Below are positions 1 through 54,279 of a stretch of 54,279 nt of DNA, in pieces. Below the pieces are notes generated by a model. It worked only from the letters and a program-made list of their open reading frames with translations, did not search any database and had not been told where the DNA came from. The DNA lies in IMG/VR virus record IMGVR_UViG_3300041411_000172, positions 1 through 54,279 of that record. The stretch is one strand, 5' to 3'. A program made the translations under genes and the position numbers. The DNA comes from a virus. The stretch's first letter is position 1, and each line of letters opens with the position of its first letter.

Positions 1-79
1 GTGGTGGAATTGGTAGACACACTGGATTTAGGTTCCAGCGCCGCAAGGTGTGAGAGTTCGAGTCTCTCCGTCCGCACCA
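1..79 (+). tRNA. tRNA-Leu(UAG), 5' end cut by window edge
   Basis: The sequence folds as a class II tRNA with a long variable arm. The anticodon stem-loop has loop TTTAGGT, which places anticodon TAG at its centre and makes this a leucine tRNA reading CUA. The T-arm (GAGTTCGAGTCTC) and the acceptor strand CGTCCGC followed by CCA are present. The first 6 bases of the acceptor 5' strand lie outside the window. This is a host gene, and its 3' part from base 25 is the phage attachment core, so integration keeps it intact. Confidence 0.96.
25..79. other. attL core, 55-bp direct repeat inside tRNA-Leu
   Basis: Bases 25-79 are identical to 53818-53872; the match stops at base 24 on one side and base 80 on the other. 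The repeat runs from the anticodon stem to the CCA end of the tRNA, which is the standard target of tRNA-using tyrosine recombinases. The integrase stop codon lies 10 bp further in. Confidence 0.96.
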
Positions 80-88
80 CCTTATAAA

Positions 89-1180
89 TCAAGGCTTTAC
101 CAGCCTTAGATGACCCTCCTGTAGCACCGCTGGATTCTCGCTGTAGCGAGATTGTGACAAGCCCATATCGAGAACACTGACGGCATTTCGTACCCTGGCC
201 GGTGCAAGATGCGCGTATTTCTCGGTCATCTGGATTGTCGAATGTCCCAGCAAATCACGAATCTCAATGAGCGGCACGCCGGCGGACACCAGCCATGCCG
301 CACACGTATGACGTAAGTCATGGATCGTGAAGTCTGTTATTCCTGCCTTTATACAAGCGTTATCGAAACCCGTTGAGGGGTCGGCAACTCTTGCCCCGTT
401 TTTCCTCGTAAATACCCATGGCGTTGTTGGGCAATATTCCGCCCGAACAGCCATCCTTCCTTTAAGTGCAGCCAAAGCCCCTTCATTCAGCGGAATACTT
501 CTCCGCTTGGCGGCTTTGGTGTGCTCCCCATCCAGATATATCAGCCGGTTGGCAAAATCGACCCGGCGCCATTCAAGCCCCAGCATTTCCTCTTTCCGGC
601 AACCGGTGTTCACGGCCAGCCGGATAAAGTCCTCGAGCATGTCGCCGAACCGCTGCTTTCGCACAATCCGACACAGACCGTCGACCTCTGCCCGGGTGAT
701 CCAGCGGACCCGGCCCTCTGGCTCCTTCAGCTTTCGACCCTTGACCGGGTTCGGCAGCTTCCATTCCAGTTCCGTCACGCACCAGTTGATGGCGGCGGAC
801 AGTGCGGCCAGCTCCCGGTTGATCGTGGCCGACGACTTGCCGGCCTTGGTCCTGGCTGCCGAGTACTCCCGCACGTCCTTGCCCGAAAGCTCATTCATCA
901 TCATCCCGGCGAAGTGGCGCTGCAGCGACTTAACCCTGAACTGGGTGGTCGCGAAGCTTTTTTGCGATGATGCGGCATTGCCCAGGTACTCGACCATGAC
1001 CTCCTCGAATGTCCTGGGCGGATCCACGCCCAGCTCCTTCTGGCGCCAGGCTGCGCCGCGGTGCTCCTGCTCTAAGGCCTTGGCTGCTGCGTAGTCCTCG
1101 GTGCCAGCAGAGCGTCTAACGTACGTGCCATCTGCTGCGGTGAAACTGATCCACCAAGTTTTACCTCTTTTATAGGGCAT
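89..1180 (-). CDS. int: tyrosine recombinase, phage integrase
   Basis: This 363-aa protein catalyses site-specific integration and excision between the phage site and the tRNA-Leu gene. An N-terminal arm-binding region and a SAM-like core-binding domain (about 55-150) precede the catalytic domain. The catalytic residues are visible: Arg195 in NTGCRKEE, His287-x-x-Arg290, His313 in LGHST and the nucleophile Tyr322 in EKYAHL. ATG at 1180 has GGAG 5 bases upstream. The gene is last in the leftward operon and abuts attL; its start lies inside the preceding excisionase-like gene (109-bp overlap), which suggests coupled expression. Confidence 0.97.
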   Translation of the reverse strand: MPYKRGKTWWISFTAADGTYVRRSAGTEDYAAAKALEQEHRGAAWRQKELGVDPPRTFEEVMVEYLGNAASSQKSFATTQFRVKSLQRHFAGMMMNELSGKDVREYSAARTKAGKSSATINRELAALSAAINWCVTELEWKLPNPVKGRKLKEPEGRVRWITRAEVDGLCRIVRKQRFGDMLEDFIRLAVNTGCRKEEMLGLEWRRVDFANRLIYLDGEHTKAAKRRSIPLNEGALAALKGRMAVRAEYCPTTPWVFTRKNGARVADPSTGFDNACIKAGITDFTIHDLRHTCAAWLVSAGVPLIEIRDLLGHSTIQMTEKYAHLAPARVRNAVSVLDMGLSQSRYSENPAVLQEGHLRLVKP

Positions 1181-1383
1181 ACCTTCTCCTCGGGTACGCC
1201 GCCCGCGACCGGGAGGGTATCAGGGATACCGGCCTCGATCATCTGGACGAGCTTTTCGTAGTGAACGCGCAGCGGGCCGAAGCCGCGCACGCAGGGAATC
1301 TTCCCGGCTTTCGCCAGGGCGTAAGCCGTCGTGCGGCCGATGCTCAACATTTCGGCCGCCTGGCTGATGGATATCAGGCGCAT
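1072..1383 (-). CDS. excisionase-like MerR/AlpA-type DNA-binding protein
   Basis: A 103-aa protein whose first 60 residues form a winged helix-turn-helix of the HTH_17/AlpA type (ISQAAEMLSIGRTTAYALAKAG), where the helix recognises DNA. Proteins of this kind next to an integrase act as directionality factors (Xis) that bend attachment-site DNA for excision. GGAG lies 5 bases upstream of the ATG. The 109-bp overlap with the integrase start supports a shared function. The exact excisionase role is inferred from position; it could instead regulate transcription. Confidence 0.8.
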   Translation of the reverse strand: MRLISISQAAEMLSIGRTTAYALAKAGKIPCVRGFGPLRVHYEKLVQMIEAGIPDTLPVAGGVPEEKVCPIKEVKLGGSVSPQQMARTLDALLAPRTTQQPRP

Positions 1384-1416
1384 TGGTGCTCCGCGCCGCG
1401 CTCGGCGGCAGGCTCT

Positions 1417-1572
1417 TTAATGAATGGTCACGCTGTCCTGCCCAACGGCAACTTGGCGTGCCTGCTTTTCGGTGCGGAAGGACATGTGCTGCTTGATGCC
1501 GCCGCAGTCGGCGATGACCCACCAGAAGCCGCCAAAGCGGTGTGGGCCTTTGATGATCTTGGTGATGGTCAC
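1417..1572 (-). CDS. small phage protein, GTG start
   Basis: A 51-aa basic protein of unknown function beginning at GTG with a good AGGAAA ribosome-binding site 6 bases upstream. The frame stays open 26 codons further upstream, but that extension is Arg/Ser-rich and has no ribosome site, so the short form is preferred. It contains a Gly/aromatic stretch (FGGFWWVIADCGG) and a basic C-terminus with EKQARQVAV. It is a member of the leftward early operon. Confidence 0.6.
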   Translation of the reverse strand: MTITKIIKGPHRFGGFWWVIADCGGIKQHMSFRTEKQARQVAVGQDSVTIH

Positions 1573-1597
1573 GGTGTTTTCCTGGCGGCAGAAAGAT

Positions 1598-1804
1598 TTA
1601 CGCGGGGCGCGCCTTCTGGATGATGTAAATGACGATGCAGCCTGTGGCACAGATCCAGACCAACGTACCGAAGCCCGCGGTGATCAGCGCTGCGTCGGTG
1701 CCGTGATCGAGCATTTCTGGGAAGGCATAGGCGAACCAGAGCAGGGTCACCAGCAGGTACAGCAAGGCGCCAATCAGGACTTCGAACAGTTTTTTTGCAG
1801 ACAT
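1598..1804 (-). CDS. small two-helix membrane protein
   Basis: A 68-aa protein with two predicted membrane segments, LIGALLYLLVTLLWFAYAF near the N-terminus and AGFGTLVWICATGCIVIYII near the C-terminus, separated by a short acidic turn. The short cytoplasmic-type N-terminus (MSAKK) and basic C-terminus suggest both ends inside. The start at 1804 has GGAG at 6 bases; an ATG 12 bases upstream lacks a site. Function unknown. Confidence 0.65.
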   Translation of the reverse strand: MSAKKLFEVLIGALLYLLVTLLWFAYAFPEMLDHGTDAALITAGFGTLVWICATGCIVIYIIQKARPA

Positions 1805-1840
1805 GGTGTGCTCCATGCCGCGCGTGGCGGCAGAAGGGGG

Positions 1841-2224
1841 TTATTCGGGTTTTGCGGGGAACCACTCGCTGTCGTATTCGAACTGGGTCACCAGCTCAGG
1901 CGTGAGACTTGGTAACTGGCGCTCGAAGACCAGGTAGCCGAAGGGCTTTTCGATCCATTCAGGGGCAAGCTTCATGAACTCGCCCTTGTAGATCCGCAGC
2001 AAGTGGTCCGCCGCTTTCTCAAAATCTTCCTCGCGATAATTGCCATCGCAGGTAATGCCGTTGCTGACGCGCCAGACGGTGCGCTTCGGCTGGGCTTGGG
2101 CCGATTTGATCTTCTGGTCCATCTGGTCACGGGCATAGATGAGCTGGTCCAGGGTCAAGACGGCGACCCAATCGTCAGTGCTGACGCTCTGTTCGTGGCC
2201 GAGGTGGCACTTGATTACGGGCAT
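1841..2224 (-). CDS. hypothetical phage protein
   Basis: A 127-aa acidic protein with no domain I recognise. It is rich in charged helices in the first half (LDQLIYARDQMDQKI) and has an aromatic C-terminal half ending EYDSEWFPAKPE. A GAGGAA site sits 5 bases upstream of the ATG. Codon use and strand fit the leftward operon. Confidence 0.75.
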   Translation of the reverse strand: MPVIKCHLGHEQSVSTDDWVAVLTLDQLIYARDQMDQKIKSAQAQPKRTVWRVSNGITCDGNYREEDFEKAADHLLRIYKGEFMKLAPEWIEKPFGYLVFERQLPSLTPELVTQFEYDSEWFPAKPE

Positions 2225-2275
2225 AGAACTTCCTCACCCGCTGTTTTCTGCGGCAGATGGTGGGGATGGGATGGG

Positions 2276-2692
2276 TTAGGCCAGATCAGCCAGCGCGAAG
2301 ACAATGCCCCGGCAATAGCGGTCCACGTCGTCCAGCACTTCGAAGGTGGCGTGTGGGATATCGGTCTTGTAGGTCCAGGAGTAGCCATCCTCTTTGCACC
2401 ACAGCGCCTCGATGGGTTTTGCCTGGGCCTTGCGCTGGAAGTACTGCTGCAGCTCGTCGTCATCATCGATGCTGTCCCGGTCGGGCAGCACGCCTTGGGC
2501 GTCCACCAGCGCGGTTCCACCGTTGTAGCAGCCGACCTCTTCCTGGGCGGCGCCTTCGAATTCCATCAGGTCGTCGCTGGCTCCGTAGACGATCACCAGG
2601 CCACTTTCCTTGGCGATCTGGATCAAGTCCTTGTGGATGCGGCAGGGGTAAGCGATCCCGCATATACGGTCCGCGAGTTCTTGTTTGTTCAT
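2276..2692 (-). CDS. hypothetical acidic phage protein
   Basis: A 138-aa protein of unknown function. The start chosen at 2692 (MNKQELADRI) has GGAG 7 bases upstream; an upstream ATG at 2716 would add 8 residues. It has a short Cys motif (CGIAYPC), a DSIDDDDEL acidic patch near the middle and an alpha/beta pattern throughout. No membrane segment is visible. Confidence 0.75.
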   Translation of the reverse strand: MNKQELADRICGIAYPCRIHKDLIQIAKESGLVIVYGASDDLMEFEGAAQEEVGCYNGGTALVDAQGVLPDRDSIDDDDELQQYFQRKAQAKPIEALWCKEDGYSWTYKTDIPHATFEVLDDVDRYCRGIVFALADLA

Positions 2693-2741
2693 GACATAGC
2701 TCCGCCCGCCGTTCACCGGCAGGCATGTAGGTGGATTGGGG

Positions 2742-3467
2742 TTATAAAGCGAGTTCGACTTGTGTTTCGCGCTGCCAGATCGGAGAACTGTTGTGGCTCT
2801 CGATGCGGTCGGCTATGACGTTGGCGCGCTGGCCGGCAGTTGGTGGGGCATACATGCCGAACCGGCTGATGCTTCCGCCGTTCACCGCTGCGTTCGTTGA
2901 GTCAGCCGAAGCGAAGGGAAGATGCTGGAAGATCGCGGGGTCGAGCATGCGCAATCCGTGCAGCTTGCATGCTGGTCTGCCTTTCTCATCGCAAATGGCA
3001 TCCATGGCCGAAGCCATTCGCTTCCACCATGCCGCGGTTCCTGGCGTTGCCCATTGCCCTGAACTGCCGATGGCAACTGTTCTCCAGCACCTTGCCAGTC
3101 GCTGCAGTCGGTCCAGCGATTCGTGCAAGTGCCACACAGGAACGCCTCGCAACTCTTCCGGCCACTGCCGCACAAGATCGTCGTTGGCCTCTTCATCCCC
3201 GTCGATCACGTCAGGGATCAATGCCCACGTGAATCCTGGATGGCGGTGCCAATCCTCGACCCAACGGGTATAGCCATCGACATCCAGTTCGCCACCTTTC
3301 TTCCATACCGAGAAGGCGCCGTTGTCGAACACAAAGGATTTACAGACGTCAGCGACAATGCCTATGTCGTCCTGGCGTGGAAACGGCACCAGGGCGTGCC
3401 GGCCGGCAAGGAACCGGGCGCCGTCCTGGCGGGTGCCACCGACCGGCGTCCCGTGGTATGCAATCAT
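2742..3467 (-). CDS. candidate DpdA-like 7-deazaguanine DNA transglycosylase
   Basis: A 241-aa protein whose spaced motifs match the TGT/DpdA TIM-barrel pattern: FDNGAF (47-52; the Asp would be the general acid/base), IPD (84-86), VWHLHE (111-116), AIGSSG (132-137), LHGLRML (159-165) and SADS (177-180, with the likely nucleophile Asp). In the known family, DpdA exchanges guanine in DNA for preQ0-type bases and protects phage DNA from restriction. No queuosine-pathway gene (folE, queC, queD, queE) is visible here, so the host would have to supply the base. The start overlaps the upstream gene by 4 bp (ATGA). The assignment is by motif reading only. Confidence 0.5.
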   Translation of the reverse strand: MIAYHGTPVGGTRQDGARFLAGRHALVPFPRQDDIGIVADVCKSFVFDNGAFSVWKKGGELDVDGYTRWVEDWHRHPGFTWALIPDVIDGDEEANDDLVRQWPEELRGVPVWHLHESLDRLQRLARCWRTVAIGSSGQWATPGTAAWWKRMASAMDAICDEKGRPACKLHGLRMLDPAIFQHLPFASADSTNAAVNGGSISRFGMYAPPTAGQRANVIADRIESHNSSPIWQRETQVELAL

Positions 3468-3709
3468 CCGCTCAGCCTCACTGTTTCGATCTCGACGCCC
3501 TGGTGCGTGGCGATGATGGTTTGATCGCCGCCCAAGGATTCGGCAAGATGATCAGCGATCTGCTCATGCCAGCCTTTTTTGATCAGTGCGGTAGCCGCCT
3601 TTATGTGCTCGACGTGGATCATGGCTGTAGACCGCAACTCCAGACGGTAGATGATCGTTTCTCCGTCGGACGGGCAGACGGCGGCGAAGGTGTGTCGGTA
3701 AATATTCAT
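3464..3709 (-). CDS. hypothetical small phage protein
   Basis: An 81-aa protein with a beta-rich N-terminal half (YRHTFAAVCPSDGETIIYRLEL) and a helical middle (HIKAATALIKKGWHEQIADHLAESL). It has no known domain. It is linked by 4-bp ATGA overlaps both to the DpdA-like gene after it and to the 18-codon frame before it, so its translation is probably coupled to both. Confidence 0.7.
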   Translation of the reverse strand: MNIYRHTFAAVCPSDGETIIYRLELRSTAMIHVEHIKAATALIKKGWHEQIADHLAESLGGDQTIIATHQGVEIETVRLSG

Positions 3710-3762
3710 GGCCTGGGCCCTCTATACACAAGCCAGGCCATGTAGAGCAGGGGGAGGATCAT
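3706..3762 (-). CDS. 18-aa hydrophobic leader/miniprotein
   Basis: This frame encodes MILPLLYMAWLVYRGPRP: a hydrophobic segment followed by a basic tail. Its ATG overlaps the stop of the upstream gene (ATGA at 3759-3762) and its stop overlaps the start of the next gene (ATGA at 3706-3709). Without it the operon would have a gap here. The two exact overlaps are the evidence that it is translated; it may be a membrane miniprotein or only a translational coupler. Confidence 0.5.
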   Translation of the reverse strand: MILPLLYMAWLVYRGPRP

Positions 3763-4193
3763 GGCTGTGGCTCCTTCATCGCTGCCGCTGCAATCGATTC
3801 GATCTGATCGCAGTAGCCGTAGATGTCCTGGACGCTGTTCTGTCCGTTCACACAGTCACGAACGGTTGGGCGGATGTTGCCGTCGACCTGGGTGGTGATG
3901 GCCTGGAGGGCTTTGTGCAACGCTTCGTTCTCGGCGAGCAGAGCAAGAACTGCGGCGGGGTTGGCGGCTCGGTAGTAGGCCTCAGCAGCACCAAACTCAT
4001 GACCAATGCCATAGAACTGAACACCAATTGCTACGCCGTCATAGTTGCAATAGTCCGCCTCAAGCTCGACTTCGCCACTCCCTCCGCAATGCGGGCATTC
4101 GATATAGCCGTTTCCTGATTTTTCTTCGGCTGTATCGAATTTTTGCGGGGTAGCAGCCTCGGCCAGCCGCTTCAGTTCGGTGTAGTCGGTCAT
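3759..4193 (-). CDS. Ea22-like early protein with zinc motif
   Basis: A 144-aa protein of the ead/Ea22 style found in leftward operons of lambdoid phages. It has an N-terminal MTDYTELKRLAEAA helix, a DnaJ-like zinc knuckle CPHCGGSG (residues about 33-40) with a further Cys downstream, a coiled-coil stretch LALLAENEALHKAL, and a C-terminal helix. Function is unknown. It is coupled by 4-bp overlaps to its neighbours on both sides. Confidence 0.72.
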   Translation of the reverse strand: MTDYTELKRLAEAATPQKFDTAEEKSGNGYIECPHCGGSGEVELEADYCNYDGVAIGVQFYGIGHEFGAAEAYYRAANPAAVLALLAENEALHKALQAITTQVDGNIRPTVRDCVNGQNSVQDIYGYCDQIESIAAAAMKEPQP

Positions 4194-4582
4194 GGCGTCA
4201 CCAGTTCGTCAGGGACTTCAAAGAAGCTGAGCCGCCCCTTGAGCGGGGTGAACGGCAGCGGCTTCGGATCGCGCATAAGGAAGGCCTTCTGCCCCATGTA
4301 CCAGGGCGAGTCGCTTGCATCCAGACTGTCGACCAGCTCAACCGAGCCGATGATGCCGCCTCGCTGCAGGGCATTGAACGATGGGAAGCGCTGATACAGA
4401 TCCATCGAGCCAATATCGTGCACCAGGTCCAGCGCCTCGTCGTACTCCCCGCGTGTCATTCCCTGCGATGCATGCACCAGAAACCGCCCGCGGTACTTTG
4501 TGTGCCAACTCCGGTTCTCGATGTCCTTGCCGCCGTGGATGATCAGCCAGGCCCATGGCTGGCGGATGGATAGGGCCTTCAT
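4190..4582 (-). CDS. ASCH-domain protein
   Basis: A 130-aa protein beginning MKALSIRQPWAWLIIHGGKD, the signature of ASCH/PUA-like domains, followed by IENRSW and RGRFLVHAS. ASCH domains bind RNA or modified nucleosides, and some relatives (YqfB) hydrolyse N4-acetylcytidine. The start at 4582 was chosen over a longer 154-aa frame because the domain begins exactly there and the ATGA overlaps the previous gene's stop. The role in the phage is unknown. Confidence 0.85.
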   Translation of the reverse strand: MKALSIRQPWAWLIIHGGKDIENRSWHTKYRGRFLVHASQGMTRGEYDEALDLVHDIGSMDLYQRFPSFNALQRGGIIGSVELVDSLDASDSPWYMGQKAFLMRDPKPLPFTPLKGRLSFFEVPDELVTP

Positions 4583-4908
4583 GGCGTCACCTCGCGGCGT
4601 GCCCACCAGCAGACTGGGCCGTCGTCCGTATCGTGAATCGCCAGGCAGAACCAATCCTCGCCTTCCGGGCGATCAGGTTCCCAGTAGCTGCAATCCGGGT
4701 CGCCTGCTTCGAAGTAACGCTCCGAGACCGCTTCGTCGCTGTGGTATTCGAGCGCAACCATCGCCACCTCCAAGCGCTGTTCAGCGATCCAGGCTTTGGA
4801 CTTCTCACCATCGCCCTCTTCAAAATCAGGCAGGTCGGGGTGTTGGAAAAAGCCGTTCTCGTCACGCACGACTGGGGCTGGCTGGATTAATTTGATTTCT
4901 TCAGGCAT
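4579..4908 (-). CDS. hypothetical acidic phage protein
   Basis: A 109-aa very acidic protein (MPEEIKLIQPAP...DEAVSERYFEAGDPDC), with several aromatic residues in the C-terminal half and a WW pair near the end (PVCWWARREVTP). AAGGA sits 7 bases before the ATG. Such strongly acidic early proteins sometimes mimic DNA or bind host enzymes, but nothing here proves that. It overlaps the ASCH gene by 4 bp. Confidence 0.72.
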   Translation of the reverse strand: MPEEIKLIQPAPVVRDENGFFQHPDLPDFEEGDGEKSKAWIAEQRLEVAMVALEYHSDEAVSERYFEAGDPDCSYWEPDRPEGEDWFCLAIHDTDDGPVCWWARREVTP

Positions 4909-5033
4909 GACTTCGTCCTTGCCGCTATAGCGGCTGACTTTGAAGGGGGAGGCTGGCCATTAGCCTCGATAGAGGTATTGGCCGAGATAGGTGAAGATCA
5001 TCGCTCCGCTTGATGTCGCTCAAGGAGAGGGCT

Positions 5034-5348
5034 ATGTCGCACAATCTGGATCTGCCGATTGTCCGCGAATACCACGGGCATGAACTGTTCCTGAAATTCG
5101 ATTGGGAGAAACCCAACGACCTGGCTCCCATCGCTGCACGTGTGCTGGTGAGCTGCGATGTGCCCGGTTTAGCCAGCACTGTGGGGGAGTTACATGGGCC
5201 GTGGGCCAACTACCTTGATGCTGTTGCCGAAGCGATCGCAGTCGGGGAGCGTTGGGTCGACAGTCAACTTGCTGAAAAGACTATTGCTGCGGACTTGGAG
5301 CGTAGCCAGGAGCAGGCGACTGGCTTTCTGCCTCTGAGGCGAGGTTGA
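5034..5348 (+). CDS. hypothetical protein on the strand opposite to the operon
   Basis: A 104-aa protein beginning MSHNLDLPIVREYHGHELF with a strong AAGGAGAG site 5 bases before the ATG. The composition is protein-like: a beta-rich N-terminal half and helical C-terminus (WANYLDAVAEAIAVGERWV). It runs against the leftward operon and its last 68 bp overlap the end of the next leftward gene tail to tail. An independently expressed moron is one reading; no function is recognised. Confidence 0.62.
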   Translation: MSHNLDLPIVREYHGHELFLKFDWEKPNDLAPIAARVLVSCDVPGLASTVGELHGPWANYLDAVAEAIAVGERWVDSQLAEKTIAADLERSQEQATGFLPLRRG

Positions 5349-5850
5349 GGGCGGCTTCGATAGCGGCGTCTACAGCGGCGTCGAACCTGTCCGAGTGGAA
5401 ATACATCACGTCCCCACCGTCCGTTACGGCGGCGTCCTGGATCTTCTTGAAGCGATATGGCGTCACTTTTCGCAACCAGCGATAACGCTCTGCATCCCGC
5501 TCTGCCGCCTCCCGCGCCTGCTGCTCTGCGTAGCGCCGCTGTTCCAGGCTGTGCAACTGCTCTTCGCACTGGTTGAGCATTTCTTGCAGGGCGTTGATCT
5601 TCAGCTGCTGCGTGTTCCAGGCCAGGGCAGCGTTATCGCATTCCTCCGGATCGACTTGCTCGCAGTGAGGGCAGCGCGCGTCCTCGTAGTCACCAGTGTC
5701 TGCTATCTGCCCACCACCAAGACAATGGAAGCTGGGGTAGACCTCGCCGCATCCTTGGCACTCGACCACGAACGGGCCGCCGGTGTTGTCGTGCGTCACG
5801 AGGCCCAATGCTTTGCGCTGGGGATGGTTGTTGCAATGTGCTTCGCTCAT
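5281..5850 (-). CDS. zinc-binding coiled-coil early protein (Ea22-like)
   Basis: A 189-aa protein. The N-terminal third holds Cys/His pairs (HCNNH; CQGCGE; CPHCEQ with a later Cys) that look like two zinc knuckles in the style of Lar/restriction-alleviation proteins. A long coiled coil follows (QQLKINALQEMLNQCEEQL through AEQQAREAAERDAERY), then a C-terminal segment DRFDAAVDAAIEAAL common in ead/Ea22 proteins. The start at 5850 overlaps the previous stop (ATGA). A longer upstream extension reads as low-quality sequence and was not used. Confidence 0.75.
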   Translation of the reverse strand: MSEAHCNNHPQRKALGLVTHDNTGGPFVVECQGCGEVYPSFHCLGGGQIADTGDYEDARCPHCEQVDPEECDNAALAWNTQQLKINALQEMLNQCEEQLHSLEQRRYAEQQAREAAERDAERYRWLRKVTPYRFKKIQDAAVTDGGDVMYFHSDRFDAAVDAAIEAALNLASEAESQSPAPGYAPSPQQ

Positions 5851-6488
5851 GCTGCCTCCTGCTGCTGTTCCTGGCGCAGCGCCTGCTGCACCGCTTCGAC
5901 AACCCGGCGCAGATACGTGAATTTGTGGTTCTCCTCGACCGCTTTGTCGCCAAGCGGGTAATGCCACTCCTCGCCAAACAGCTCCGTCAGCAACTCGCTT
6001 TGATGCCAGCATTCGCTGGCGCTCTCGATATTGCGCAAAACATCGATGTCGCACCAAAGCGAGCGTGCCTCCTCCTTGCTCAGCTCGCCCAGCTCCCATT
6101 CGTGTCGCCCGGTCTGCTGCCGTCGGCGCTGGACGATGCATTTCTTGGCAAAAATGTGGAGAGCTTCACCGCTGAACACGGTGGGGCTGATGCCGCGATC
6201 CAAGCAATTCAGGATGTAGTGCCAATCGCATTGGGCGACGAACTCTGCGACGGTGCGCGGCCCCATTCCTCCCCAATACGCGTTCCAGCTGTTGTCCCAG
6301 CAGTTGATGGTGATCTTGCCTTGGGCGGTCTGGTAGTTCGGATTGGACTCGGTCGGGCAATCGCGGCGGCCGAAGTCCTCGAGGAACACGGTGATGGGGT
6401 CGAGCCGTGGCGCGCCGGTGATGACCAGCTTCGTCACTGTCGAGCGCTCAACCGTCAGCGGCTCGGTCTGTTTGTTTTCTGCTGGCAT
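5847..6488 (-). CDS. hypothetical phage early protein
   Basis: A 213-aa soluble protein with no domain I can name. The start at 6488 (MPAENKQTEP) has AAAGGA 7 bases upstream, whereas the 56-residue upstream extension is Pro/His-rich and lacks a site. The protein has a Trp-rich middle (NCWDNSWNAYWGGMGPRTV) and a helical, Gln-rich C-terminus ending EQQQEAA. It is coupled by a 4-bp overlap to the next gene. Confidence 0.75.
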   Translation of the reverse strand: MPAENKQTEPLTVERSTVTKLVITGAPRLDPITVFLEDFGRRDCPTESNPNYQTAQGKITINCWDNSWNAYWGGMGPRTVAEFVAQCDWHYILNCLDRGISPTVFSGEALHIFAKKCIVQRRRQQTGRHEWELGELSKEEARSLWCDIDVLRNIESASECWHQSELLTELFGEEWHYPLGDKAVEENHKFTYLRRVVEAVQQALRQEQQQEAA

Positions 6489-6749
6489 AGCTATGTCCTT
6501 TGCCGGGGCATGCCCAGGCGGTGGAGGGTAGTAGTGGAAATCCCACAAGAGGATGGGGTGTAAGGCGGGCGGCATCCTAGGTGCGCATAGCGGGGCAGGC
6601 GTGCCCCAAGCTTGATGCGCAACCCATACCGGAGCTCTACCGCATGAAACGAGCAATCGAAGACCTGATGTACCAGATCCTGATCGACCTAATTTTTCGC
6701 GCTGTCACCTGGCTCGCCGAGTGGATCTCTGCCGTTCCATGTCCATGAT
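6489..6749. other. 261-bp gap in the leftward operon
   Basis: No leftward gene is visible between the hypothetical gene starting at 6488 and the methyltransferase stop at 6750. The stretch holds a possible 34-codon rightward frame at 6644-6748 (listed separately). Nothing else was recognised. Confidence 0.5.
6644..6748 (+). CDS. possible 34-aa amphipathic peptide
   Basis: Rightward frame MKRAIEDLMYQILIDLIF continuing to WLAEWISAVPCP, with GGAG 9 bases upstream of the ATG. The peptide has one hydrophobic helix with a charged start, the general shape of small membrane-active phage peptides or type I toxins. It ends one base before the stop of the convergent methyltransferase. Evidence is only the frame, the ribosome site and the composition. 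Confidence 0.33.
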   Translation: MKRAIEDLMYQILIDLIFRAVTWLAEWISAVPCP

Positions 6750-8705
6750 TTACGCCGCGACTGCCTGCCGTTCCTCGACGCGCCACGGATCGTTCGCCCG
6801 GGCAAGCGCTGCCATCGGGGGCGGGCTGACGCTGTTACCGCACATGTGCACCTGCTGGGTCTTGGTGAACGGCTTGCCGTCGGCGCCGTGGCTGATGACA
6901 TAGTCGGCCGGGAAGCCTTGGGCCTTGTACAGCTCGGACGGCTTCAGCATCCGCAGGCAGATGTCGACGATCACATACGGTGTACCCTTGACCATCACGG
7001 TGACCATAGCCAAGCGATCCTTGGTGGTGATCGTCGGCGCTGGCGCATCGCAGGCACTGATGTTCTCGGTGCCGTAGTAGCTGATCAGAAAGGCCGCGAC
7101 GCGAAGGGCACCGTCTTCATGCTCTGGCGACAACTTGTAATGCAGCAATGCATGATGCTCGGCGCCGGCGGTCATGGTCGGTACTGGCTCATCTACTCCG
7201 CGACCAATGCAGTTCCGGCGCAGGGTGGCTAGGCTGGCGCTCACCAACTGCTGCTGGCTGCCGGTGTTGGTCACCGTGGTCAGAGGCTCGTCCATGCCCT
7301 TTGCAAACGTGGTGTTGAAGCCGCCGTTCATCTGGGCCATGAACACAGTAGATATCCCCATAGCGTGAGCCGCGCCGGCAGCGCGCTGGTAGTTACCGCC
7401 GCTGGTGATGGTCGGCAATGGCTCATCGAGCGCTTTGCCAGCGTCGTTGAACCTGAACTTCACCAGGTGCGCCGCGGCGAGAGCATGTTTCACACCGCCA
7501 GCGACAACTGTGCCCAGCGGTTGATCCAGGCCCGGCACCCGTGGCTCTTGCCCTGGTCGTTCGCCATATCCCGATTGAATCAACGTTGGGCTGATCAGAG
7601 TCAGCTCGCCGCGGTTTGCGCACGTCACGGTGGGTAGCGGCTCCATGGGGTCGTTAACCCTGACGCTTCCCTGGTGTGTGGCGGGTGCGATGACGGGGCT
7701 TGCCATGGCGAACGAGCCGCCGCGAGGCCAACTGGTAATAGTTCGCAGAGGTTCGTCGGACGATTGCACTGCCTCCCCAGACCAGTTCGCGATGGGCACA
7801 ATGAACGGCGCCGGGTTGTCGATGACAAATTTCTTCATGCCCTTGGCAACGCGGCGCAGGGTGGCCGGGGCCAAGTCCTTCTTGCGACCGAAAATGCTTT
7901 TGCCCAGGTCGCTGAAGTCGATGCAGTCGGCGGCGGTCTTCCACTTCTGCTGGCCTTTGACCGGGTTCTTCGCGTGGGTGGGCTCCGGCCATACGATCGG
8001 CTGCCCATCGCACCGGGCGATCATGAACAGGCGTTCCCGGCTGGTCGGGGCACCGAAGTCGCATGCCCTGATCACGCGCCACTCAACGGCATAGCCCAGG
8101 CGCTTCAGCTCGGCGACGAACACAGCCCAGGTCTGTCCGCGGCGTTTCGGGTCAGGCACCAGGAACTGCTGGTGGACAGGAACCACCTCGCCAGGCTCAG
8201 CGATATCGCCGCCCAGTTTCACAACGCGGCCGGTAACCTTGCAGCGCTTGGCGATCAGCGGACCCCATTGAAGGATCTGCTTCACGTTCTCCAGGCTGAT
8301 GACGCGGGGCTTCTTCTTGCCGGCCCACTTCAGGCCAATCCACGACAGGTTGCGGATCTCGCGCTTGCGCGGCTGGCCGCCGGCGGCCTGGCTGTGGTGA
8401 GTGCAGTCCGGCGACATGTGAAACCAGCCCACCGGCCGGCCACCGCATTCGGTATCGGGATCACCCTCGAAAACGTCGGTGGTGAAGTGCCGGGCGGCGG
8501 GGTGGTTTACCGTGTGCATGCTGATGGCCGCGGGGCTGTGGTTCTTTGCCACCGTTACAGCCCGGCCCAGGCCAATCTCCAGGCCGGTACCGGCGCCGCC
8601 GCCACCGCAGAAGAAGTCGACCACGATCTCGTCATCCTGGGGGTTGAAGCCGAGTCCGTATTGGGTTTTGAAATCGAAGGGGTGTTTCTTCTGGTGTGCG
8701 GACAT
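6750..8705 (-). CDS. orphan C5-cytosine DNA methyltransferase with repeated recognition region
   Basis: A 651-aa enzyme that transfers a methyl group from SAM to cytosine C5. Conserved motifs: I DFFCGGGGAGTG (30-41), IV with SPDC and Cys101 as nucleophile (the usual PPC is altered), VI LENV (138-141), VIII GAPTSRERLFM (218-228), IX around 590 and X MCGNSVSPP (621-629). Between VIII and IX lie seven copies of a D-x-P-x-P-T-[IV]-T motif (about 317, 354, 394, 427, 472, 505, 553), so the target region is a repeat array. No cognate restriction enzyme is present, which suggests self-protection against host restriction. The start is MSAHQ at 8705. Confidence 0.93.
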   Translation of the reverse strand: MSAHQKKHPFDFKTQYGLGFNPQDDEIVVDFFCGGGGAGTGLEIGLGRAVTVAKNHSPAAISMHTVNHPAARHFTTDVFEGDPDTECGGRPVGWFHMSPDCTHHSQAAGGQPRKREIRNLSWIGLKWAGKKKPRVISLENVKQILQWGPLIAKRCKVTGRVVKLGGDIAEPGEVVPVHQQFLVPDPKRRGQTWAVFVAELKRLGYAVEWRVIRACDFGAPTSRERLFMIARCDGQPIVWPEPTHAKNPVKGQQKWKTAADCIDFSDLGKSIFGRKKDLAPATLRRVAKGMKKFVIDNPAPFIVPIANWSGEAVQSSDEPLRTITSWPRGGSFAMASPVIAPATHQGSVRVNDPMEPLPTVTCANRGELTLISPTLIQSGYGERPGQEPRVPGLDQPLGTVVAGGVKHALAAAHLVKFRFNDAGKALDEPLPTITSGGNYQRAAGAAHAMGISTVFMAQMNGGFNTTFAKGMDEPLTTVTNTGSQQQLVSASLATLRRNCIGRGVDEPVPTMTAGAEHHALLHYKLSPEHEDGALRVAAFLISYYGTENISACDAPAPTITTKDRLAMVTVMVKGTPYVIVDICLRMLKPSELYKAQGFPADYVISHGADGKPFTKTQQVHMCGNSVSPPPMAALARANDPWRVEERQAVAA

Positions 8706-8784
8706 AGAAGATCCTCGCCGGCTGGCGTGAAGTGGTGAAGTAATGGAAGATCTAAGCGTGGTGAGCATTCAGAGGAAGAAAGGC

Positions 8785-9447
8785 ATGACCCAGAATCAAC
8801 AGCGTGCGAAGGACAGGTTCTTGTCGTTTTTATTGTTGTCAGTATTTGCTGTTGTATTGGCAGTAATTGGGGCGGTTGGAGCATACAGATATACTTTTGG
8901 CGGAGCCCTAGCAGTTACGTCTGTAGAATGGTCCAACTTCGGCGGATACATCGGTGGGCTTTTCGGCCCGCTTGTATCATTTGTTACCTTGCTTGCTGTT
9001 CTAAAAACCGTATATATGCAGCGAGAGCTTCTAGATGTGCAGAAACACGAGTTTATGAAACTCCTTGAGTTTCAGCGGCTTGAAGCACTCAAACAAGATG
9101 AGCAACTATTGCTCGCAAAGTCTGAAGCCAATAGGGCTAAGGTTCAGGCTTATCAGGCGACGATTCTGAATGTATTGGAAAGTTTCAGTAATGAGTTCAG
9201 GCTTGATTCCAATGAAATGTTAGCTGCTGCTGAGAAGACCGCGTCGGCAGGCCGTCCTATTCTCGACAATATGGAGGCAGAAGCGAAGTATAGAGCGAGT
9301 GCCGATGCGGCAAGAAAAAAAGTCGCCGACTTGAAAATTTTAGCTTTGGAGCTTTCCGTTGCTGAATTTGCGGATGTGCATGAAATTAAAGACAAGTTTG
9401 CTCCGGCGTTACTGCACATACTGGAAGCTGAGAAAAAAACTGAGTAA
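8785..9447 (+). CDS. AbiC-like two-helix membrane protein, candidate abortive-infection moron
   Basis: A 220-aa protein with two N-terminal membrane helices (FLSFLLLSVFAVVLAVIGAV; FGGYIGGLFGPLVSFVTLLA), joined by a short loop ending in EWSNFG, then QRELLDVQ and a long charged coiled coil. The pattern W-x2-FG-x-[YF]-x-GG-x3-[GN]P-x2-SF-x2-L-x2-L-x-T-x3-Q is what I know from putative AbiC-type (putAbiC) phage-exclusion proteins. The gene is clearly more AT-rich than its neighbours and runs opposite to the operon, both typical of a moron expressed in the lysogen. The start at 8785 follows GAGGAAGAAAGG; the upstream ATG at 8743 has no site. Confidence 0.68.
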   Translation: MTQNQQRAKDRFLSFLLLSVFAVVLAVIGAVGAYRYTFGGALAVTSVEWSNFGGYIGGLFGPLVSFVTLLAVLKTVYMQRELLDVQKHEFMKLLEFQRLEALKQDEQLLLAKSEANRAKVQAYQATILNVLESFSNEFRLDSNEMLAAAEKTASAGRPILDNMEAEAKYRASADAARKKVADLKILALELSVAEFADVHEIKDKFAPALLHILEAEKKTE

Positions 9448-9525
9448 TGTCGGCACGCTGATCCTCACCGGTTGGCGTGATTCGAGTTTGTGGGCTATTG
9501 GTTGATGGCCCGGCATCGGGCCGGA

Positions 9526-10161
9526 TCAAGGCGTGTTGCTTGTTCCGCAGTTCCGGCAGTCTTCCCGGTAGCGTTGCGCGTCACTGATGAACCGGCCGCA
9601 ACCCTCGCAGTTGAAAATCATCATGCGTGGCGGCTTGGGCTTGACCAGCTTTATGCCGGTGCCGCGCAGAGCTTCTTTGATATTGACGTCCTGGCGGTGC
9701 ACCAGACGTCGCTTGATGGTGTCGATGTAGTCGCAGGACCAGAGCTTGCGTTGCCCGCGCTGCGCCTGGTCGGCGAACATGAAAGCGGCGCCCTCGTGCT
9801 CCAGGTTGGCGGCGAGATCGAGGTTCTCAGTCACCATGCCGCGACGTGTGGCCCCCACCCAATAGACGTCATTGCCGTTCCAGTCGCCGCAGACCTGAAC
9901 GTAGACGCGGCATCCAGGCACCAGCGTCGCCTGGTTGGCCTCCTCGTCCATCAGTTGGCAATCGACGCCGTGGTGAGCGCGTACGTCGATGTAGGCCTTC
10001 GGCCATGGGATGTCGGTGTCTCGGTGATTGCAGGCCTGCTCCTTGGTGAACAGTTCGGTCTTATCCAGGTCGGTGACGTAGCCACGCCCATCCTTGGCCC
10101 AGAAGGTCAGCCCGTCGCCGACGTGGCTGCGACTGTCCTGTAGGTAGAATTCGTTTGGCAC
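9526..10161 (-). CDS. hypothetical protein with C-terminal zinc ribbon
   Basis: A 211-aa protein starting at GTG with TGGAG 7 bases upstream. The last 35 residues form a rubredoxin-type zinc ribbon (CEGCGRF ... CRNCGTS). The body has several Trp/Tyr-rich strands and an Asp/His pair (VRAHHGVDCQL). It reads like a nucleic-acid-associated early phage protein, with no family recognised. Confidence 0.75.
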   Translation of the reverse strand: MPNEFYLQDSRSHVGDGLTFWAKDGRGYVTDLDKTELFTKEQACNHRDTDIPWPKAYIDVRAHHGVDCQLMDEEANQATLVPGCRVYVQVCGDWNGNDVYWVGATRRGMVTENLDLAANLEHEGAAFMFADQAQRGQRKLWSCDYIDTIKRRLVHRQDVNIKEALRGTGIKLVKPKPPRMMIFNCEGCGRFISDAQRYREDCRNCGTSNTP

Positions 10162-10259
10162 TGGTTATCTCCAGTCAGGCGCCGCCCTCCGTGACCGGTG
10201 GTGGCAATTTGGTTTGGGTTGGGGTATTACGACTAATGATTGAGGCGAAGGGGGTGGTA

Positions 10260-10592
10260 ATGAAGCAAGTTACGGATCAAGAAGTAGACGACGCAATCGA
10301 CATTCTGGTGCGGTTTGTTCGTGATTTCCTCGACACGAGTGCCAAGAATACGCCTGATGTCGATGAGGTCAGTGCCGCTGTCAGAACCCTGGTAGATGCG
10401 AACCGGTTCAACCCCGAGGATTACGAGATTAAGAATTTGCTGCGTGTCAGCGAATCAAAAAAAGGCGTCTCGCACGTCGAGCTCCATTCTCACCTTAAGA
10501 ACCTTGCTCCTTACGAAAAAGAACGGCGTGACATGGAAAAGCGGTGGGCTATTGGTGGCTATCCTGAAAACGAAGATCCCTTTTTGGACTAG
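10260..10592 (+). CDS. small rightward protein, possible moron
   Basis: A 110-aa acidic, mostly helical protein starting MKQVTDQEVDDAIDILVRF, with a GGGGGTGG purine run just before the ATG. Base composition is a little richer in A/T than the flanking leftward genes. It is transcribed against the operon, between two leftward genes, with a C-terminus ending 8 bp before the stop of the convergent neighbour. Function unknown. Confidence 0.6.
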   Translation: MKQVTDQEVDDAIDILVRFVRDFLDTSAKNTPDVDEVSAAVRTLVDANRFNPEDYEIKNLLRVSESKKGVSHVELHSHLKNLAPYEKERRDMEKRWAIGGYPENEDPFLD

Positions 10593-10599
10593 CAGCACT

Positions 10600-10908
10600 T
10601 CACTGCTCAACGCCGGTCGCGGCAAACGCTTCAAGCTGCCGCGACCACTTTTCCTTGATGACCAATTCCGGTCGCGACATGCTAATGAATCGTTCCGACT
10701 CGGCGGCAGGCGCTGCGGCCAGATTGATGATGAGCGTCGAAGCTGTCTCCTGCCATTCCTCGAATCCGTGGCGCTCGCCAAGGATCTGAAGCGCATCATC
10801 AAGCGCTTTCGAAACAATCAGCGTGCGCTTCTCGGCGCCGATCCGATCGAGCAGCGCCTTCTCCCTGGCTCGCTTGTCCTTCTGCAGTTGCGCATTGCTC
10901 TTGGCCAT
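10600..10908 (-). CDS. hypothetical helical phage protein
   Basis: A 102-aa protein with a strongly basic, Lys/Arg-rich helical N-terminus (MAKSNAQLQKDKRAREKAL) and a hydrophobic middle (STLIINLAAA). This shape fits a small DNA-associated early protein, but no domain is certain. AGAGGTA lies 4 bases before the ATG. Confidence 0.72.
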   Translation of the reverse strand: MAKSNAQLQKDKRAREKALLDRIGAEKRTLIVSKALDDALQILGERHGFEEWQETASTLIINLAAAPAAESERFISMSRPELVIKEKWSRQLEAFAATGVEQ

Positions 10909-10928
10909 GGCCTACCTCTTCAATTCCA

Positions 10929-10949
10929 CTGGCTGGCAGTGCCAGCCAG
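10929..10949. promoter_or_regulatory. 21-bp near-perfect palindrome between early genes
   Basis: Two 10-bp arms (CTGGCTGGCA / TGCCAGCCAG) meet around a single central G, in the 75-bp gap between two leftward genes. No T-run follows, so it is not a standard terminator. It could be a protein binding site or an RNA processing hairpin. Confidence 0.45.
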
Positions 10950-10983
10950 GTCTGTCGTTTGCGTTGTTGGGTGCGGAAACGTC

Positions 10984-11448
10984 TCACGCTGCTACCTTCA
11001 CCTGATGCCAGGCGCCGGCGGCGTAGAACAGTTTTGCGGCCTGGGCCTCATCCATCGATATCTCGTCCGGGATGGCGATCCAGCCTGACGCCACCAGGTG
11101 GTTTGGGTTGGCACTGTTGCGCAGCTCCAGGTAGTAATGCTCAATGGCATCGGTCAGACGCTCGACCTTGTAGATGCCCTCCGGCGAGATCTCCACCGAC
11201 TTGATGTACTCGGCGCCGCGCTCGTCTCGACACATGGCGCCGATGTAGATGGTCCAGCGGTAGGAGAAATCGAAAATAGCGTTGGCAATCGCTAGGCTGC
11301 GGATCTGCCGGCAGCTCTTCCAGTTCACCATGATCTGAGAGCCGCTTGGGTCGATGTTGACGACGGCGACATGGTTGGTCCTGAGCAGCGCCCGGCAGCT
11401 TCGTTCAGCCCGGGCGAAACCGTTGTTGGGCTTTCGTTTCGACTTCAT
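10984..11448 (-). CDS. hypothetical phage protein
   Basis: A 154-aa basic protein (MKSKRKPNNGFARAERSCRA) with an alternating strand/helix pattern and a C-terminal helix DEAQAAKLFYAAGAWHQVKV. No known family recognised. The ATG overlaps the stop of the preceding frame by 4 bp (ATGA). Confidence 0.75.
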   Translation of the reverse strand: MKSKRKPNNGFARAERSCRALLRTNHVAVVNIDPSGSQIMVNWKSCRQIRSLAIANAIFDFSYRWTIYIGAMCRDERGAEYIKSVEISPEGIYKVERLTDAIEHYYLELRNSANPNHLVASGWIAIPDEISMDEAQAAKLFYAAGAWHQVKVAA

Positions 11449-11639
11449 AGCGAGTCCGCCATTTTTCGCAGCGCCCGACGTTCAGCCAGGGTGAGCTTGC
11501 GTGGTTTGCGCTTGAGGACCGTTTCAGGGTCTATTTTTTCTGATCGCTTGGCTGGTTCTGGATTGATTGCCGGACTTTCGCCGATAGTGATCCTGCCGCC
11601 AGCGGCCAGGTGCTGCTGGACCTGAATGGAAAGCTCCAT
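11445..11639 (-). CDS. small basic phage protein, possibly frameshifted at its start
   Basis: A 64-aa protein with a basic C-terminal half (KRKPRKLTLAERRALRKMADSL). The ATG at 11639 has only a poor ribosome site. An out-of-frame ATG at 11686 overlaps the exonuclease stop (ATGA) and reads MISNLKSDIEYRREK up to this point. One extra A in the run at 11643-11646 would join both into one 80-residue protein, so the true gene may start at 11686 and carry a 1-base deletion here. Confidence 0.55.
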   Translation of the reverse strand: MELSIQVQQHLAAGGRITIGESPAINPEPAKRSEKIDPETVLKRKPRKLTLAERRALRKMADSL

Positions 11640-11682
11640 TGCTTTTCACGCCGGTATTCGATGTCCGATTTGAGGTTGCTGA

Positions 11683-13317
11683 TCATGCTGCCGCCTTGAC
11701 CAGTCTCACGCCGGCCATGCTGAATTTAGAGCCCTGGTCAGCAACGAGTGCATCGAGCGCTTCCCAATCCACAGTGAGAACGGACATAGGGGCCTGCCCG
11801 TATGCCACGGCCTTAATCAGGGCCTCCAAGTCGACTACTTCGGCCTGAAGGTTTGAATCCGCCACCGGCACGCTTGCCGTCTTTGTCACTGGCGCAGTCG
11901 ACGTCGTAGCGTGCTGGGCAGCCCTTGCTGGCGCAGGTGAAGAGAGGGCCGGTGCTTCGGGTGCTGCGCTGGCCTTTTCTTCTTCCTCGATGCGCTTAAG
12001 CTCCTGCTGGCGAATCGACTCGCGCAAGTCTTCGGCTTTCTTGTCCTCGGCCTTTTTGTGTTCGTCGATCCGAACCTTGATCAGCGATATCAGGTCCTCG
12101 TTGGCTTTGAGCACCAGTTGCTGAATATCGTTGAACAGGAAGGCGTGGTCAGGCGCAAGCTCGGCCAGGCTGCTCAGGTTCAAGCGGATAGCGTCGGCGG
12201 ACTGGCTTGCGGCGATCTTGGCCCGGGCCAGCTCGGTATCGACGGCATCCTGCAAGCTGGCGATCGTGCGCTTGTTTTTCATAGCGCCGGCGAAGTCTGC
12301 GGCGACTGCCGCCAGGGTAACCCGGCCCAGCGTCTTGTTGATCGCTGCGACGTGGTCCGTCAGGGATTGTTCGGCCTTCTGCTTAATGTTCGTTTTCACC
12401 AGAAGCTCTTGGGCCTTCACCAGCTTGTCGACCTTCAGCCGAGTCTCGCGGGCATGGGCGCTGATCCGGTCCAGGGATGAGAACAGATCATCGATGCTTT
12501 GTGTCTGCGACAAGGCCTGTTTCTTCGCTGCTGCGACCGCCTCTTCGACATCACCGCACCACTTGACGGCCTTTTTCGCGTCCGCGAAGTCTTGATCGGT
12601 GGTCAGCGTGGTTTTAACCGAGTCAATCACCGCCAGTGCCGATTGCTCGAACACTTTTAGGTTGCTCGCGGTAACCATGCCGGTCAGCTCGATGCGCAGC
12701 GCTGGCAGCTCATCCGGGGCCTTTCCGACCACAATTGAAGGCGCATCCGCGATTACGTGGGCAGCCAGGTCAGCTTCGAACTGTTTCCATCCTTCGATCA
12801 ACTGGGCTGCGCGGCCTGGGACCGGCCGGTATTCCATGTGGACGAAATTATCCATGGTGCCGTCCGAGCACACGAAAATCACGCGCTCGGCACCGCTCAC
12901 TAGGAGTTGCTGTTCGAGCTGCCAGTAGTAGTGGGGCTCCAGTTCGCCGGCTTTAACCTGGGCGACCAGGGATTCGTTCCAGAGCTTGTGCTCGAACAGG
13001 GTCTCGCCAAGCATTGTCGCGCCGTCCATGGACGCCAACAGGTTGCCCTCGGTACCGACGACCGGGTAAAGCTCTTCGCCGATCATTGCTTCCACCAGGG
13101 GCCGGGCCATAGCTTCAGTGGCGTGGCCTTTATCGAAAATGTACTGCTGCGCCGGAGTGACGTCAGGAGTGATTCCGGTTTTCTTCTGCGTCAGCAACTC
13201 GGTTCGGGTCTGGTACTTCGAAGCGCCTTTCATGGCCGGGGCTTCGGATGCAGTGAAGAACTTGCCGCGCAGTGCGTGCCACTCGGCGGAGCCTTGAGCT
13301 ACGTTATGGATTTTCAT
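11683..13317 (-). CDS. YqaJ/lambda-Exo-type recombination exonuclease with long C-terminal extension
   Basis: A 544-aa protein. The first 200 residues match the viral recombinase nuclease fold: GSAEWHALRGKFFTASEAP at the start, GHATEAMARPLVE, an acidic MDGA site, and the catalytic E-x-K equivalents in LFEHKLW and QVKAGELEPHYYWQLEQQL. It degrades one strand of double-stranded DNA to feed the annealing protein made by the adjacent bet gene. The remaining 340 residues are coiled coil and an Ala/Pro linker, much longer than lambda Exo (226 aa). It overlaps bet by 4 bp (ATGA). Confidence 0.88.
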   Translation of the reverse strand: MKIHNVAQGSAEWHALRGKFFTASEAPAMKGASKYQTRTELLTQKKTGITPDVTPAQQYIFDKGHATEAMARPLVEAMIGEELYPVVGTEGNLLASMDGATMLGETLFEHKLWNESLVAQVKAGELEPHYYWQLEQQLLVSGAERVIFVCSDGTMDNFVHMEYRPVPGRAAQLIEGWKQFEADLAAHVIADAPSIVVGKAPDELPALRIELTGMVTASNLKVFEQSALAVIDSVKTTLTTDQDFADAKKAVKWCGDVEEAVAAAKKQALSQTQSIDDLFSSLDRISAHARETRLKVDKLVKAQELLVKTNIKQKAEQSLTDHVAAINKTLGRVTLAAVAADFAGAMKNKRTIASLQDAVDTELARAKIAASQSADAIRLNLSSLAELAPDHAFLFNDIQQLVLKANEDLISLIKVRIDEHKKAEDKKAEDLRESIRQQELKRIEEEEKASAAPEAPALSSPAPARAAQHATTSTAPVTKTASVPVADSNLQAEVVDLEALIKAVAYGQAPMSVLTVDWEALDALVADQGSKFSMAGVRLVKAAA

Positions 13318-14132
13318 GCTGCGTCTCCGTCGATGGCTTTGAGGTTGTTGATTTTTTCGATCTGAGCATCGCTCAGCGTGTATTTGCTGCTGATTGTGGC
13401 GATCAGATGCTCCGGGCTGGTCCGGTTCGCATCGACCAGCGGCTGCCACTTGACGATGTTTTCGTCCAGCAGGCTTTCTGGGTAATCGGGAAGCGCTTCT
13501 GGCTCGGGCTTGGTCTGTTGCTGCGGCGTGATATCGCGGACAGTGTCATCGAACGCTTTACCTTCCATTTCGTCGGCCGTCGGTGCAGATCCGACTTCAG
13601 GGAATGCCTTGCGCAGAGCCTGGGCTTCTGCGCATTTCGCAAGCTGAGCGAAAGCGCGGCGCTTCCACATGGAGTTCGGCGCAACAGTGTCCTTTTTGGC
13701 CGTCGCATAGTTTTCAAGCCAGCGCTCGTTTGCGGTGAATTCGGCGACAAGCCCATTGGACATCTGGCGTTTCACGGTAACCCGGCACCATTCGGGGTAG
13801 GTGACGTCAATGCCGCCCAGCTTGGTGGTAATCGATGGTCCGTACTCAGGGTCACTGATGCCCGCGTACTGTCCGGTGCGTGCCGCCTGAATGCGGTAGA
13901 GGCCAATGCCAGGCATGACCGTGTCCTGCATCTTCTTGGTGTTTGAGTTCCAGATCGGGACGATGTGTACCGGTTTCAGCATCGGGTCAAGGTGGGCGGC
14001 CCGGCAGTAGGCCAAGACCATTACAACCGAGTTCTTTTCTGCACCCGGGTAGAGGCTGCTGCTCAGGACTTCAACAAGTGCGGCCTCCGACATCGCAGGC
14101 ATGTTGTCGTCCTGCTTCATTACTGCGGACAT
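13314..14132 (-). CDS. bet: Bet/RecT-family single-strand annealing protein
   Basis: A 272-aa phage recombinase that anneals complementary single strands. Motifs of the family are clear: LSSSLYPGAEKNSVVMVLAYC, KPVHIVPIW, GIGLYRIQAARTGQYAGI, WCRVTVKR, NSMWKRRAFAQLAKCAEAQALRKAFPE. Lambda Bet is 261 aa, so the length fits. It is encoded immediately upstream of the exonuclease in the same operon, the usual recombination module. AAGGA precedes the ATG by 6 bases. Confidence 0.95.
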   Translation of the reverse strand: MSAVMKQDDNMPAMSEAALVEVLSSSLYPGAEKNSVVMVLAYCRAAHLDPMLKPVHIVPIWNSNTKKMQDTVMPGIGLYRIQAARTGQYAGISDPEYGPSITTKLGGIDVTYPEWCRVTVKRQMSNGLVAEFTANERWLENYATAKKDTVAPNSMWKRRAFAQLAKCAEAQALRKAFPEVGSAPTADEMEGKAFDDTVRDITPQQQTKPEPEALPDYPESLLDENIVKWQPLVDANRTSPEHLIATISSKYTLSDAQIEKINNLKAIDGDAA

Positions 14133-14176
14133 GGGGATTCCTTGGCCGCGACGTGCGCAGCGCTTGAAGGTGTGAG

Positions 14177-14293
14177 TTAGGAGGTGATGCGGTCAGCCAG
14201 GGCGCCGAGCAGCATCAGAAAGGAACAGAAGGTGATGGCCGAGAACGACCCGCGCCAGATCAGGATTCGCCGGGCGCGCTGCCGGGCAGTCAC
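14177..14293 (-). CDS. 38-aa membrane miniprotein, GTG start
   Basis: Frame VTARQRARRILIWRGSF followed by a hydrophobic segment (SAITFCSFLMLLGALAD): a basic head and a single membrane helix, inside-positive topology. The GTG overlaps the stop of the preceding miniprotein by 4 bp (GTGA), continuing a chain of such overlaps that runs back to 15195. Function unknown. Confidence 0.5.
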   Translation of the reverse strand: MTARQRARRILIWRGSFSAITFCSFLMLLGALADRITS

Positions 14294-14409
14294 CGAAACA
14301 CCTGCGACAGATGAGGAACACTGCAGGTCGGACGTCTTTCGTTGACCACGGTGTAGGCCAGCATGGTCATGAGGATTGCAGCGCCGAGGATCCAGTAGAG
14401 GCACTTCAC
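14290..14409 (-). CDS. 39-aa membrane miniprotein, GTG start
   Basis: Frame beginning VKCLYWILGAAILMTMLAYT, a single N-terminal membrane helix followed by a short basic tail. GAGGG lies 7 bases before the GTG. It is joined to both neighbours by GTGA overlaps. The two adjacent single-helix peptides could form a pair in the membrane; that is inference. Confidence 0.5.
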   Translation of the reverse strand: MKCLYWILGAAILMTMLAYTVVNERRPTCSVPHLSQVFR

Positions 14410-14576
14410 TGTCTGACCCTCACAGCGATCCGTCCGCCCTTGATGGCAGCGGCCAATTTTGGCGGGATGGAAGCAACTGGCAGATCACGCGGAAGGCCGG
14501 CGCCTAGGATGGCCAGGGTTCGTTCAATCTCGGCGATCTGCTCGTCGATCAGGGATTTAACCGGTGCAGTGCTCAT
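14406..14576 (-). CDS. 56-aa hypothetical protein
   Basis: Frame MSTAPVKSLIDEQIAEIERT with a C-terminus rich in Arg (KGGRIAVRVRQ). The N-terminal helix is amphipathic. The ATG overlaps the previous stop (ATGA at 14573-14576) and the stop overlaps the next GTG start. No family recognised. Confidence 0.55.
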   Translation of the reverse strand: MSTAPVKSLIDEQIAEIERTLAILGAGLPRDLPVASIPPKLAAAIKGGRIAVRVRQ

Positions 14577-14770
14577 GACGACTCCTTGCGCCGGTCAACG
14601 ATCTTGTTTAGGCGCTCGCAGTAGTGGTTGAATTCTTCGATGGTGATGCGATTGTCGAGCATCATTTCGGACAGGGTTTTCTGGATCATCACCGACCAAC
14701 TGACCGGCGTTTCTGGATCCTCAAGGGTTTCCAGTTCCTCGCCGATGAGGACGTGCGCACTGATCGTCAT
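14573..14770 (-). CDS. hypothetical small phage protein
   Basis: A 65-aa acidic, mostly helical protein (TLEDPETPVSWSVMIQKTL ... NHYCERLNKIVDRRKESS). Its start overlaps the previous gene by 4 bp. No domain recognised. Confidence 0.65.
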   Translation of the reverse strand: MTISAHVLIGEELETLEDPETPVSWSVMIQKTLSEMMLDNRITIEEFNHYCERLNKIVDRRKESS

Positions 14771-15195
14771 AAGTTATCGTCCTCTGCCTGAGCGATCAGG
14801 GCGTCATCTGCCAAGGGCTCAAGTAGGGCCTGTGCGATTTCACCGAGCTTGCCGAAGGGGTGGTCGCTGGGGCCGAGAAGTTCGGCGATGGCGTTCTTGT
14901 CGATGTAGCCGGTGCCGGCCGAGATAATCAGCCAGCCAAGCGCCGATGAATTAACCTCGCAGTCCGCCAGCCGGCCGTTCAAATACTCATCAACCGCCAG
15001 AGCGAACTGCTGCTGCGTCACGCCTTGAGGCTTATGCATCCGGCGCTGAAAGGAAACGATCGACCCGAACTGAACAAGCTGCTCGACCGCGCTGTACAGC
15101 CACTCAGCCCGCGCAACCTCCAGAGGGCTCTCGCTCACCATCGGAGGCAACTGCGCGTCGTGCATGGCCTGACAAATCTTCAGTGCAAGGTTCAT
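14767..15195 (-). CDS. hypothetical phage protein
   Basis: A 142-aa helical, acidic protein (MNLALKICQAMHDAQLPPM; C-terminal LGEIAQALLEPLADDALIAQAEDD). GGAGG is 6 bases before the ATG, and it probably provides the main ribosome entry for the chain of four short overlapping genes that follow. Function unknown. Confidence 0.75.
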   Translation of the reverse strand: MNLALKICQAMHDAQLPPMVSESPLEVARAEWLYSAVEQLVQFGSIVSFQRRMHKPQGVTQQQFALAVDEYLNGRLADCEVNSSALGWLIISAGTGYIDKNAIAELLGPSDHPFGKLGEIAQALLEPLADDALIAQAEDDNL

Positions 15196-15216
15196 TGTTG
15201 CCTCCAGGGTGGCGGG

Positions 15217-15426
15217 TTATGGGCAGCAGAATTGGCCGCCGCAGTAGAAGCGGCCGTCGCCGTCATGGTTAGGGAGGCCGTATTTATTGCCGCAACCGCA
15301 GCAAGCAACCTCGCGCAGCCCTTCGATAAGCTCGGCTCCGCAAGCAGGACAGTCGCCTTCGTTCTCGGTGACTTCCTGTCTGCTAACCAGCTCACCACAG
15401 GATGAGCACTTGATCTCGTCGCTCAT
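15217..15426 (-). CDS. small double zinc-ribbon protein
   Basis: A 69-aa protein with nine cysteines in pairs: CSSCGE and CPACGAE make one zinc ribbon, and CCGCGN with CGGQFCC could make a second. Such proteins usually bind nucleic acid or act as small regulators. AGGAGGT precedes the ATG by 4 bases. Confidence 0.75.
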   Translation of the reverse strand: MSDEIKCSSCGELVSRQEVTENEGDCPACGAELIEGLREVACCGCGNKYGLPNHDGDGRFYCGGQFCCP

Positions 15427-15447
15427 GGCGACCTCCTGTGTTTGGGG

Positions 15448-15639
15448 TTAGGCGGTGACCGGAACAGCTTCACGAAAGCGCGACGGGCTCCAGTCGCAAG
15501 ACTCATCCGCAGGGATGTGGCCGAACATCGCGGTGCAGCGCTTGCAATGCACGCAGTCGCCGCAGGTCTTGCCCTCTGGCAGGTTCATCTGATCAGCGTT
15601 GTCTGCCGACCGTGGATAAGGAGCTCGTTGCTCGCTCAT
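15448..15639 (-). CDS. Cys-rich small phage protein
   Basis: A 63-aa protein with CGDCVHCKRC and a later Cys, plus an HIPADESCDWSPSRF segment: a pattern I associate with a small protein common in Pseudomonas prophages. Metal binding is likely. GAGAG sits just upstream of the ATG at 15639; a further ATG at 15651 is possible. Confidence 0.7.
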   Translation of the reverse strand: MSEQRAPYPRSADNADQMNLPEGKTCGDCVHCKRCTAMFGHIPADESCDWSPSRFREAVPVTA

Positions 15640-16023
15640 GACTCTCTCCATCTGGTTGATCCAACAAATTCCGGCTGCACACGATCCTTCCGCTGGTTGC
15701 CGTTGGGCGCGGTGTCATGTGCATGCGGGATTGGTCGGGGGAGGGTGCCGGTTACGCTGTCCGGCTCCTGCGCTCAGTGGGGTGGGGGCCCAGTCGAACA
15801 GGACGATTAATGCAGAAGCCCAGGCGCCGAATTCTGGGTTTATCCCTTGCGGGTTTTCCTGCAAACCTAAGTCGCTCGCGGCATTCATCTGCGTGTTGCG
15901 GTAATGCAGGTGGGCGGTTATAGGCCGCAGTTTCGTCCGCATCGGGGTGTGTCCGGTCGCCGCTGGCGGCCCCAGGCTTTCATCGGGGCAATGGGTCTGG
16001 GCCGGGCACACTCCGATGCGCTC
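15640..16023. other. 384-bp stretch without a convincing gene
   Basis: The best frame is leftward 15715-15942 (75 codons; a central LQENPQGINPEFGAW), without a ribosome-binding site and with a Pro/Arg-rich end, so it was not called. The stretch is GC-rich with several G-runs and may hold an RNA leader or a decayed gene. Confidence 0.4.
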
Positions 16024-16221
16024 TCATAGAGAGGATCGGGCAGCAGCCTTGCAGTCGGCCGCCGTCATTCGATGGCCGTCTTCGCACTCAACGACACGCA
16101 CGCCGCTGGTGTATCCACGCGCATCGTTGAGCCTGTTTGCCTCTCTGATGCAGGCATCCAGGTCGTCATCGGCGAATGCCTGCAGCTCTCCGCGCCCGGT
16201 GATGTGAATGACCTTGTTCAT
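16024..16221 (-). CDS. hypothetical small phage protein
   Basis: A 65-aa protein starting MNKVIHITGRGELQAFADDD, with an alpha/beta pattern and one Cys-x10-Cys. GAGGG is 6 bases before the ATG at 16221. No family recognised. Confidence 0.7.
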   Translation of the reverse strand: MNKVIHITGRGELQAFADDDLDACIREANRLNDARGYTSGVRVVECEDGHRMTAADCKAAARSSL

Positions 16222-16235
16222 TTCTTGCCCTCGTT

Positions 16236-16478
16236 TCACGCAACCTTTTCGAGAACTTCCCGGCTGAAGGCCTGAATGTTCATGTGCGCCTTGACCGTCA
16301 TCTGCCGGCGTTCCTTGATGTGGTCGCGCAATGCGAGGTCGGCCAGGTCAGCAGGGGCGGCTTCAAGCGCTGCGATCGCCTCGTCGATGCCGCCGAACCA
16401 CTTGGCGAGACGCCGGGCGCAAGATGCCGCTGCTTCGTTCACAACCTCATCACTCACTTCAAAAACTGAAGTACTCAT
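16236..16478 (-). CDS. first gene of the leftward early operon, hypothetical
   Basis: An 80-aa helical protein (DEVVNEAAASCARRLAKWF ... NIQAFSREVLEKVA) with the best ribosome site of the operon (GGGAGG, 6 bases). It is the first gene after pL, separated from it by a 320-base leader, so it is in the place where lambda carries N. It lacks the arginine-rich motif of N proteins, so antitermination function is not supported. Confidence 0.7.
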   Translation of the reverse strand: MSTSVFEVSDEVVNEAAASCARRLAKWFGGIDEAIAALEAAPADLADLALRDHIKERRQMTVKAHMNIQAFSREVLEKVA

Positions 16479-16805
16479 TACGTGCCTCCCGGTTGTTTTC
16501 CCAATGCACCCGGTCGCCCAGGTGCATCAGTGAAAAATTCCGTTCTCCACCACGCGCATCGCCCGATTCATATCTCTGGCCGGCGTCACACATTTCATGG
16601 ACGGTGTTCTTCGCCGGCTGGCTTGCGTGGTTTCGCGTACTCACATCTGGTGAGCACGGCCAGTTCCAGAGCTGGCATGGCATCGACTATTTGTTGCTCG
16701 CACTTACCGGATGAAACCCGGGGTAGTCGATGGCGAGGATCCTGTGCTGTTAAAGAGCGGCGGGTCTGTTGAGGCCCTGGCGCCTTGTTGCTTGGCGTTG
16801 AGGTG
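16479..16805 (-). other. 320-base pL leader, untranslated
   Basis: Between the pL -10 and the first gene no frame with a ribosome site is seen. The leader RNA can form at least two hairpins: ATGCACC/GGTGCAT at 16504-16527, next to the first ribosome site, and a longer-range GCCGGCG/CGCCGGC pairing near 16580-16620. A nut-like antitermination leader is possible but no boxA/boxB could be named. Confidence 0.4.
16504..16527 (-). other. leader hairpin before the first pL gene
   Basis: Seven-base arms ATGCACC and GGTGCAT enclose a 10-base loop just upstream of the GGGAGG ribosome site of the first leftward gene. It could affect translation or antitermination. Confidence 0.4.
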
Positions 16806-16834
16806 AATTTAGAAAACTTAACAAGATCGGTCAA
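16806..16834 (-). promoter_or_regulatory. pL promoter
   Basis: On the minus strand, -35 TTGACC (16829-16834), 17-bp spacer and -10 TAAATT (16806-16811). An operator copy lies in the spacer, as expected for a repressor-controlled early promoter. It drives the leftward operon from 16478 to the integrase. Confidence 0.82.
16808..16824 (-). promoter_or_regulatory. operator OL1
   Basis: A 17-bp sequence, on the minus strand TTGTTAAGTTTTCTAAA, identical to the copy at 16843-16859 and closely related to sites next to the repressor gene. It lies between -35 and -10 of pL. Confidence 0.8.
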
Positions 16835-16842
16835 GCCTTATT

Positions 16843-16859
16843 TTTAGAAAACTTAACAA
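16843..16859 (-). promoter_or_regulatory. operator OL2
   Basis: Exact second copy of the 17-bp operator, 35 bp centre to centre from OL1 and just upstream of the pL -35 box. Confidence 0.8.
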
Positions 16860-16885
16860 AATTCTGAATCTACTTTTCCAGTGGC

Positions 16886-16912
16886 AAAAAAAATCCCGCT
16901 CAATGGCGGGAT
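16886..16912 (-). terminator. leftward intrinsic terminator
   Basis: On the minus strand a hairpin ATCCCGC / GCGGGAT with a six-base loop is followed by eight T residues. It would stop leftward transcripts that pass the nucleotidyltransferase pair before they reach pL. Its 28-bp core is identical to the terminator at 50933-50960. Confidence 0.8.
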
Positions 16913-17011
16913 CTATGGGTTGGAGCCATGGTCAGTACCGCATGTCGCCATGCATGAACGCATCGTTTTGGGGGGGCTCTACCCATCAACAACTAAGGCG
17001 AGGCGCGAGAT

Positions 17012-17233
17012 ATGGACGATTATCGAAGAAACCAGGCTCTGGCCGCGTGGCGCAAGCTTCTGGAGGAGCCCGGGATCCGTATGGACGCTGAGGAGCAGTA
17101 TGAGGAGCTGTTGAAGATGGCAGACGACTTCAAGCTGCAGGGCATCATAGATGCGGATGACTGGCGGGAACTGATCGAGGAGGCCGGCGCCTTCTATGCG
17201 CATACCATCGAGGGGGTAGGTGGGGGTACGTAA
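17012..17233 (+). CDS. small acidic helical protein
   Basis: A 73-aa, almost entirely helical and acidic protein (MDAEEQYEELLKMADDF; ADDWRELIEEAGAFYAHTI). A weak GAGG precedes the ATG by about 10 bases. It runs rightward in the gap between pL and the convergent nucleotidyltransferase partner gene, outside any repressor-controlled operon visible here, so lysogenic expression is possible. Function unknown. Confidence 0.6.
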   Translation: MDDYRRNQALAAWRKLLEEPGIRMDAEEQYEELLKMADDFKLQGIIDADDWRELIEEAGAFYAHTIEGVGGGT

Positions 17234-17253
17234 CGAGGGTGAAGAAGTACGAA

Positions 17254-17272
17254 GCCCGGCGCTAGGCCGGGC
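17254..17272. terminator. hairpin between convergent genes
   Basis: Seven-base arms GCCCGGC / GCCGGGC with a five-base loop lie between the stop codons of two convergent genes. The T-run is weak in both directions, so efficiency is uncertain. Confidence 0.5.
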
Positions 17273-17276
17273 GGTG

Positions 17277-18248
17277 TTAAAAAATTTCTTTTTGTTTGGC
17301 TGTTGTCGGTATGGGCTTCACCGAGTCCACAAACATCAACCTTGGGCGACCTGAAGCATCGCATTCATACTCGCCCTCGACAAACACTTGGGATCCAAGC
17401 AGTCTCTGGCCCTGTTCGCTGGTCACGGTTGGCATGACGCATCGAACGGTTCCGATATCGTGGACATTGCGCAGATGAAACCGCCCGGAATCCAGATCGA
17501 TTTCTCGAACCTCACCCGCGAATTTTCCAAATCTTTTGGCGCTTGAAACAGGCTTCTGTAATGCGTCCCTCAATACAACTCTCTCGCGAGCAGTCAAAGA
17601 TGCAACCCTTGCATCAGGAGAGGAGATATCTACGGTATGTATGCCAGCTCGCCCTGTGGGGGAGAGCTTGAACACTGTTTCCAGGCTGGCGTCACGCATT
17701 GCCGGATCGGGGATCAATTCGTTGATCGAACCACTAACGCGCTCATCGCCAATAAATTCTGGGATAGCCGGAAGCTGTCTGATGGCCAGCTTCAGGGTGG
17801 AGAAGACGTGTTCGGGTTCGTCACTGCCCAGGATCGACGGTATCTCGCTGAGAGTGAACCCAGCGTAAATACTTCCAGGAGCGAATCCAGTGAAGCGGAG
17901 ATCCAGATTGTTGGACAGCTTTTTTGCGTCACGATCCGAAAGATCAAAAATTGACCGAGCCAGCATCTTCAGTTGTTTTTCTGCGGAAACGCAGAGCCAG
18001 TTGAAAGCGTGTAGACCTGGCGTTGAGGAGGCAGTTGATGGGCCTTCAGCATGGAATACGAGGTCTGACGTATCGTAGATTTTGGCCAAAGGCATCTCTT
18101 CCTCGTATAGATCACGAAGTTTGCTTTGTAAGAAATCGATCATCTGACCAAGCTCTACCCCATGTTCGATCTGGGTCTGCTTGGCCGCTACGATCTGATC
18201 CTGAAAAACAGACGCCCTCTTATGGACTTGTTCTACCCAAGTTCCCAT
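17277..18248 (-). CDS. 323-aa partner of the rex-position nucleotidyltransferase
   Basis: Unrecognised 323-aa soluble protein. The N-terminal 60 residues are helical (QDQIVAAKQTQIEHGVELG ... LRDLYEEEMPLAKIYD); the middle has LRFTGFAPGSIYAGFTL; a C-terminal beta-rich domain (about 235-320) includes VREIDLDSGRFHLRNV and VFVEGEYECDASGRPRLMF. It overlaps the nucleotidyltransferase gene by 16 bp and has its own GAGGTGG site, so the two are a translationally linked pair. It lies second downstream of the CI-type repressor, matching the place of rexB/rexA in lambda. A role in phage exclusion or as an antitoxin or effector is inferred only from this context. Confidence 0.72.
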   Translation of the reverse strand: MGTWVEQVHKRASVFQDQIVAAKQTQIEHGVELGQMIDFLQSKLRDLYEEEMPLAKIYDTSDLVFHAEGPSTASSTPGLHAFNWLCVSAEKQLKMLARSIFDLSDRDAKKLSNNLDLRFTGFAPGSIYAGFTLSEIPSILGSDEPEHVFSTLKLAIRQLPAIPEFIGDERVSGSINELIPDPAMRDASLETVFKLSPTGRAGIHTVDISSPDARVASLTARERVVLRDALQKPVSSAKRFGKFAGEVREIDLDSGRFHLRNVHDIGTVRCVMPTVTSEQGQRLLGSQVFVEGEYECDASGRPRLMFVDSVKPIPTTAKQKEIF

Positions 18249-18706
18249 GCTTCCACCTCAATTACGCCGCGCGCATCCTTTTCGTTGAGCCCCTTGTCGT
18301 GAGCGGTTTTGGGGCCGACGTACTGAAAAAACTGTCCTAGATTCATGCATCCTATGACCATCAGACTGACATAGAAGTCTGCCCTGAAGGAATTTTTAAT
18401 TCGGGTGTTCTCTGCCCTGCTGCTGAGATCCATCAGTTGGCTATGCGCCACGACCATCGGCGACGGCAAGTATATGGTGGCCTCGATATCAGCGGGGTGT
18501 TCTTTGTCGGAGAAGAAGCTTCCCCCCAACACAAGCTGCAAGCCGAACGCCTTTGCCCTGAGCTCTCCGTCAAGGAAGGACTTCACCTGATGATAAAGGT
18601 CGGTCCTATGCTGGTTAAACAGAAAGCGTTGCTCGATTTCCCTCAGAGTGCCGATATGGACTCCGCCTGGAAGCAATCCTCTTGCGTCTAGCGCTGGTAT
18701 AGGCAT
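18233..18706 (-). CDS. nucleotidyltransferase-fold protein in rex position
   Basis: A 157-aa protein with the minimal nucleotidyltransferase signature: GGSFFS at 61-66 followed by D-I-E at 73-75 (G-S-x9-D-x-E), preceded by LPGGVHIGTLREIEQRF. The pattern resembles the DUF6932-type NTase-like proteins. Members of this fold transfer NMP groups to proteins or tRNA in toxin-antitoxin and defence systems. GAGGA precedes the ATG; the gene starts 20 bp after the repressor stop and would be transcribed with it from pRM in the lysogen. Activity is unproven. Confidence 0.72.
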   Translation of the reverse strand: MPIPALDARGLLPGGVHIGTLREIEQRFLFNQHRTDLYHQVKSFLDGELRAKAFGLQLVLGGSFFSDKEHPADIEATIYLPSPMVVAHSQLMDLSSRAENTRIKNSFRADFYVSLMVIGCMNLGQFFQYVGPKTAHDKGLNEKDARGVIEVEAWELG

Positions 18707-18725
18707 CCTTTTTCCTCAAATTCCA

Positions 18726-19430
18726 TCAGCGCGAATACATCGCCCACCAGAACACATGCCCCAGGATCGATATCTGCTGTTCCTGGATCTGCTGGAACGT
18801 GTAGTCCTCGTCGGGGTGCTCGTCCCGGTTAAAGCTGCGAAGCCTGATCCCCGTGGGAAGGCGGTAAACCTGCTTCACACGGAGCTGACCGTTATGGTTG
18901 ATGGCATACATGTCACCGTCAACGATATCGCTCAGGGTGTTCTTCCCAATGTTCACGCCCACGGTGGCGCCATCGCGTAGCACGGGCAGCATGCTATTCC
19001 CGCCAACCTTCACGCACTTCGCATTGCTGAACTGGACACCGTTCTGGCGGAGATCCTTTTTGAAGAAGCGCAGGCGTGCGCTGTCGCTTTCCTCAATCAC
19101 GAAACGACCTGAGCCGGCCGCCAGTTCCACCTCCTGCAAGAAGGGGACGTAGACCTCATCGTCATCCAATGGGGTCTCGTCGTCCCATGTCTCGATAGAG
19201 GACAGGGCACTGGCTCTCCCATCCTCCGGCGACCCCGCGCCATCAGACAGCCAGTCGGGTGAGCACTCCAGTGTTTTAGCCAGAGCCAAAAGGTTTTTCC
19301 CTTTCGCGCCGTTTGTGCCGGATAGCCAAAAAGAGACCGTCGTCCGGGAGACGCCAGTCCGCTCGCTTATATCTGTCGCACGCAGGCCCAGGACCTCCAT
19401 GCGCGCCTTCACTCGTTCGCTGAAATTCAT
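18726..19430 (-). CDS. CI-type repressor, HTH plus S24 self-cleavage domain
   Basis: A 234-aa lysogenic repressor. The HTH (about 15-40: LRATDISERTGVSRTTVSFWL) binds operators, and the C-terminal LexA/S24 domain has Ser146 in GGNSMLP and Lys186 in RVKQV as catalytic dyad, with a likely Ala105-Gly106 cleavage site. RecA-stimulated self-cleavage would make the prophage SOS-inducible. The ATG is immediately next to an operator, with no strong ribosome site, as in poorly translated cI mRNAs. It is divergent from the Cro-like gene. Confidence 0.95.
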   Translation of the reverse strand: MNFSERVKARMEVLGLRATDISERTGVSRTTVSFWLSGTNGAKGKNLLALAKTLECSPDWLSDGAGSPEDGRASALSSIETWDDETPLDDDEVYVPFLQEVELAAGSGRFVIEESDSARLRFFKKDLRQNGVQFSNAKCVKVGGNSMLPVLRDGATVGVNIGKNTLSDIVDGDMYAINHNGQLRVKQVYRLPTGIRLRSFNRDEHPDEDYTFQQIQEQQISILGHVFWWAMYSR

Positions 19431-19446
19431 AGTTAAGGATTCTAAA
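19430..19446. promoter_or_regulatory. operator-like site OR3
   Basis: Matches 14 of 17 positions of the OL consensus (TAGTTAAGGATTCTAAA) and touches the repressor start codon, where binding would limit repressor synthesis. Confidence 0.6.
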
Positions 19447-19454
19447 CATTGAGG

Positions 19455-19483
19455 TGTTTAGATAACTTGCCTTTTCTTGTTAA
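19455..19483 (-). promoter_or_regulatory. pRM promoter for the repressor operon
   Basis: On the minus strand, TTAACA (19478-19483), 17-bp spacer, TAAACA (19455-19460). It overlaps pR and the operators, as expected for a repressor maintenance promoter. Confidence 0.55.
19457..19473. promoter_or_regulatory. operator-like site OR2
   Basis: The minus strand matches the operator consensus at 12 of 17 positions, mainly in the AAGTT-x-TCTAAA half. With OR3 it forms the inverted repeat TCTAAAC / GTTTAGA at 19441-19462. Confidence 0.5.
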
Positions 19484-19495
19484 TATTTCTAAACT
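19467..19495 (+). promoter_or_regulatory. pR promoter
   Basis: TTGCCT (19467-19472), 17-bp spacer, TAAACT (19490-19495). The spacer contains an operator copy in exactly the same place as in pL. It drives cro, replication and nin-like genes. Confidence 0.8.
19477..19493 (+). promoter_or_regulatory. operator OR1
   Basis: TTGTTAATATTTCTAAA differs from OL1/OL2 at only two central positions and lies between the -35 and -10 of pR. Confidence 0.8.
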
Positions 19496-19523
19496 CAGGC
19501 GCAGTGAAGTGGAGAAACCTTAA

Positions 19524-19733
19524 ATGACCTATGACCAAGCCCTGCAATTTTTTCGCACGCCAGGCGCCATCGGTGAAGCCTTGCGCATCACCCGAAGCCG
19601 CGTCTCTCAGTGCAAATCTGCCGGCGGCTTCTCCTACCCAATGCAATGCGTGTTGGAGAAGGAGTCCGCCGGACAGCTCACTGCTAGCCGTCTGGATGAC
19701 CCTGCCAACTCGGCCAAAAAATCTGCCGCCTAA
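19524..19733 (+). CDS. Cro-like/YdaS-type DNA-binding protein
   Basis: A 69-aa protein whose first 50 residues form a helix-turn-helix (YDQALQFFRTPGAIGEALRI TRSRVSQCKSAG). It is the first gene after pR, divergent from the repressor, the place of Cro. It should bind the same operators and favour lytic growth. GGAG precedes the ATG by 9 bases. Confidence 0.8.
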   Translation: MTYDQALQFFRTPGAIGEALRITRSRVSQCKSAGGFSYPMQCVLEKESAGQLTASRLDDPANSAKKSAA

Positions 19734-19764
19734 CCCTTTCGAATAACCAAGGAGCAAACCCCGT

Positions 19765-19980
19765 ATGGGCTTTAAAGACCCCCTCAATCAGCGCCGAGAC
19801 ATCGCCCGCAAGATCCGTCTCTATCCGTTGCTTGATCGACAACTTCAGCGCGCCGCCGACAAAAGCCGCCGCGAGTACGCCACCTATCTCTTCGAGATGC
19901 TCGAGTGGGCAGCGGTTAACGGCGCCATCGAGGCACTCATGCCCGAGGATCTCAAGGACCTCAAGAATATCGCGGGCTAG
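19765..19980 (+). CDS. small early regulator-like protein in cII position
   Basis: A 71-aa protein with a basic strand (ARKIRLYPLLDRQLQ) followed by two helices (RAADKSRREYATYLFEML), a layout that resembles ribbon-helix-helix proteins. It is second in the pR operon, where lambda carries cII, but it is not homologous to CII by inspection. AAGGAG lies about 10 bases upstream. Confidence 0.65.
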   Translation: MGFKDPLNQRRDIARKIRLYPLLDRQLQRAADKSRREYATYLFEMLEWAAVNGAIEALMPEDLKDLKNIAG

Positions 19981-20000
19981 AGCCCCTCAGGAGGGCACGA

Positions 20001-20201
20001 ATGCAATTCACAGAAGAAAACGTGCCGCCAGAGACCCGCGTCAAGGTTCACCAGCTTATGGAGGCAAGAGGGTGGACGTTTGAAGAAGCGGTAAACGAGA
20101 TCCTTCTTGAGGCAATTACCTCAGGGGCAACGGTCTTCGTTGGCAGGCATAAGGCGCCAGTTCTGACGCTGGTGGGACTCAAGAGGCCCTCAACCGGATA
20201 G
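20001..20201 (+). CDS. hypothetical small early protein
   Basis: A 66-aa protein (PPETRVKVHQLMEARGWTF, AVNEILLEAI) with a strand-helix-helix pattern like a ribbon-helix-helix fold. AGGAGG sits 6 bases before the ATG. Function unknown. Confidence 0.65.
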   Translation: MQFTEENVPPETRVKVHQLMEARGWTFEEAVNEILLEAITSGATVFVGRHKAPVLTLVGLKRPSTG

Positions 20202-20256
20202 GTGAGGCCCTCACGTAGGGACTGAAGAAGGTCCCGATTTTCGACAGGCATAAAAA

Positions 20257-20281
20257 AACCACCGGACGAGGGTGGCTTTTT
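20257..20281 (+). terminator. intrinsic terminator before the antirepressor gene
   Basis: CCACC / GGTGG hairpin with a seven-base loop followed by five T, in the 108-bp gap after the first three pR genes. It is in the place of lambda tR1 and would limit expression of replication genes unless antiterminated. Confidence 0.75.
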
Positions 20282-20309
20282 CAACAGCGAGAAACAACTG
20301 GAGCAAATC

Positions 20310-21113
20310 ATGCACCAATCCAACCAAACGATCAATACCCCGGCCAATGTCGCGACACGTTTCGCCGGATCTGAAAACGTGTCGCGCACTATTTCGACAA
20401 TCACTCTCCGCGACATGGTCAACGAGGCGCGCGTTCAATCTGGAGAGGCAAAGGTCCGAAACGACCAATTCATCATCCGCGTCGAAGACGAGCTTTCGGG
20501 CGAATTAGGGGTGTGCAGTTTTATTGCACACCCCCAAAGCGGCGTGATGATGGCGTCGTATGAACTGACGATGGACCAGTGCACCCTGGTGGGCATGCGC
20601 GAATCAAAGGCAGTTCGGCGCAGCGTCCTCAAAAAGCTCAAGGAAATGGAAGGACCCAAACAGCTCTCAACGATCGAAATCCTGCAGATCGCTATGGAGT
20701 CTGAAAAGGCCCGCTTGCTGCTGACCGCCCAAGTCGAGCAACAGGCCACCAAAATCCATTCCCTGGAAAACCTGTTCAAGGAAGGCATGACCCACACCCA
20801 GTTCTGCAAGGGCCTGAATGGGGTCAACGTCATGCAGGTGGGCAAGTACCTGGAAACCCGGAACTGGCTCTACAACGAGAGCAAGTCCGGCCTGCGGCTG
20901 CGCGTGGCTTCCTACGCCCGCGACAAGTACATGACCGAGTATCAGCAAGAAGTGACTCCCCACGGCAAAGAGCCGTTCATTTCCTTCACGCCTGTCCTGC
21001 TGAAGAAGGGTGCCATTCGCCTGTACGACCTGTACCTGGCCGGCGAACTGCCCATGAAGAAGACCTGGGACAGCCTGTTCACCCACGACAAAGCTTTGCG
21101 GGGTGCAGCATGA
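20310..21113 (+). CDS. Rha-like/KilAC-type phage antirepressor
   Basis: A 267-aa protein with an N-terminal Rha/pRha-type segment (FIIRVEDELSG ... YELTMDQCTLVGMRESKAVRRSVLKKLKEME) and a C-terminal KilA-C-type domain (MTHTQFCKGLNGVNVMQVGKYLETRNWLY ... YARDKYMTE). Such proteins antagonise repressors or regulate the lytic switch. TGGAG precedes the ATG by 6 bases. The 5' coding part (codons 14-26) contains a perfect 12-bp inverted repeat that recurs elsewhere in the prophage. The stop overlaps the next start (ATGA). Confidence 0.82.
   Translation: MHQSNQTINTPANVATRFAGSENVSRTISTITLRDMVNEARVQSGEAKVRNDQFIIRVEDELSGELGVCSFIAHPQSGVMMASYELTMDQCTLVGMRESKAVRRSVLKKLKEMEGPKQLSTIEILQIAMESEKARLLLTAQVEQQATKIHSLENLFKEGMTHTQFCKGLNGVNVMQVGKYLETRNWLYNESKSGLRLRVASYARDKYMTEYQQEVTPHGKEPFISFTPVLLKKGAIRLYDLYLAGELPMKKTWDSLFTHDKALRGAA
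20351..20386. repeat. dispersed inverted element, copy 1
   Basis: Perfect 12-bp inverted repeat CGCGACACGTTT / AAACGTGTCGCG with a 12-bp spacer, inside the antirepressor coding region. Three further copies lie at 26918, 32410 and 42615. Confidence 0.8.
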
Positions 21114-21412
21114 AAACCTATCCGCTGGAAATCGAATCCGTCGGCAGCGACACCTACATCGCCATGAGTCGAGGTCATCACGACCTCGATCTGTTCATGG
21201 CCGAGGCTGTGAAAGAGTGCCCAGGCTGGTTCTTGGGTGGTCCGGTACACGTATGGGTCAAGTCCACGCCTGATCGCAGTGGCGAGTTCAGCATGCGCTA
21301 CGTGTTTGTTGAGCCCGGCACAAGAGGCGCCTGGCCTGCCACCTATTGCCACGAATTTGGCGAAGGCTACCAGCGCTACAACGCTGCACAGAACACACCG
21401 GAGGCCCAATGA
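21110..21412 (+). CDS. hypothetical early protein
   Basis: A 100-aa protein of mixed alpha/beta pattern (LEIESVGSDTYIAMSRGHHD; VHVWVKSTPDRSGEFSMRYVFVE). No family recognised. It is coupled to the antirepressor upstream and to the O-like gene downstream by ATGA overlaps. Confidence 0.75.
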   Translation: MKTYPLEIESVGSDTYIAMSRGHHDLDLFMAEAVKECPGWFLGGPVHVWVKSTPDRSGEFSMRYVFVEPGTRGAWPATYCHEFGEGYQRYNAAQNTPEAQ

Positions 21413-22209
21413 TGGCCAGATCCAGAAACATCAAGCCGGGGTTCTTCTCGAACGAACACCTGGCCGAGGTGGATTTTGCCACCCGCTTACTTTTCATAGG
21501 TCTGTGGACCGAGGCGGACCGAGAAGGGCGCCTGGAAGATCGCCCGCGCCGCCTGAAAATGGCCCTGTTCCCGGCCGACAATGTAGACATCGAAAAGATG
21601 CTCGCCGACCTGGATCATTTGGGGTTCATCACCCGGTACACCGTTGGATCATTCAAGGCGATCCAAATCGTCAATTGGGCGAAACACCAGAACCCACACG
21701 TCAAGGAAGCCAATAGCACCATCCCGCCAATGCCTGAGATAGAGCCTTGCCCGGTAAAGACTGGTGCTAGCATGGTTCAAGCACCAGACAAGCACAGTTC
21801 TTTCCCTGCTGATTCCCTCTCTCTTGATTCCGGATTCCTGATTCCTGATTCCCTTCCTCCGTCGCCAGCTCCGGTGGTGGGCAAGGACCTTTTCCCAAAG
21901 TTCTGGAAGCTCTACCCACGCAAGGTCGGGAAGGACAAAGCGGAGAAGGCCTGGGGCAAGCTGAAGGTGACCCAGGAACTGTTCGACCTGATGCTAGCGG
22001 CGCTGGCAAAGCAGGTGCTGACCCCGGACTGGCTGAAGGACAAGGGCCAGTACATCCCGCACCCGTCGACCTGGCTGAACGGTAAACGCTGGGAGGATGA
22101 GATCCCTGACGTCGCGAGCAACATCCACCCATTCGCTCCGCGCCGCCAGTCGAACGAGCCCGACTTCGACGACAAGACCTGGGCGCAGAACCTCATGGTG
22201 AGCCCATGA
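21409..22209 (+). CDS. replication initiator, lambda O/DnaT-like
   Basis: A 266-aa protein. The N-terminal 90 residues are the winged-helix domain seen in phage replisome organisers (MARSRNIKPGFFSNEHLAEV, FIGLWTEADREGRLEDRPRRLK); a variable linker (about 110-160) and a C-terminal DnaT-like segment with FWKLYPRKVGKDKAEKAWGKL and YIPHPSTWLNGKRWEDE follow. The linker DNA contains 7-bp iterons, so the origin lies inside the gene as in lambda O. ATG at 21409 overlaps the previous stop; ATG at 21412 is an alternative. Confidence 0.88.
   Translation: MMARSRNIKPGFFSNEHLAEVDFATRLLFIGLWTEADREGRLEDRPRRLKMALFPADNVDIEKMLADLDHLGFITRYTVGSFKAIQIVNWAKHQNPHVKEANSTIPPMPEIEPCPVKTGASMVQAPDKHSSFPADSLSLDSGFLIPDSLPPSPAPVVGKDLFPKFWKLYPRKVGKDKAEKAWGKLKVTQELFDLMLAALAKQVLTPDWLKDKGQYIPHPSTWLNGKRWEDEIPDVASNIHPFAPRRQSNEPDFDDKTWAQNLMVSP
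21810..21852 (+). repeat. 7-bp iterons, probable replication origin
   Basis: Five copies of TGATTCC (one as GGATTCC) at 21810, 21825, 21832, 21839 and 21846, the last four in direct tandem. The 7-bp period does not keep codon frame, so it must be held by selection on DNA. The location in the linker of the O-like gene matches the lambda origin. Confidence 0.72.
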
Positions 22210-22919
22210 AGCCCGTCAACCAGCTCATGGCAGGCATGGGCAACCTACCGCCCGTAGAGGCGCAAGAGCAGCTCCATGTGACGCCAGACACCACGGAAGT
22301 GGTGAATGGATTGTTCCGTCGGCTCCGCGGCATCTTCCCCGCCTGGCGCCAAGCATGGCCGTCCACCGAGGCCTTGGCGTCTGCCAAGGAGGAGTGGATC
22401 AAGGAGTTTGCCGCCCAGGGCATCCGCACGCTGGAGCAGATCGAGTTCGGTATTCAGAAGTGCCGCCGGCTCAAGAAGCCTTTCGCGCCCAGCGTCGGTG
22501 AGTTCATCGCTATGTGCACGCCGAGCCCAGAAGACTTTGGGATGCCGGTCGCCGCTGACGCGTGGGTTGAGGCGCTGATGGGCATCTACAGCCACGAAGC
22601 AGTGAAGCTGGCAGCTGAAGCAACTGGCCTGTTCGACCTGCGCGCCGCCAAGCAGGAGGACAAATCGCTGCGCGCCCGGTTCGAGCGCAACTACGAGGTG
22701 ATCCTGCGCCGTGCCCAGGAAGGGAAACCACTGGACGGGAAGATCGCCATCGGAATCGGTCACGACAGCCAGAAGACCGAGTTGGAGCGGGCCGAGGAGT
22801 ATGCCAGCCAGCGGCAGGCCCGGCTGTTGGAGATCCAGGCCATTCCATGCAGCGGCGCAGCAGCGCGGGCGCAGCTCATGGCGAAGTTCGGCAAGAAGAC
22901 CACGGAGCAACGGACATGA
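22206..22919 (+). CDS. lambda P-like helicase loader
   Basis: A 237-aa protein like lambda gpP (233 aa): VVNGLFRRLRGIFPAWRQAW, the WIKEFAAQGIRTLEQIEFGIQKC block and KPFAPSVGEFIAMC are typical. It recruits the host DnaB helicase to the initiator-bound origin. It overlaps the O-like gene by 4 bp and is followed by ninB and ninG. Confidence 0.9.
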   Translation: MKPVNQLMAGMGNLPPVEAQEQLHVTPDTTEVVNGLFRRLRGIFPAWRQAWPSTEALASAKEEWIKEFAAQGIRTLEQIEFGIQKCRRLKKPFAPSVGEFIAMCTPSPEDFGMPVAADAWVEALMGIYSHEAVKLAAEATGLFDLRAAKQEDKSLRARFERNYEVILRRAQEGKPLDGKIAIGIGHDSQKTELERAEEYASQRQARLLEIQAIPCSGAAARAQLMAKFGKKTTEQRT

Positions 22920-23158
22920 CCATCGACAAACAAAAACTCCAGAAGCTGCTGTGGGCCGAAGCTGCGTCATACCGTGCCGACTGCGCAGACTGGAAGCGCA
23001 ACACCGAGGCGCTGCAAGAGTTCCTGGGCGAGAAGACGCTCGAGGAGGTAGCGCTGGAGCTGCTGGCTGAGAACGAAGCGTTGCGCAGGGATGCAGAGCA
23101 ATGGCAGGCACTTGTTGAACGAGCGAAGAGCCCATTGAACAAGGCGGTGCTCTCATGA
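22916..23158 (+). CDS. small coiled-coil early protein
   Basis: An 80-aa helical, probably coiled-coil protein (KTLEEVALELLAENEALRRDA). ATG at 22916 overlaps the P-like stop, and its own stop overlaps the NinB start. Function unknown. Confidence 0.72.
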   Translation: MTIDKQKLQKLLWAEAASYRADCADWKRNTEALQEFLGEKTLEEVALELLAENEALRRDAEQWQALVERAKSPLNKAVLS

Positions 23159-23556
23159 ATCCCGAGTACACCCTACGCGACCAGCGCGACGTAAACCGCC
23201 TGGCTGGAGCCTTGCACGCCATAGACCTGAGCAGGCCGAAGGTGGTGGTGATCCGCGACGAGAAGCGCCCGGACATCTGCAACCGGAAGATGTGGGCAAT
23301 GCTCAAGGACGTATCCACCCAGGTCGAGTGGTACGGCAAGAAGCTCAGCGATGAGGACTGGAAGCACGTCTTCAGTTCGGCGCTCCAGAAGCAGGATGTG
23401 GTGCCGGGAATCGACGGTGGCTATGTCGTGCTGGGTGTGTCGACCCGCAAGCAGTCCCAGAAGTGGTTCAGCGATCTGTTTGAGCTTATGCATGCCTTCG
23501 GCGCCGAGCATGGTGTGCGCTGGACCGAGCAGGACAAGTGGGGAGGGCGGTATTGA
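23155..23556 (+). CDS. ninB: NinB recombination mediator
   Basis: A 133-aa protein of the NinB/Orf family, which binds SSB-coated single-stranded DNA and replaces host RecFOR in phage recombination. Typical motifs are visible: RPDICNRKMWAMLKDVSTQVEWYG, LSDEDWKHVFSSAL, VVPGIDGGYVVLGVSTRKQS, LFELMHAFGAEHGVRW. It is part of the nin-type block. Confidence 0.93.
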   Translation: MNPEYTLRDQRDVNRLAGALHAIDLSRPKVVVIRDEKRPDICNRKMWAMLKDVSTQVEWYGKKLSDEDWKHVFSSALQKQDVVPGIDGGYVVLGVSTRKQSQKWFSDLFELMHAFGAEHGVRWTEQDKWGGRY

Positions 23557-23873
23557 TGAGCCATAACTTCAAGCCGGGCGACCTGGCGCTGATCGTTGGA
23601 GCGCACAATTACCCGGGCAACATCGGCAAGGCCTGCGAGCTCGTCGAATTCCTTCTTCCCTTGGCGGTTAGTGCGTGGATCGATCCAGAAGATAGTCGTC
23701 CAGTAAAAAATGCCTCTGGATTCCCTTGCTGGCTTGTGATCGGAGATGGGCTGGACTCTGGAATCGAGAATACACGCGGAGCCTGCCTGTCGCGTCCTCC
23801 CCATCTGATGCCCCTGCGCGGCGACTTTACCCCAGAGCAGCAGAAAGCCAAGGAGGTCGAGCCATGCGCGTAG
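23556..23873 (+). CDS. hypothetical protein, SH3-like N-terminus
   Basis: A 105-aa protein starting MSHNFKPGDLALIVGAHNYPGN, a short beta-barrel type opening, with a Pro/Cys C-terminus. The start shares a base with the NinB stop (TGATG). Function unknown. Confidence 0.72.
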   Translation: MSHNFKPGDLALIVGAHNYPGNIGKACELVEFLLPLAVSAWIDPEDSRPVKNASGFPCWLVIGDGLDSGIENTRGACLSRPPHLMPLRGDFTPEQQKAKEVEPCA

Positions 23874-24463
23874 CCCTCAAGGAGAAGAAGCCGCCCAAGG
23901 AGAAAACCTGCAAGGTCGATACGTGCAGGGCCTCTTTCGTGCCTAAGCGCCTGGGGCAGCGTGTATGCAGCCCAGCGTGCGCGATCCTCGACGCGCCTAC
24001 CAACCAGGTGAACCAGGAGAAGGCCAAAAAATCCCTGGCACAAGTCGCGCGACGGGAGATCAAAGTCCGTAAGGAAAAGATCAAGACACGTGCCCAGCAC
24101 CTGAAAGACGCTCAAACCGCTTTCAACGCCTGGATCCGCGAGAGGGATATCGGCCTACCGTGCGTGAGCTGCGGCAGGCATCACAACGGCCAGTGGCACG
24201 CTGGGCACTATCGAACCGTCGGCGGCAATCCGGAACTCAGGTTCGAGCCTCTCAACGTCTGGCGTCAGTGTGCGCCGTGCAACAACCACAAATCCGGCGA
24301 CATCGTGAACTACCGCATTGAACTGGTGAAGCGCATTGGCGCCGAGGCGGTCGAGTGGCTGGAAGGGCCTCATGAGCCCAAGAAATACACCGTCGAACAA
24401 CTGAAGGCGATGACCGCCGAATACCGGGCCAAGACCCGCGAACTGAAGAGGGCTGCAGCATGA
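23864..24463 (+). CDS. ninG: NinG (Rap) recombination nuclease
   Basis: A 199-aa Holliday-junction/branched-DNA endonuclease of the NinG/Rap family. It has the N-terminal zinc finger (CKVDTCRASF ... GQRVCSPACA), a basic coiled segment, and the C-terminal CVSCGRHHNGQWHAGHYRTVGGN ... CAPCNNHKSGDI HNH-like zinc site. AAGGAGG is an excellent ribosome site. It overlaps both neighbours. Confidence 0.95.
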   Translation: MRVALKEKKPPKEKTCKVDTCRASFVPKRLGQRVCSPACAILDAPTNQVNQEKAKKSLAQVARREIKVRKEKIKTRAQHLKDAQTAFNAWIRERDIGLPCVSCGRHHNGQWHAGHYRTVGGNPELRFEPLNVWRQCAPCNNHKSGDIVNYRIELVKRIGAEAVEWLEGPHEPKKYTVEQLKAMTAEYRAKTRELKRAAA

Positions 24464-25155
24464 TCTACCCAAGCATTCTGAACGCGGTTGTCTCGGCCCT
24501 AGCGGCTGAGGCCATCGACAACACCAGCAAACAGGCATGGCAGAAGCTGTACAACTCTGCCGATGAAGAGGAGGGCGGCGACATGGCGACACTGGTCCGC
24601 TCCCGCGGCGCTGACACCATCGACCGTACGCAGGTGGACTGCTGGGTTTCCGCCAGGCTGCACAGTGCGCTCGAGCCGAAGCACTGGGATGCGTTGGTGG
24701 CGAAGTACAGCACCCACAAAGGGCGCAAGGTGCAAGCTATCTCGGCTTTACAGGCCCTCATCAGCACCCCGGCACCGAAGCTGTTCCTGTTCAAGGCGAC
24801 CACCGCCTGGGCTATCCCTCAGCTCAAGGGGGCGCGGCAGAAGGTCATCACCTCCGTGTCGGTAGAGATTCCGCTGGATGCGCCGGAGTGGCGCCGCGAG
24901 TCGATGGTTAAGGCTGCGGTGGCGGCCGGACAGGCCAAGGCGAAAAAGGATGAGTCTCGTTCTGCCGACATGATCGTTCTGAAGGACAGCTTCTACGACA
25001 TGAACACATGGGACAATGACGGGACACCAGAGTCAACTCGACGCCGGTGGCGGCAGGACATTGGCAGGGCTGCTGATGATCTGGTGAACCAGGCGCTGGC
25101 TCATGCGGAAGAGATATTGGACGCGGAGGGACTGTTGATTGGAAGGGCCGCGTGA
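24460..25155 (+). CDS. last gene of the early right operon, in Q position
   Basis: A 231-aa basic protein with no motif that I can name with certainty. The C-terminal third (PESTRRRWRQDIGRAADDLVNQALAHAEEIL) could be a helix-turn-helix. By position, directly before a promoter-like sequence and two terminators that precede the late genes, it is where lambda has antiterminator Q, so a late-regulator role is inferred. It overlaps ninG by 4 bp. Confidence 0.65.
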   Translation: MIYPSILNAVVSALAAEAIDNTSKQAWQKLYNSADEEEGGDMATLVRSRGADTIDRTQVDCWVSARLHSALEPKHWDALVAKYSTHKGRKVQAISALQALISTPAPKLFLFKATTAWAIPQLKGARQKVITSVSVEIPLDAPEWRRESMVKAAVAAGQAKAKKDESRSADMIVLKDSFYDMNTWDNDGTPESTRRRWRQDIGRAADDLVNQALAHAEEILDAEGLLIGRAA

Positions 25156-25161
25156 TTGCCT

Positions 25162-25190
25162 GTTGACATCAGTGAGCGAATGAGCGAAAT
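25162..25190 (+). promoter_or_regulatory. possible late promoter pR'
   Basis: TTGACA at 25162-25167 lies right after the Q-position gene; a poor -10 (GAAATT) lies 17 bp downstream. An intrinsic terminator follows about 50 bp later, giving the pR'-tR' arrangement. The -10 is weak, so confidence is limited. Confidence 0.4.
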
Positions 25191-25235
25191 TATCCCCATC
25201 CTGTCATTCCTGCGTGTGTAGGAGTGATCCAAAGA

Positions 25236-25262
25236 AACCCGGCCACCGCGCCGGGTTTTTTA
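25236..25262 (+). terminator. tR'-like intrinsic terminator
   Basis: AACCCGG / CCGGGTT hairpin followed by TTTTTT. It separates the early right operon from the late region. Confidence 0.88.
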
Positions 25263-25264
25263 TT

Positions 25265-25552
25265 GCCTCAAGCTTCCCCAAAGCCCTCGCAGCATCTGAC
25301 TTGTCACGCTGATGAGGGGCCTATTCAGGGCCTCTGCACTCGCAGGGGCTTTGCATCCGCCGAAAAACAAAAAAAGCCCCGACACATTCGGGGCTTTTCG
25401 TTTCAGCGCGGAAAAAAGAGAGGGCGACTCCAGAGGGTGCGGACACACCCAAAGGAGACGCCAGATCGCAGAACACGCCTGCAAGCCAGCCAAGGCCCTC
25501 ACTGCTCGCGCGAGCGGGGCGGAGCCTAGCAGAAAACGACAAGGCTTTGCAG
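25265..25552. other. 288-bp non-coding spacer before the late genes
   Basis: No gene is convincing here. It holds a second, stronger terminator at 25372-25398 and a small GAGGGGCC / GGGCCTC-type hairpin near 25315. A late leader that is transcribed only under antitermination would fit. Confidence 0.5.
25372..25398. terminator. bidirectional intrinsic terminator
   Basis: Perfect 11-bp arms AAAAGCCCCGA / TCGGGGCTTTT with a five-base loop; A-run on the left and T-run on the right allow function in both directions. Confidence 0.88.
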
Positions 25553-25741
25553 ATGCTTAAAGATTGCAGATGTGGAAAGTGCAACAGACTACTTGCCCGT
25601 GTTGGCGAGTACACCCAGCTCCAGATCAAATGTTCCCGGTGCGGGACGTTGAATCATGTGAAGGCCGCGAGCCTCGAGCCATCGCCTTTGAGCGACATGA
25701 AAGCGGAATCCTCCGCGAACAATCATTTGACTCAAAGGTGA
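25553..25741 (+). CDS. Com-family zinc-finger regulator
   Basis: A 62-aa protein with the Mu Com layout: CRCGKCNRLLARVGEY, then QIKCSRCGTLNHVKA, giving a CxxC...CxxC zinc finger. Mu Com binds mRNA and activates translation of the mom DNA-modification gene. Here no mom or adenine methyltransferase gene follows. The ATG at 25553 is 8 bases after AAGG; a TTG 6 bases upstream is possible. Confidence 0.85.
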   Translation: MLKDCRCGKCNRLLARVGEYTQLQIKCSRCGTLNHVKAASLEPSPLSDMKAESSANNHLTQR

Positions 25742-25746
25742 AAAAA

Positions 25747-26067
25747 ATGGAACCAGTAACTATTGGTGCAATGCACGTTACGAGTGGCGCTTACATGGCC
25801 GCTCAGATCATCTCGCCAGCTGAAAACGTGGCTGGTTTGATCATTCGCACAGGCGCTTTTTCTGGCCCGGCGGGCGGGTTTATATCCACCGGCACTGCTG
25901 CAGCTACCGGCATTACCGACACTACCAAGCCGATGTTGATGTATCTGCCGACATCTAACGTGTTGCAGCAACTCCTGTACCCCATTTACCTGCCGCCAGG
26001 GTATGGTTTGTGGGCAAAATCAAGCTCTACTATCAGAGCCTTTATCACCTACGACCTGCTCACATAA
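25747..26067 (+). CDS. beta-rich hypothetical protein downstream of com
   Basis: A 106-aa Gly/Ala/Thr-rich protein (NVAGLIIRTGAFSGPAGGFISTGT ... YLPPGYGLWAKSSSTIRAFITYDLLT) predicted to be beta strands, the style of small capsid-decoration or fibre-tip proteins. It starts 6 bp after the com stop, so Com could regulate its translation. The poly-A before the ATG leaves little ribosome site, which fits a need for activation. Function unknown. Confidence 0.7.
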   Translation: MEPVTIGAMHVTSGAYMAAQIISPAENVAGLIIRTGAFSGPAGGFISTGTAAATGITDTTKPMLMYLPTSNVLQQLLYPIYLPPGYGLWAKSSSTIRAFITYDLLT

Positions 26068-26268
26068 CAGGAAGGGTCGCTTCGGCGGCCCGCTCCTCCT
26101 TATTCTGGGCCTCGACATGAGCGGGGTCTTTTCGTCTTCAGCCCCACCACACCCATTGCTCTGAGCTTGGAGTGCTGCTGGGGCTGATTCAATTCACCGC
26201 TGCTCCCCAGCGTTTGGCCGATTACACCGGCCCTTTTTCTTCCATCATGCACAGTCGGAGTCGAAGGC

Positions 26269-26598
26269 ATGGAGTTTCTACAGCGCCTGTTCGATAAGCT
26301 CGACTGGGCTTTTGCCGGGCTGATTGGCGCGATCGCTGCCAGCTTCTGGCATCGTGATGACCTGGTAGACCGAAAGGCCTGGGCCATCTTCATTTTCTCG
26401 GGTGCGGTCTGCGCCCATTACCTGACGGGCCTGATCAGTTCCTATTTCGGAGTGGTCGAGCCGCGCAGTGTTGCTGGTGTCGGTTTCCTCTTGGGGACCT
26501 TCGGCGGATCGCTGATCGCCGCGATCACCCGGGCCATCAAAGCCGCTGACCTCTGGGCGTTCATTCGCCAGCGGTTCGGGGGAGGCAATCCACCATGA
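26269..26598 (+). CDS. holin, lambda-type holin superfamily (Phage_holin_3-like)
   Basis: A 109-aa inner-membrane protein with three hydrophobic segments (FAGLIGAIAASFW; WAIFIFSGAVCAHYLTGLISSYF; VGFLLGTFGGSLIAAI) and the RDDLVDRKAW block seen in Pseudomonas phage holins. It would oligomerise to release the endolysin, which is encoded 24 kb away. GGAG precedes the ATG. Confidence 0.85.
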   Translation: MEFLQRLFDKLDWAFAGLIGAIAASFWHRDDLVDRKAWAIFIFSGAVCAHYLTGLISSYFGVVEPRSVAGVGFLLGTFGGSLIAAITRAIKAADLWAFIRQRFGGGNPP

Positions 26599-26915
26599 AG
26601 CTTGAACTGATCAACTCCATCGCCTGCGGCTTCATTGCCTTGTGGGCGTTCTGGTGCGTGGTAAGTGGCAAGGTGAGGGACGGCATCCTCGGGAAGCTGA
26701 TCTACTCGGCTATCGCCATCAGTGCCTACGTGGTCACTACCGGACACAACAGCTTCCTGTTCGGTCCGACCGTCGCAGGGCTTACCTTGCACATCGCCCT
26801 GGCCTTGGCCGGTATACGCCATCTCTTCATGGTCACGTACTGGCAGCGGGTCAAAGCCTGGCTATGTCGGCACCTGAACTGTGAGCATTGCATGGGCTGC
26901 GAGAAGAAGCGGTAA
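26595..26915 (+). CDS. second holin-like membrane protein
   Basis: A 106-aa membrane protein with three hydrophobic segments (IACGFIALWAFWCVVSG; LIYSAIAISAYVV; LTLHIALALAGIRHLFMV) and a Cys-rich basic tail (CRHLNCEHCMGCEKKR). Pseudomonas phages often carry such a pair after the first holin. It overlaps the holin by 4 bp. It may be an antiholin or a second holin. Confidence 0.75.
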   Translation: MKLELINSIACGFIALWAFWCVVSGKVRDGILGKLIYSAIAISAYVVTTGHNSFLFGPTVAGLTLHIALALAGIRHLFMVTYWQRVKAWLCRHLNCEHCMGCEKKR

Positions 26916-26917
26916 AG

Positions 26918-26953
26918 CGCGACACGTTTCGCGCATCAGCAAATTGTGTCGCG
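26918..26953. repeat. dispersed inverted element, copy 2
   Basis: CGCGACACGTTT and AATTGTGTCGCG (10 of 12 complementary) with a 12-bp spacer, between the holin pair and the convergent leftward genes. Confidence 0.75.
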
Positions 26954-26964
26954 ACAGGCAGCTG

Positions 26965-27183
26965 TCAGAGTTGATTCTGCGGGAGCTGAGCGTTCAGGCG
27001 GTCACACAAGGCTTGAGCATCTGCCTCGATATCGAACTCGCCAAGATAATCACCAGTTCTGGTGTCAACAGCTTTGAAGCAATGCGCCGGCATGGGAATT
27101 GGATCTGCCGGTTGTCCACTGCGTTTTGCTCGGACAATGGCTCTCACCTTTGGGCGACGTTGAACGATGTAGACGATATCCAT
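26965..27183 (-). CDS. hypothetical small protein
   Basis: A 72-aa protein (MDIVYIVQRRPKVRAIV ... EADAQALCDRLNAQL) with a short beta/alpha pattern. Start 27183 has AAAGGA 6 bases upstream. It runs leftward, inside the late region, with the next gene. Confidence 0.65.
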   Translation of the reverse strand: MDIVYIVQRRPKVRAIVRAKRSGQPADPIPMPAHCFKAVDTRTGDYLGEFDIEADAQALCDRLNAQLPQNQL

Positions 27184-27245
27184 ACCGGTTCCTTTTGTGT
27201 CTAGGCAATATGGAAGTGCCGCAGGTGAGTGCGGCACGGGATACG

Positions 27246-27449
27246 TCACTTCGCCTTCAGGGCTTCCTGAATGTGATCCGCGTACGTGGATAGCTGTTCA
27301 AACTCATGCCCCAAGTGAACTGAGGTGCTGCCGCTTTCGGCGTGAGCGCGGATGACTTCGAGAGCGGCCGCGACGGCATACATGCGCGACGTTTTCGGGG
27401 AGTCGAGGTTTTTGCCAGCGGAATGAACGGCTTCGATAAGGGTGGTCAT
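27246..27449 (-). CDS. hypothetical small helical protein
   Basis: A 67-aa helical protein (MTTLIEAVHSAGKNL ... STYADHIQEALKAK). AAGGA is 7 bases before the ATG. Together with the preceding leftward gene it forms a two-gene unit opposite to late transcription, so expression in the lysogen is possible. Confidence 0.65.
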   Translation of the reverse strand: MTTLIEAVHSAGKNLDSPKTSRMYAVAAALEVIRAHAESGSTSVHLGHEFEQLSTYADHIQEALKAK

Positions 27450-27522
27450 TGTTACGTCCTTGCATATGTGGGATCTGCATCAATACCGGCAAGTTGCCTC
27501 TATTTCAAGCTCAAGGTGATCC

Positions 27523-28146
27523 ATGGATAGGCCACTCCCTCCATCGTCACTGCTTGAGCTGTCGGACCTATCCGACTTCGGTATCCGCCTGACCCCGGCA
27601 CCCGAAGTGTGGGAATGGCTCCAGGCCGAGATCCTTGCCGACACCGGCAGCATTCATAACGAAGACCATGCCCATCTACTGGATGCAGACATCCGAGTCA
27701 TGTGGGCCTCGTCGAGCTTCAACAAGCAGGGCCGCACAGTCCTGGGCCAGGCCGAGCAGGTGGCGTTCCGCGCTGGTGGCTGGCAGAAAGCCCGAATGGA
27801 GCAACAGATGCGTGATTGGTTCGGTGATGTGCCGAGCTTCATCATCACCTTGGCTGCTGACTACTGCGCCAACTGCAGCGACCTCGACTTCTGCGCCCTG
27901 ATCGAGCACGAGCTGTATCACCTAGCTCACGCGACCGACAAGTACGGTCAACCAGCCTTCACCCAAGAGGGCGCACCGAAGATCAAGCTTCAGGGGCACG
28001 ACGTGGAAGAGTTCGTCGGCGTGGTCCGCCGCTACGGTGCAAGCCATGACGTTCAGGCGTTGGTGGATGCTGCAAACAGTCCTGCTGAGGTGGGGAAATT
28101 GAACATTGCGAGGGCCTGCGGAACCTGTCTGCTCAAGCTGGCTTGA
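27523..28146 (+). CDS. putative phage metallopeptidase
   Basis: A 207-aa protein with the zincin motif H129-E130-L-Y-H133 in CALIEHELYHLAHA and a downstream HDVEEF acidic pair as possible third ligand. This corresponds to the phage metallopeptidase family found just upstream of terminase genes. Substrate is unknown; maturation of a virion protein or a host target are both possible. AAGGTGAT precedes the ATG. Confidence 0.82.
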   Translation: MDRPLPPSSLLELSDLSDFGIRLTPAPEVWEWLQAEILADTGSIHNEDHAHLLDADIRVMWASSSFNKQGRTVLGQAEQVAFRAGGWQKARMEQQMRDWFGDVPSFIITLAADYCANCSDLDFCALIEHELYHLAHATDKYGQPAFTQEGAPKIKLQGHDVEEFVGVVRRYGASHDVQALVDAANSPAEVGKLNIARACGTCLLKLA

Positions 28147-28177
28147 TCCTTGACAGCCCTTGACGGAAACCAAATCT

Positions 28178-28654
28178 ATGGCAGCCCTGAAAGACGAGGT
28201 GAAGGCCTTTATTGTTCAGGCTCTGGCCTGCTTCGACACCCCCAGTCAGGTTTGCCAGGCCGTCAAGGATCAATACGGCCTAGAGGTATCCCGTCAACTG
28301 TGCGAGCGATACGACCCAACGAAGTACTCCGGACGCGATCTCGGCCAGAAGTGGAAGACGTTTTTCGAGGAGTGTCGCAAGCGCTTCAGGGAGGAGACGA
28401 TCGACATCCCGATCGCCAACCGCGCGTACCGACTGCGCGCCCTGGGACGCATGGCTGAGAAGGCCGAAAACATGAAGAACATGGCGCTGACCGCCCAGTT
28501 GCTGGAGCAGGCCGCCAAGGAAGTGGGCGACGTCTACGTGAATCGCCGCCTCGAACCCGAAAAACCCCTGGGCTCCCAGGCGGACCAGCAGCACGCAGTT
28601 GCTGAGTACACCCTGGAGCCTGATGAGAATGTCCCCGCTACCCCGTACCTATGA
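28178..28654 (+). CDS. terS: terminase small subunit (DUF2280)
   Basis: A 158-aa protein of the DUF2280 family, starting MAALKDEVKAFIVQALACFD, with an HTH-like N-terminus (TPSQVCQAVKDQYGLEVS), a central RYDPTKYSG motif and a helical oligomerisation part. It recognises the packaging site and hands DNA to the large subunit, whose gene overlaps it. A TTG 18 bases upstream is less likely. Confidence 0.9.
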   Translation: MAALKDEVKAFIVQALACFDTPSQVCQAVKDQYGLEVSRQLCERYDPTKYSGRDLGQKWKTFFEECRKRFREETIDIPIANRAYRLRALGRMAEKAENMKNMALTAQLLEQAAKEVGDVYVNRRLEPEKPLGSQADQQHAVAEYTLEPDENVPATPYL

Positions 28655-29948
28655 AGCTCCGGTCAAGCTGACGCCGAAACAGGCGAACATCTACGTCTGG
28701 GGTTATCAGCGCAATGCGCGCTTCCGTGACGCGGTGTGCGGTCGCCGGTTCGGCAAGACCTTCCTCGGCAAGGCAGAGATGCGCCGTGCAGCCCGATTGG
28801 CTGCTGAGTGGGGCGTGAGCGTCGAGGATGAGATTTGGTACGCCGCTCCGACGCAGAAACAGGCTCGCCGGGTCTTCTGGCGTCGCTTGAAGCAGGCTAT
28901 CCCTCGGGAATGGAGGGAATGCAAGCCGAACGAATCGGACATGCTGATCACGCTAAAGAGTGGACATCTGATCCGTTGCGTCGGCCTGGAGAACTACGAC
29001 GATCTGCGCGGCTCCGGCCTGTTCTTTGTCCTGGTAGACGAGTGGGCCGACTGCAAGTGGGCGGCCTGGGAAGAAGTCCTTCGCCCGATGCTTTCCACCT
29101 GTGAATACATCGTCCCTGGCGTGGGAACGTGCAAGGGCGGCCATGCCTTGCGCATTGGTACCCCAAAGGGCTTCAACCATTGCTTCGACACATATCGCGA
29201 TGGGCAGCCAGGCGGCGAACCTGATCACAAGAGCTGGCTATACACCTCGCTTCAGGGTGGCAACGTCCCGGCTGAAGAGCTTGACGCGGCGCGTCGCAAG
29301 ATGGATCCGCGCACGTTCCGGCAGGAATACGAGGCCAGCTTTGAGAACTACGCCGGCGTCGTCTACTACACCTTCAGTCGCAGCGAGAGCCGGACCAGCG
29401 AGCGCATCAAGCCCGGAGAGGCTCTGCATATCGGCATGGACTTCAACGTCATGAAGATGGCCGCGGTTGTCTACGTGGTGCGCGAAGGCTTGCCCTTGGC
29501 TCTGGATGAGTTCCATTCGGTGCGTGACACGCCAGAGATGATCGAGAAGATCCAGGCGCGCTTCCCAGGGCACGGCATTGCGGTCTATCCCGACGCCAGC
29601 GGCCAGAACACCAGCAGCAAGAATGCCAGCGAATCCGATCTATCCCTGCTGCGTAAGGCTGGGTTCACGGTGATCGTGGACAGCCAGAACCCGGGCGTAA
29701 AAGACCGCGTGAACGCCGTCAATGCCATGTTGCTGAATGCATACGGCGAGCGACGACTGAAGGTCAATACAGACCAATGCCCGCAACTGACCCTATGCCT
29801 GGAGCGGCAGACCTATGACAAGCATGGCGATCCCGACAAGGACCCCAAAAAGGGTCACGACCACATGAACGACGCGGCCGGCTACTTCATCGCCAAGCGC
29901 TATCCAATCAACGCCGACATGACAGTCACCCAGCCTTTGAGAATGTAA
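28623..29948 (+). CDS. terL: terminase large subunit
   Basis: A 441-aa packaging motor. The ATPase has Walker A GRRFGKT (40-46) and Walker B FFVLVDE (134-140); the RNase H-like nuclease has Asp273 in GMDFNV, Asp324 in YPDAS and a C-terminal NDAAGYF Asp. The start at 28623 follows TGGAG and lies within terS by 32 bp. It translocates and cuts concatemeric DNA. Confidence 0.96.
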   Translation: MRMSPLPRTYEAPVKLTPKQANIYVWGYQRNARFRDAVCGRRFGKTFLGKAEMRRAARLAAEWGVSVEDEIWYAAPTQKQARRVFWRRLKQAIPREWRECKPNESDMLITLKSGHLIRCVGLENYDDLRGSGLFFVLVDEWADCKWAAWEEVLRPMLSTCEYIVPGVGTCKGGHALRIGTPKGFNHCFDTYRDGQPGGEPDHKSWLYTSLQGGNVPAEELDAARRKMDPRTFRQEYEASFENYAGVVYYTFSRSESRTSERIKPGEALHIGMDFNVMKMAAVVYVVREGLPLALDEFHSVRDTPEMIEKIQARFPGHGIAVYPDASGQNTSSKNASESDLSLLRKAGFTVIVDSQNPGVKDRVNAVNAMLLNAYGERRLKVNTDQCPQLTLCLERQTYDKHGDPDKDPKKGHDHMNDAAGYFIAKRYPINADMTVTQPLRM

Positions 29949-29950
29949 CC

Positions 29951-31330
29951 ATGAGCAATAACCCAAGCGACACGCTGCCGGCCGTTGACGCCATGCGCAA
30001 GTACTGGGACGTGATTACTCCGCTCATGGGTGGGACGATGGCGATGCGGGCGGCGGGCACGAGCCTTCTGCCCCAGTATCCGGCCGAGGCTGACGAATCG
30101 TACAAGGAGCGCCTGCGCCTCTCCACGCTGCTGCCTGCCTACTCGGAGACGGTCGGGAACATGACCTCCCGGGTTTTCGCTGAGCCTTTGCAGGTCGGTG
30201 ACGATTTGCCGGATCAGCTCAAGGAAATGACCAAGGACATCGACCATGCTGGCAATGACCTGAACTCATGGGCGGTTGAGTTCTTCCGCGAAGGCCTGAG
30301 CCACGGTCTGTGCCATGCGCTCATCGATCATCCTAAGTCGGACGGTGTGCGCACCCAGGCCGAGGAAATCGCGGCAGGGGTTCGCCCGTACGCGGTGATG
30401 GTGAAGCCTGAGCAAGTGCTGGGTTGGCGCTCGAAAGGCGGTCAGCTCACGATGTTTCGCTACATCGAGTCTGTCGAGGAGGAGGACGGCGAGTTCGGCG
30501 CCAAGTACGTCTATCAGATTCGCGTGCTTGAGCCTGGATCCTGGCGCACCTACCGCATGGGCTCCAACGGCGGCGCATGGGCGCTACACGAAGAGGGCAC
30601 CAACAGCCTCAAGAAAATCTCCTTGGTGACGTTCTACACGGGCCGCACAGGCTTCATGACGGCCAAGCCGCCACTGCTGGAGCTGGCTCACCTCAACGTC
30701 AAGCACTGGCAGAGCCAGAGCGACCAGGACAACATCCTTCACGTTATTCGCGTACCGATCCTGGTGCGCATCGGCGTGCAGGCCATATTCGACAACCAAG
30801 GCAAGCCTGTACCGCCTGAATTCAAGGTGGGTACTGGCGCGCTGACTGATCTGCCCAAGGACGGCGACCTCAAGTACGTCGAGCACACCGGGGCAGCGGT
30901 AAAGGCTGGCCGGGAAGCGCTGCAAGACCTCATCGACGAGATGCGCATGGCCGGTGCCAAGCTGCTCACGCCGGAGAAGAGCGCCACCAAGACTGCCGCT
31001 CAGGCGGACGAGGAGGCGGCGCAGGAGCTTTCCCCGCTGGCCCGGATGGCAAGCCACTTCGCTGACTGCCTTGCCCAGCTTCTCCAGTTCATGGCCGATT
31101 ACCGTGGCCTGGGTGATGGCGGCACGGTTGAGATGCGCGGCAACTTCGATGTCGACTACATGCCCGAAGTGTCGCTGCCGACGCTCGTCGCGATGACAAA
31201 TGCCGGGATGCTCTCCAAGGAAACCCTGTTCGCCGAGATGCAGCGCCGCGGCGTCATCAGCGATGAATACGACTGGACCCAGGAGTTTGCGAAGATCGAA
31301 GCCCAGGGCCCCGCACTCGGTACGATGTGA
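29951..31330 (+). CDS. portal protein (DUF4055)
   Basis: A 459-aa portal of the DUF4055 type: YKERLRLSTLLPAYSETVGNM, LNSWAVEFFREGLSHGLCHALID, RTGFMTAKPPLLELAHLNVKHW and a long helical C-terminus (ATKTAAQADEEAAQEL). It forms the dodecameric DNA entry pore at the capsid vertex. It starts 3 bp after the terL stop. Confidence 0.9.
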   Translation: MSNNPSDTLPAVDAMRKYWDVITPLMGGTMAMRAAGTSLLPQYPAEADESYKERLRLSTLLPAYSETVGNMTSRVFAEPLQVGDDLPDQLKEMTKDIDHAGNDLNSWAVEFFREGLSHGLCHALIDHPKSDGVRTQAEEIAAGVRPYAVMVKPEQVLGWRSKGGQLTMFRYIESVEEEDGEFGAKYVYQIRVLEPGSWRTYRMGSNGGAWALHEEGTNSLKKISLVTFYTGRTGFMTAKPPLLELAHLNVKHWQSQSDQDNILHVIRVPILVRIGVQAIFDNQGKPVPPEFKVGTGALTDLPKDGDLKYVEHTGAAVKAGREALQDLIDEMRMAGAKLLTPEKSATKTAAQADEEAAQELSPLARMASHFADCLAQLLQFMADYRGLGDGGTVEMRGNFDVDYMPEVSLPTLVAMTNAGMLSKETLFAEMQRRGVISDEYDWTQEFAKIEAQGPALGTM

Positions 31331-32403
31331 TGAAGACCGCCAACGAGAAGCTACTCGACAAGCTGATCGGGCACGAGGTTGACCTGCAACACCTGAGCAA
31401 TGCCCAGGTCGTTGCAATCATCAAGATCCTCAACAGTAAGGATGCCGAGCTGCGTGCTGCGTTGATCGCGGCAATCGACAACCTTGGCCCAAATCTGTCG
31501 GCGGCCTCGGTGGACGCGGCTCTGTCCACGGTCCTGCGCCTGAATCAGTCCACTTTCGTGGAGATCCGCCAGGCACTGGATCAGGCCACCGACGGCTTGA
31601 TCAGCTATGAGATCGCCTTCCAGCAAGGCGCGCTCCAGGCTGTGATACCTGCCGTCGTGCAGGAGACCTTCCCGATTGCCGCCGCACAGTTCAGTCAGGT
31701 CAAGGCGATTGCCCAAGCCCGGCCATTCCAGGGGCGCTTGCTCAGGGAGTGGATGAGTGGAATCGAGGCGTCTCGCGCTGCTTCGGTTCGTGATGCTTTG
31801 CGTGCCGGGGTGGTCGAGGGGCGAACGACTGCCGAAATCGTCCGCAACATCATGGGCACCCGGGCAGAGAAGTACGCCGATGGCATCCTGCAGAAGTCGC
31901 GCAGGGAGATCGAGGCCGTTGTCCGGTCTGCGGTTTCCAGCACCGCCGAGGCTGCCAGCGACAAAGCCTACGAGGCCAACGCCGACATCATTAGCCATGT
32001 TGAGTGGATCAGCACCCTCGACAATCGCACTTCGACCGACTGCCGGATCAGGGACCGCTTGCCGTACACCCTTGGGACCTACCTGCCGATTGGGCACAAA
32101 ATTCCATGGTTGGCCGGGCCCGGGAGAATCCACTGGTGCTGCCGCTCGACCAAGCTGCCGATTCTCAAGAGCGCGGCAAAGCTCGGATTCAGCGATGGAG
32201 CCACGCGGGCCTCCATGGACGGCCAGGTGCCGCAGTCGACGACCTATGCCGAATGGCTTGGCCGGCAGTCATCGGCGCGTCAGGACGAAATCCTGGGGCC
32301 TGAGCGTGGCAAGTTGCTGCGACAGGAAAAGCTCAAGCTGAATGACTTCTACAACGACCGTGGACGCTTCTTGACGCTCGATGAGCTCAGGGAGCGCCTG
32401 TAA
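31330..32403 (+). CDS. phage head morphogenesis protein (SPP1 gp7/Mu F-like)
   Basis: A 357-aa minor capsid protein. The C-terminal part has the Mu F-like block: AVVRSAVSSTAEAASDKAYEAN, HVEWISTLDNRTSTDCRIRD, PGRIHWCCRST with the conserved Cys residues. It helps portal incorporation or DNA ejection. ATG at 31330 shares a base with the portal stop (TGATG). Confidence 0.9.
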   Translation: MKTANEKLLDKLIGHEVDLQHLSNAQVVAIIKILNSKDAELRAALIAAIDNLGPNLSAASVDAALSTVLRLNQSTFVEIRQALDQATDGLISYEIAFQQGALQAVIPAVVQETFPIAAAQFSQVKAIAQARPFQGRLLREWMSGIEASRAASVRDALRAGVVEGRTTAEIVRNIMGTRAEKYADGILQKSRREIEAVVRSAVSSTAEAASDKAYEANADIISHVEWISTLDNRTSTDCRIRDRLPYTLGTYLPIGHKIPWLAGPGRIHWCCRSTKLPILKSAAKLGFSDGATRASMDGQVPQSTTYAEWLGRQSSARQDEILGPERGKLLRQEKLKLNDFYNDRGRFLTLDELRERL

Positions 32404-32409
32404 TTTCCT

Positions 32410-32444
32410 GCGACACGAAATGCCGACATTCGATTTTGTGTCGC
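32410..32444. repeat. dispersed inverted element, copy 3
   Basis: GCGACACGAAAT and ATTTTGTGTCGC (11 of 12 complementary) with an 11-bp spacer, in the gap between head morphogenesis and scaffold genes and just before a terminator. Confidence 0.78.
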
Positions 32445-32450
32445 AACCCA

Positions 32451-32476
32451 AGCCTCGCCATGTGCGGGGCTTTTTT
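32451..32476 (+). terminator. intrinsic terminator inside the late operon
   Basis: AGCCTCGC / GCGGGGCT hairpin with a five-base loop (one G-T pair) and six T. It would require antitermination for expression of capsid genes from an upstream late promoter. Confidence 0.82.
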
Positions 32477-32553
32477 CTGCCTGCAGTTCGGATGGACGGG
32501 GCGCGACAGGGCCGGATGGCTCACCAACTGGCCGGATGGCCCAGAGAGACGAG

Positions 32554-33300
32554 ATGAAACTGAAGACTGTTGAAGTGGATGGCAAGCAATACGCTGAGAT
32601 CCAGGATGGCAAGCCTGTTTATGTTGAAGACGACGGTAAAGAAGTCGCCTTTGATGCGGTGGGCACTCGCAGCACCATCACCCGCCTGAACGCTGAGGCA
32701 AAGTCCCATCGTGAGCGCGCTGATGGATTCGAGAAGGTCGCCAAAGCCTTCGAGGGCATTGAGGATGCCGCTGCGGCCAAGAAAGCCCTGGAAACCGTCG
32801 CCAACCTCGACGCAAAGAAACTGGTGGATGCCGGTGAGATCGAGAAGGTGAAGGGCGAGATCAGCAAGGCCTTCCAGGCTCAACTGGATGAAGCCAACGG
32901 CAAGGCGCAGACACTCGAGCAGCAACTGTACTCCGAGAAGATCGGTGGCAGCTTTGCCCGCTCGCAGTTCATCGCCGAGAAGATGGCAATTCCGGCTGAC
33001 ATGGTGCAGGCCGCGTTCGGCGGCAACTTCAAGATCGAAGAAGGCAAGGTTGTCGCTTATGACGGCCAGGGCCAGAAGGTCTTCAGCCGTGCGCGCCCTG
33101 GCGAGTTGGCCGACTTCAACGAAGCGCTTGAAACCCTCGTTTCACAGTACCCCCATCGCGACCACATCCTGAAGAGCTCCGGCGCCAATGGCGGCGGCGC
33201 TCCGAACGGCGGTGGATCGAATACCCAATCCAAGGGCAATTTTGGTGGCAGCAAGGAAGATCGAGTCGCTGCTATCAAAGGCCTGACCGCTAGCGAATAA
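32554..33300 (+). CDS. capsid scaffold protein
   Basis: A 248-aa highly charged, coiled-coil protein (AKSHRERADGFEKVAKAFEGIED; AKKLVDAGEIEKVKGEISKAF) with a Gly/Asn-rich C-terminal linker, typical of phage scaffolds and directly upstream of the capsid gene. The start MKLKTVEVDG at 32554 has a GAGAGACGAG run upstream; an ATG 18 bases earlier is possible. Confidence 0.83.
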   Translation: MKLKTVEVDGKQYAEIQDGKPVYVEDDGKEVAFDAVGTRSTITRLNAEAKSHRERADGFEKVAKAFEGIEDAAAAKKALETVANLDAKKLVDAGEIEKVKGEISKAFQAQLDEANGKAQTLEQQLYSEKIGGSFARSQFIAEKMAIPADMVQAAFGGNFKIEEGKVVAYDGQGQKVFSRARPGELADFNEALETLVSQYPHRDHILKSSGANGGGAPNGGGSNTQSKGNFGGSKEDRVAAIKGLTASE

Positions 33301-33309
33301 GGAGGCCCA

Positions 33310-34278
33310 ATGGCCCTTTCGAACATGAAGGTATTCAACGAATACCTCAAACGCGTCACCATCGAGACCCTGGCGCAAGACGTTGAGAAATTCAACGCTG
33401 CTTCGGCAGGCGCCATCCGCCTGACCACTCAGGGCATCGACGGCGACTTCCTGCAAGAGTCGTTCTGGGCTGGCCTGCATGGCGCTCAGCGCCGTGTTGA
33501 CCGTTACGCAGCCAACGGCACCCAGGCAGCGACCCCTCTGGCCCAAAAGCAGTACGACTCCGTGAAGATCGCGGGCGGCTTCGGTCCCATCCTGTGGGAG
33601 CCGGCGCAGTTGTCGTGGGTGCAGAAGAACCCGGAAGAGGCGCTGGAAGTCATCAGCCGCAACCTGTCCGAAGCCATCATGTCGGACCAACTGAACACCT
33701 CTATTGCCGCCCTGGTGGCTGCTATTGGTAACCAGCCGTCCGCCACCAACGACGTGTCCGCTACCGGCGGCGTGAACTATGTCGCCATCAACAACGCCCA
33801 CGCGCTGTTCGGTGACGCCTCGCAGCGCCTGGTTGCCCAGGTGATGACCGGCGCCATGTACCACAAACTCCTGGGCCAGAACTTGGCGAACGCTGAGCGC
33901 CTGTTCCAGTTCAGCGGCGTGCAGGTTGTCGACATCCTCGGCAAGGCCGTGATCATCACCGATGCCGCGGCCCTGTACGAGGCTGGCACGCCGAACAAGC
34001 AGAAGGTGTTGAGCCTGGCTGACGGCGCTGCGGTGGTGATGGACGGTTCCGACCTGATCACCAACATCGAGACCTCCAACGGCAAGGAGCGCATCGAAAC
34101 CACCATGCAGGCCGACTACACCTTCGGGCTGGGCATGAAGGGTTACACCTGGGACACCGCCAACGGCGGCAAGTCGCCAACCAGCGCCGAGCTGGCCACC
34201 GGCACCAACTGGGACCTGGTTGCGAACAGCATCAAGGCCTCGGCTGGCGTTCTCACCATCGGCGACGCCGCTCAGTAA
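33310..34278 (+). CDS. major capsid protein
   Basis: A 322-aa protein expected to take the HK97 fold, with the N-terminal helix MKVFNEYLKRVTIETLAQDVE, a central block EALEVISRNLSEAIMSDQLN and a C-terminal GMKGYTWDTANGGKSPTSAELATGTNWD typical of this capsid family. AAGGAGG precedes the ATG by 4 bases, fitting high expression. Confidence 0.92.
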   Translation: MALSNMKVFNEYLKRVTIETLAQDVEKFNAASAGAIRLTTQGIDGDFLQESFWAGLHGAQRRVDRYAANGTQAATPLAQKQYDSVKIAGGFGPILWEPAQLSWVQKNPEEALEVISRNLSEAIMSDQLNTSIAALVAAIGNQPSATNDVSATGGVNYVAINNAHALFGDASQRLVAQVMTGAMYHKLLGQNLANAERLFQFSGVQVVDILGKAVIITDAAALYEAGTPNKQKVLSLADGAAVVMDGSDLITNIETSNGKERIETTMQADYTFGLGMKGYTWDTANGGKSPTSAELATGTNWDLVANSIKASAGVLTIGDAAQ

Positions 34279-34285
34279 TCGAGAC

Positions 34286-34303
34286 GGCGGCCTTCGGGTC
34301 GCC
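34286..34303 (+). other. UUCG hairpin after the capsid gene
   Basis: GGCGGCC and GGTCGCC enclose a TTCG loop without a T-run. Such a hyperstable RNA hairpin may protect the capsid mRNA end or attenuate downstream expression. Confidence 0.55.
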
Positions 34304-34327
34304 TGATCCACCTACCAGGAGTCCACC

Positions 34328-34606
34328 ATGGACGAGAAAGTCATTTACGAGAAACACCCAGTAACCGCTGAGCGCAAGGCTGAACTGCGCCAGAAGGGCT
34401 ACAAGATCATCGACGCCAAGTTCGCGCCGGATGACTACAAGCACCCTGAGCCGATGAAGAAGGGGGGCTCTGGCGGTGATAAGCCGTCCAAGGGCCTGCG
34501 AGTCGAGGAGATCAAGGCGAAGCTGACTGAGAAAGGCATCCCGTTCGACGATAACGCCGAGCGTCCAGCACTCGCCGAACTGCTCGACAAATCGACTCAG
34601 GAGTAA
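34328..34606 (+). CDS. small HeH/LEM-domain-like protein
   Basis: A 92-aa protein with a C-terminal helix-extension-helix type domain (GLRVEEIKAKLTEKGIPFDDN ... LAELLDKS), found between capsid and connector genes in many phages. The Lys-rich N-terminal part may bind DNA or capsid. AGGAG precedes the ATG. Confidence 0.75.
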   Translation: MDEKVIYEKHPVTAERKAELRQKGYKIIDAKFAPDDYKHPEPMKKGGSGGDKPSKGLRVEEIKAKLTEKGIPFDDNAERPALAELLDKSTQE

Positions 34607-34612
34607 AGCCCC

Positions 34613-34981
34613 GTGACGACCTACATCAGTGTTGCGCAGGTGGATGCCTTGCTGGGTGCCAACTGGACCACGGAAGACAAGAAGCCGCGCGCGGTGCTGA
34701 TGGCGAACACCTGGCTTACCAATCTCGGTCTGCCGGTGTTCGACCCGGTCCCGGATGATGTTGTCCAGGCCGGCGCCGAGGTTGCCATGGAGGCAGCCGC
34801 CGGCAGGATCTACGGCTCCAAGGAAACCGGCATTACGGAGAAGTCTGTGAGCGCCGACGGCGTGTCTAGCAGCAAGTCGTTCTCCGAATCATCCCGGACC
34901 ATCAGCGCCGGCGAGTCTTTCGCCCTGGCGCTGCTGGCCCATTACCTCGGCTCAGGCCAGGTCAAAGTTGTGAGGGGCTGA
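34613..34981 (+). CDS. head-tail connector, DnaT-like/gp6-type
   Basis: A 122-aa protein starting at GTG (AGGAG upstream), with MTTYISVAQVDALLGANW and the VAMEAAAGRIYGS ... SFALALLAHYL helical elements seen in first connector proteins. It should sit under the portal ring. Confidence 0.8.
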   Translation: MTTYISVAQVDALLGANWTTEDKKPRAVLMANTWLTNLGLPVFDPVPDDVVQAGAEVAMEAAAGRIYGSKETGITEKSVSADGVSSSKSFSESSRTISAGESFALALLAHYLGSGQVKVVRG

Positions 34982-34982
34982 A

Positions 34983-35366
34983 ATGGGACTGCGCGACGAC
35001 CTGCAGAGGGATCTGGCCGAAGCCTTCGACACAGACCTGGCCGATGCTGTGAGCCCCGTTGTGGGCGTGCGTAAGGTTCAGGGTGAGTACGACCCGGACT
35101 CAGGCACGACGCCGGAGACCATCACGAATTACGCCGGGCGGGGAGTGTTTGGCAAATATCTCGCCAAAGAGATTGATGGATCGCTGATCCAGGCTACCGA
35201 CGAAAAGCTCACCATCCTGCAGAACGAACTTTTTATCACGCTGCTGGGCGAGCCTACCGAAGTCCTGGCCATCCCTGAAATCGGCGACGTCATCGGCGGT
35301 AAGCGCGCAATGAACGTCAGCCAGGACCCTGCCAAAGCAACCTGGACAGTTCAACTGAGGAAGTAG
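34983..35366 (+). CDS. head closure/adaptor protein
   Basis: A 127-aa beta-rich protein (GVRKVQGEYDPDSGTTPETI; LIQATDEKLTILQNELF; EIGDVIGGKRAMNVSQDPAKATWTVQLR), the pattern of head-closure proteins. It follows the first connector with a 1-bp gap. Confidence 0.8.
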   Translation: MGLRDDLQRDLAEAFDTDLADAVSPVVGVRKVQGEYDPDSGTTPETITNYAGRGVFGKYLAKEIDGSLIQATDEKLTILQNELFITLLGEPTEVLAIPEIGDVIGGKRAMNVSQDPAKATWTVQLRK

Positions 35367-35368
35367 CC

Positions 35369-35812
35369 ATGCCGCGCGGATCGCACATGACGGAGCGTTA
35401 CGGCGGTAAGAGTGGCAGTTTCGAGCTGCAACTGGCTGAGTTCGCTGCGCAGGCAAAAGACGCTATCGACGCGAGTCTGCGGGAAATCATCATCGAGCTT
35501 GGCGGGTCACTGATCCGCATGTCTCCGGTTGATACCGGGCGATTCCGGGGGAATTGGCAGTTCAGCATTACGGCCCCCGCCGGCGGAACGCTGGACACCG
35601 TTGACCCGACTGGAGCAGAGACCACGGCGCGCCTCGTTGGGGATTCGATTGAGTTCCGCGCCGGGACCACGGGATTCATCGTGAACAACCTTCCGTATGC
35701 GATTCCGCTCGAGTACGGACACTCCGACCAAGCGCCAGGCGGGATGGTGCGCATCACCCAGGCCCGCTTCCAGCAGATCGTGCTGGAGGCCATCAGGAAC
35801 AACCAGGTATGA
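35369..35812 (+). CDS. HK97 gp10-like neck/tail completion protein
   Basis: A 147-aa protein with the gp10 pattern MSPVDTGRFRGNWQFSI, NNLPYAIPLEYGHSDQAPGGMVR, and a C-terminal helix. It finishes the head-tail joint. GAGGAA precedes the ATG; a later ATG (35387) is possible. Confidence 0.87.
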   Translation: MPRGSHMTERYGGKSGSFELQLAEFAAQAKDAIDASLREIIIELGGSLIRMSPVDTGRFRGNWQFSITAPAGGTLDTVDPTGAETTARLVGDSIEFRAGTTGFIVNNLPYAIPLEYGHSDQAPGGMVRITQARFQQIVLEAIRNNQV

Positions 35813-36228
35813 GCCACAAGATCATTCGATCCCTGCTGGAGGCGCGCCTCAAGGCTTGGGCTGACGCTCGAACGCCAGCATTGCGCATCGCCTACCAAAA
35901 CGTGGCTTTCGTTCCTGGTGATGGCGAGACGTATCTGAGAGCGTTCCTCATACCGGCTGGCACCGACAGCAACGACCTGGCTGGTGCCCACCGGCTGTAC
36001 ACCGGCGTGTTTCAAATCACCATCGTGACAACGTCAGGCAATGGCCCATCAGCCTCCGAAACGATCGCTGACGAACTTGCAGCTCTGTATCCACTCAACG
36101 ACCGACTGGTTCGCAACGGCATCACAGCCTTGATCATGACGCCAGTTGAGCCTGGACCTCAGCTATCCGAAGACACTGCGTTCGCCTTGCCTGTGTCGTT
36201 CCAGTACCGAGCCGACACCACAACTTAA
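35809..36228 (+). CDS. tail terminator protein (DUF4128, lambda U-like)
   Basis: A 139-aa protein with an alpha-beta fold (IIRSLLEARLKAWADARTPALRIAY; YTGVFQITIVTTSGNGPS; ETIADELAALYP) typical of tail terminators that cap the tail tube and join it to the head. It overlaps the previous gene by 4 bp. Confidence 0.85.
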   Translation: MSHKIIRSLLEARLKAWADARTPALRIAYQNVAFVPGDGETYLRAFLIPAGTDSNDLAGAHRLYTGVFQITIVTTSGNGPSASETIADELAALYPLNDRLVRNGITALIMTPVEPGPQLSEDTAFALPVSFQYRADTTT

Positions 36229-36250
36229 TCCGCCCGTTGGGCAACCCCTG

Positions 36251-36272
36251 AACCCGCCAGTGAGCGGGTTTT
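36251..36272 (+). terminator. intrinsic terminator before the tail tube gene
   Basis: AACCCGC / GCGGGTT hairpin followed by a short T-run, in the 71-bp gap between tail terminator and tube genes. Confidence 0.7.
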
Positions 36273-36299
36273 GTCATTTCTGCATAGAGGAAAACCCCA

Positions 36300-36947
36300 A
36301 TGAGCGTTTTTTTGCCAAACGGTTCGACTGTCAGCATCGCTGCCTCGTACGACACCGCCATTGCCTTCACCGCGATTACCAATGGCGCTGAGGCTGAAGT
36401 CTCTGCCGTAGCGCATGATCTCTTGGCCGGCGACTTTGTTGAAGTCACCTCGGGCTGGGCTCGCCTGAACAACCGCGTGGTTCGCGTGAAAAGCGTGCTG
36501 ACCGATTCGTTTGTCCTGGAGTCGGTGAATACCACCAACGTCGCGCGATTCATTCCCGGCGCTGGTATCGGCTCTGTTCGCAAAATCCTCACCTGGACGC
36601 CTATCAGCCAAATCACTGACTCCAACAAGTCCGGCGGCGAGCAGCAAAACGTCACCTACTCGTTTCTCGAAGAAGACGACGAGCACCAGATCCCGACCTC
36701 GAAGTCGCCACTGTCCTTTACGCTGACCATGGCCGATGACCCGAGCCTGCCGCACAACGCCGTGCTGCTGGAAGCTGACGACGACAAGGCTGCGCGCGCA
36801 ATTCGCATCAACCTCGCGTCGGGTGGCGTTATCGCCTACAACGCCTTCGCGTCTTTCGACAACGTGCCGTCGCTGACCAAGAACAACGTCATGGCCGTTA
36901 CTGCGGTGTTCGCAGTGGTCGCCAAATTCATCCGCTACGCGGCGTAA
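36300..36947 (+). CDS. major tail tube protein (lambda V-like)
   Basis: A 215-aa beta-rich protein (MSVFLPNGSTVSIAASYDTA; DFVEVTSGWARLNNRVVRV; VTYSFLEEDDEHQIPTSKS) that matches siphophage tail tube proteins in size and position. GAGGA is 8 bases before the ATG. Confidence 0.88.
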   Translation: MSVFLPNGSTVSIAASYDTAIAFTAITNGAEAEVSAVAHDLLAGDFVEVTSGWARLNNRVVRVKSVLTDSFVLESVNTTNVARFIPGAGIGSVRKILTWTPISQITDSNKSGGEQQNVTYSFLEEDDEHQIPTSKSPLSFTLTMADDPSLPHNAVLLEADDDKAARAIRINLASGGVIAYNAFASFDNVPSLTKNNVMAVTAVFAVVAKFIRYAA

Positions 36948-36956
36948 GGGGGAGTC

Positions 36957-37343
36957 ATGGCGAAGATCAAGATTTCCCAGAACCCAACCTTCAAGGCGAA
37001 GGTTGCGATTCCTCGCGTAGGCGCTGACCCGGTTAGCGTCGAGTTCGAGTTCAAATACTTGGACCGGCTGGCCCTGGCGCAGTACTTCGATAAATGGAAC
37101 GGCGCCAGCGAGCAGCACATCAAGCAGGTACAGGAAGACGGCCTGACTTGGCAGGAGTCCACGGCGGCAGAGATTGCCATCCAGGTCGGCCAGCTCAAGG
37201 ACATCGTTCACGGCTGGGCATTCGACGAAAAGCTCTCGGATGAATCGCTGACCGCCCTGTGTACGACCTGTGTCGGCGCGCCGCAAGCAGTCTTGGCTGC
37301 TTACCAGGCCGCCTACCAGCCGGCCCGCCTGGGAAACTCGTAA
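36957..37343 (+). CDS. tail assembly chaperone, lambda G-like
   Basis: A 128-aa helical protein (LDRLALAQYFDKWNGASEQH ... AEIAIQVGQLKDIVHGW) that coats the tape measure during tail assembly. Its end carries the slippery heptamer GGGAAAC in frame, three codons' worth of bases before the TAA stop, so part of the ribosomes shift to the -1 frame and make the G-T fusion. Confidence 0.88.
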   Translation: MAKIKISQNPTFKAKVAIPRVGADPVSVEFEFKYLDRLALAQYFDKWNGASEQHIKQVQEDGLTWQESTAAEIAIQVGQLKDIVHGWAFDEKLSDESLTALCTTCVGAPQAVLAAYQAAYQPARLGNS

Positions 37344-37642
37344 GCGCTGCTCGCGCCCTGTATCAGCCAACCTTCGAAGGATTCGATGCGTTTGGCTTTT
37401 CTGCTGAGGACTACGGCGGGGATTGTGAGGTATGGCCAGATAACTGGCCCGCCTTCCGCCTCTTCGAAGCAATGTCGACGCAGTGGCGCACCGGCATGGG
37501 CGGGGCCTCGGGCCTGGACTACAACGCGCTCCCGCCGGTCGCCAGCATGCTGGGCATCAAGCGGCGCGAACTCTCAGAAGCCTTTCAAGACATCCGCGTC
37601 ATGGAAGCAGAGGCCATGCTCGTGATGAGCGAATCGAAATAA
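36957..37642 (+). CDS. G-T fusion tail chaperone by -1 frameshift
   Basis: Frame 0 runs from 36957 to the slip site at 37331-37337, then the -1 frame continues to 37642 (LVSAARALYQPTFEGFDAFG ... MLVMSESK), a DUF1799-type T domain. Fusion length is about 228 residues. This copies the lambda G/GT mechanism, in which a few percent of product carries T and recruits tail tube protein. Confidence 0.87.
37331..37337 (+). promoter_or_regulatory. -1 ribosomal slippery heptamer
   Basis: GGGAAAC, read as G-GGA-AAC in the G frame, fits X-XXY-YYZ and differs from lambda GGGAAAG only in the last base. The T frame is open across the site and begins before the G stop. Confidence 0.9.
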
Positions 37643-37652
37643 CGGAGCCCGC

Positions 37653-40634
37653 ATGACTTCTATTGCTGAACTCGGCATCAAGGTCGACTCGACCGATGCT
37701 GCGCAGGCGAGCTCCGACCTCGACAAACTCACCGCGGCGGGTGGCCGGGCGGAGAAGGCTGCCGAACGCGTTGCCAAGGGCGCCGACAAAGCTTCGGTCT
37801 CGATCAAGAAGCAGAAGGAAGAACTTTCTGACCTGCTGGGCGAGATCGACCCGACTGTCAAAGCCCTGGGACGACTGGACGAGCTCGAAACCAAGCTGGC
37901 GAAGCAGAAGAAGCTCGGCGCGCTGGATGCTTCGACCTTCAGCGAGTACCAGGCAAAGATCGATCAGTCCCGGACGAACCTGGGCCGATTCGATGATTCG
38001 CTGACCCGCACGGGCAACACCGCTAAGCAAACAGCAAACGCGTTGCGCGGCGTGCCCGCTCAGTTCACGGACATCGCTGTTTCATTGCAAGGCGGACAGG
38101 CTCCACTGACTGTGCTGCTCCAGCAGGGCGGGCAGTTGAAGGATATGTTCGGCGGTATCGGGCCGGCGGCGCGCGCCATGGGCGGCTACATCCTGGGCTT
38201 GGTCAATCCGTTTACTGTCGCGGCAGCCGCTGCAGCAGCGCTCGGCCTGGCCTACTACAAGGGCAGCCAGGAGGCTGACGAATACAACAAGGCGATCATC
38301 TTCACTGGAAACTCGGCAGGCACCAGCGCAAACCAGTTACGCTCGATGGCCGACCAGGTATCGGCTACCGTTGGCACCACTGGTGCGGCGGCTGAGGTTC
38401 TGGCGAAGTTGGCCGGCAACGGAAAGATCGCAAGCAGCAGTTTCGAGGAAATTACCGAAGCTGCGCTGGAATGGGAAAAGGCGACAGGTCGCGCTATCGA
38501 CGATACCGTTGCTGAGTTCGCGAAGATCGCGAAAGACCCGGTGGCTGCCGCCAAAGAGCTGAACGACCAGTACAACTTCCTCACCACCTCGGTCTATTCG
38601 CAGATCGTGGCCCTGAAGGAGCAGGGAGACACCATTGGCGCGGCCAATCTCCTGACCGATACCTACGCCGAGACGATCCGGTCCCGGACTGGCGAGGTCA
38701 CTGCCAACCTTGGATTGATCGAGGGAGCCTGGCGCAAGATCAAATCCGCCGCATCCGAGGCAATTGACGCAACCCTGGATGTTGGCCGGACCCAATCGAT
38801 CGACAGCCAGATCGCGAATCTTGAAAAGATCGTCGCAGGGCGCAGAACCGGCGTCCTGGCGCAGCTATTCCCTGATGACTTGGGCGCTGGCAGCCAATCT
38901 ACCAAATTCATCGAAAGCCAGATCGCGGCACTGAAGCGTGAAAAGGCGCAGATCGACGCGAACAGCAAGGCTCAGGGTGACCGGGCGAAGATTGACCGAG
39001 ACGGCATCGACGCCAGTATCCGCCTGAAAGCTATCAGCGATTCCAACCTCACCAACGAGGAGAAGCGCAACAAGCTGATAAAGGAGTACAAGCGGGACGT
39101 CGAGGCGCTGCGCAAGGCCAATCCGAATGACCCGCTGGTCCAGGAAGCGGTCGTCACGAAGACGATTCAGAACATCCGGGACAAGAACAAAGACCCCAAG
39201 GCAGCGACTACCGCTGTCAACCTGACCGAGTTCAACGACTCGAAGAACCAGCTTTCGCTGATCCTCGGTGAGTACAAGAACGCCCAGAAGCAACTGGAGG
39301 CGGCTCAAAAGGCCGGCCTGGTCTCCCAAGAAGATTACCTGCTCAAACGGCAAGCCTTGATCGGCAATGAGCGGGATGAGGTCACGGCTGCTTACCAGGC
39401 AGAGATCGCAGCCCTCGAAGCATCCAAGGGCAAGGCCAGCACCTCAGCGGCCCAGCGCATTCAGTTGGACCAGAAGATCTCCGACGCCAGAACCAACATG
39501 GTCAAGGCGCAGAAAGAGGCCGATAGCGAACTCGAAGTCATCGCCACCAACGAGCAGGGAAGACTCGCCAAGCAGGCCCAGGCCATCAAGAGCTACACCG
39601 ATGCCCTGGACCAGCAGAACGTCGCCCTGCGCCGTGCTGGCAGCCGTGCAGCGGACGGTGTGGGCCGTGGTGACCGGGAGAACGCCATCAACGGCGAACT
39701 CAACGGCATTGCCGACCGAGCCAACCAGCAGCGCCTGGACCTGGCGCGCGACAAGGCGGACAAGTCGCGCAACATGAGCGCCGAGGAATACCAAGCCAAG
39801 CTGGACGCCATCAACAAAAGCGAGAAGGACCTGAGCGAAACAGTGCTCAGCAACTACGAGCAGATGTCTGAGGCGCAAAGCGACTGGCGCAAGGGTGCAA
39901 CCTCTGCATTCAGCAATTACCTGGAAAGCGCGCGCAACGTCGCCGGACAGACGCGGGACCTGTTCACCAACGCCTTCAGCTCCATGGAGGATTCGATCGT
40001 CAACTTCGCCATTACAGGCAAGGGTTCTTTCGGGGATTTCACCAAGTCGGTTCTGGCTGACATGGCGCGAATTGCGACAAGGACCGCGGCATCCGAAGGG
40101 CTCAGTGCTCTGTTCGGTCTGGCTGCCTCGGCTGCCGGGTCCTACTTTGGCAGTGGCGCTTCATCTGCTGGGTCAACCCAGGCCGGTTACTCCGGTGACC
40201 TCTCAGGCTTCACCCCTGGCAGCATTCAGGCCAAGGGCGGCGCCTGGTCGGGCGGCGTGCAGATGTTTGCCAATGGCGGCGCCTTTACCAACTCCATCGT
40301 CAGCAAGCCGACAGCGTTCGGCATGGCCGGCGGAGGTATTGGCGTGATGGGGGAGGCGGGAGAGGAGGCGATCATGCCGCTGACCCGCACGGCTGGAGGT
40401 CAGTTGGGTGTCCGGGCAATCAGTGGTGGCGGTAGTGGCGGCGGGAACGTTTACAACTTCCCCGTGGCAGTTTCCGTACAGACCGCCGGTGACGGCGGCG
40501 CGACAACCGCGGAAGACACCACGCAACTGGGCAAGGGCATCCAGCAGGCAGCCAAGGTCGAAGCCGAAACGGCTATTTCCAGGGGATTGCAGCCGGGCGG
40601 CGCCATCTGGCGCGTTATCAACGGGAGGGGCTGA
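37653..40634 (+). CDS. tail tape measure protein (lambda H-like)
   Basis: A 993-aa protein that sets tail length. The N-terminal 250 residues are the tape-measure domain (LGIKVDSTDAAQASSDLDKL; NALRGVPAQFTDIAVSLQGGQAPLTVLLQQGGQLKDM), then a long alpha-helical coiled region, a hydrophobic Gly/Ala stretch near 840-870 and a C-terminal EAGEEAIMPLTR motif typical of lambda-like tape measures. Length implies a tail of roughly 150 nm. Confidence 0.96.
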   Translation: MTSIAELGIKVDSTDAAQASSDLDKLTAAGGRAEKAAERVAKGADKASVSIKKQKEELSDLLGEIDPTVKALGRLDELETKLAKQKKLGALDASTFSEYQAKIDQSRTNLGRFDDSLTRTGNTAKQTANALRGVPAQFTDIAVSLQGGQAPLTVLLQQGGQLKDMFGGIGPAARAMGGYILGLVNPFTVAAAAAAALGLAYYKGSQEADEYNKAIIFTGNSAGTSANQLRSMADQVSATVGTTGAAAEVLAKLAGNGKIASSSFEEITEAALEWEKATGRAIDDTVAEFAKIAKDPVAAAKELNDQYNFLTTSVYSQIVALKEQGDTIGAANLLTDTYAETIRSRTGEVTANLGLIEGAWRKIKSAASEAIDATLDVGRTQSIDSQIANLEKIVAGRRTGVLAQLFPDDLGAGSQSTKFIESQIAALKREKAQIDANSKAQGDRAKIDRDGIDASIRLKAISDSNLTNEEKRNKLIKEYKRDVEALRKANPNDPLVQEAVVTKTIQNIRDKNKDPKAATTAVNLTEFNDSKNQLSLILGEYKNAQKQLEAAQKAGLVSQEDYLLKRQALIGNERDEVTAAYQAEIAALEASKGKASTSAAQRIQLDQKISDARTNMVKAQKEADSELEVIATNEQGRLAKQAQAIKSYTDALDQQNVALRRAGSRAADGVGRGDRENAINGELNGIADRANQQRLDLARDKADKSRNMSAEEYQAKLDAINKSEKDLSETVLSNYEQMSEAQSDWRKGATSAFSNYLESARNVAGQTRDLFTNAFSSMEDSIVNFAITGKGSFGDFTKSVLADMARIATRTAASEGLSALFGLAASAAGSYFGSGASSAGSTQAGYSGDLSGFTPGSIQAKGGAWSGGVQMFANGGAFTNSIVSKPTAFGMAGGGIGVMGEAGEEAIMPLTRTAGGQLGVRAISGGGSGGGNVYNFPVAVSVQTAGDGGATTAEDTTQLGKGIQQAAKVEAETAISRGLQPGGAIWRVINGRG

Positions 40635-40972
40635 TGGCTATCGAAACATTCACCTGGCCCACCCAGCACGGAGATGCACCCGAGATCACCTATCGGGTGC
40701 GCACCTCAAGGTTCGGAGAAGGGTACAAGCAAACCGCCGGCGATGGGCCGAACAACAAGGAAGACTCCTACCCGATCACTTACACGGGCCCGCGGGCTAG
40801 CGTGAAGCAGATCATGGACTTTTTCGACCGGCACGCCGGCGAGAAGGCATTCCTGTGGACCACGCCGATGGGCCAGTTGGGTCTGTTCACCTGCATCAAT
40901 CCGGTCCCAACCCCCGTTGGGGGCGGGGTCTTCAAGCTAACGGCCACGTTCGAACGGGCCTTCCATCCATAA
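40634..40972 (+). CDS. minor tail protein M
   Basis: A 112-aa protein like lambda gpM: MAIETFTWPTQHGDAPEITYRV, RFGEGYKQTAGDGPN, FFDRHAGEKAFLWTTPMGQ, LTATFERAF. It caps the baseplate side of the tail. The start shares a base with the tape measure stop. Confidence 0.93.
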   Translation: MAIETFTWPTQHGDAPEITYRVRTSRFGEGYKQTAGDGPNNKEDSYPITYTGPRASVKQIMDFFDRHAGEKAFLWTTPMGQLGLFTCINPVPTPVGGGVFKLTATFERAFHP

Positions 40973-40981
40973 GGGGCAATC

Positions 40982-41731
40982 ATGCCGCTGATCAGTGACA
41001 TCCAGGTTCTCGAACCTGGCAGCGAAGTGCTGCTCTTTGAATTGGACGGCTCCGACTATGGTGCGGACGTGCTGCGCTTCCATGGGCACGCGATTCCGCA
41101 TACCGAGGCCGAGCTGATCGCCGCCGGCGCCGCGGCCGATGAACTGCCGGCGAAGCCGATCTACTGGCAGGGCAACGAGTACAGCGCTTGGCCGATGCAG
41201 ATCGATGGCATCGAATCCAACGGTGACGGCACGGCGGTTCGCCCAACGCTGTCGGTGGGCAACGTCAATGGCCGGATCACAGCCTTGTGCCTGGCTTTCG
41301 ACGACCTGCTCGAGTTCAAGCTGACCATGCGGCACACGCTGGGCAGGTACCTCGACGCGGCAAACTTTCCGTCGGGCAATCCCTCGGCAGACCCAACCCA
41401 GGAGACTATCGAGGTCTGGTATATCGACCAGAAGACGAACGAGGACGGGGAGACGGTAACCTGGGAACTTGCCAGCCCGGGCGACGTGGGCGGGGAGTCC
41501 ATTGGGCGCCAGGCCACGACGCTGTGCCACTGGTGTCTCACCGGCGGTTACCGTGGGCCGAACTGCGGTTACACCGGGCCCTACGTGACGAAGGACGGGG
41601 TTGTCACCGATAACCCTGAACTGGACGAATGCGATGCCACGCTGGGTCGTGGATGCATTCCGCGCTTTGGCGAAGGAAACCCGTTGCCATTTGGCGGGTT
41701 CCCTGCCGTTTCCCTGATCGCCCGGAGCTGA
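40982..41731 (+). CDS. minor tail protein L, iron-sulfur type
   Basis: A 249-aa protein like lambda gpL, which carries a C-terminal Fe-S cluster. The needed cysteines are seen in LCHWCLTGGYRGPNCGYTG and DECDATLGRGCIPRFG. N-terminal EVLLFELDGSDYGADVLRFHG and TLSVGNVNGRITALC are typical. It follows gpM by 9 bp. Confidence 0.93.
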   Translation: MPLISDIQVLEPGSEVLLFELDGSDYGADVLRFHGHAIPHTEAELIAAGAAADELPAKPIYWQGNEYSAWPMQIDGIESNGDGTAVRPTLSVGNVNGRITALCLAFDDLLEFKLTMRHTLGRYLDAANFPSGNPSADPTQETIEVWYIDQKTNEDGETVTWELASPGDVGGESIGRQATTLCHWCLTGGYRGPNCGYTGPYVTKDGVVTDNPELDECDATLGRGCIPRFGEGNPLPFGGFPAVSLIARS

Positions 41732-41733
41732 CC

Positions 41734-42489
41734 ATGCGCAAACACATTTTGAGCGCGATCCAGGAGCACGCGGCGACCGAGTACCCGAAAGAGTGCTGTG
41801 GGCTACTGCTGGCCCTGGGGCGGAAGCAGCAGTACTTTCCATGTAAGAACATCGCGACCGAGCCGAACGAGGAGTTCAGTATCGATCCGGAGGAATACGC
41901 CGCGGCTGAAGACCTGGGCGAGATCATCGGCATCGTTCATTCGCACCCGGACGCCACCAGCCGGCCGTCGCCGCGCGACCTGGCGATGTGCGAAGCCACG
42001 GCCATGCCCTGGCACATACTGAGCTGGCCGGAGGGCGACTTGCGGACGGTGGTACCCACCGGTGAGACGCCGCTGCTGAAGCGCCCGTTCGTCCACGGCG
42101 CCTGGGACTGCTGGCAGGTTTGCGCCGACTGGTACAAGCGCGAGTGGGGGCTTGAGTTCGAAGCCTTCAAGCGTGCCGACGGCTGGTGGGAGAGCAAAGA
42201 CAGCACCAGCCTGTACGAGGCGAACTACGAGGCGGCCGGCTTCTACCGGGTCAACCAGCCGCAGCGAGGCGACATGATCGTGATGGAAGTTGGGCGGACG
42301 GTTCACCCGAACCACGCCGGGATTTTCCTCGGTGCCGACCCGGCGCTGCTCGGTGAGGATTCCGAGACATTCGGCCCCGGGCCGTTCCTGCTGCACCACC
42401 TATATGGCCGCCCGTCGGAAATCATTGTGTTCGGCGGGCCATGGCTGGATCGAACGCGACTTGTTCTCAGGCATAAACAGGCGCAGTAG
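41734..42489 (+). CDS. tail tip protein K, JAMM plus NlpC/P60 peptidase
   Basis: A 251-aa two-domain protein like lambda gpK. The JAB/MPN metal site is E20 with H69-S-H71 and D82 (IVHSHPDATSRPSPRD); the NlpC/P60 domain has the nucleophile Cys126 in GAWDCWQVC and the His in VHPNHAGIF. It probably helps local peptidoglycan opening or tail maturation. Start MRKHILSAIQ is 2 bp after the L stop. Confidence 0.94.
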   Translation: MRKHILSAIQEHAATEYPKECCGLLLALGRKQQYFPCKNIATEPNEEFSIDPEEYAAAEDLGEIIGIVHSHPDATSRPSPRDLAMCEATAMPWHILSWPEGDLRTVVPTGETPLLKRPFVHGAWDCWQVCADWYKREWGLEFEAFKRADGWWESKDSTSLYEANYEAAGFYRVNQPQRGDMIVMEVGRTVHPNHAGIFLGADPALLGEDSETFGPGPFLLHHLYGRPSEIIVFGGPWLDRTRLVLRHKQAQ

Positions 42490-42576
42490 GCCGCAGGCGG
42501 ACGACCGAATACCCAGTCATTTGACTGAAATCAATTCAACCTATCGTGTTGATAGCCGATACGCTTCATGAACCAG

Positions 42577-42604
42577 TTGTTTGTGTGGCCGTCTGATCTA
42601 TAGT
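42577..42604 (+). promoter_or_regulatory. possible moron promoter
   Basis: TTGTTT, 16-bp spacer, TATAGT. The expected start point falls at the edge of the inverted element at 42615, so that element could act as an operator for this promoter. Confidence 0.5.
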
Positions 42605-42614
42605 CACCGTACGA

Positions 42615-42649
42615 GCGACACGCAATCGTTAGTAATGGTTTTGTGTCGC
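42615..42649. repeat. dispersed inverted element, copy 4
   Basis: GCGACACG and TGTGTCGC arms (7 of 8 complementary) with a 35-bp total span, the same span as the other three copies to within 1 bp. Confidence 0.75.
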
Positions 42650-42730
42650 GGATTTCTGTTGACATGGACATCAACGAAGAGATAATCGCGCTCCGGCGAA
42701 CCCTTCGCCAGGGTTTCAATAAAGGAATTT

Positions 42731-43234
42731 ATGATGAATTCGGCAAACCATCACCATTTAGCGGATGCGCTTTTTGCAGCGGAGCTGATGGGTGTTGGCG
42801 CTGTTCGTACTCTTGACCTGTTAAGAGATATTGACGGCACAATTGAAGCCATCTCCCATCAATGCCGGCTTCTCAACGCAGCCGCGACTGCTTTTCTTGG
42901 AGTCAAAGAATCCATTGCTTCTGGAGAGGCCTCAAAGCTGATTCCAGAAGAGAACGTGGTCCCTGTTCTGGAAAAGCTGCAAGAAAGCCTGGTTAAATCC
43001 TACGCGGAATCCAAGGCAAAAATGCAGTGCGCCATCAACGATACACGTCTCAGTGATGAAGACGGTGTTGTGGATGCGTATGCGAATTTGCTTAAAGAAC
43101 TGACTTCGCTGAATGCGCTGACCGAGGATCTCCGCTGGAGCATTCTGGAGAGTAATGCGGATAAAGAGATCGCTCACACCCCAGCGGTTATGAGTGATCC
43201 AGCCGAAATCGACAAATTCCTCGACGATCTGTGA
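42731..43234 (+). CDS. helical partner of a RelE/ParE-like toxin
   Basis: A 167-aa, mainly helical acidic protein (LADALFAAELMGVGAVRTL ... PVLEKLQESLVKSYAESKAKM) ending in AEIDKFLDDL. AAAGGA precedes the ATG. It overlaps the toxin-like gene by 4 bp (GTGA) and precedes it, as antitoxins do, although it is longer than usual antitoxins and no DNA-binding domain is evident. It lies in a more AT-rich moron block between tail genes K and I. Confidence 0.65.
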   Translation: MMNSANHHHLADALFAAELMGVGAVRTLDLLRDIDGTIEAISHQCRLLNAAATAFLGVKESIASGEASKLIPEENVVPVLEKLQESLVKSYAESKAKMQCAINDTRLSDEDGVVDAYANLLKELTSLNALTEDLRWSILESNADKEIAHTPAVMSDPAEIDKFLDDL

Positions 43235-43521
43235 GGCTGGAGATTGCGGCCATCGACATGGGCCGGAAGTCGTTTAAGAACTCCTACAAGGCGCTTCCGG
43301 AGGACGTAAAGAGCGCTTTTAAGGAAGCGTATCGGCTGCTCCTGCAAGACCCTCAGCCCAAAAAGCTGCGCCTGGAAAAGCTGTCTGGCTATAAAAGGCC
43401 GGGTATTTATACGATTCATATCACTGCGAATCACAGCCATAAGCTCAGCTTTGAGTTGATTGGTACCGTAGCGGAGTTGAGGCGTATAGGTACACATAAA
43501 GAAATCGACAGAACCCCTTAA
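43231..43521 (+). CDS. RelE/ParE-superfamily toxin-like protein
   Basis: A 96-aa basic protein from a GTG overlapping the previous stop; an internal ATG (43258) would give 87 aa. The order helix-helix-strands fits RelE/ParE: FKEAYRLLLQDPQPKKLRLEKLSGYK, then GIYTIHITANHSHKLSFELIG and VAELRRIGTHKEI. Such toxins cleave ribosome-bound mRNA or inhibit gyrase; which one cannot be told from sequence. Confidence 0.68.
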   Translation: MRLEIAAIDMGRKSFKNSYKALPEDVKSAFKEAYRLLLQDPQPKKLRLEKLSGYKRPGIYTIHITANHSHKLSFELIGTVAELRRIGTHKEIDRTP

Positions 43522-43522
43522 T

Positions 43523-43550
43523 AGCCCAGCCCACCCGCTGGGCTTTTTCA
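43523..43550 (+). terminator. intrinsic terminator after the toxin-like gene
   Basis: AGCCCAGC / GCTGGGCT hairpin with six-base loop and TTTTT. It closes the toxin-antitoxin-like unit. Confidence 0.88.
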
Positions 43551-43590
43551 TTTCTGATATCTTGTGGCCATCTTCCACAGGAGTGACCCC

Positions 43591-43935
43591 ATGAGATTGT
43601 TCGTAGGTGCGGTAGCTGTTGCTTTGCTGGCGGGGTGTGTTTCCCCAGGCGACCTGGAGTCAAAGGATCCAAGCATTTCAGCCAGCACAGCGAAGGACCC
43701 GAAGCGTTATGCGCTTTGCGTCCTCCCGAGATGGCAGGACGCGCGCAGCGACGTGACCATGTCCGAGACGGAGTATGGCTACCGGCTCATCGCAGCGACC
43801 AACAACATGACCGACGAATTGCTGAGCATCCGCAAGACGTCTAAGGGCAGCGCTGTAAAGCTGTACCAGCGTATGGCCTGGGCTCCAGGTTATGGGCGAA
43901 GCGATATGGAGCAGGCGGTGAGAAGCTGCCTGTAA
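43591..43935 (+). CDS. phage-encoded lipoprotein
   Basis: A 114-aa protein with a signal peptide MRLFVGAVAVALLAGC; LLAGC is a lipobox, so the mature protein would be lipidated at Cys16. The remaining 98 residues are soluble and have further Cys residues (RYALCVLP; AVRSCL). Lipoproteins of this size from tail-region morons are known to block receptors (superinfection exclusion); that role is inferred. AGGAG precedes the ATG. Confidence 0.78.
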   Translation: MRLFVGAVAVALLAGCVSPGDLESKDPSISASTAKDPKRYALCVLPRWQDARSDVTMSETEYGYRLIAATNNMTDELLSIRKTSKGSAVKLYQRMAWAPGYGRSDMEQAVRSCL

Positions 43936-43955
43936 ATCGAAACGAAGTACACAAG

Positions 43956-43976
43956 GCCGCCTCCGGGCGGCTTTTT
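43956..43976 (+). terminator. intrinsic terminator after the lipoprotein gene
   Basis: GCCGCC / GGCGGC hairpin with a TCCG loop, followed by five T. Confidence 0.9.
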
Positions 43977-43993
43977 CATGCCCGGAGAAAACC

Positions 43994-44584
43994 ATGTCAG
44001 CAATCACTTCCAGCCATCAAACAATGACCACCATCCTGTTGTCAGGTCCGCTCATCAAGTTGTTTGGCAGGGTCCACCGGCGCGAACTCGGCAGTAAATC
44101 GGTAGGAGAGGCGTTCAAAGCGCTGAAATGCACAATCGAAGGCTTCGAGACGGCCATCAAGGATCTGGAGCGGAGAGGCATGCGGTTTGCCATTTTCCGC
44201 AATCGGAAGAACGTGGCCGAGAAGGAGTTCGCGCTGGGCGGTACCGAAGAAATCAGGATTGTCCCTGTGATTTCTGGCAGCAAGCGCGCTGGACTTCTAC
44301 AGACCATCATCGGCGCCGTATTAATTGCCGCGTCGTTTATCCCTGGCTTCCAGGCGCTGGCGCCAGTGGGTATTGCTCTCGTCGCCGGCGGTGTAATCCA
44401 GATGCTCAGCCCCCAGGCCTCGGGCCTCAAGCAAAGCGCATCACCTGACAACGCACCGTCCTACGCCTTCGGCAGTGCCAAGAACACCACGGCCAGCGGC
44501 AACCCCGTCCCGATCTGCATCGGCGAACGCCGCTGGGGCGGGATGATCATTTCCGCGTCCATCTACGCCGAAGACAAACAGTAA
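43994..44584 (+). CDS. tail assembly protein I
   Basis: A 196-aa protein like lambda gpI: an N-terminal ubiquitin-like part (ILLSGPLIKLFGRVHRREL ... KALKCTIEGFETAIKDLERRG), a hydrophobic glycine-rich segment (LQTIIGAVLIAASFIPGFQAL) and a C-terminal loop domain NPVPICIGERRWGG. It works with K and J at the tail tip. Confidence 0.93.
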   Translation: MSAITSSHQTMTTILLSGPLIKLFGRVHRRELGSKSVGEAFKALKCTIEGFETAIKDLERRGMRFAIFRNRKNVAEKEFALGGTEEIRIVPVISGSKRAGLLQTIIGAVLIAASFIPGFQALAPVGIALVAGGVIQMLSPQASGLKQSASPDNAPSYAFGSAKNTTASGNPVPICIGERRWGGMIISASIYAEDKQ

Positions 44585-44603
44585 CGATATCGCAGCAAGC
44601 AGG

Positions 44604-44625
44604 CCGCCCATGAGGCGGTTTTTTT
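44604..44625 (+). terminator. intrinsic terminator before the J-like gene
   Basis: CCGCC / GGCGG hairpin with a five-base loop followed by seven T. Confidence 0.8.
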
Positions 44626-44641
44626 ACGCCTGGAGGAATGT

Positions 44642-47600
44642 ATGGGCGCAGCACGCAAGATCGATATTCACGGCGCGAAAGGCGGAGACAAGAAGCCTAA
44701 GTCCCCGACCGAGGCCAGCGACAACCTGCGCTCCACGAACATTGCCAAGCTGTTGATCGCGGTGGGCGAGGGCGAGTTTGAGGAGGCTCCCACTGCAGCC
44801 AACATCTTTCTCGACAACACGCCAATCAACGATGCCAGCGGCAACGTCAACTTCCCGAACGTGAAGTGGGAGTGGCGCTCCGGGTCTGTCGATCAGACCT
44901 ATATCCCTGGCATTCCATCAGTCGAGAACGAGACATCGCTGAACATCGAGCTGCGCAGTGATGCGCCATGGGTCCGCTCGGTCACCAACACCCAGCTCTC
45001 GGCCGTGCGCGTCCGCTTTGCCTGGCCAGCGCTCCAGCGCCAGGACGATCAAGGCAACATTGGCGGCTACCGGATCGAGTACGCCATCGACGTGGCTACC
45101 GACGGCGGTGCCTATCAGCAAGTTCTGACCGATGCTGTGGATGGCAAGACCACCACCCGTTACGAGCGCTCCAAGCGTGTTGACCTGCCCGAGGCAACCA
45201 CCGGCTGGCAGATCCGTGTCCGCCGCATTACGCCGAACCAGAATAGCAACAAGATCGCAGACACCATGCTGATCGCCGGCTTCACTGAGGTGATCGACGC
45301 TAAGCTGCGTTACCCAAACACGGCGCTGCTGTACATCGAGTTCGACGCCGAGCAGTTCACCAACATTCCGGCTGTCACCGTGAAGTGCAAGGCCCGGAAA
45401 TGGCAGGTCCCAAGCAACTACGACCCGATCAGCCGCACCTACGCCGGTACCTGGGACGGCAGCATGAAGCTGGCCTGGACCAATAACCCGGCCTGGATCA
45501 CCTATGGCGTTTGCACCGAGGACCGTTTCGGCCTGGGCAAGCGCATCAAGTCTTTTATGGTCGACAAGTGGGAGCTGTACCGAATCGCTCAGTACTGCGA
45601 CCAGTTGGTTCCGAATGGCCTGGGCGGTACCGAGCCGCGCTTCTTGTGTGACATGAACCTGCAAGGCAAGGCCGACGCGTGGACGCTGCTGCGGGACATC
45701 TCCGGCATCTATCGCGGGATGACCTACTGGGCCCAGGGCCAACTGATCATGCAGGCCGACATGCCGCGCGCCCAGGACTTCGACTATGTCTTCACCCGGG
45801 CAAACGTCATCGAGGGGAAGTTCTCGTATGGCAGCGCGTCGGCGAAGACCCGGTACACCCGCGCCCTGGTCAGCTACGACAATCCGGCGAACAACTACGA
45901 CACTGATGTCATTCCGTTTTCGGACCTGGACCTCCAGCGCCGCTATGGTGACCGGCCAACCGAGTTGAGCGCCATTGGCTGCACGCGCGCATCCGAGGCT
46001 CAGCGGCGGGGCAAGTGGGCGATCCTGAGCAACAACCTGGATCGCACCGTCACCTTCAAGACCGGGATGGAAGGCGTAATCCCGCTCCCAGGTCACATCA
46101 TCCCGGTGGCGGACTCGCTGCTGGCCGGGCGGGAGATCGGCGGGCGTATTTCTGCCGTTGCTGGCCGAGTTGTAACCCTGGACCGCGACACCCTGGCAAA
46201 GGCGGGCGACCGACTGATCATCAACCTGCCCGGAGGTCGAGCCGAAGGACGTACTGTGCAGAGTGTTGCCGGCCGAGCCGTGACCGTTACCGTCGCCTAC
46301 AGCGAGGCACCGCGGCCGCAGCTTCAGTGGGCGCTCGATGCGGATGACCTGGCGATTCCGCTCTACCGCGTGCTGCGGACCAAGCGCACCACCGAGGGCG
46401 ACTTTGAAATCAGTGCTCTGCAGTACGAGCCGAGCAAGTTTGCGCACATCGACACCGGCGCACGCCTTGAGGACCGGCCAATCAGCGTGATCCCTATCAC
46501 CGTGGTTCCGGCGCCTGCGAGTGTCACAGTTACCTCGGTCTCCTCTGTTGTTCAGGGGTTGGCGGTGGCCACCATGACAATCAGTTGGCCGGCGGTGGAA
46601 GGGGCAGTGGCCTATGACATTGAGTGGCGCAAAGACAGCGGGAACTGGATCAAGGTGCAGCGCACCGGCTCGACCAACGTAGACGTGGTTGGCATCTATG
46701 CGGGCGCTTACGTTGCCCGGGTCCGTGCTGTGAGTGCATTCGATATCTCGTCGATCTGGCGCAACTCTGTCCTGACCAACCTCAGGGGTAAGGAGGGCCT
46801 TCCGCCAGCGGTGTCGTTCTTGACGGCAACGCCGCTGCTGTTCGGGATATATCTCAAATGGGGCTTCCCCGAGGGATCAAGCGACACCCAGCGCACGGAG
46901 ATTTGGTACGGCCCAACTACCGATCAGGAGGCATCGACCAAGCTCACCGACCTGGCATACCCGCAAAGCGACTTTTCCCTGCTGGGCCTGGCCGCCGGGG
47001 TGACGTTCTATTTCTGGGCGCGCCTGGTGGATCGGATCGGCAACATCGGACCATGGTATCCGGCTGGGATTGGGGTTCAGGGGCAGTCGAGCTCGGAGGC
47101 GGGGCCGATCCTGGACATGATCGCCGGTCAAATCGGTGAAACAGAACTTGGCCAGGACATCCTGGACGAGATCAATAAAATTCCGGGCCTTCAGGATCAG
47201 ATCGATGCGCTTGATGGGTTGTCGGCCTACAAGCCGAATGAAGTGTATGAGCCAGGGGAAATGGTTGTCGGAGATGGCCGCATCTATCAGGCGAAAGTCC
47301 AGGTTCCGATCGAGACGCCACCACCGAACACCGCCTACTGGATTGATGTCGGCCAGTCGGTCGAGACGGCAAACGGCCTGGCGCAGCAGGTGGCCACTAA
47401 CACCGCTGACATCACCGAAATTGACGGGGTTGTCACAGCTCAGGCCACGGCCTTCCAAGCTCTGAGGGCTTCCTACCGTGATGATAACGGAGAGGGTGAG
47501 CTCGCAGATGCGCTTAAGGGATGGACCAGCACCGCGGCGATTGCTTCGGAAAGCAGTGTTCGGGCTTCTGAAAATGAAGCCATGGCTCGTCGGGTGACCA

Positions 47601-48208
47601 CCTTCGATGCGCGGATAGGTGAGAACTCAGCAAATCTGACCACGCTTGAGCAGGTAGTTGCCACAAACGAGTCAGCCACGGCGACGAAGATTAACCAGCT
47701 CACCGCCACCGTCGGCGACAACACGGCGGCGATACAAGAAACGGCCACGGCCTACGCGGATACAAGCGGAAAACTGTCGACAATGTGGTCCGTGAAGATG
47801 CAGCTAACGGCTGACGGAAAGTACGTGGCTGCTGGTATTGGGCTGGGCATCGAGAACACTGCGGCAGGTCTGCAAAGCCAATTTCTGGTGAGTGCTGACC
47901 GGTTTGCCATCGTGAATACCATAGCCGGCGGCGCCATCTCAGTGCCTTTTGCGGTGCAAGGCGGCCAAGTTTTTATCAACTCGGCTTTCATCCAGAACGG
48001 CAGCATCACGATGCTGAAGATCGGCCAGGCCTTGCAGTCGGACAACTACGTCGCTGGCTCGCAAGGCTGGCGCCTGGATAAAGCGGGGAACCTGGAGTTC
48101 AACGGACCGGCGCCGGGCGGCGGACGGCTGACCATGACCAACCGAGCGATCAAGGTCTATGACCAGAATGGCGTTAAGCGTGTCCAGCTTGGAGATCTAT
48201 CCGCATGA
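44642..48208 (+). CDS. central tail fibre/host specificity protein J
   Basis: A 1188-aa protein like lambda gpJ (1132 aa): N-terminal RSTNIAKLLIAVGEGEFEE and TNTQLSAVRVRF hub domains, the EDRFGLGKRIK block, fibronectin-type repeats around 620-780, and a C-terminal receptor-binding part (MTNRAIKVYDQNGVKRVQLGDL). It contacts the receptor and sets host range. GGAGGA precedes the ATG. Confidence 0.96.
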   Translation: MGAARKIDIHGAKGGDKKPKSPTEASDNLRSTNIAKLLIAVGEGEFEEAPTAANIFLDNTPINDASGNVNFPNVKWEWRSGSVDQTYIPGIPSVENETSLNIELRSDAPWVRSVTNTQLSAVRVRFAWPALQRQDDQGNIGGYRIEYAIDVATDGGAYQQVLTDAVDGKTTTRYERSKRVDLPEATTGWQIRVRRITPNQNSNKIADTMLIAGFTEVIDAKLRYPNTALLYIEFDAEQFTNIPAVTVKCKARKWQVPSNYDPISRTYAGTWDGSMKLAWTNNPAWITYGVCTEDRFGLGKRIKSFMVDKWELYRIAQYCDQLVPNGLGGTEPRFLCDMNLQGKADAWTLLRDISGIYRGMTYWAQGQLIMQADMPRAQDFDYVFTRANVIEGKFSYGSASAKTRYTRALVSYDNPANNYDTDVIPFSDLDLQRRYGDRPTELSAIGCTRASEAQRRGKWAILSNNLDRTVTFKTGMEGVIPLPGHIIPVADSLLAGREIGGRISAVAGRVVTLDRDTLAKAGDRLIINLPGGRAEGRTVQSVAGRAVTVTVAYSEAPRPQLQWALDADDLAIPLYRVLRTKRTTEGDFEISALQYEPSKFAHIDTGARLEDRPISVIPITVVPAPASVTVTSVSSVVQGLAVATMTISWPAVEGAVAYDIEWRKDSGNWIKVQRTGSTNVDVVGIYAGAYVARVRAVSAFDISSIWRNSVLTNLRGKEGLPPAVSFLTATPLLFGIYLKWGFPEGSSDTQRTEIWYGPTTDQEASTKLTDLAYPQSDFSLLGLAAGVTFYFWARLVDRIGNIGPWYPAGIGVQGQSSSEAGPILDMIAGQIGETELGQDILDEINKIPGLQDQIDALDGLSAYKPNEVYEPGEMVVGDGRIYQAKVQVPIETPPPNTAYWIDVGQSVETANGLAQQVATNTADITEIDGVVTAQATAFQALRASYRDDNGEGELADALKGWTSTAAIASESSVRASENEAMARRVTTFDARIGENSANLTTLEQVVATNESATATKINQLTATVGDNTAAIQETATAYADTSGKLSTMWSVKMQLTADGKYVAAGIGLGIENTAAGLQSQFLVSADRFAIVNTIAGGAISVPFAVQGGQVFINSAFIQNGSITMLKIGQALQSDNYVAGSQGWRLDKAGNLEFNGPAPGGGRLTMTNRAIKVYDQNGVKRVQLGDLSA

Positions 48209-48528
48209 GCTTTGGGCTAGAAATCCGGGACGAGAATGGCAATGTCACCCTCGATCCTTCTTCGTTCACGATGCGGGTTGTATACAGCGGGGTGGTCACC
48301 GGTTCGAACGCTGCGACCTATCAGACAATCTCGATTCCCGGTCTCACGCCTACCAACGGCACTGCGTTCGTGGTGCCTATTGGCAACTATAACGTCAACG
48401 TAGACATGCAGCTCGAAACGGAGGTCATTGCTAATGCTGTAAGGGTTTATAGCTATATACGGGGGCGGGAACAGTACAGCAACGTGACCAGCTCAACCAT
48501 GCGATTAATTGTAATAAGGTTCTCCTGA
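48205..48528 (+). CDS. tail tip-associated protein with GLEI N-terminus
   Basis: A 107-aa beta-rich protein starting MSFGLEIRDENGNVTLDPSSF. The same N-terminal pattern recurs in the next gene, so the two share a domain. It resembles small DUF6453-type tail proteins. It overlaps the J-like gene by 4 bp. Confidence 0.75.
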   Translation: MSFGLEIRDENGNVTLDPSSFTMRVVYSGVVTGSNAATYQTISIPGLTPTNGTAFVVPIGNYNVNVDMQLETEVIANAVRVYSYIRGREQYSNVTSSTMRLIVIRFS

Positions 48529-49202
48529 TGGCATACGGTTTGGAGTTCACAAACGACAGTAATGTTGTGACTGTTGATTCTGAGTTTACGCGACTCGTTG
48601 TTTTAGCAAAGGGTACGTATCAGCCAACTCAGGAGTCTGGATTGGGGTCTGTTACTTCATTTCCTAGAACCATTACAAGCCAGGAGCCGCCACTTGTGTT
48701 TGTGCGGCCCTCTGGCAGTAGCGGCATTGCAGGTTTGTGCTTGATGCGGGTCATTGGCTCGCCAGGTGCTTGGACGGGCTTCTATGTCAGGGCTTATGAC
48801 GTAAATACATTGCAGCCTAATGGATCTTATTTTGCTTGCGGTTTCGCGGCTACTGCGCTGGCTGACTTTGGGATGCGTCTCTGGGATGGCAGCTCAAAGC
48901 TACTGTTTGATTCTGGTACCCCATATGCTCGATTTACTCGCGCATTCCAAAACTGGACATACGTTAAGTCAGACACTACAGATCAAGGTGTGCCAAGAAA
49001 CTACTATCGAGTCGCCTTCACGTTTCCTGTCGGAGAGTACATGCTGATCAATAGTTTCAGTATGCCCATGCTGAATGATGGAATTCAGAGTCGATCAGTT
49101 AACTGTTGGTGGGATTTTTCAGGTGGAAACCTTTATGCCTTGACTGTAGGTCTTGGAAACCCATTTGCATTTTTCCTTCCAGCCGTATTCGCAAAACTTT
49201 AA
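48528..49202 (+). CDS. tail fibre-associated protein with duplicated GLE N-terminus
   Basis: A 224-aa beta-rich protein starting MAYGLEFTNDSNVVTVDSEF, related at its N-terminus to the preceding protein but with its own larger C-terminal part (GAWTGFYVRAYDV ... CWWDFSGGNLYAL). The gene is more AT-rich than its neighbours, as variable host-range genes often are. It shares a base with the previous stop. Confidence 0.72.
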   Translation: MAYGLEFTNDSNVVTVDSEFTRLVVLAKGTYQPTQESGLGSVTSFPRTITSQEPPLVFVRPSGSSGIAGLCLMRVIGSPGAWTGFYVRAYDVNTLQPNGSYFACGFAATALADFGMRLWDGSSKLLFDSGTPYARFTRAFQNWTYVKSDTTDQGVPRNYYRVAFTFPVGEYMLINSFSMPMLNDGIQSRSVNCWWDFSGGNLYALTVGLGNPFAFFLPAVFAKL

Positions 49203-49215
49203 AGGATAATTTTCT

Positions 49216-50193
49216 ATGCCCTGGTATAAAGCTGGGACGGTTTCCGTCGCCCTAAATTCCAATGCCGTGACCGGTTCGGGCACTGCGTTTATCGTTAACT
49301 GCCGGGTCGGTGATGCTTTCCGTGGGCCGGATGGCGGTTGGTACGAAATTATCAACGTAGCAAGTGACACCGCGCTCGCTATCGATCCTCCGTATCAAGG
49401 TGCATCCGAAGCGACTGGCGCCTACGCATTGGCGCCGATGCAGGGTTACGTCAAGGATTCTGCCGATCAATTGAGAGCGATCGTGAACACCTACGGCGCT
49501 AAGTTAGCGGCGCTTGGTACGACGGGCAACTATGACGTGCTGCCGGTAAGCAAAGGGGGAACCGGCGGAACAACGGAGATTGAAGTTCGGAACAGCCTGG
49601 GTCTTGGCGCTGTGGCTACTGAAGATGTAGTTCCGGTGGCGAAGGGCGGCACTGGCGGAACAACACAAGCCAGTGCTCGAGACGGCCTTGGGCTGGGTGC
49701 TGTAGCTACGGATAACGTTGTGCCGGTGGCAAGAGGCGGTACCGGTGTGACAACACTGGCAAACTTGCTTACGGCGTTGCAAGGCGCCGGGGCATACAGC
49801 CGAGCAAACGGCGTGGGCACTGTATCTCAGTCCGGCGGCGTACCTACAGGAGCTATCGCAGAACGCGGCAGTAACGCAAACGGAGAGTTCGTAAAACTCC
49901 TTGACGGCACGATGGCTGCTTGGGTAACGGGCAGAAGCCTGACATTCGGTAACGCATCAAACCTTAGTTATGCCTGGACTTTTCCAGCGTCTTTTTCCGA
50001 AGAGCCTACGGTGTTACCGCAATTGGATCTTACCAATTTCGCGACGAAGATATATTCGACGACCAAAGAAGTGTACAAGCGCAACGTCACAACTACTGTC
50101 GCCCTACTCGGGCTTGCGTCCGCAGCTCAATGGGTGTCAGGCGATCAATCGCTGGTCACCATCGGAGCGATAGCTGTAGGGAGGTGGTACTAA
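49216..50193 (+). CDS. side tail fibre with GGTG repeats
   Basis: A 325-aa tail fibre. The N-terminal part (MPWYKAGTVSVALNSNAVTGSGTAF) attaches to the tail; three repeats of a V-x-P-V-[SA]-[KR]-GGTG-x-TT unit (around 112-190) form a trimeric stalk; the C-terminal 100 residues are the receptor tip. AAGGA precedes the ATG. Confidence 0.88.
   Translation: MPWYKAGTVSVALNSNAVTGSGTAFIVNCRVGDAFRGPDGGWYEIINVASDTALAIDPPYQGASEATGAYALAPMQGYVKDSADQLRAIVNTYGAKLAALGTTGNYDVLPVSKGGTGGTTEIEVRNSLGLGAVATEDVVPVAKGGTGGTTQASARDGLGLGAVATDNVVPVARGGTGVTTLANLLTALQGAGAYSRANGVGTVSQSGGVPTGAIAERGSNANGEFVKLLDGTMAAWVTGRSLTFGNASNLSYAWTFPASFSEEPTVLPQLDLTNFATKIYSTTKEVYKRNVTTTVALLGLASAAQWVSGDQSLVTIGAIAVGRWY
49540..49760 (+). 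repeat. in-frame GGTG stalk repeat
   Basis: Three imperfect copies of a unit of about 100 bp encode GGTGxTT plus LGLGAVAT. Such in-gene repeats are typical of collagen-like or trimeric fibre stalks and can change length by recombination. Confidence 0.7.
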
Positions 50194-50913
50194 ATGAAGA
50201 TCCTACTTAGTCCTGTACGATGCGACGACACCATAGAAGTGACAAAGAGCGGAAATATCCTAACCATCAATGGAGAAGTATTCGATTTTTCACCGATCGG
50301 CGATGGAGACACCTTGCCCTTGGGCGCCATCAAATCAGTTTGGTTCGTTGGCCCGGTAGATAGGTTGAATGGTGAGCTTGTTATGACCCTGTTATCTCCT
50401 ATTCCACGGGATTACAGCCAAGAACAAGCGTTTCCTTCCCCGTTGACGAACGTTGCTGACGGCCTGGTCGTCTTCCCGGCCTCAGCCATGCGCGAAGGCG
50501 AATCTTATATCCCTCCGGCCCTCGATACCTCCATTCCTTTGTTGGGCGGTGTTATTGATTGGTCAAAGCTAATTACAAAGGAAATGAAGGATGCAGAAGC
50601 GGACGCCGAAAAGTTGTCGGCGGCGAAATTGGAGTTGTCAGCTAGAAACAGAAAAGCCGGCGTGCAGATCGCCCGCATCCAGGACCGAATCGATACGATC
50701 GGTTTCGGCATCGAGATCGGCGAAGCCACGCCAGAAGAAGAGGCGGAGCAGGCCGCGCTTCTGCTCAACCTGAAGGCCTGGAAAACCTACAAGTACGCCC
50801 TGGGCAAGGTCACGGTCCAACCGACGTGGTACCAGGCGCCGGTGTGGCCGGTAGAGCCGCCGATCCCTGAAATTATCGCCGCGCCGATGCTTGCGACCGC
50901 CGAAACCATCTGA
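50194..50913 (+). CDS. tail fibre assembly chaperone
   Basis: A 239-aa protein directly after the fibre gene. The C-terminal half is helical (EMKDAEADAEKLSAAKLEL ... EEEAEQAALLLNLKAWKTYKYALGKV) and ends in TWYQAPVWPVEPP, the usual end of phage tail fibre assembly (Tfa-type) proteins. It would help trimerise the fibre tip. The ribosome site GGAGG lies at the end of the fibre gene. Confidence 0.83.
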   Translation: MKILLSPVRCDDTIEVTKSGNILTINGEVFDFSPIGDGDTLPLGAIKSVWFVGPVDRLNGELVMTLLSPIPRDYSQEQAFPSPLTNVADGLVVFPASAMREGESYIPPALDTSIPLLGGVIDWSKLITKEMKDAEADAEKLSAAKLELSARNRKAGVQIARIQDRIDTIGFGIEIGEATPEEEAEQAALLLNLKAWKTYKYALGKVTVQPTWYQAPVWPVEPPIPEIIAAPMLATAETI

Positions 50914-50932
50914 ACCAAGCCGCACACCGCAA

Positions 50933-50960
50933 CCCGCCATTGAGCGGGATTTTTTTTGCC
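50933..50960 (+). terminator. intrinsic terminator before the endolysin gene
   Basis: CCCGCC-ATTGA-GCGGG hairpin followed by eight T. The 28-bp sequence is identical, in inverted orientation, to the terminator at 16885-16912. Confidence 0.88.
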
Positions 50961-50972
50961 TGGAGAAAAGTT

Positions 50973-51398
50973 ATGACCGCAACCGAAAAGGACCGGGACA
51001 TCCTCGCGCGCACGCTGTGGGGAGAAAGTAGGGGTGAAGGCTTGGCCGGCCAGATCGCAGTGGCCTGGACCATTCGCAACCGCGTCAACGACGGAAAGGA
51101 CCGGTCCTGGTGGGGCGAAGGCTACGCCGGCGTCTGCCTGAAGCCGTGGCAGTTCAGCTGCTGGAACAAGAACGACCCGAACTATCCCTATCTGAGTGGC
51201 GCCAAGCTGATCCCGCCGAAGCAGTTCGCCCAGGCGCAGCGGGCGGCGGACCTGGTGATCTCCGGCCAGGAGCCCGACATTACCAATGGCGCGACCCACT
51301 ACTACGCCACCACCATGCCGAAGCCACCGGCCTGGGCCAAGGGCGCAACCCAGACCTTTCGCCTGGGCAACCACATCTTCTTCAAGGACGTACCATGA
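50973..51398 (+). CDS. endolysin, SleB-type cell wall hydrolase
   Basis: A 141-aa protein with the SleB/hydrolase_2 fold: LARTLWGESRGEGLAGQIAVAWTIRNR (catalytic Glu in the GE segment), VCLKPWQFSCWN, ADLVISGQEPDITNGATHYY. It cleaves peptidoglycan for lysis. No signal peptide, so export depends on the holin encoded upstream at 26269. Confidence 0.92.
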   Translation: MTATEKDRDILARTLWGESRGEGLAGQIAVAWTIRNRVNDGKDRSWWGEGYAGVCLKPWQFSCWNKNDPNYPYLSGAKLIPPKQFAQAQRAADLVISGQEPDITNGATHYYATTMPKPPAWAKGATQTFRLGNHIFFKDVP

Positions 51399-51907
51399 GT
51401 GCCGCCACGCTGAAGCTGATGATCGCCGGCGTTGCGGTGGCGCTGATCCTGGCTATGAGCGCGACATGGAAGATTCAGGACTGGCGCTACGGGATGAAAC
51501 TGGCGGAGCAGGCCGGCCTGCATCAATCCGACTTGGACAAGATCAGCAGTGCGGCCGCAGCCCAGGTTCAGGCAGAGCAGGGGAAGCGCCAAGCATTAGA
51601 ACAGCGGCTGACCGCCAGTGACCAAACCCACCACCGAGAACTCACCGATGCCCAACGTAACCAGGGTCGCCTGCGTGATCGCCTTGCCACTACTGATTTG
51701 CGGCTGTCAGTCCTCCTCAAGGATTCAGCCAGTGGCTGCGCAGTGCCTGCCGCCGCCGGCGCCGTCGGCGTGGTTCATGGAGCCCGTCGAGCCCAACTTG
51801 ACCCAGCGCATGCTCAAAGAATTATCGGGATCACCGACGACGGCGACCGGGGACTGATCGCGCTGAGAGCGTGCCAGGCGTATGTCAGGGAATTGAATCA
51901 GCGATAG
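51395..51907 (+). CDS. Rz: i-spanin Rz
   Basis: A 170-aa inner-membrane spanin. One N-terminal membrane helix (MIAGVAVALILAMSATW) precedes a long periplasmic coiled coil (AAAQVQAEQGKRQALEQRL ... DAQRNQGRLRDRL). It pairs with Rz1 to fuse inner and outer membranes at lysis. It overlaps the endolysin gene by 4 bp. Confidence 0.9.
   Translation: MSAATLKLMIAGVAVALILAMSATWKIQDWRYGMKLAEQAGLHQSDLDKISSAAAAQVQAEQGKRQALEQRLTASDQTHHRELTDAQRNQGRLRDRLATTDLRLSVLLKDSASGCAVPAAAGAVGVVHGARRAQLDPAHAQRIIGITDDGDRGLIALRACQAYVRELNQR
51648..51857 (+). CDS. Rz1: o-spanin Rz1 lipoprotein, nested in Rz
   Basis: A 69-aa protein in the +1 frame fully inside Rz. It has a signal peptide MPNVTRVACVIALPLLICGC with a lipobox Cys and a Pro-rich mature part (CLPPPAPSAWFMEPVEP), as Rz1 proteins do. 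The ATG at 51648 is preferred; an in-frame GTG 30 bases upstream is possible. Confidence 0.87.
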   Translation: MPNVTRVACVIALPLLICGCQSSSRIQPVAAQCLPPPAPSAWFMEPVEPNLTQRMLKELSGSPTTATGD

Positions 51908-52577
51908 GGCGGATCAGCTCGGGCCCTTGGTTCCGCACGTTTCCGATAGCCCGGTCAACCTTGAACCACTCGAAGGCCTCGGCCGGCTCGCCCTGCTGCA
52001 GAACGATCTGCTCGGCGCGCTCCTTGGGTGTGCTTGGGTCGAGCCATTCCCGGGCAAGGTCTGCATCCAGTACAACCGGTCGGCGGTCATGGATATCGAC
52101 CATGCCGCCCTGGCTGTCGGCGGTGATGATCACGAAGCCGTCGTGCTCACCTGGATCACGGTCACCGGTAGGGAACTGGCCGATGGCGGCGCAGAAGATC
52201 GGGGCCAGGTCACGCCGGCGGATCAGGTAGGGCTGCTTCTTCGGCCCACCCTCATCTACCCACTCGAACCAGTTATTGATCGGCGTGATAGCGCGGTTCG
52301 GCCAGATCGCCCGGTAGAACGGGCCGTGGGCGACTTTCTCGACCCGGGCATTGATTGGTGCGGCACGGTCCTTGGCCCAGTGCGGTCGCCAACCCCAGCG
52401 CACTAGGTCGGCATGCAGTATGTCGCCTTCCTGGTGGATGAGGGCGAGCTGCTGCGACGGCGCGCCGTTGTACTTCTCCAGCGGCAGGTCGCCGGCGGAA
52501 TTGACCAGGGCATTCGGCATGCTCAGCGCCGCCACGAAGTCGTGAATACCCGTGTACTGGGAGAGTCGTCCGCACAT
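51885..52577 (-). CDS. SRAP/YedK (HMCES-like) abasic-site shield protein
   Basis: A 230-aa member of the SOS-response-associated peptidase family. ATG-TGC at 52577 gives Met-Cys2, the residue that cross-links abasic sites after Met removal. The other active-site parts are visible: Asn in PINARVEK, Glu in NNWFEWV and His in EHDGFVIIT. GGAGG precedes this start by 7 bases, better than an ATG 6 bases upstream. It may protect phage replication forks or DNA with altered bases. It ends 23 bp inside the Rz gene from the other strand. Confidence 0.93.
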   Translation of the reverse strand: MCGRLSQYTGIHDFVAALSMPNALVNSAGDLPLEKYNGAPSQQLALIHQEGDILHADLVRWGWRPHWAKDRAAPINARVEKVAHGPFYRAIWPNRAITPINNWFEWVDEGGPKKQPYLIRRRDLAPIFCAAIGQFPTGDRDPGEHDGFVIITADSQGGMVDIHDRRPVVLDADLAREWLDPSTPKERAEQIVLQQGEPAEAFEWFKVDRAIGNVRNQGPELIRPIADSIP

Positions 52578-52579
52578 GT

Positions 52580-53320
52580 TCATTCCTCCGGCTTTAGAGT
52601 GTAGCTGGGCGGTTCAGGCTTCGGTGCGAAACCGAGTCCACCGCAAGCCGCACAGTCGTCGCGCTTACCAAAGTGGTCCTGGCATGCCGAGCACGGAAGG
52701 AACTTTGCCATCTCAAAAAACGGCCTGACCTTTTCCATAATTGAAAAGTGCTTGTTCTCCGTAGCGACCTGCACCACGTCCAGCATCCAGCGGTACACGT
52801 CCGGATCCTCTGTGACCGGGTACACCACGCCCTCGACCATCCGTTCTGTCGCAACCAGATCGAATTGCCGACCGTCATCCAGCGTAAGGGTCAGCCCATC
52901 GATGCGACCGGTGGTATTGGCGTAGCTGAACTTCAGCATTAAGCCCGTTCCATCCCGGCATACCTTGCCGTCATAGGGTTGAAGTTTGTTCCCCAGATTG
53001 TTGTCGAGCATCAAAATTGAATGAAAGATTTTCCCAAACCTAGGGCCGCCGCCTTTCGGCACCACGTCATAGCCGTAGGACGGACGGTAGAGGATAGGAC
53101 ATGCCTGCAACTCCTCCACGGCCAGCCAATATGCAGCGTTCGCCATTTCATCCATGTCGAACTGGTCCAGGGGGTTGATCAGGCCTTCTTCCGTCAGTCG
53201 GGCTGATATCTCATGGAGCGTGGACCTGTGTCTCTCAGGAGACTGCATCCGAAAATCGTGGTCATCAAGGGTATCTCGCCAATGCTTGAGCCTTAGCGCT
53301 TTCGCCTGTTCGAAGTTCAT
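52580..53320 (-). CDS. hypothetical protein with C-terminal zinc finger, upstream of SRAP
   Basis: A 246-aa protein of unknown function. It has helical N-terminal half (MNFEQAKALRLKHWRDTL), a beta-rich middle (GLMLKFSYANTTGRIDGLTLTL) and a CxxC...CxxC zinc finger near the end (CSACQDHFGKRDDCAACGG). It ends just before the SRAP start, so the two form an operon at the right end of the prophage. The start at 53320 has no clear ribosome site. Confidence 0.72.
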   Translation of the reverse strand: MNFEQAKALRLKHWRDTLDDHDFRMQSPERHRSTLHEISARLTEEGLINPLDQFDMDEMANAAYWLAVEELQACPILYRPSYGYDVVPKGGGPRFGKIFHSILMLDNNLGNKLQPYDGKVCRDGTGLMLKFSYANTTGRIDGLTLTLDDGRQFDLVATERMVEGVVYPVTEDPDVYRWMLDVVQVATENKHFSIMEKVRPFFEMAKFLPCSACQDHFGKRDDCAACGGLGFAPKPEPPSYTLKPEE

Positions 53321-53410
53321 GGTTGGGGTTCGCTTGCTGAATACTGTTTGGATATACAGTAATCGAGGGGCGATGATTCGGGCGAGGACTGGGCGACGAG
53401 CTGCGGTCTT

Positions 53411-53620
53411 TCAGTCAGATGACATCATTACTGCCAGGCTCATTTTGATGAATTCGTCGTTTAGGTCCAGGGTCGCCAAGGCTCCGCGCACATTGGCGGC
53501 CACCTGATTCGATCCCTGCTTATCCACCCAATTGGTCAGCTCCATGATGGCTGCTTCCAGGGCACGATGGTTTTCGTTGATCTTCGAAAGCAATGATGGG
53601 AGCAGGTCGAGATTGTGCAT
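53411..53620 (-). CDS. small helical right-end protein
   Basis: A 69-aa helical protein (MHNLDLLPSLLSKINENHRAL ... NDEFIKMSLAVMMSSD) with AGGAG 7 bases before the ATG. It lies near attR, a usual place for lysogeny-expressed genes. Function unknown. Confidence 0.65.
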   Translation of the reverse strand: MHNLDLLPSLLSKINENHRALEAAIMELTNWVDKQGSNQVAANVRGALATLDLNDEFIKMSLAVMMSSD

Positions 53621-53707
53621 TGGCGACTCCTACTTCGGAGAAATAAGCGTAGCAGTTCGGGGAGTGTGTTCGGTCGGCAGAACGCCGGGGGGAGGATGTG
53701 ACGGGAA

Positions 53708-53738
53708 TGTGTCGCACATCGTGGTACAGTGTGACACG
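53708..53738. repeat. everted variant of the dispersed element near attR
   Basis: TGTGTCGC followed by GTGACACG after 15 bp: the arms are in the opposite order to the four main copies, giving an inverted repeat of TGTGTCGCAC with one mismatch. It may be an unrelated chance palindrome or an integrase/excision accessory site. Confidence 0.45.
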
Positions 53739-53817
53739 AAGCGCAAAAACTGAACGGTTGTGACGATTGCGGGCGCCGTAACCTATTGATATTGCAAGTC
53801 TTTACCTAAAGGCGCAT

Positions 53818-53872
53818 GATTTAGGTTCCAGCGCCGCAAGGTGTGAGAGTTCGAGTCTCTCCGTCCGCACCA
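53818..53872. other. attR core, 55-bp direct repeat
   Basis: Identical to bases 25-79. It is a 3' fragment of tRNA-Leu lacking the D-arm and 5' acceptor strand, so it is not a working tRNA gene. Confidence 0.96.
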
Positions 53873-54279
53873 TACAAGTCGCTATTTAAATAGCAGAGAA
53901 CGGCGCAGTACCTGAAGAGGGCTGCGCCGTTTTTGTATTCATGATTTTTTTGTCGCCAACCCTGGTTCAGGGTTGTGCGGGGTGCCCGGGTCGTCACGAT
54001 TGTGTTTCCTGATGATGCGCGGCATGCCCGTTGGTCTCCTCGCGAGACCGGATGCCGGGCGCGCGGGTTTGCTGCTCCTATATATAGAAGCATTGACCCA
54101 GAGCCTTGCAGCGACCGACTGTATTTGCAATCCGGGCGAGGCATGACCGTATGTCCGCTCCTAAATTCGGCGCCTGTTTCCAGCCCTTTTTCAGTAGGGT
54201 GACTTCTTGAGTTTGACCTACTAGAATGCATGCCCTTGATTCTGGGGTCGGAAACGCCCGGCCAACGTCTGTGCAACGA
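53873..54279. other. host flank after attR, no gene called
   Basis: This is bacterial sequence that originally followed the tRNA-Leu gene. It holds the tRNA operon terminator at 53900-53934; the remaining 340 bp have no convincing coding frame in the window. Confidence 0.6.
53900..53934 (+). terminator. host tRNA operon terminator
   Basis: Nine-base arms ACGGCGCAG / CTGCGCCGT followed by a T-run, 28 bp after the tRNA end. In the unintegrated chromosome it would terminate the tRNA-Leu transcript, which now runs into the end of the integrase gene. Confidence 0.85.

Follow-up and report, generated by a model that had tools for sequence, protein, structure and literature searches.

Temperate phages store genes that protect the lysogen in the slot that lambda fills with rexAB, downstream of the CI repressor. 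The phage DNA examined here carries two overlapping genes, designated A and B, behind its own CI-type repressor, and the question is what these genes encode and what they do for the phage. In what follows, the window is the whole stretch of DNA that was analysed, 54,279 nucleotides long. Judged by its gene content it is a temperate phage record: besides the repressor region, it encodes an integrase (at one end), RecE/RecT, a terminase, a major head protein and a tape measure protein. The nearest relatives for the A-B pair are found in Pseudomonas prophages, for example that of P. fluorescens FW300-N2E3.

The gene pair and its place in the immunity region

A preliminary description of this DNA reported two overlapping genes behind a CI-type repressor, and they are found at the positions that it gave (Table 1). 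The repressor is matched by Pfam (peptidase S24, E 2.8e-18; HTH_3, E 3.9e-10) and by phrog_4 (E 1.4e-51), and its stop codon is separated from the ATG of A by 19 nt. A and B are adjacent on the same strand with A first, as they are in the related loci L001, L003, L008, L010 and L053-L055, and their reading frames overlap by 16 bp. A plausible ribosome-binding sequence, read directly from the DNA, precedes each start codon (TGAGGAAAAAGGATG for A and TTGAGGTGGAAGCATG for B). Both reading frames and the overlap are retained in close relatives, and dN is approximately 0.07 compared to a dS above 1.6, which is near saturation. The two genes are therefore more than chance open reading frames, and the pair is under purifying selection.

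An operator pattern, GTTWANNNTTCTAAA, was derived from the repeats upstream of cI and then counted over the whole window. It occurs exactly four times in 54 kb, against 0.05 occurrences expected, with two copies at OR and two at OL. Since there are two operator-like copies on each side of cI-A-B, the layout cro, OR, cI, A, B, terminator, OL-PL appears to be that of the lambda immunity region. The preliminary description had placed the pair in the rexA/rexB position, and with operator-like copies at both ends this placement looks better founded than was originally claimed. Among the other loci, clear operator repeats flanking the pair (0-1 mismatch) were seen only in L003, L034, L044, L047, L056 and phage mEpX1 (L050), and operator bracketing is therefore claimed for the window alone.

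The reverse complement of the OR site next to cI contains a -10-like hexamer, TAGAAT, located about 8 nt upstream of the cI ATG, which suggests that the cI transcript is leaderless, as in lambda. A PL-like promoter is located among the OL copies, although 1.9 such consensus sites are expected by chance in the region. The leftward terminator before which the pair had been said to end does exist, but it is not adjacent to the pair: it is about 360 bp past B, and a 73-aa ORF and a hairpin lie in between.

The 73-aa ORF (17012-17233, + strand) is convergent with the pair, lies between B and OL, and matches PHROG 19595, a family with no function assigned (E 1.9e-6). L008 and L006 also have small ORFs resembling it behind B, indicating that it is a conserved neighbour. 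Just past the Cro-like gene there is a gene for an anti-repressor Ant-like protein (20310-21113, + strand; phrog_63, E 2.8e-36).

Table 1. Features of the cI-A-B region, in coordinates of the window
Feature	Position	Strand	Basis or remark
Gene A: DUF6932 minimal nucleotidyltransferase (assigned by profile), 157 aa	18233..18706	-	G62-S63, D73-I-E75, D110
Gene B: soluble partner (predicted), 323 aa	17277..18248	-	profile homology and AlphaFold model
CI-type repressor (HTH_3 + peptidase S24), gene 1 of lysogeny operon	18726..19430	-	Pfam, PHROG
OR operator-like site GTTAAGGATTCTAAAC	19432..19447	+	adjoins cI start codon
OR operator-like site GTTAATATTTCTAAAC	19479..19494	+	pattern match
OL operator-like site GTTAAGTTTTCTAAA	16808..16822	-	overlaps PL-like -10
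OL operator-like site GTTAAGTTTTCTAAA	16843..16857	-	pattern match
PL-like promoter TTGACC-17-TAAATT	16806..16834	-	consensus match only
Rho-independent terminator, predicted end of cI-A-B transcript ahead of PL	16891..16914	-	z -4.1
Strong GC hairpin directly 3' of B stop codon, without U run	17254..17272	-	z -3.5
Cro-like regulator, divergent from cI	19524..19733	+	phrog_409 transcriptional regulator, E 1.4e-9

Sequence and fold of the two proteins

The only Pfam family matched by A is PF22014 (DUF6932), with an E-value of 2.1e-18. In PADLOC it matches PDC-M63A (PDLC04744; E 2.2e-7). The name DUF6932 was not found in the literature searched. A nucleotidyltransferase signature, GS-x9-D-x-E, had been noticed in A from the outset and is in place as G62-S63-x9-D73-I-E75, with D110 as the third acid. 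In an alignment of 24 DUF6932 proteins, R34, G62, S63, P71 and D73 are invariant and D110 is nearly invariant, so that the Pol-beta signature (G-S ... [DE]-h-[DE] plus a third acidic residue) is present. When the DUF6932 profile is compared with solved structures in the PDB, DNA polymerase beta comes first (E 0.013). DNA_pol_B_palm is matched by 10 of the 24 members (best 9.2e-6), and Polbeta and NTP_transf_2 are matched by single members. The fold of A is assigned from these profile matches. Together with the alignment, they give good support for A being a minimal nucleotidyltransferase of the Pol-beta type whose GS/D-x-E/D triad is intact, and the original assignment is upheld.

The second protein had been described as unrecognised. 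This is true for every family library, there being no match to B in Pfam, PHROG, NCBIfam or PADLOC (the last searched to E-values up to 5), but far relatives do exist. A tblastn search of 50,697 phage records and 72,556 plasmid records gave no direct relatives, and scans of viral sequences queried with two B proteins from chromosomes also found nothing. Close relatives, with 64-92% identity, come from phage contigs and one Pseudomonas chromosome. When the B branch was compared by hhalign with a profile made from PDC-M63B and chromosomal partners, the match was colinear over residues 39-310 and scored 49.0 (E 2.8e-6); a reversed profile scored 21.5, and none of 200 column shuffles exceeded 25.1. 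With HMMER, a profile of the B branch finds a 326-aa protein in another genome (L089, E 1.8e-7), and the gene for this protein is again directly behind a DUF6932-like gene. Members of the wider B family match PADLOC PDC-M63B, the best of them with E 1.5e-154. These matches indicate that B is a far relative of the PADLOC candidate PDC-M63B. Because A passes the family model while B fails it, and B is assigned to the family by profile homology and synteny, from its sequence we assign A-B to the PADLOC candidate PDC-M63AB, as a divergent branch of what is itself a predicted defence system. The pair can thus no longer be called undescribed, as it was at first, since its family is already catalogued.

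B is predicted to consist of an N-terminal helical hairpin (residues ~4-51), a central alpha/beta region and a C-terminal OB-fold domain (~237-312). The AlphaFold model, made with 17 sequences, has a mean pLDDT of 56.6 and is reliable only in the N-terminal hairpin and the C-terminal barrel. Because MAFFT misaligned the C-terminal halves of the two branches with each other, these were excluded. A first model made with six close sequences had a pLDDT of 50 and was discarded. A Foldseek search of the PDB with the C-terminal domain gave OB folds as the top matches, many of them from nucleic-acid binders (ExoVII, LysRS, RPA, CST, SSB), with TM-scores of about 0.5-0.6 against single-domain OB targets. 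The C-terminus is accordingly modelled as an OB fold, and B is probably a DNA- or RNA-binding protein. No conserved R-x4-6-H HEPN motif, HExxH or Walker A was seen in the B alignments, and none of the toxin families in Pfam, PHROG, NCBIfam and PADLOC was matched. Membrane segments were found in neither A nor B (19-residue hydropathy maxima 1.24 and 0.97).

Recurrence of the pair and partners of DUF6932

The branch to which the window belongs comprises eight distinct loci (the window, L001, L003, L008, L010, L053, L054 and L055), and in 8/8 the pair follows a CI/S24 repressor gene that has the same orientation, with small ORFs intervening between repressor and pair in L001, L008 and L010. The same order of repressor, A and B is found in 16 loci of the PDC-M63B, or coliphage-type, branch (L034-L047, L049 and L056), some of which are near-identical, with repressors that are S24-type or HTH-only. 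The preliminary description had held that a lack of co-occurrence elsewhere would count against its proposal; both genes do occur together next to repressors in other prophages, in these two branches. Two of the conditions that it had set for its own refutation were examined, and the proposal stands after both. Annotated carriers are Escherichia phage mEpX1, Erwinia phage vB_EhrS_59 and Escherichia phage PhiR30_1, in all of which both genes are labelled "hypothetical". Pairs of the PhiR30_1 type are present in 96 of 5,426 complete E. coli genomes, and pairs of the mEpX1 type in 18.

The identity of the repressor is decoupled from that of the pair. The CI proteins of the window and L001 are 23% identical, compared to 89/90% for A/B; the corresponding values are 29% and 92/95% for L053 and L054, and 22% and 80/88% for L035 and L040. 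This indicates that A-B is a portable cassette, which phages of Pseudomonas, Escherichia and Erwinia keep beside repressors that are little related to one another.

The ORFs located between the repressor and A in L008 (4657-5412) and L010 (5249-5494) are 75-81 aa long and have a similar start (TKPxQELRRDL-like). Three such ORFs are consecutive in L008, and relatives occur in L001 and L006. In one Pseudomonas genome (G361; L006/L007), a copy from the window's branch follows an S24 repressor; its B gene is divided between two reading frames and is apparently broken.

Partners of DUF6932 were surveyed more widely. In 398 sampled Pseudomonadota genomes, DUF6932 was present in 17, at 18 loci. The gene directly downstream was B-type in 13 of these and XRE-ImmA in 4, and in 1 none was detected by the filter. 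The 399 Pseudomonas genomes contained 22 DUF6932 loci above the cut-off, of which 13 have a B-type partner (one frameshifted) and 2 an XRE-ImmA partner, the others being truncated, solitary, with the partner undetected, or in different long proteins. A repressor precedes 8 of these 22 loci, and the majority of the chromosomal copies sampled are not next to a repressor. A overlaps its partner gene in nearly all surveyed loci. Given that DUF6932 is found with both B-type and XRE-ImmA partners, A is the constant element.

The second partner type, an XRE-ImmA/IrrE gene directly after DUF6932, was observed in L014, L015, L017, L021, L022, L028, L066 and L068. The Acinetobacter case is on an NDM-1 plasmid and adjoins Tn7-like genes. 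An N-terminal helical hairpin common to B and the XRE-ImmA partners is a hint only (L089, E 0.012).

Possible function and comparison with known systems

One precedent for this slot is lambda RexAB (PMC11077077). In P. putida, a two-gene occupant of a comparable Pseudomonas slot, RexABpp, is a real abortive-infection system (PMC12894663), and the MenT toxins provide an example of tRNA 3' extension by the nucleotidyltransferase of a two-gene system (PMC10435456). Based on these precedents and on the position, protein families and recurrence of the pair, the reading that we favour, with a little less than even confidence, is that A-B is a lysogen-expressed phage-exclusion cassette of the abortive-infection type, with B as sensor and inhibitor and A as effector. 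In the lysogen, PRM would give a single cI-A-B transcript ending at the terminator before PL, and the 16-bp overlap would couple translation of B to that of A. B would bind A and hold it silent, while the central and OB-fold domains of B would survey nucleic acid. On the appearance of cognate DNA or RNA from a superinfecting phage, B would release or activate A, which would then transfer NMP to a target, either of the host or of the phage, and so halt infection; precedents for the target are tRNA 3' ends or a protein.

Several points argue against this. The PDC-M63AB family is so far a database prediction, and in its one test, a deletion in E. coli NILS69, there was no change in sensitivity to 10 infecting phages, all of them virulent dsDNA phages (PMC12409345). 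The model of B is weak outside its N- and C-terminal parts, the A-first gene order equally fits A as an antitoxin, the second motif acid in the window branch is E and not D, and most chromosomal copies sampled are not next to a repressor. A more general proposal, which we regard as rather doubtful, is that these loci represent a new exclusion class: a minimal nucleotidyltransferase would be controlled by partners that can replace one another (an OB-fold nucleic-acid sensor or an XRE-ImmA protease), and the combination would be a portable cassette occupying the rexAB position in many temperate phages that are unrelated.

In the main rival reading, the pair is a toxin-antitoxin or addiction system and the roles are swapped: A would be an MNT-type antitoxin that nucleotidylates and silences B, and B a toxin acting on nucleic acid via its OB domain. 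MNT proteins are known toxin-antitoxin partners, from a family described in PMC2701414; A is sized like minimal nucleotidyltransferases, is encoded first, and has the usual overlap with its partner. We consider this unlikely, because B has none of the HEPN, HExxH and Walker A motifs and no toxin family match, and because the XRE-ImmA proteins with which DUF6932 also pairs are more often regulators than toxins. The position inside the immunity region, from OR to OL, would suit a pair that tunes CI/Cro control and maintains lysogeny without a role in defence. RexA has been proposed to bias the lambda switch (PMC11077077), and deleting the pair in NILS69 left phage plating unchanged (PMC12409345). 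However, near-same A and B proteins are kept beside repressors of about 23% identity, implying no dependence on one repressor or operator, and homologues occur outside prophages in many chromosomes, which makes such a modulator quite improbable.

The occurrence of DUF6932 pairs on chromosomes, next to Tn7-like genes on a plasmid, and in phages is compatible with a passenger pair that helps the lysogen under some other stress, such as plasmid entry or starvation, and does not exclude phages; the one published deletion test was negative for defence (PMC12409345). We give this little probability, since temperate phages that are unrelated have repeatedly captured the pair in the rexAB slot, where the characterised occupants are exclusion systems (PMC12894663). 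A true RexAB homologue that has diverged past recognition would explain the shared slot and two-gene layout. It is highly improbable: homology to RexA or RexB was not found, A is a DUF6932 nucleotidyltransferase by its profile, neither protein has a membrane segment such as RexB has, and no RexA chain (RdgC-like fold, DNA binding) was among the PDB profile matches or the top 50 by fold.

The coliphages mEpX1 and PhiR30_1, which have been isolated, carry the pair next to cI, so its function is accessible in laboratory strains. If the exclusion cassette is active, it would tie DUF6932, a Pfam family without known function, to phage exclusion, with A-B as a portable occupant of the slot.

MNT proteins AMPylate HEPN toxins, and the MNT/HEPN systems resemble A-B in having a small Pol-beta-type nucleotidyltransferase in a two-gene operon; B, however, is not HEPN (no R-x4-6-H) and has a predicted OB-fold domain. 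MenAT and AbiE (DUF1814) are similar in that the nucleotidyltransferase is a possible effector, but A belongs to DUF6932 and not to DUF1814/AbiEii, is smaller, and has a partner unrelated to MenA or AbiEi. The DUF6932 pairs with XRE-ImmA/IrrE (Nostoc plasmid L014, Acinetobacter plasmid L015) have the same first gene and the same tight coupling, whereas their second gene encodes an HTH-Zn-peptidase protein. With PDC-M63AB, A-B shares the gene order, the Pfam family of A, a similar length of B, a profile homology that covers most of B, and the post-repressor slot. It differs in that the B of the window branch matches no PDC-M63B model and is about 20% identical to them, its A has D-x-E compared to D-x-D, and the overlap is 16 bp compared to 4. 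RexB is a membrane protein; A-B has no membrane effector and no sequence or fold link to RexA, and it has a nucleotidyltransferase enzyme. In common with lambda RexAB and P. putida RexABpp, A-B consists of two genes that follow a CI-type repressor and are positioned for expression in the lysogen. From its sequence, A-B is not RexAB, but is rexAB-like in its placement.
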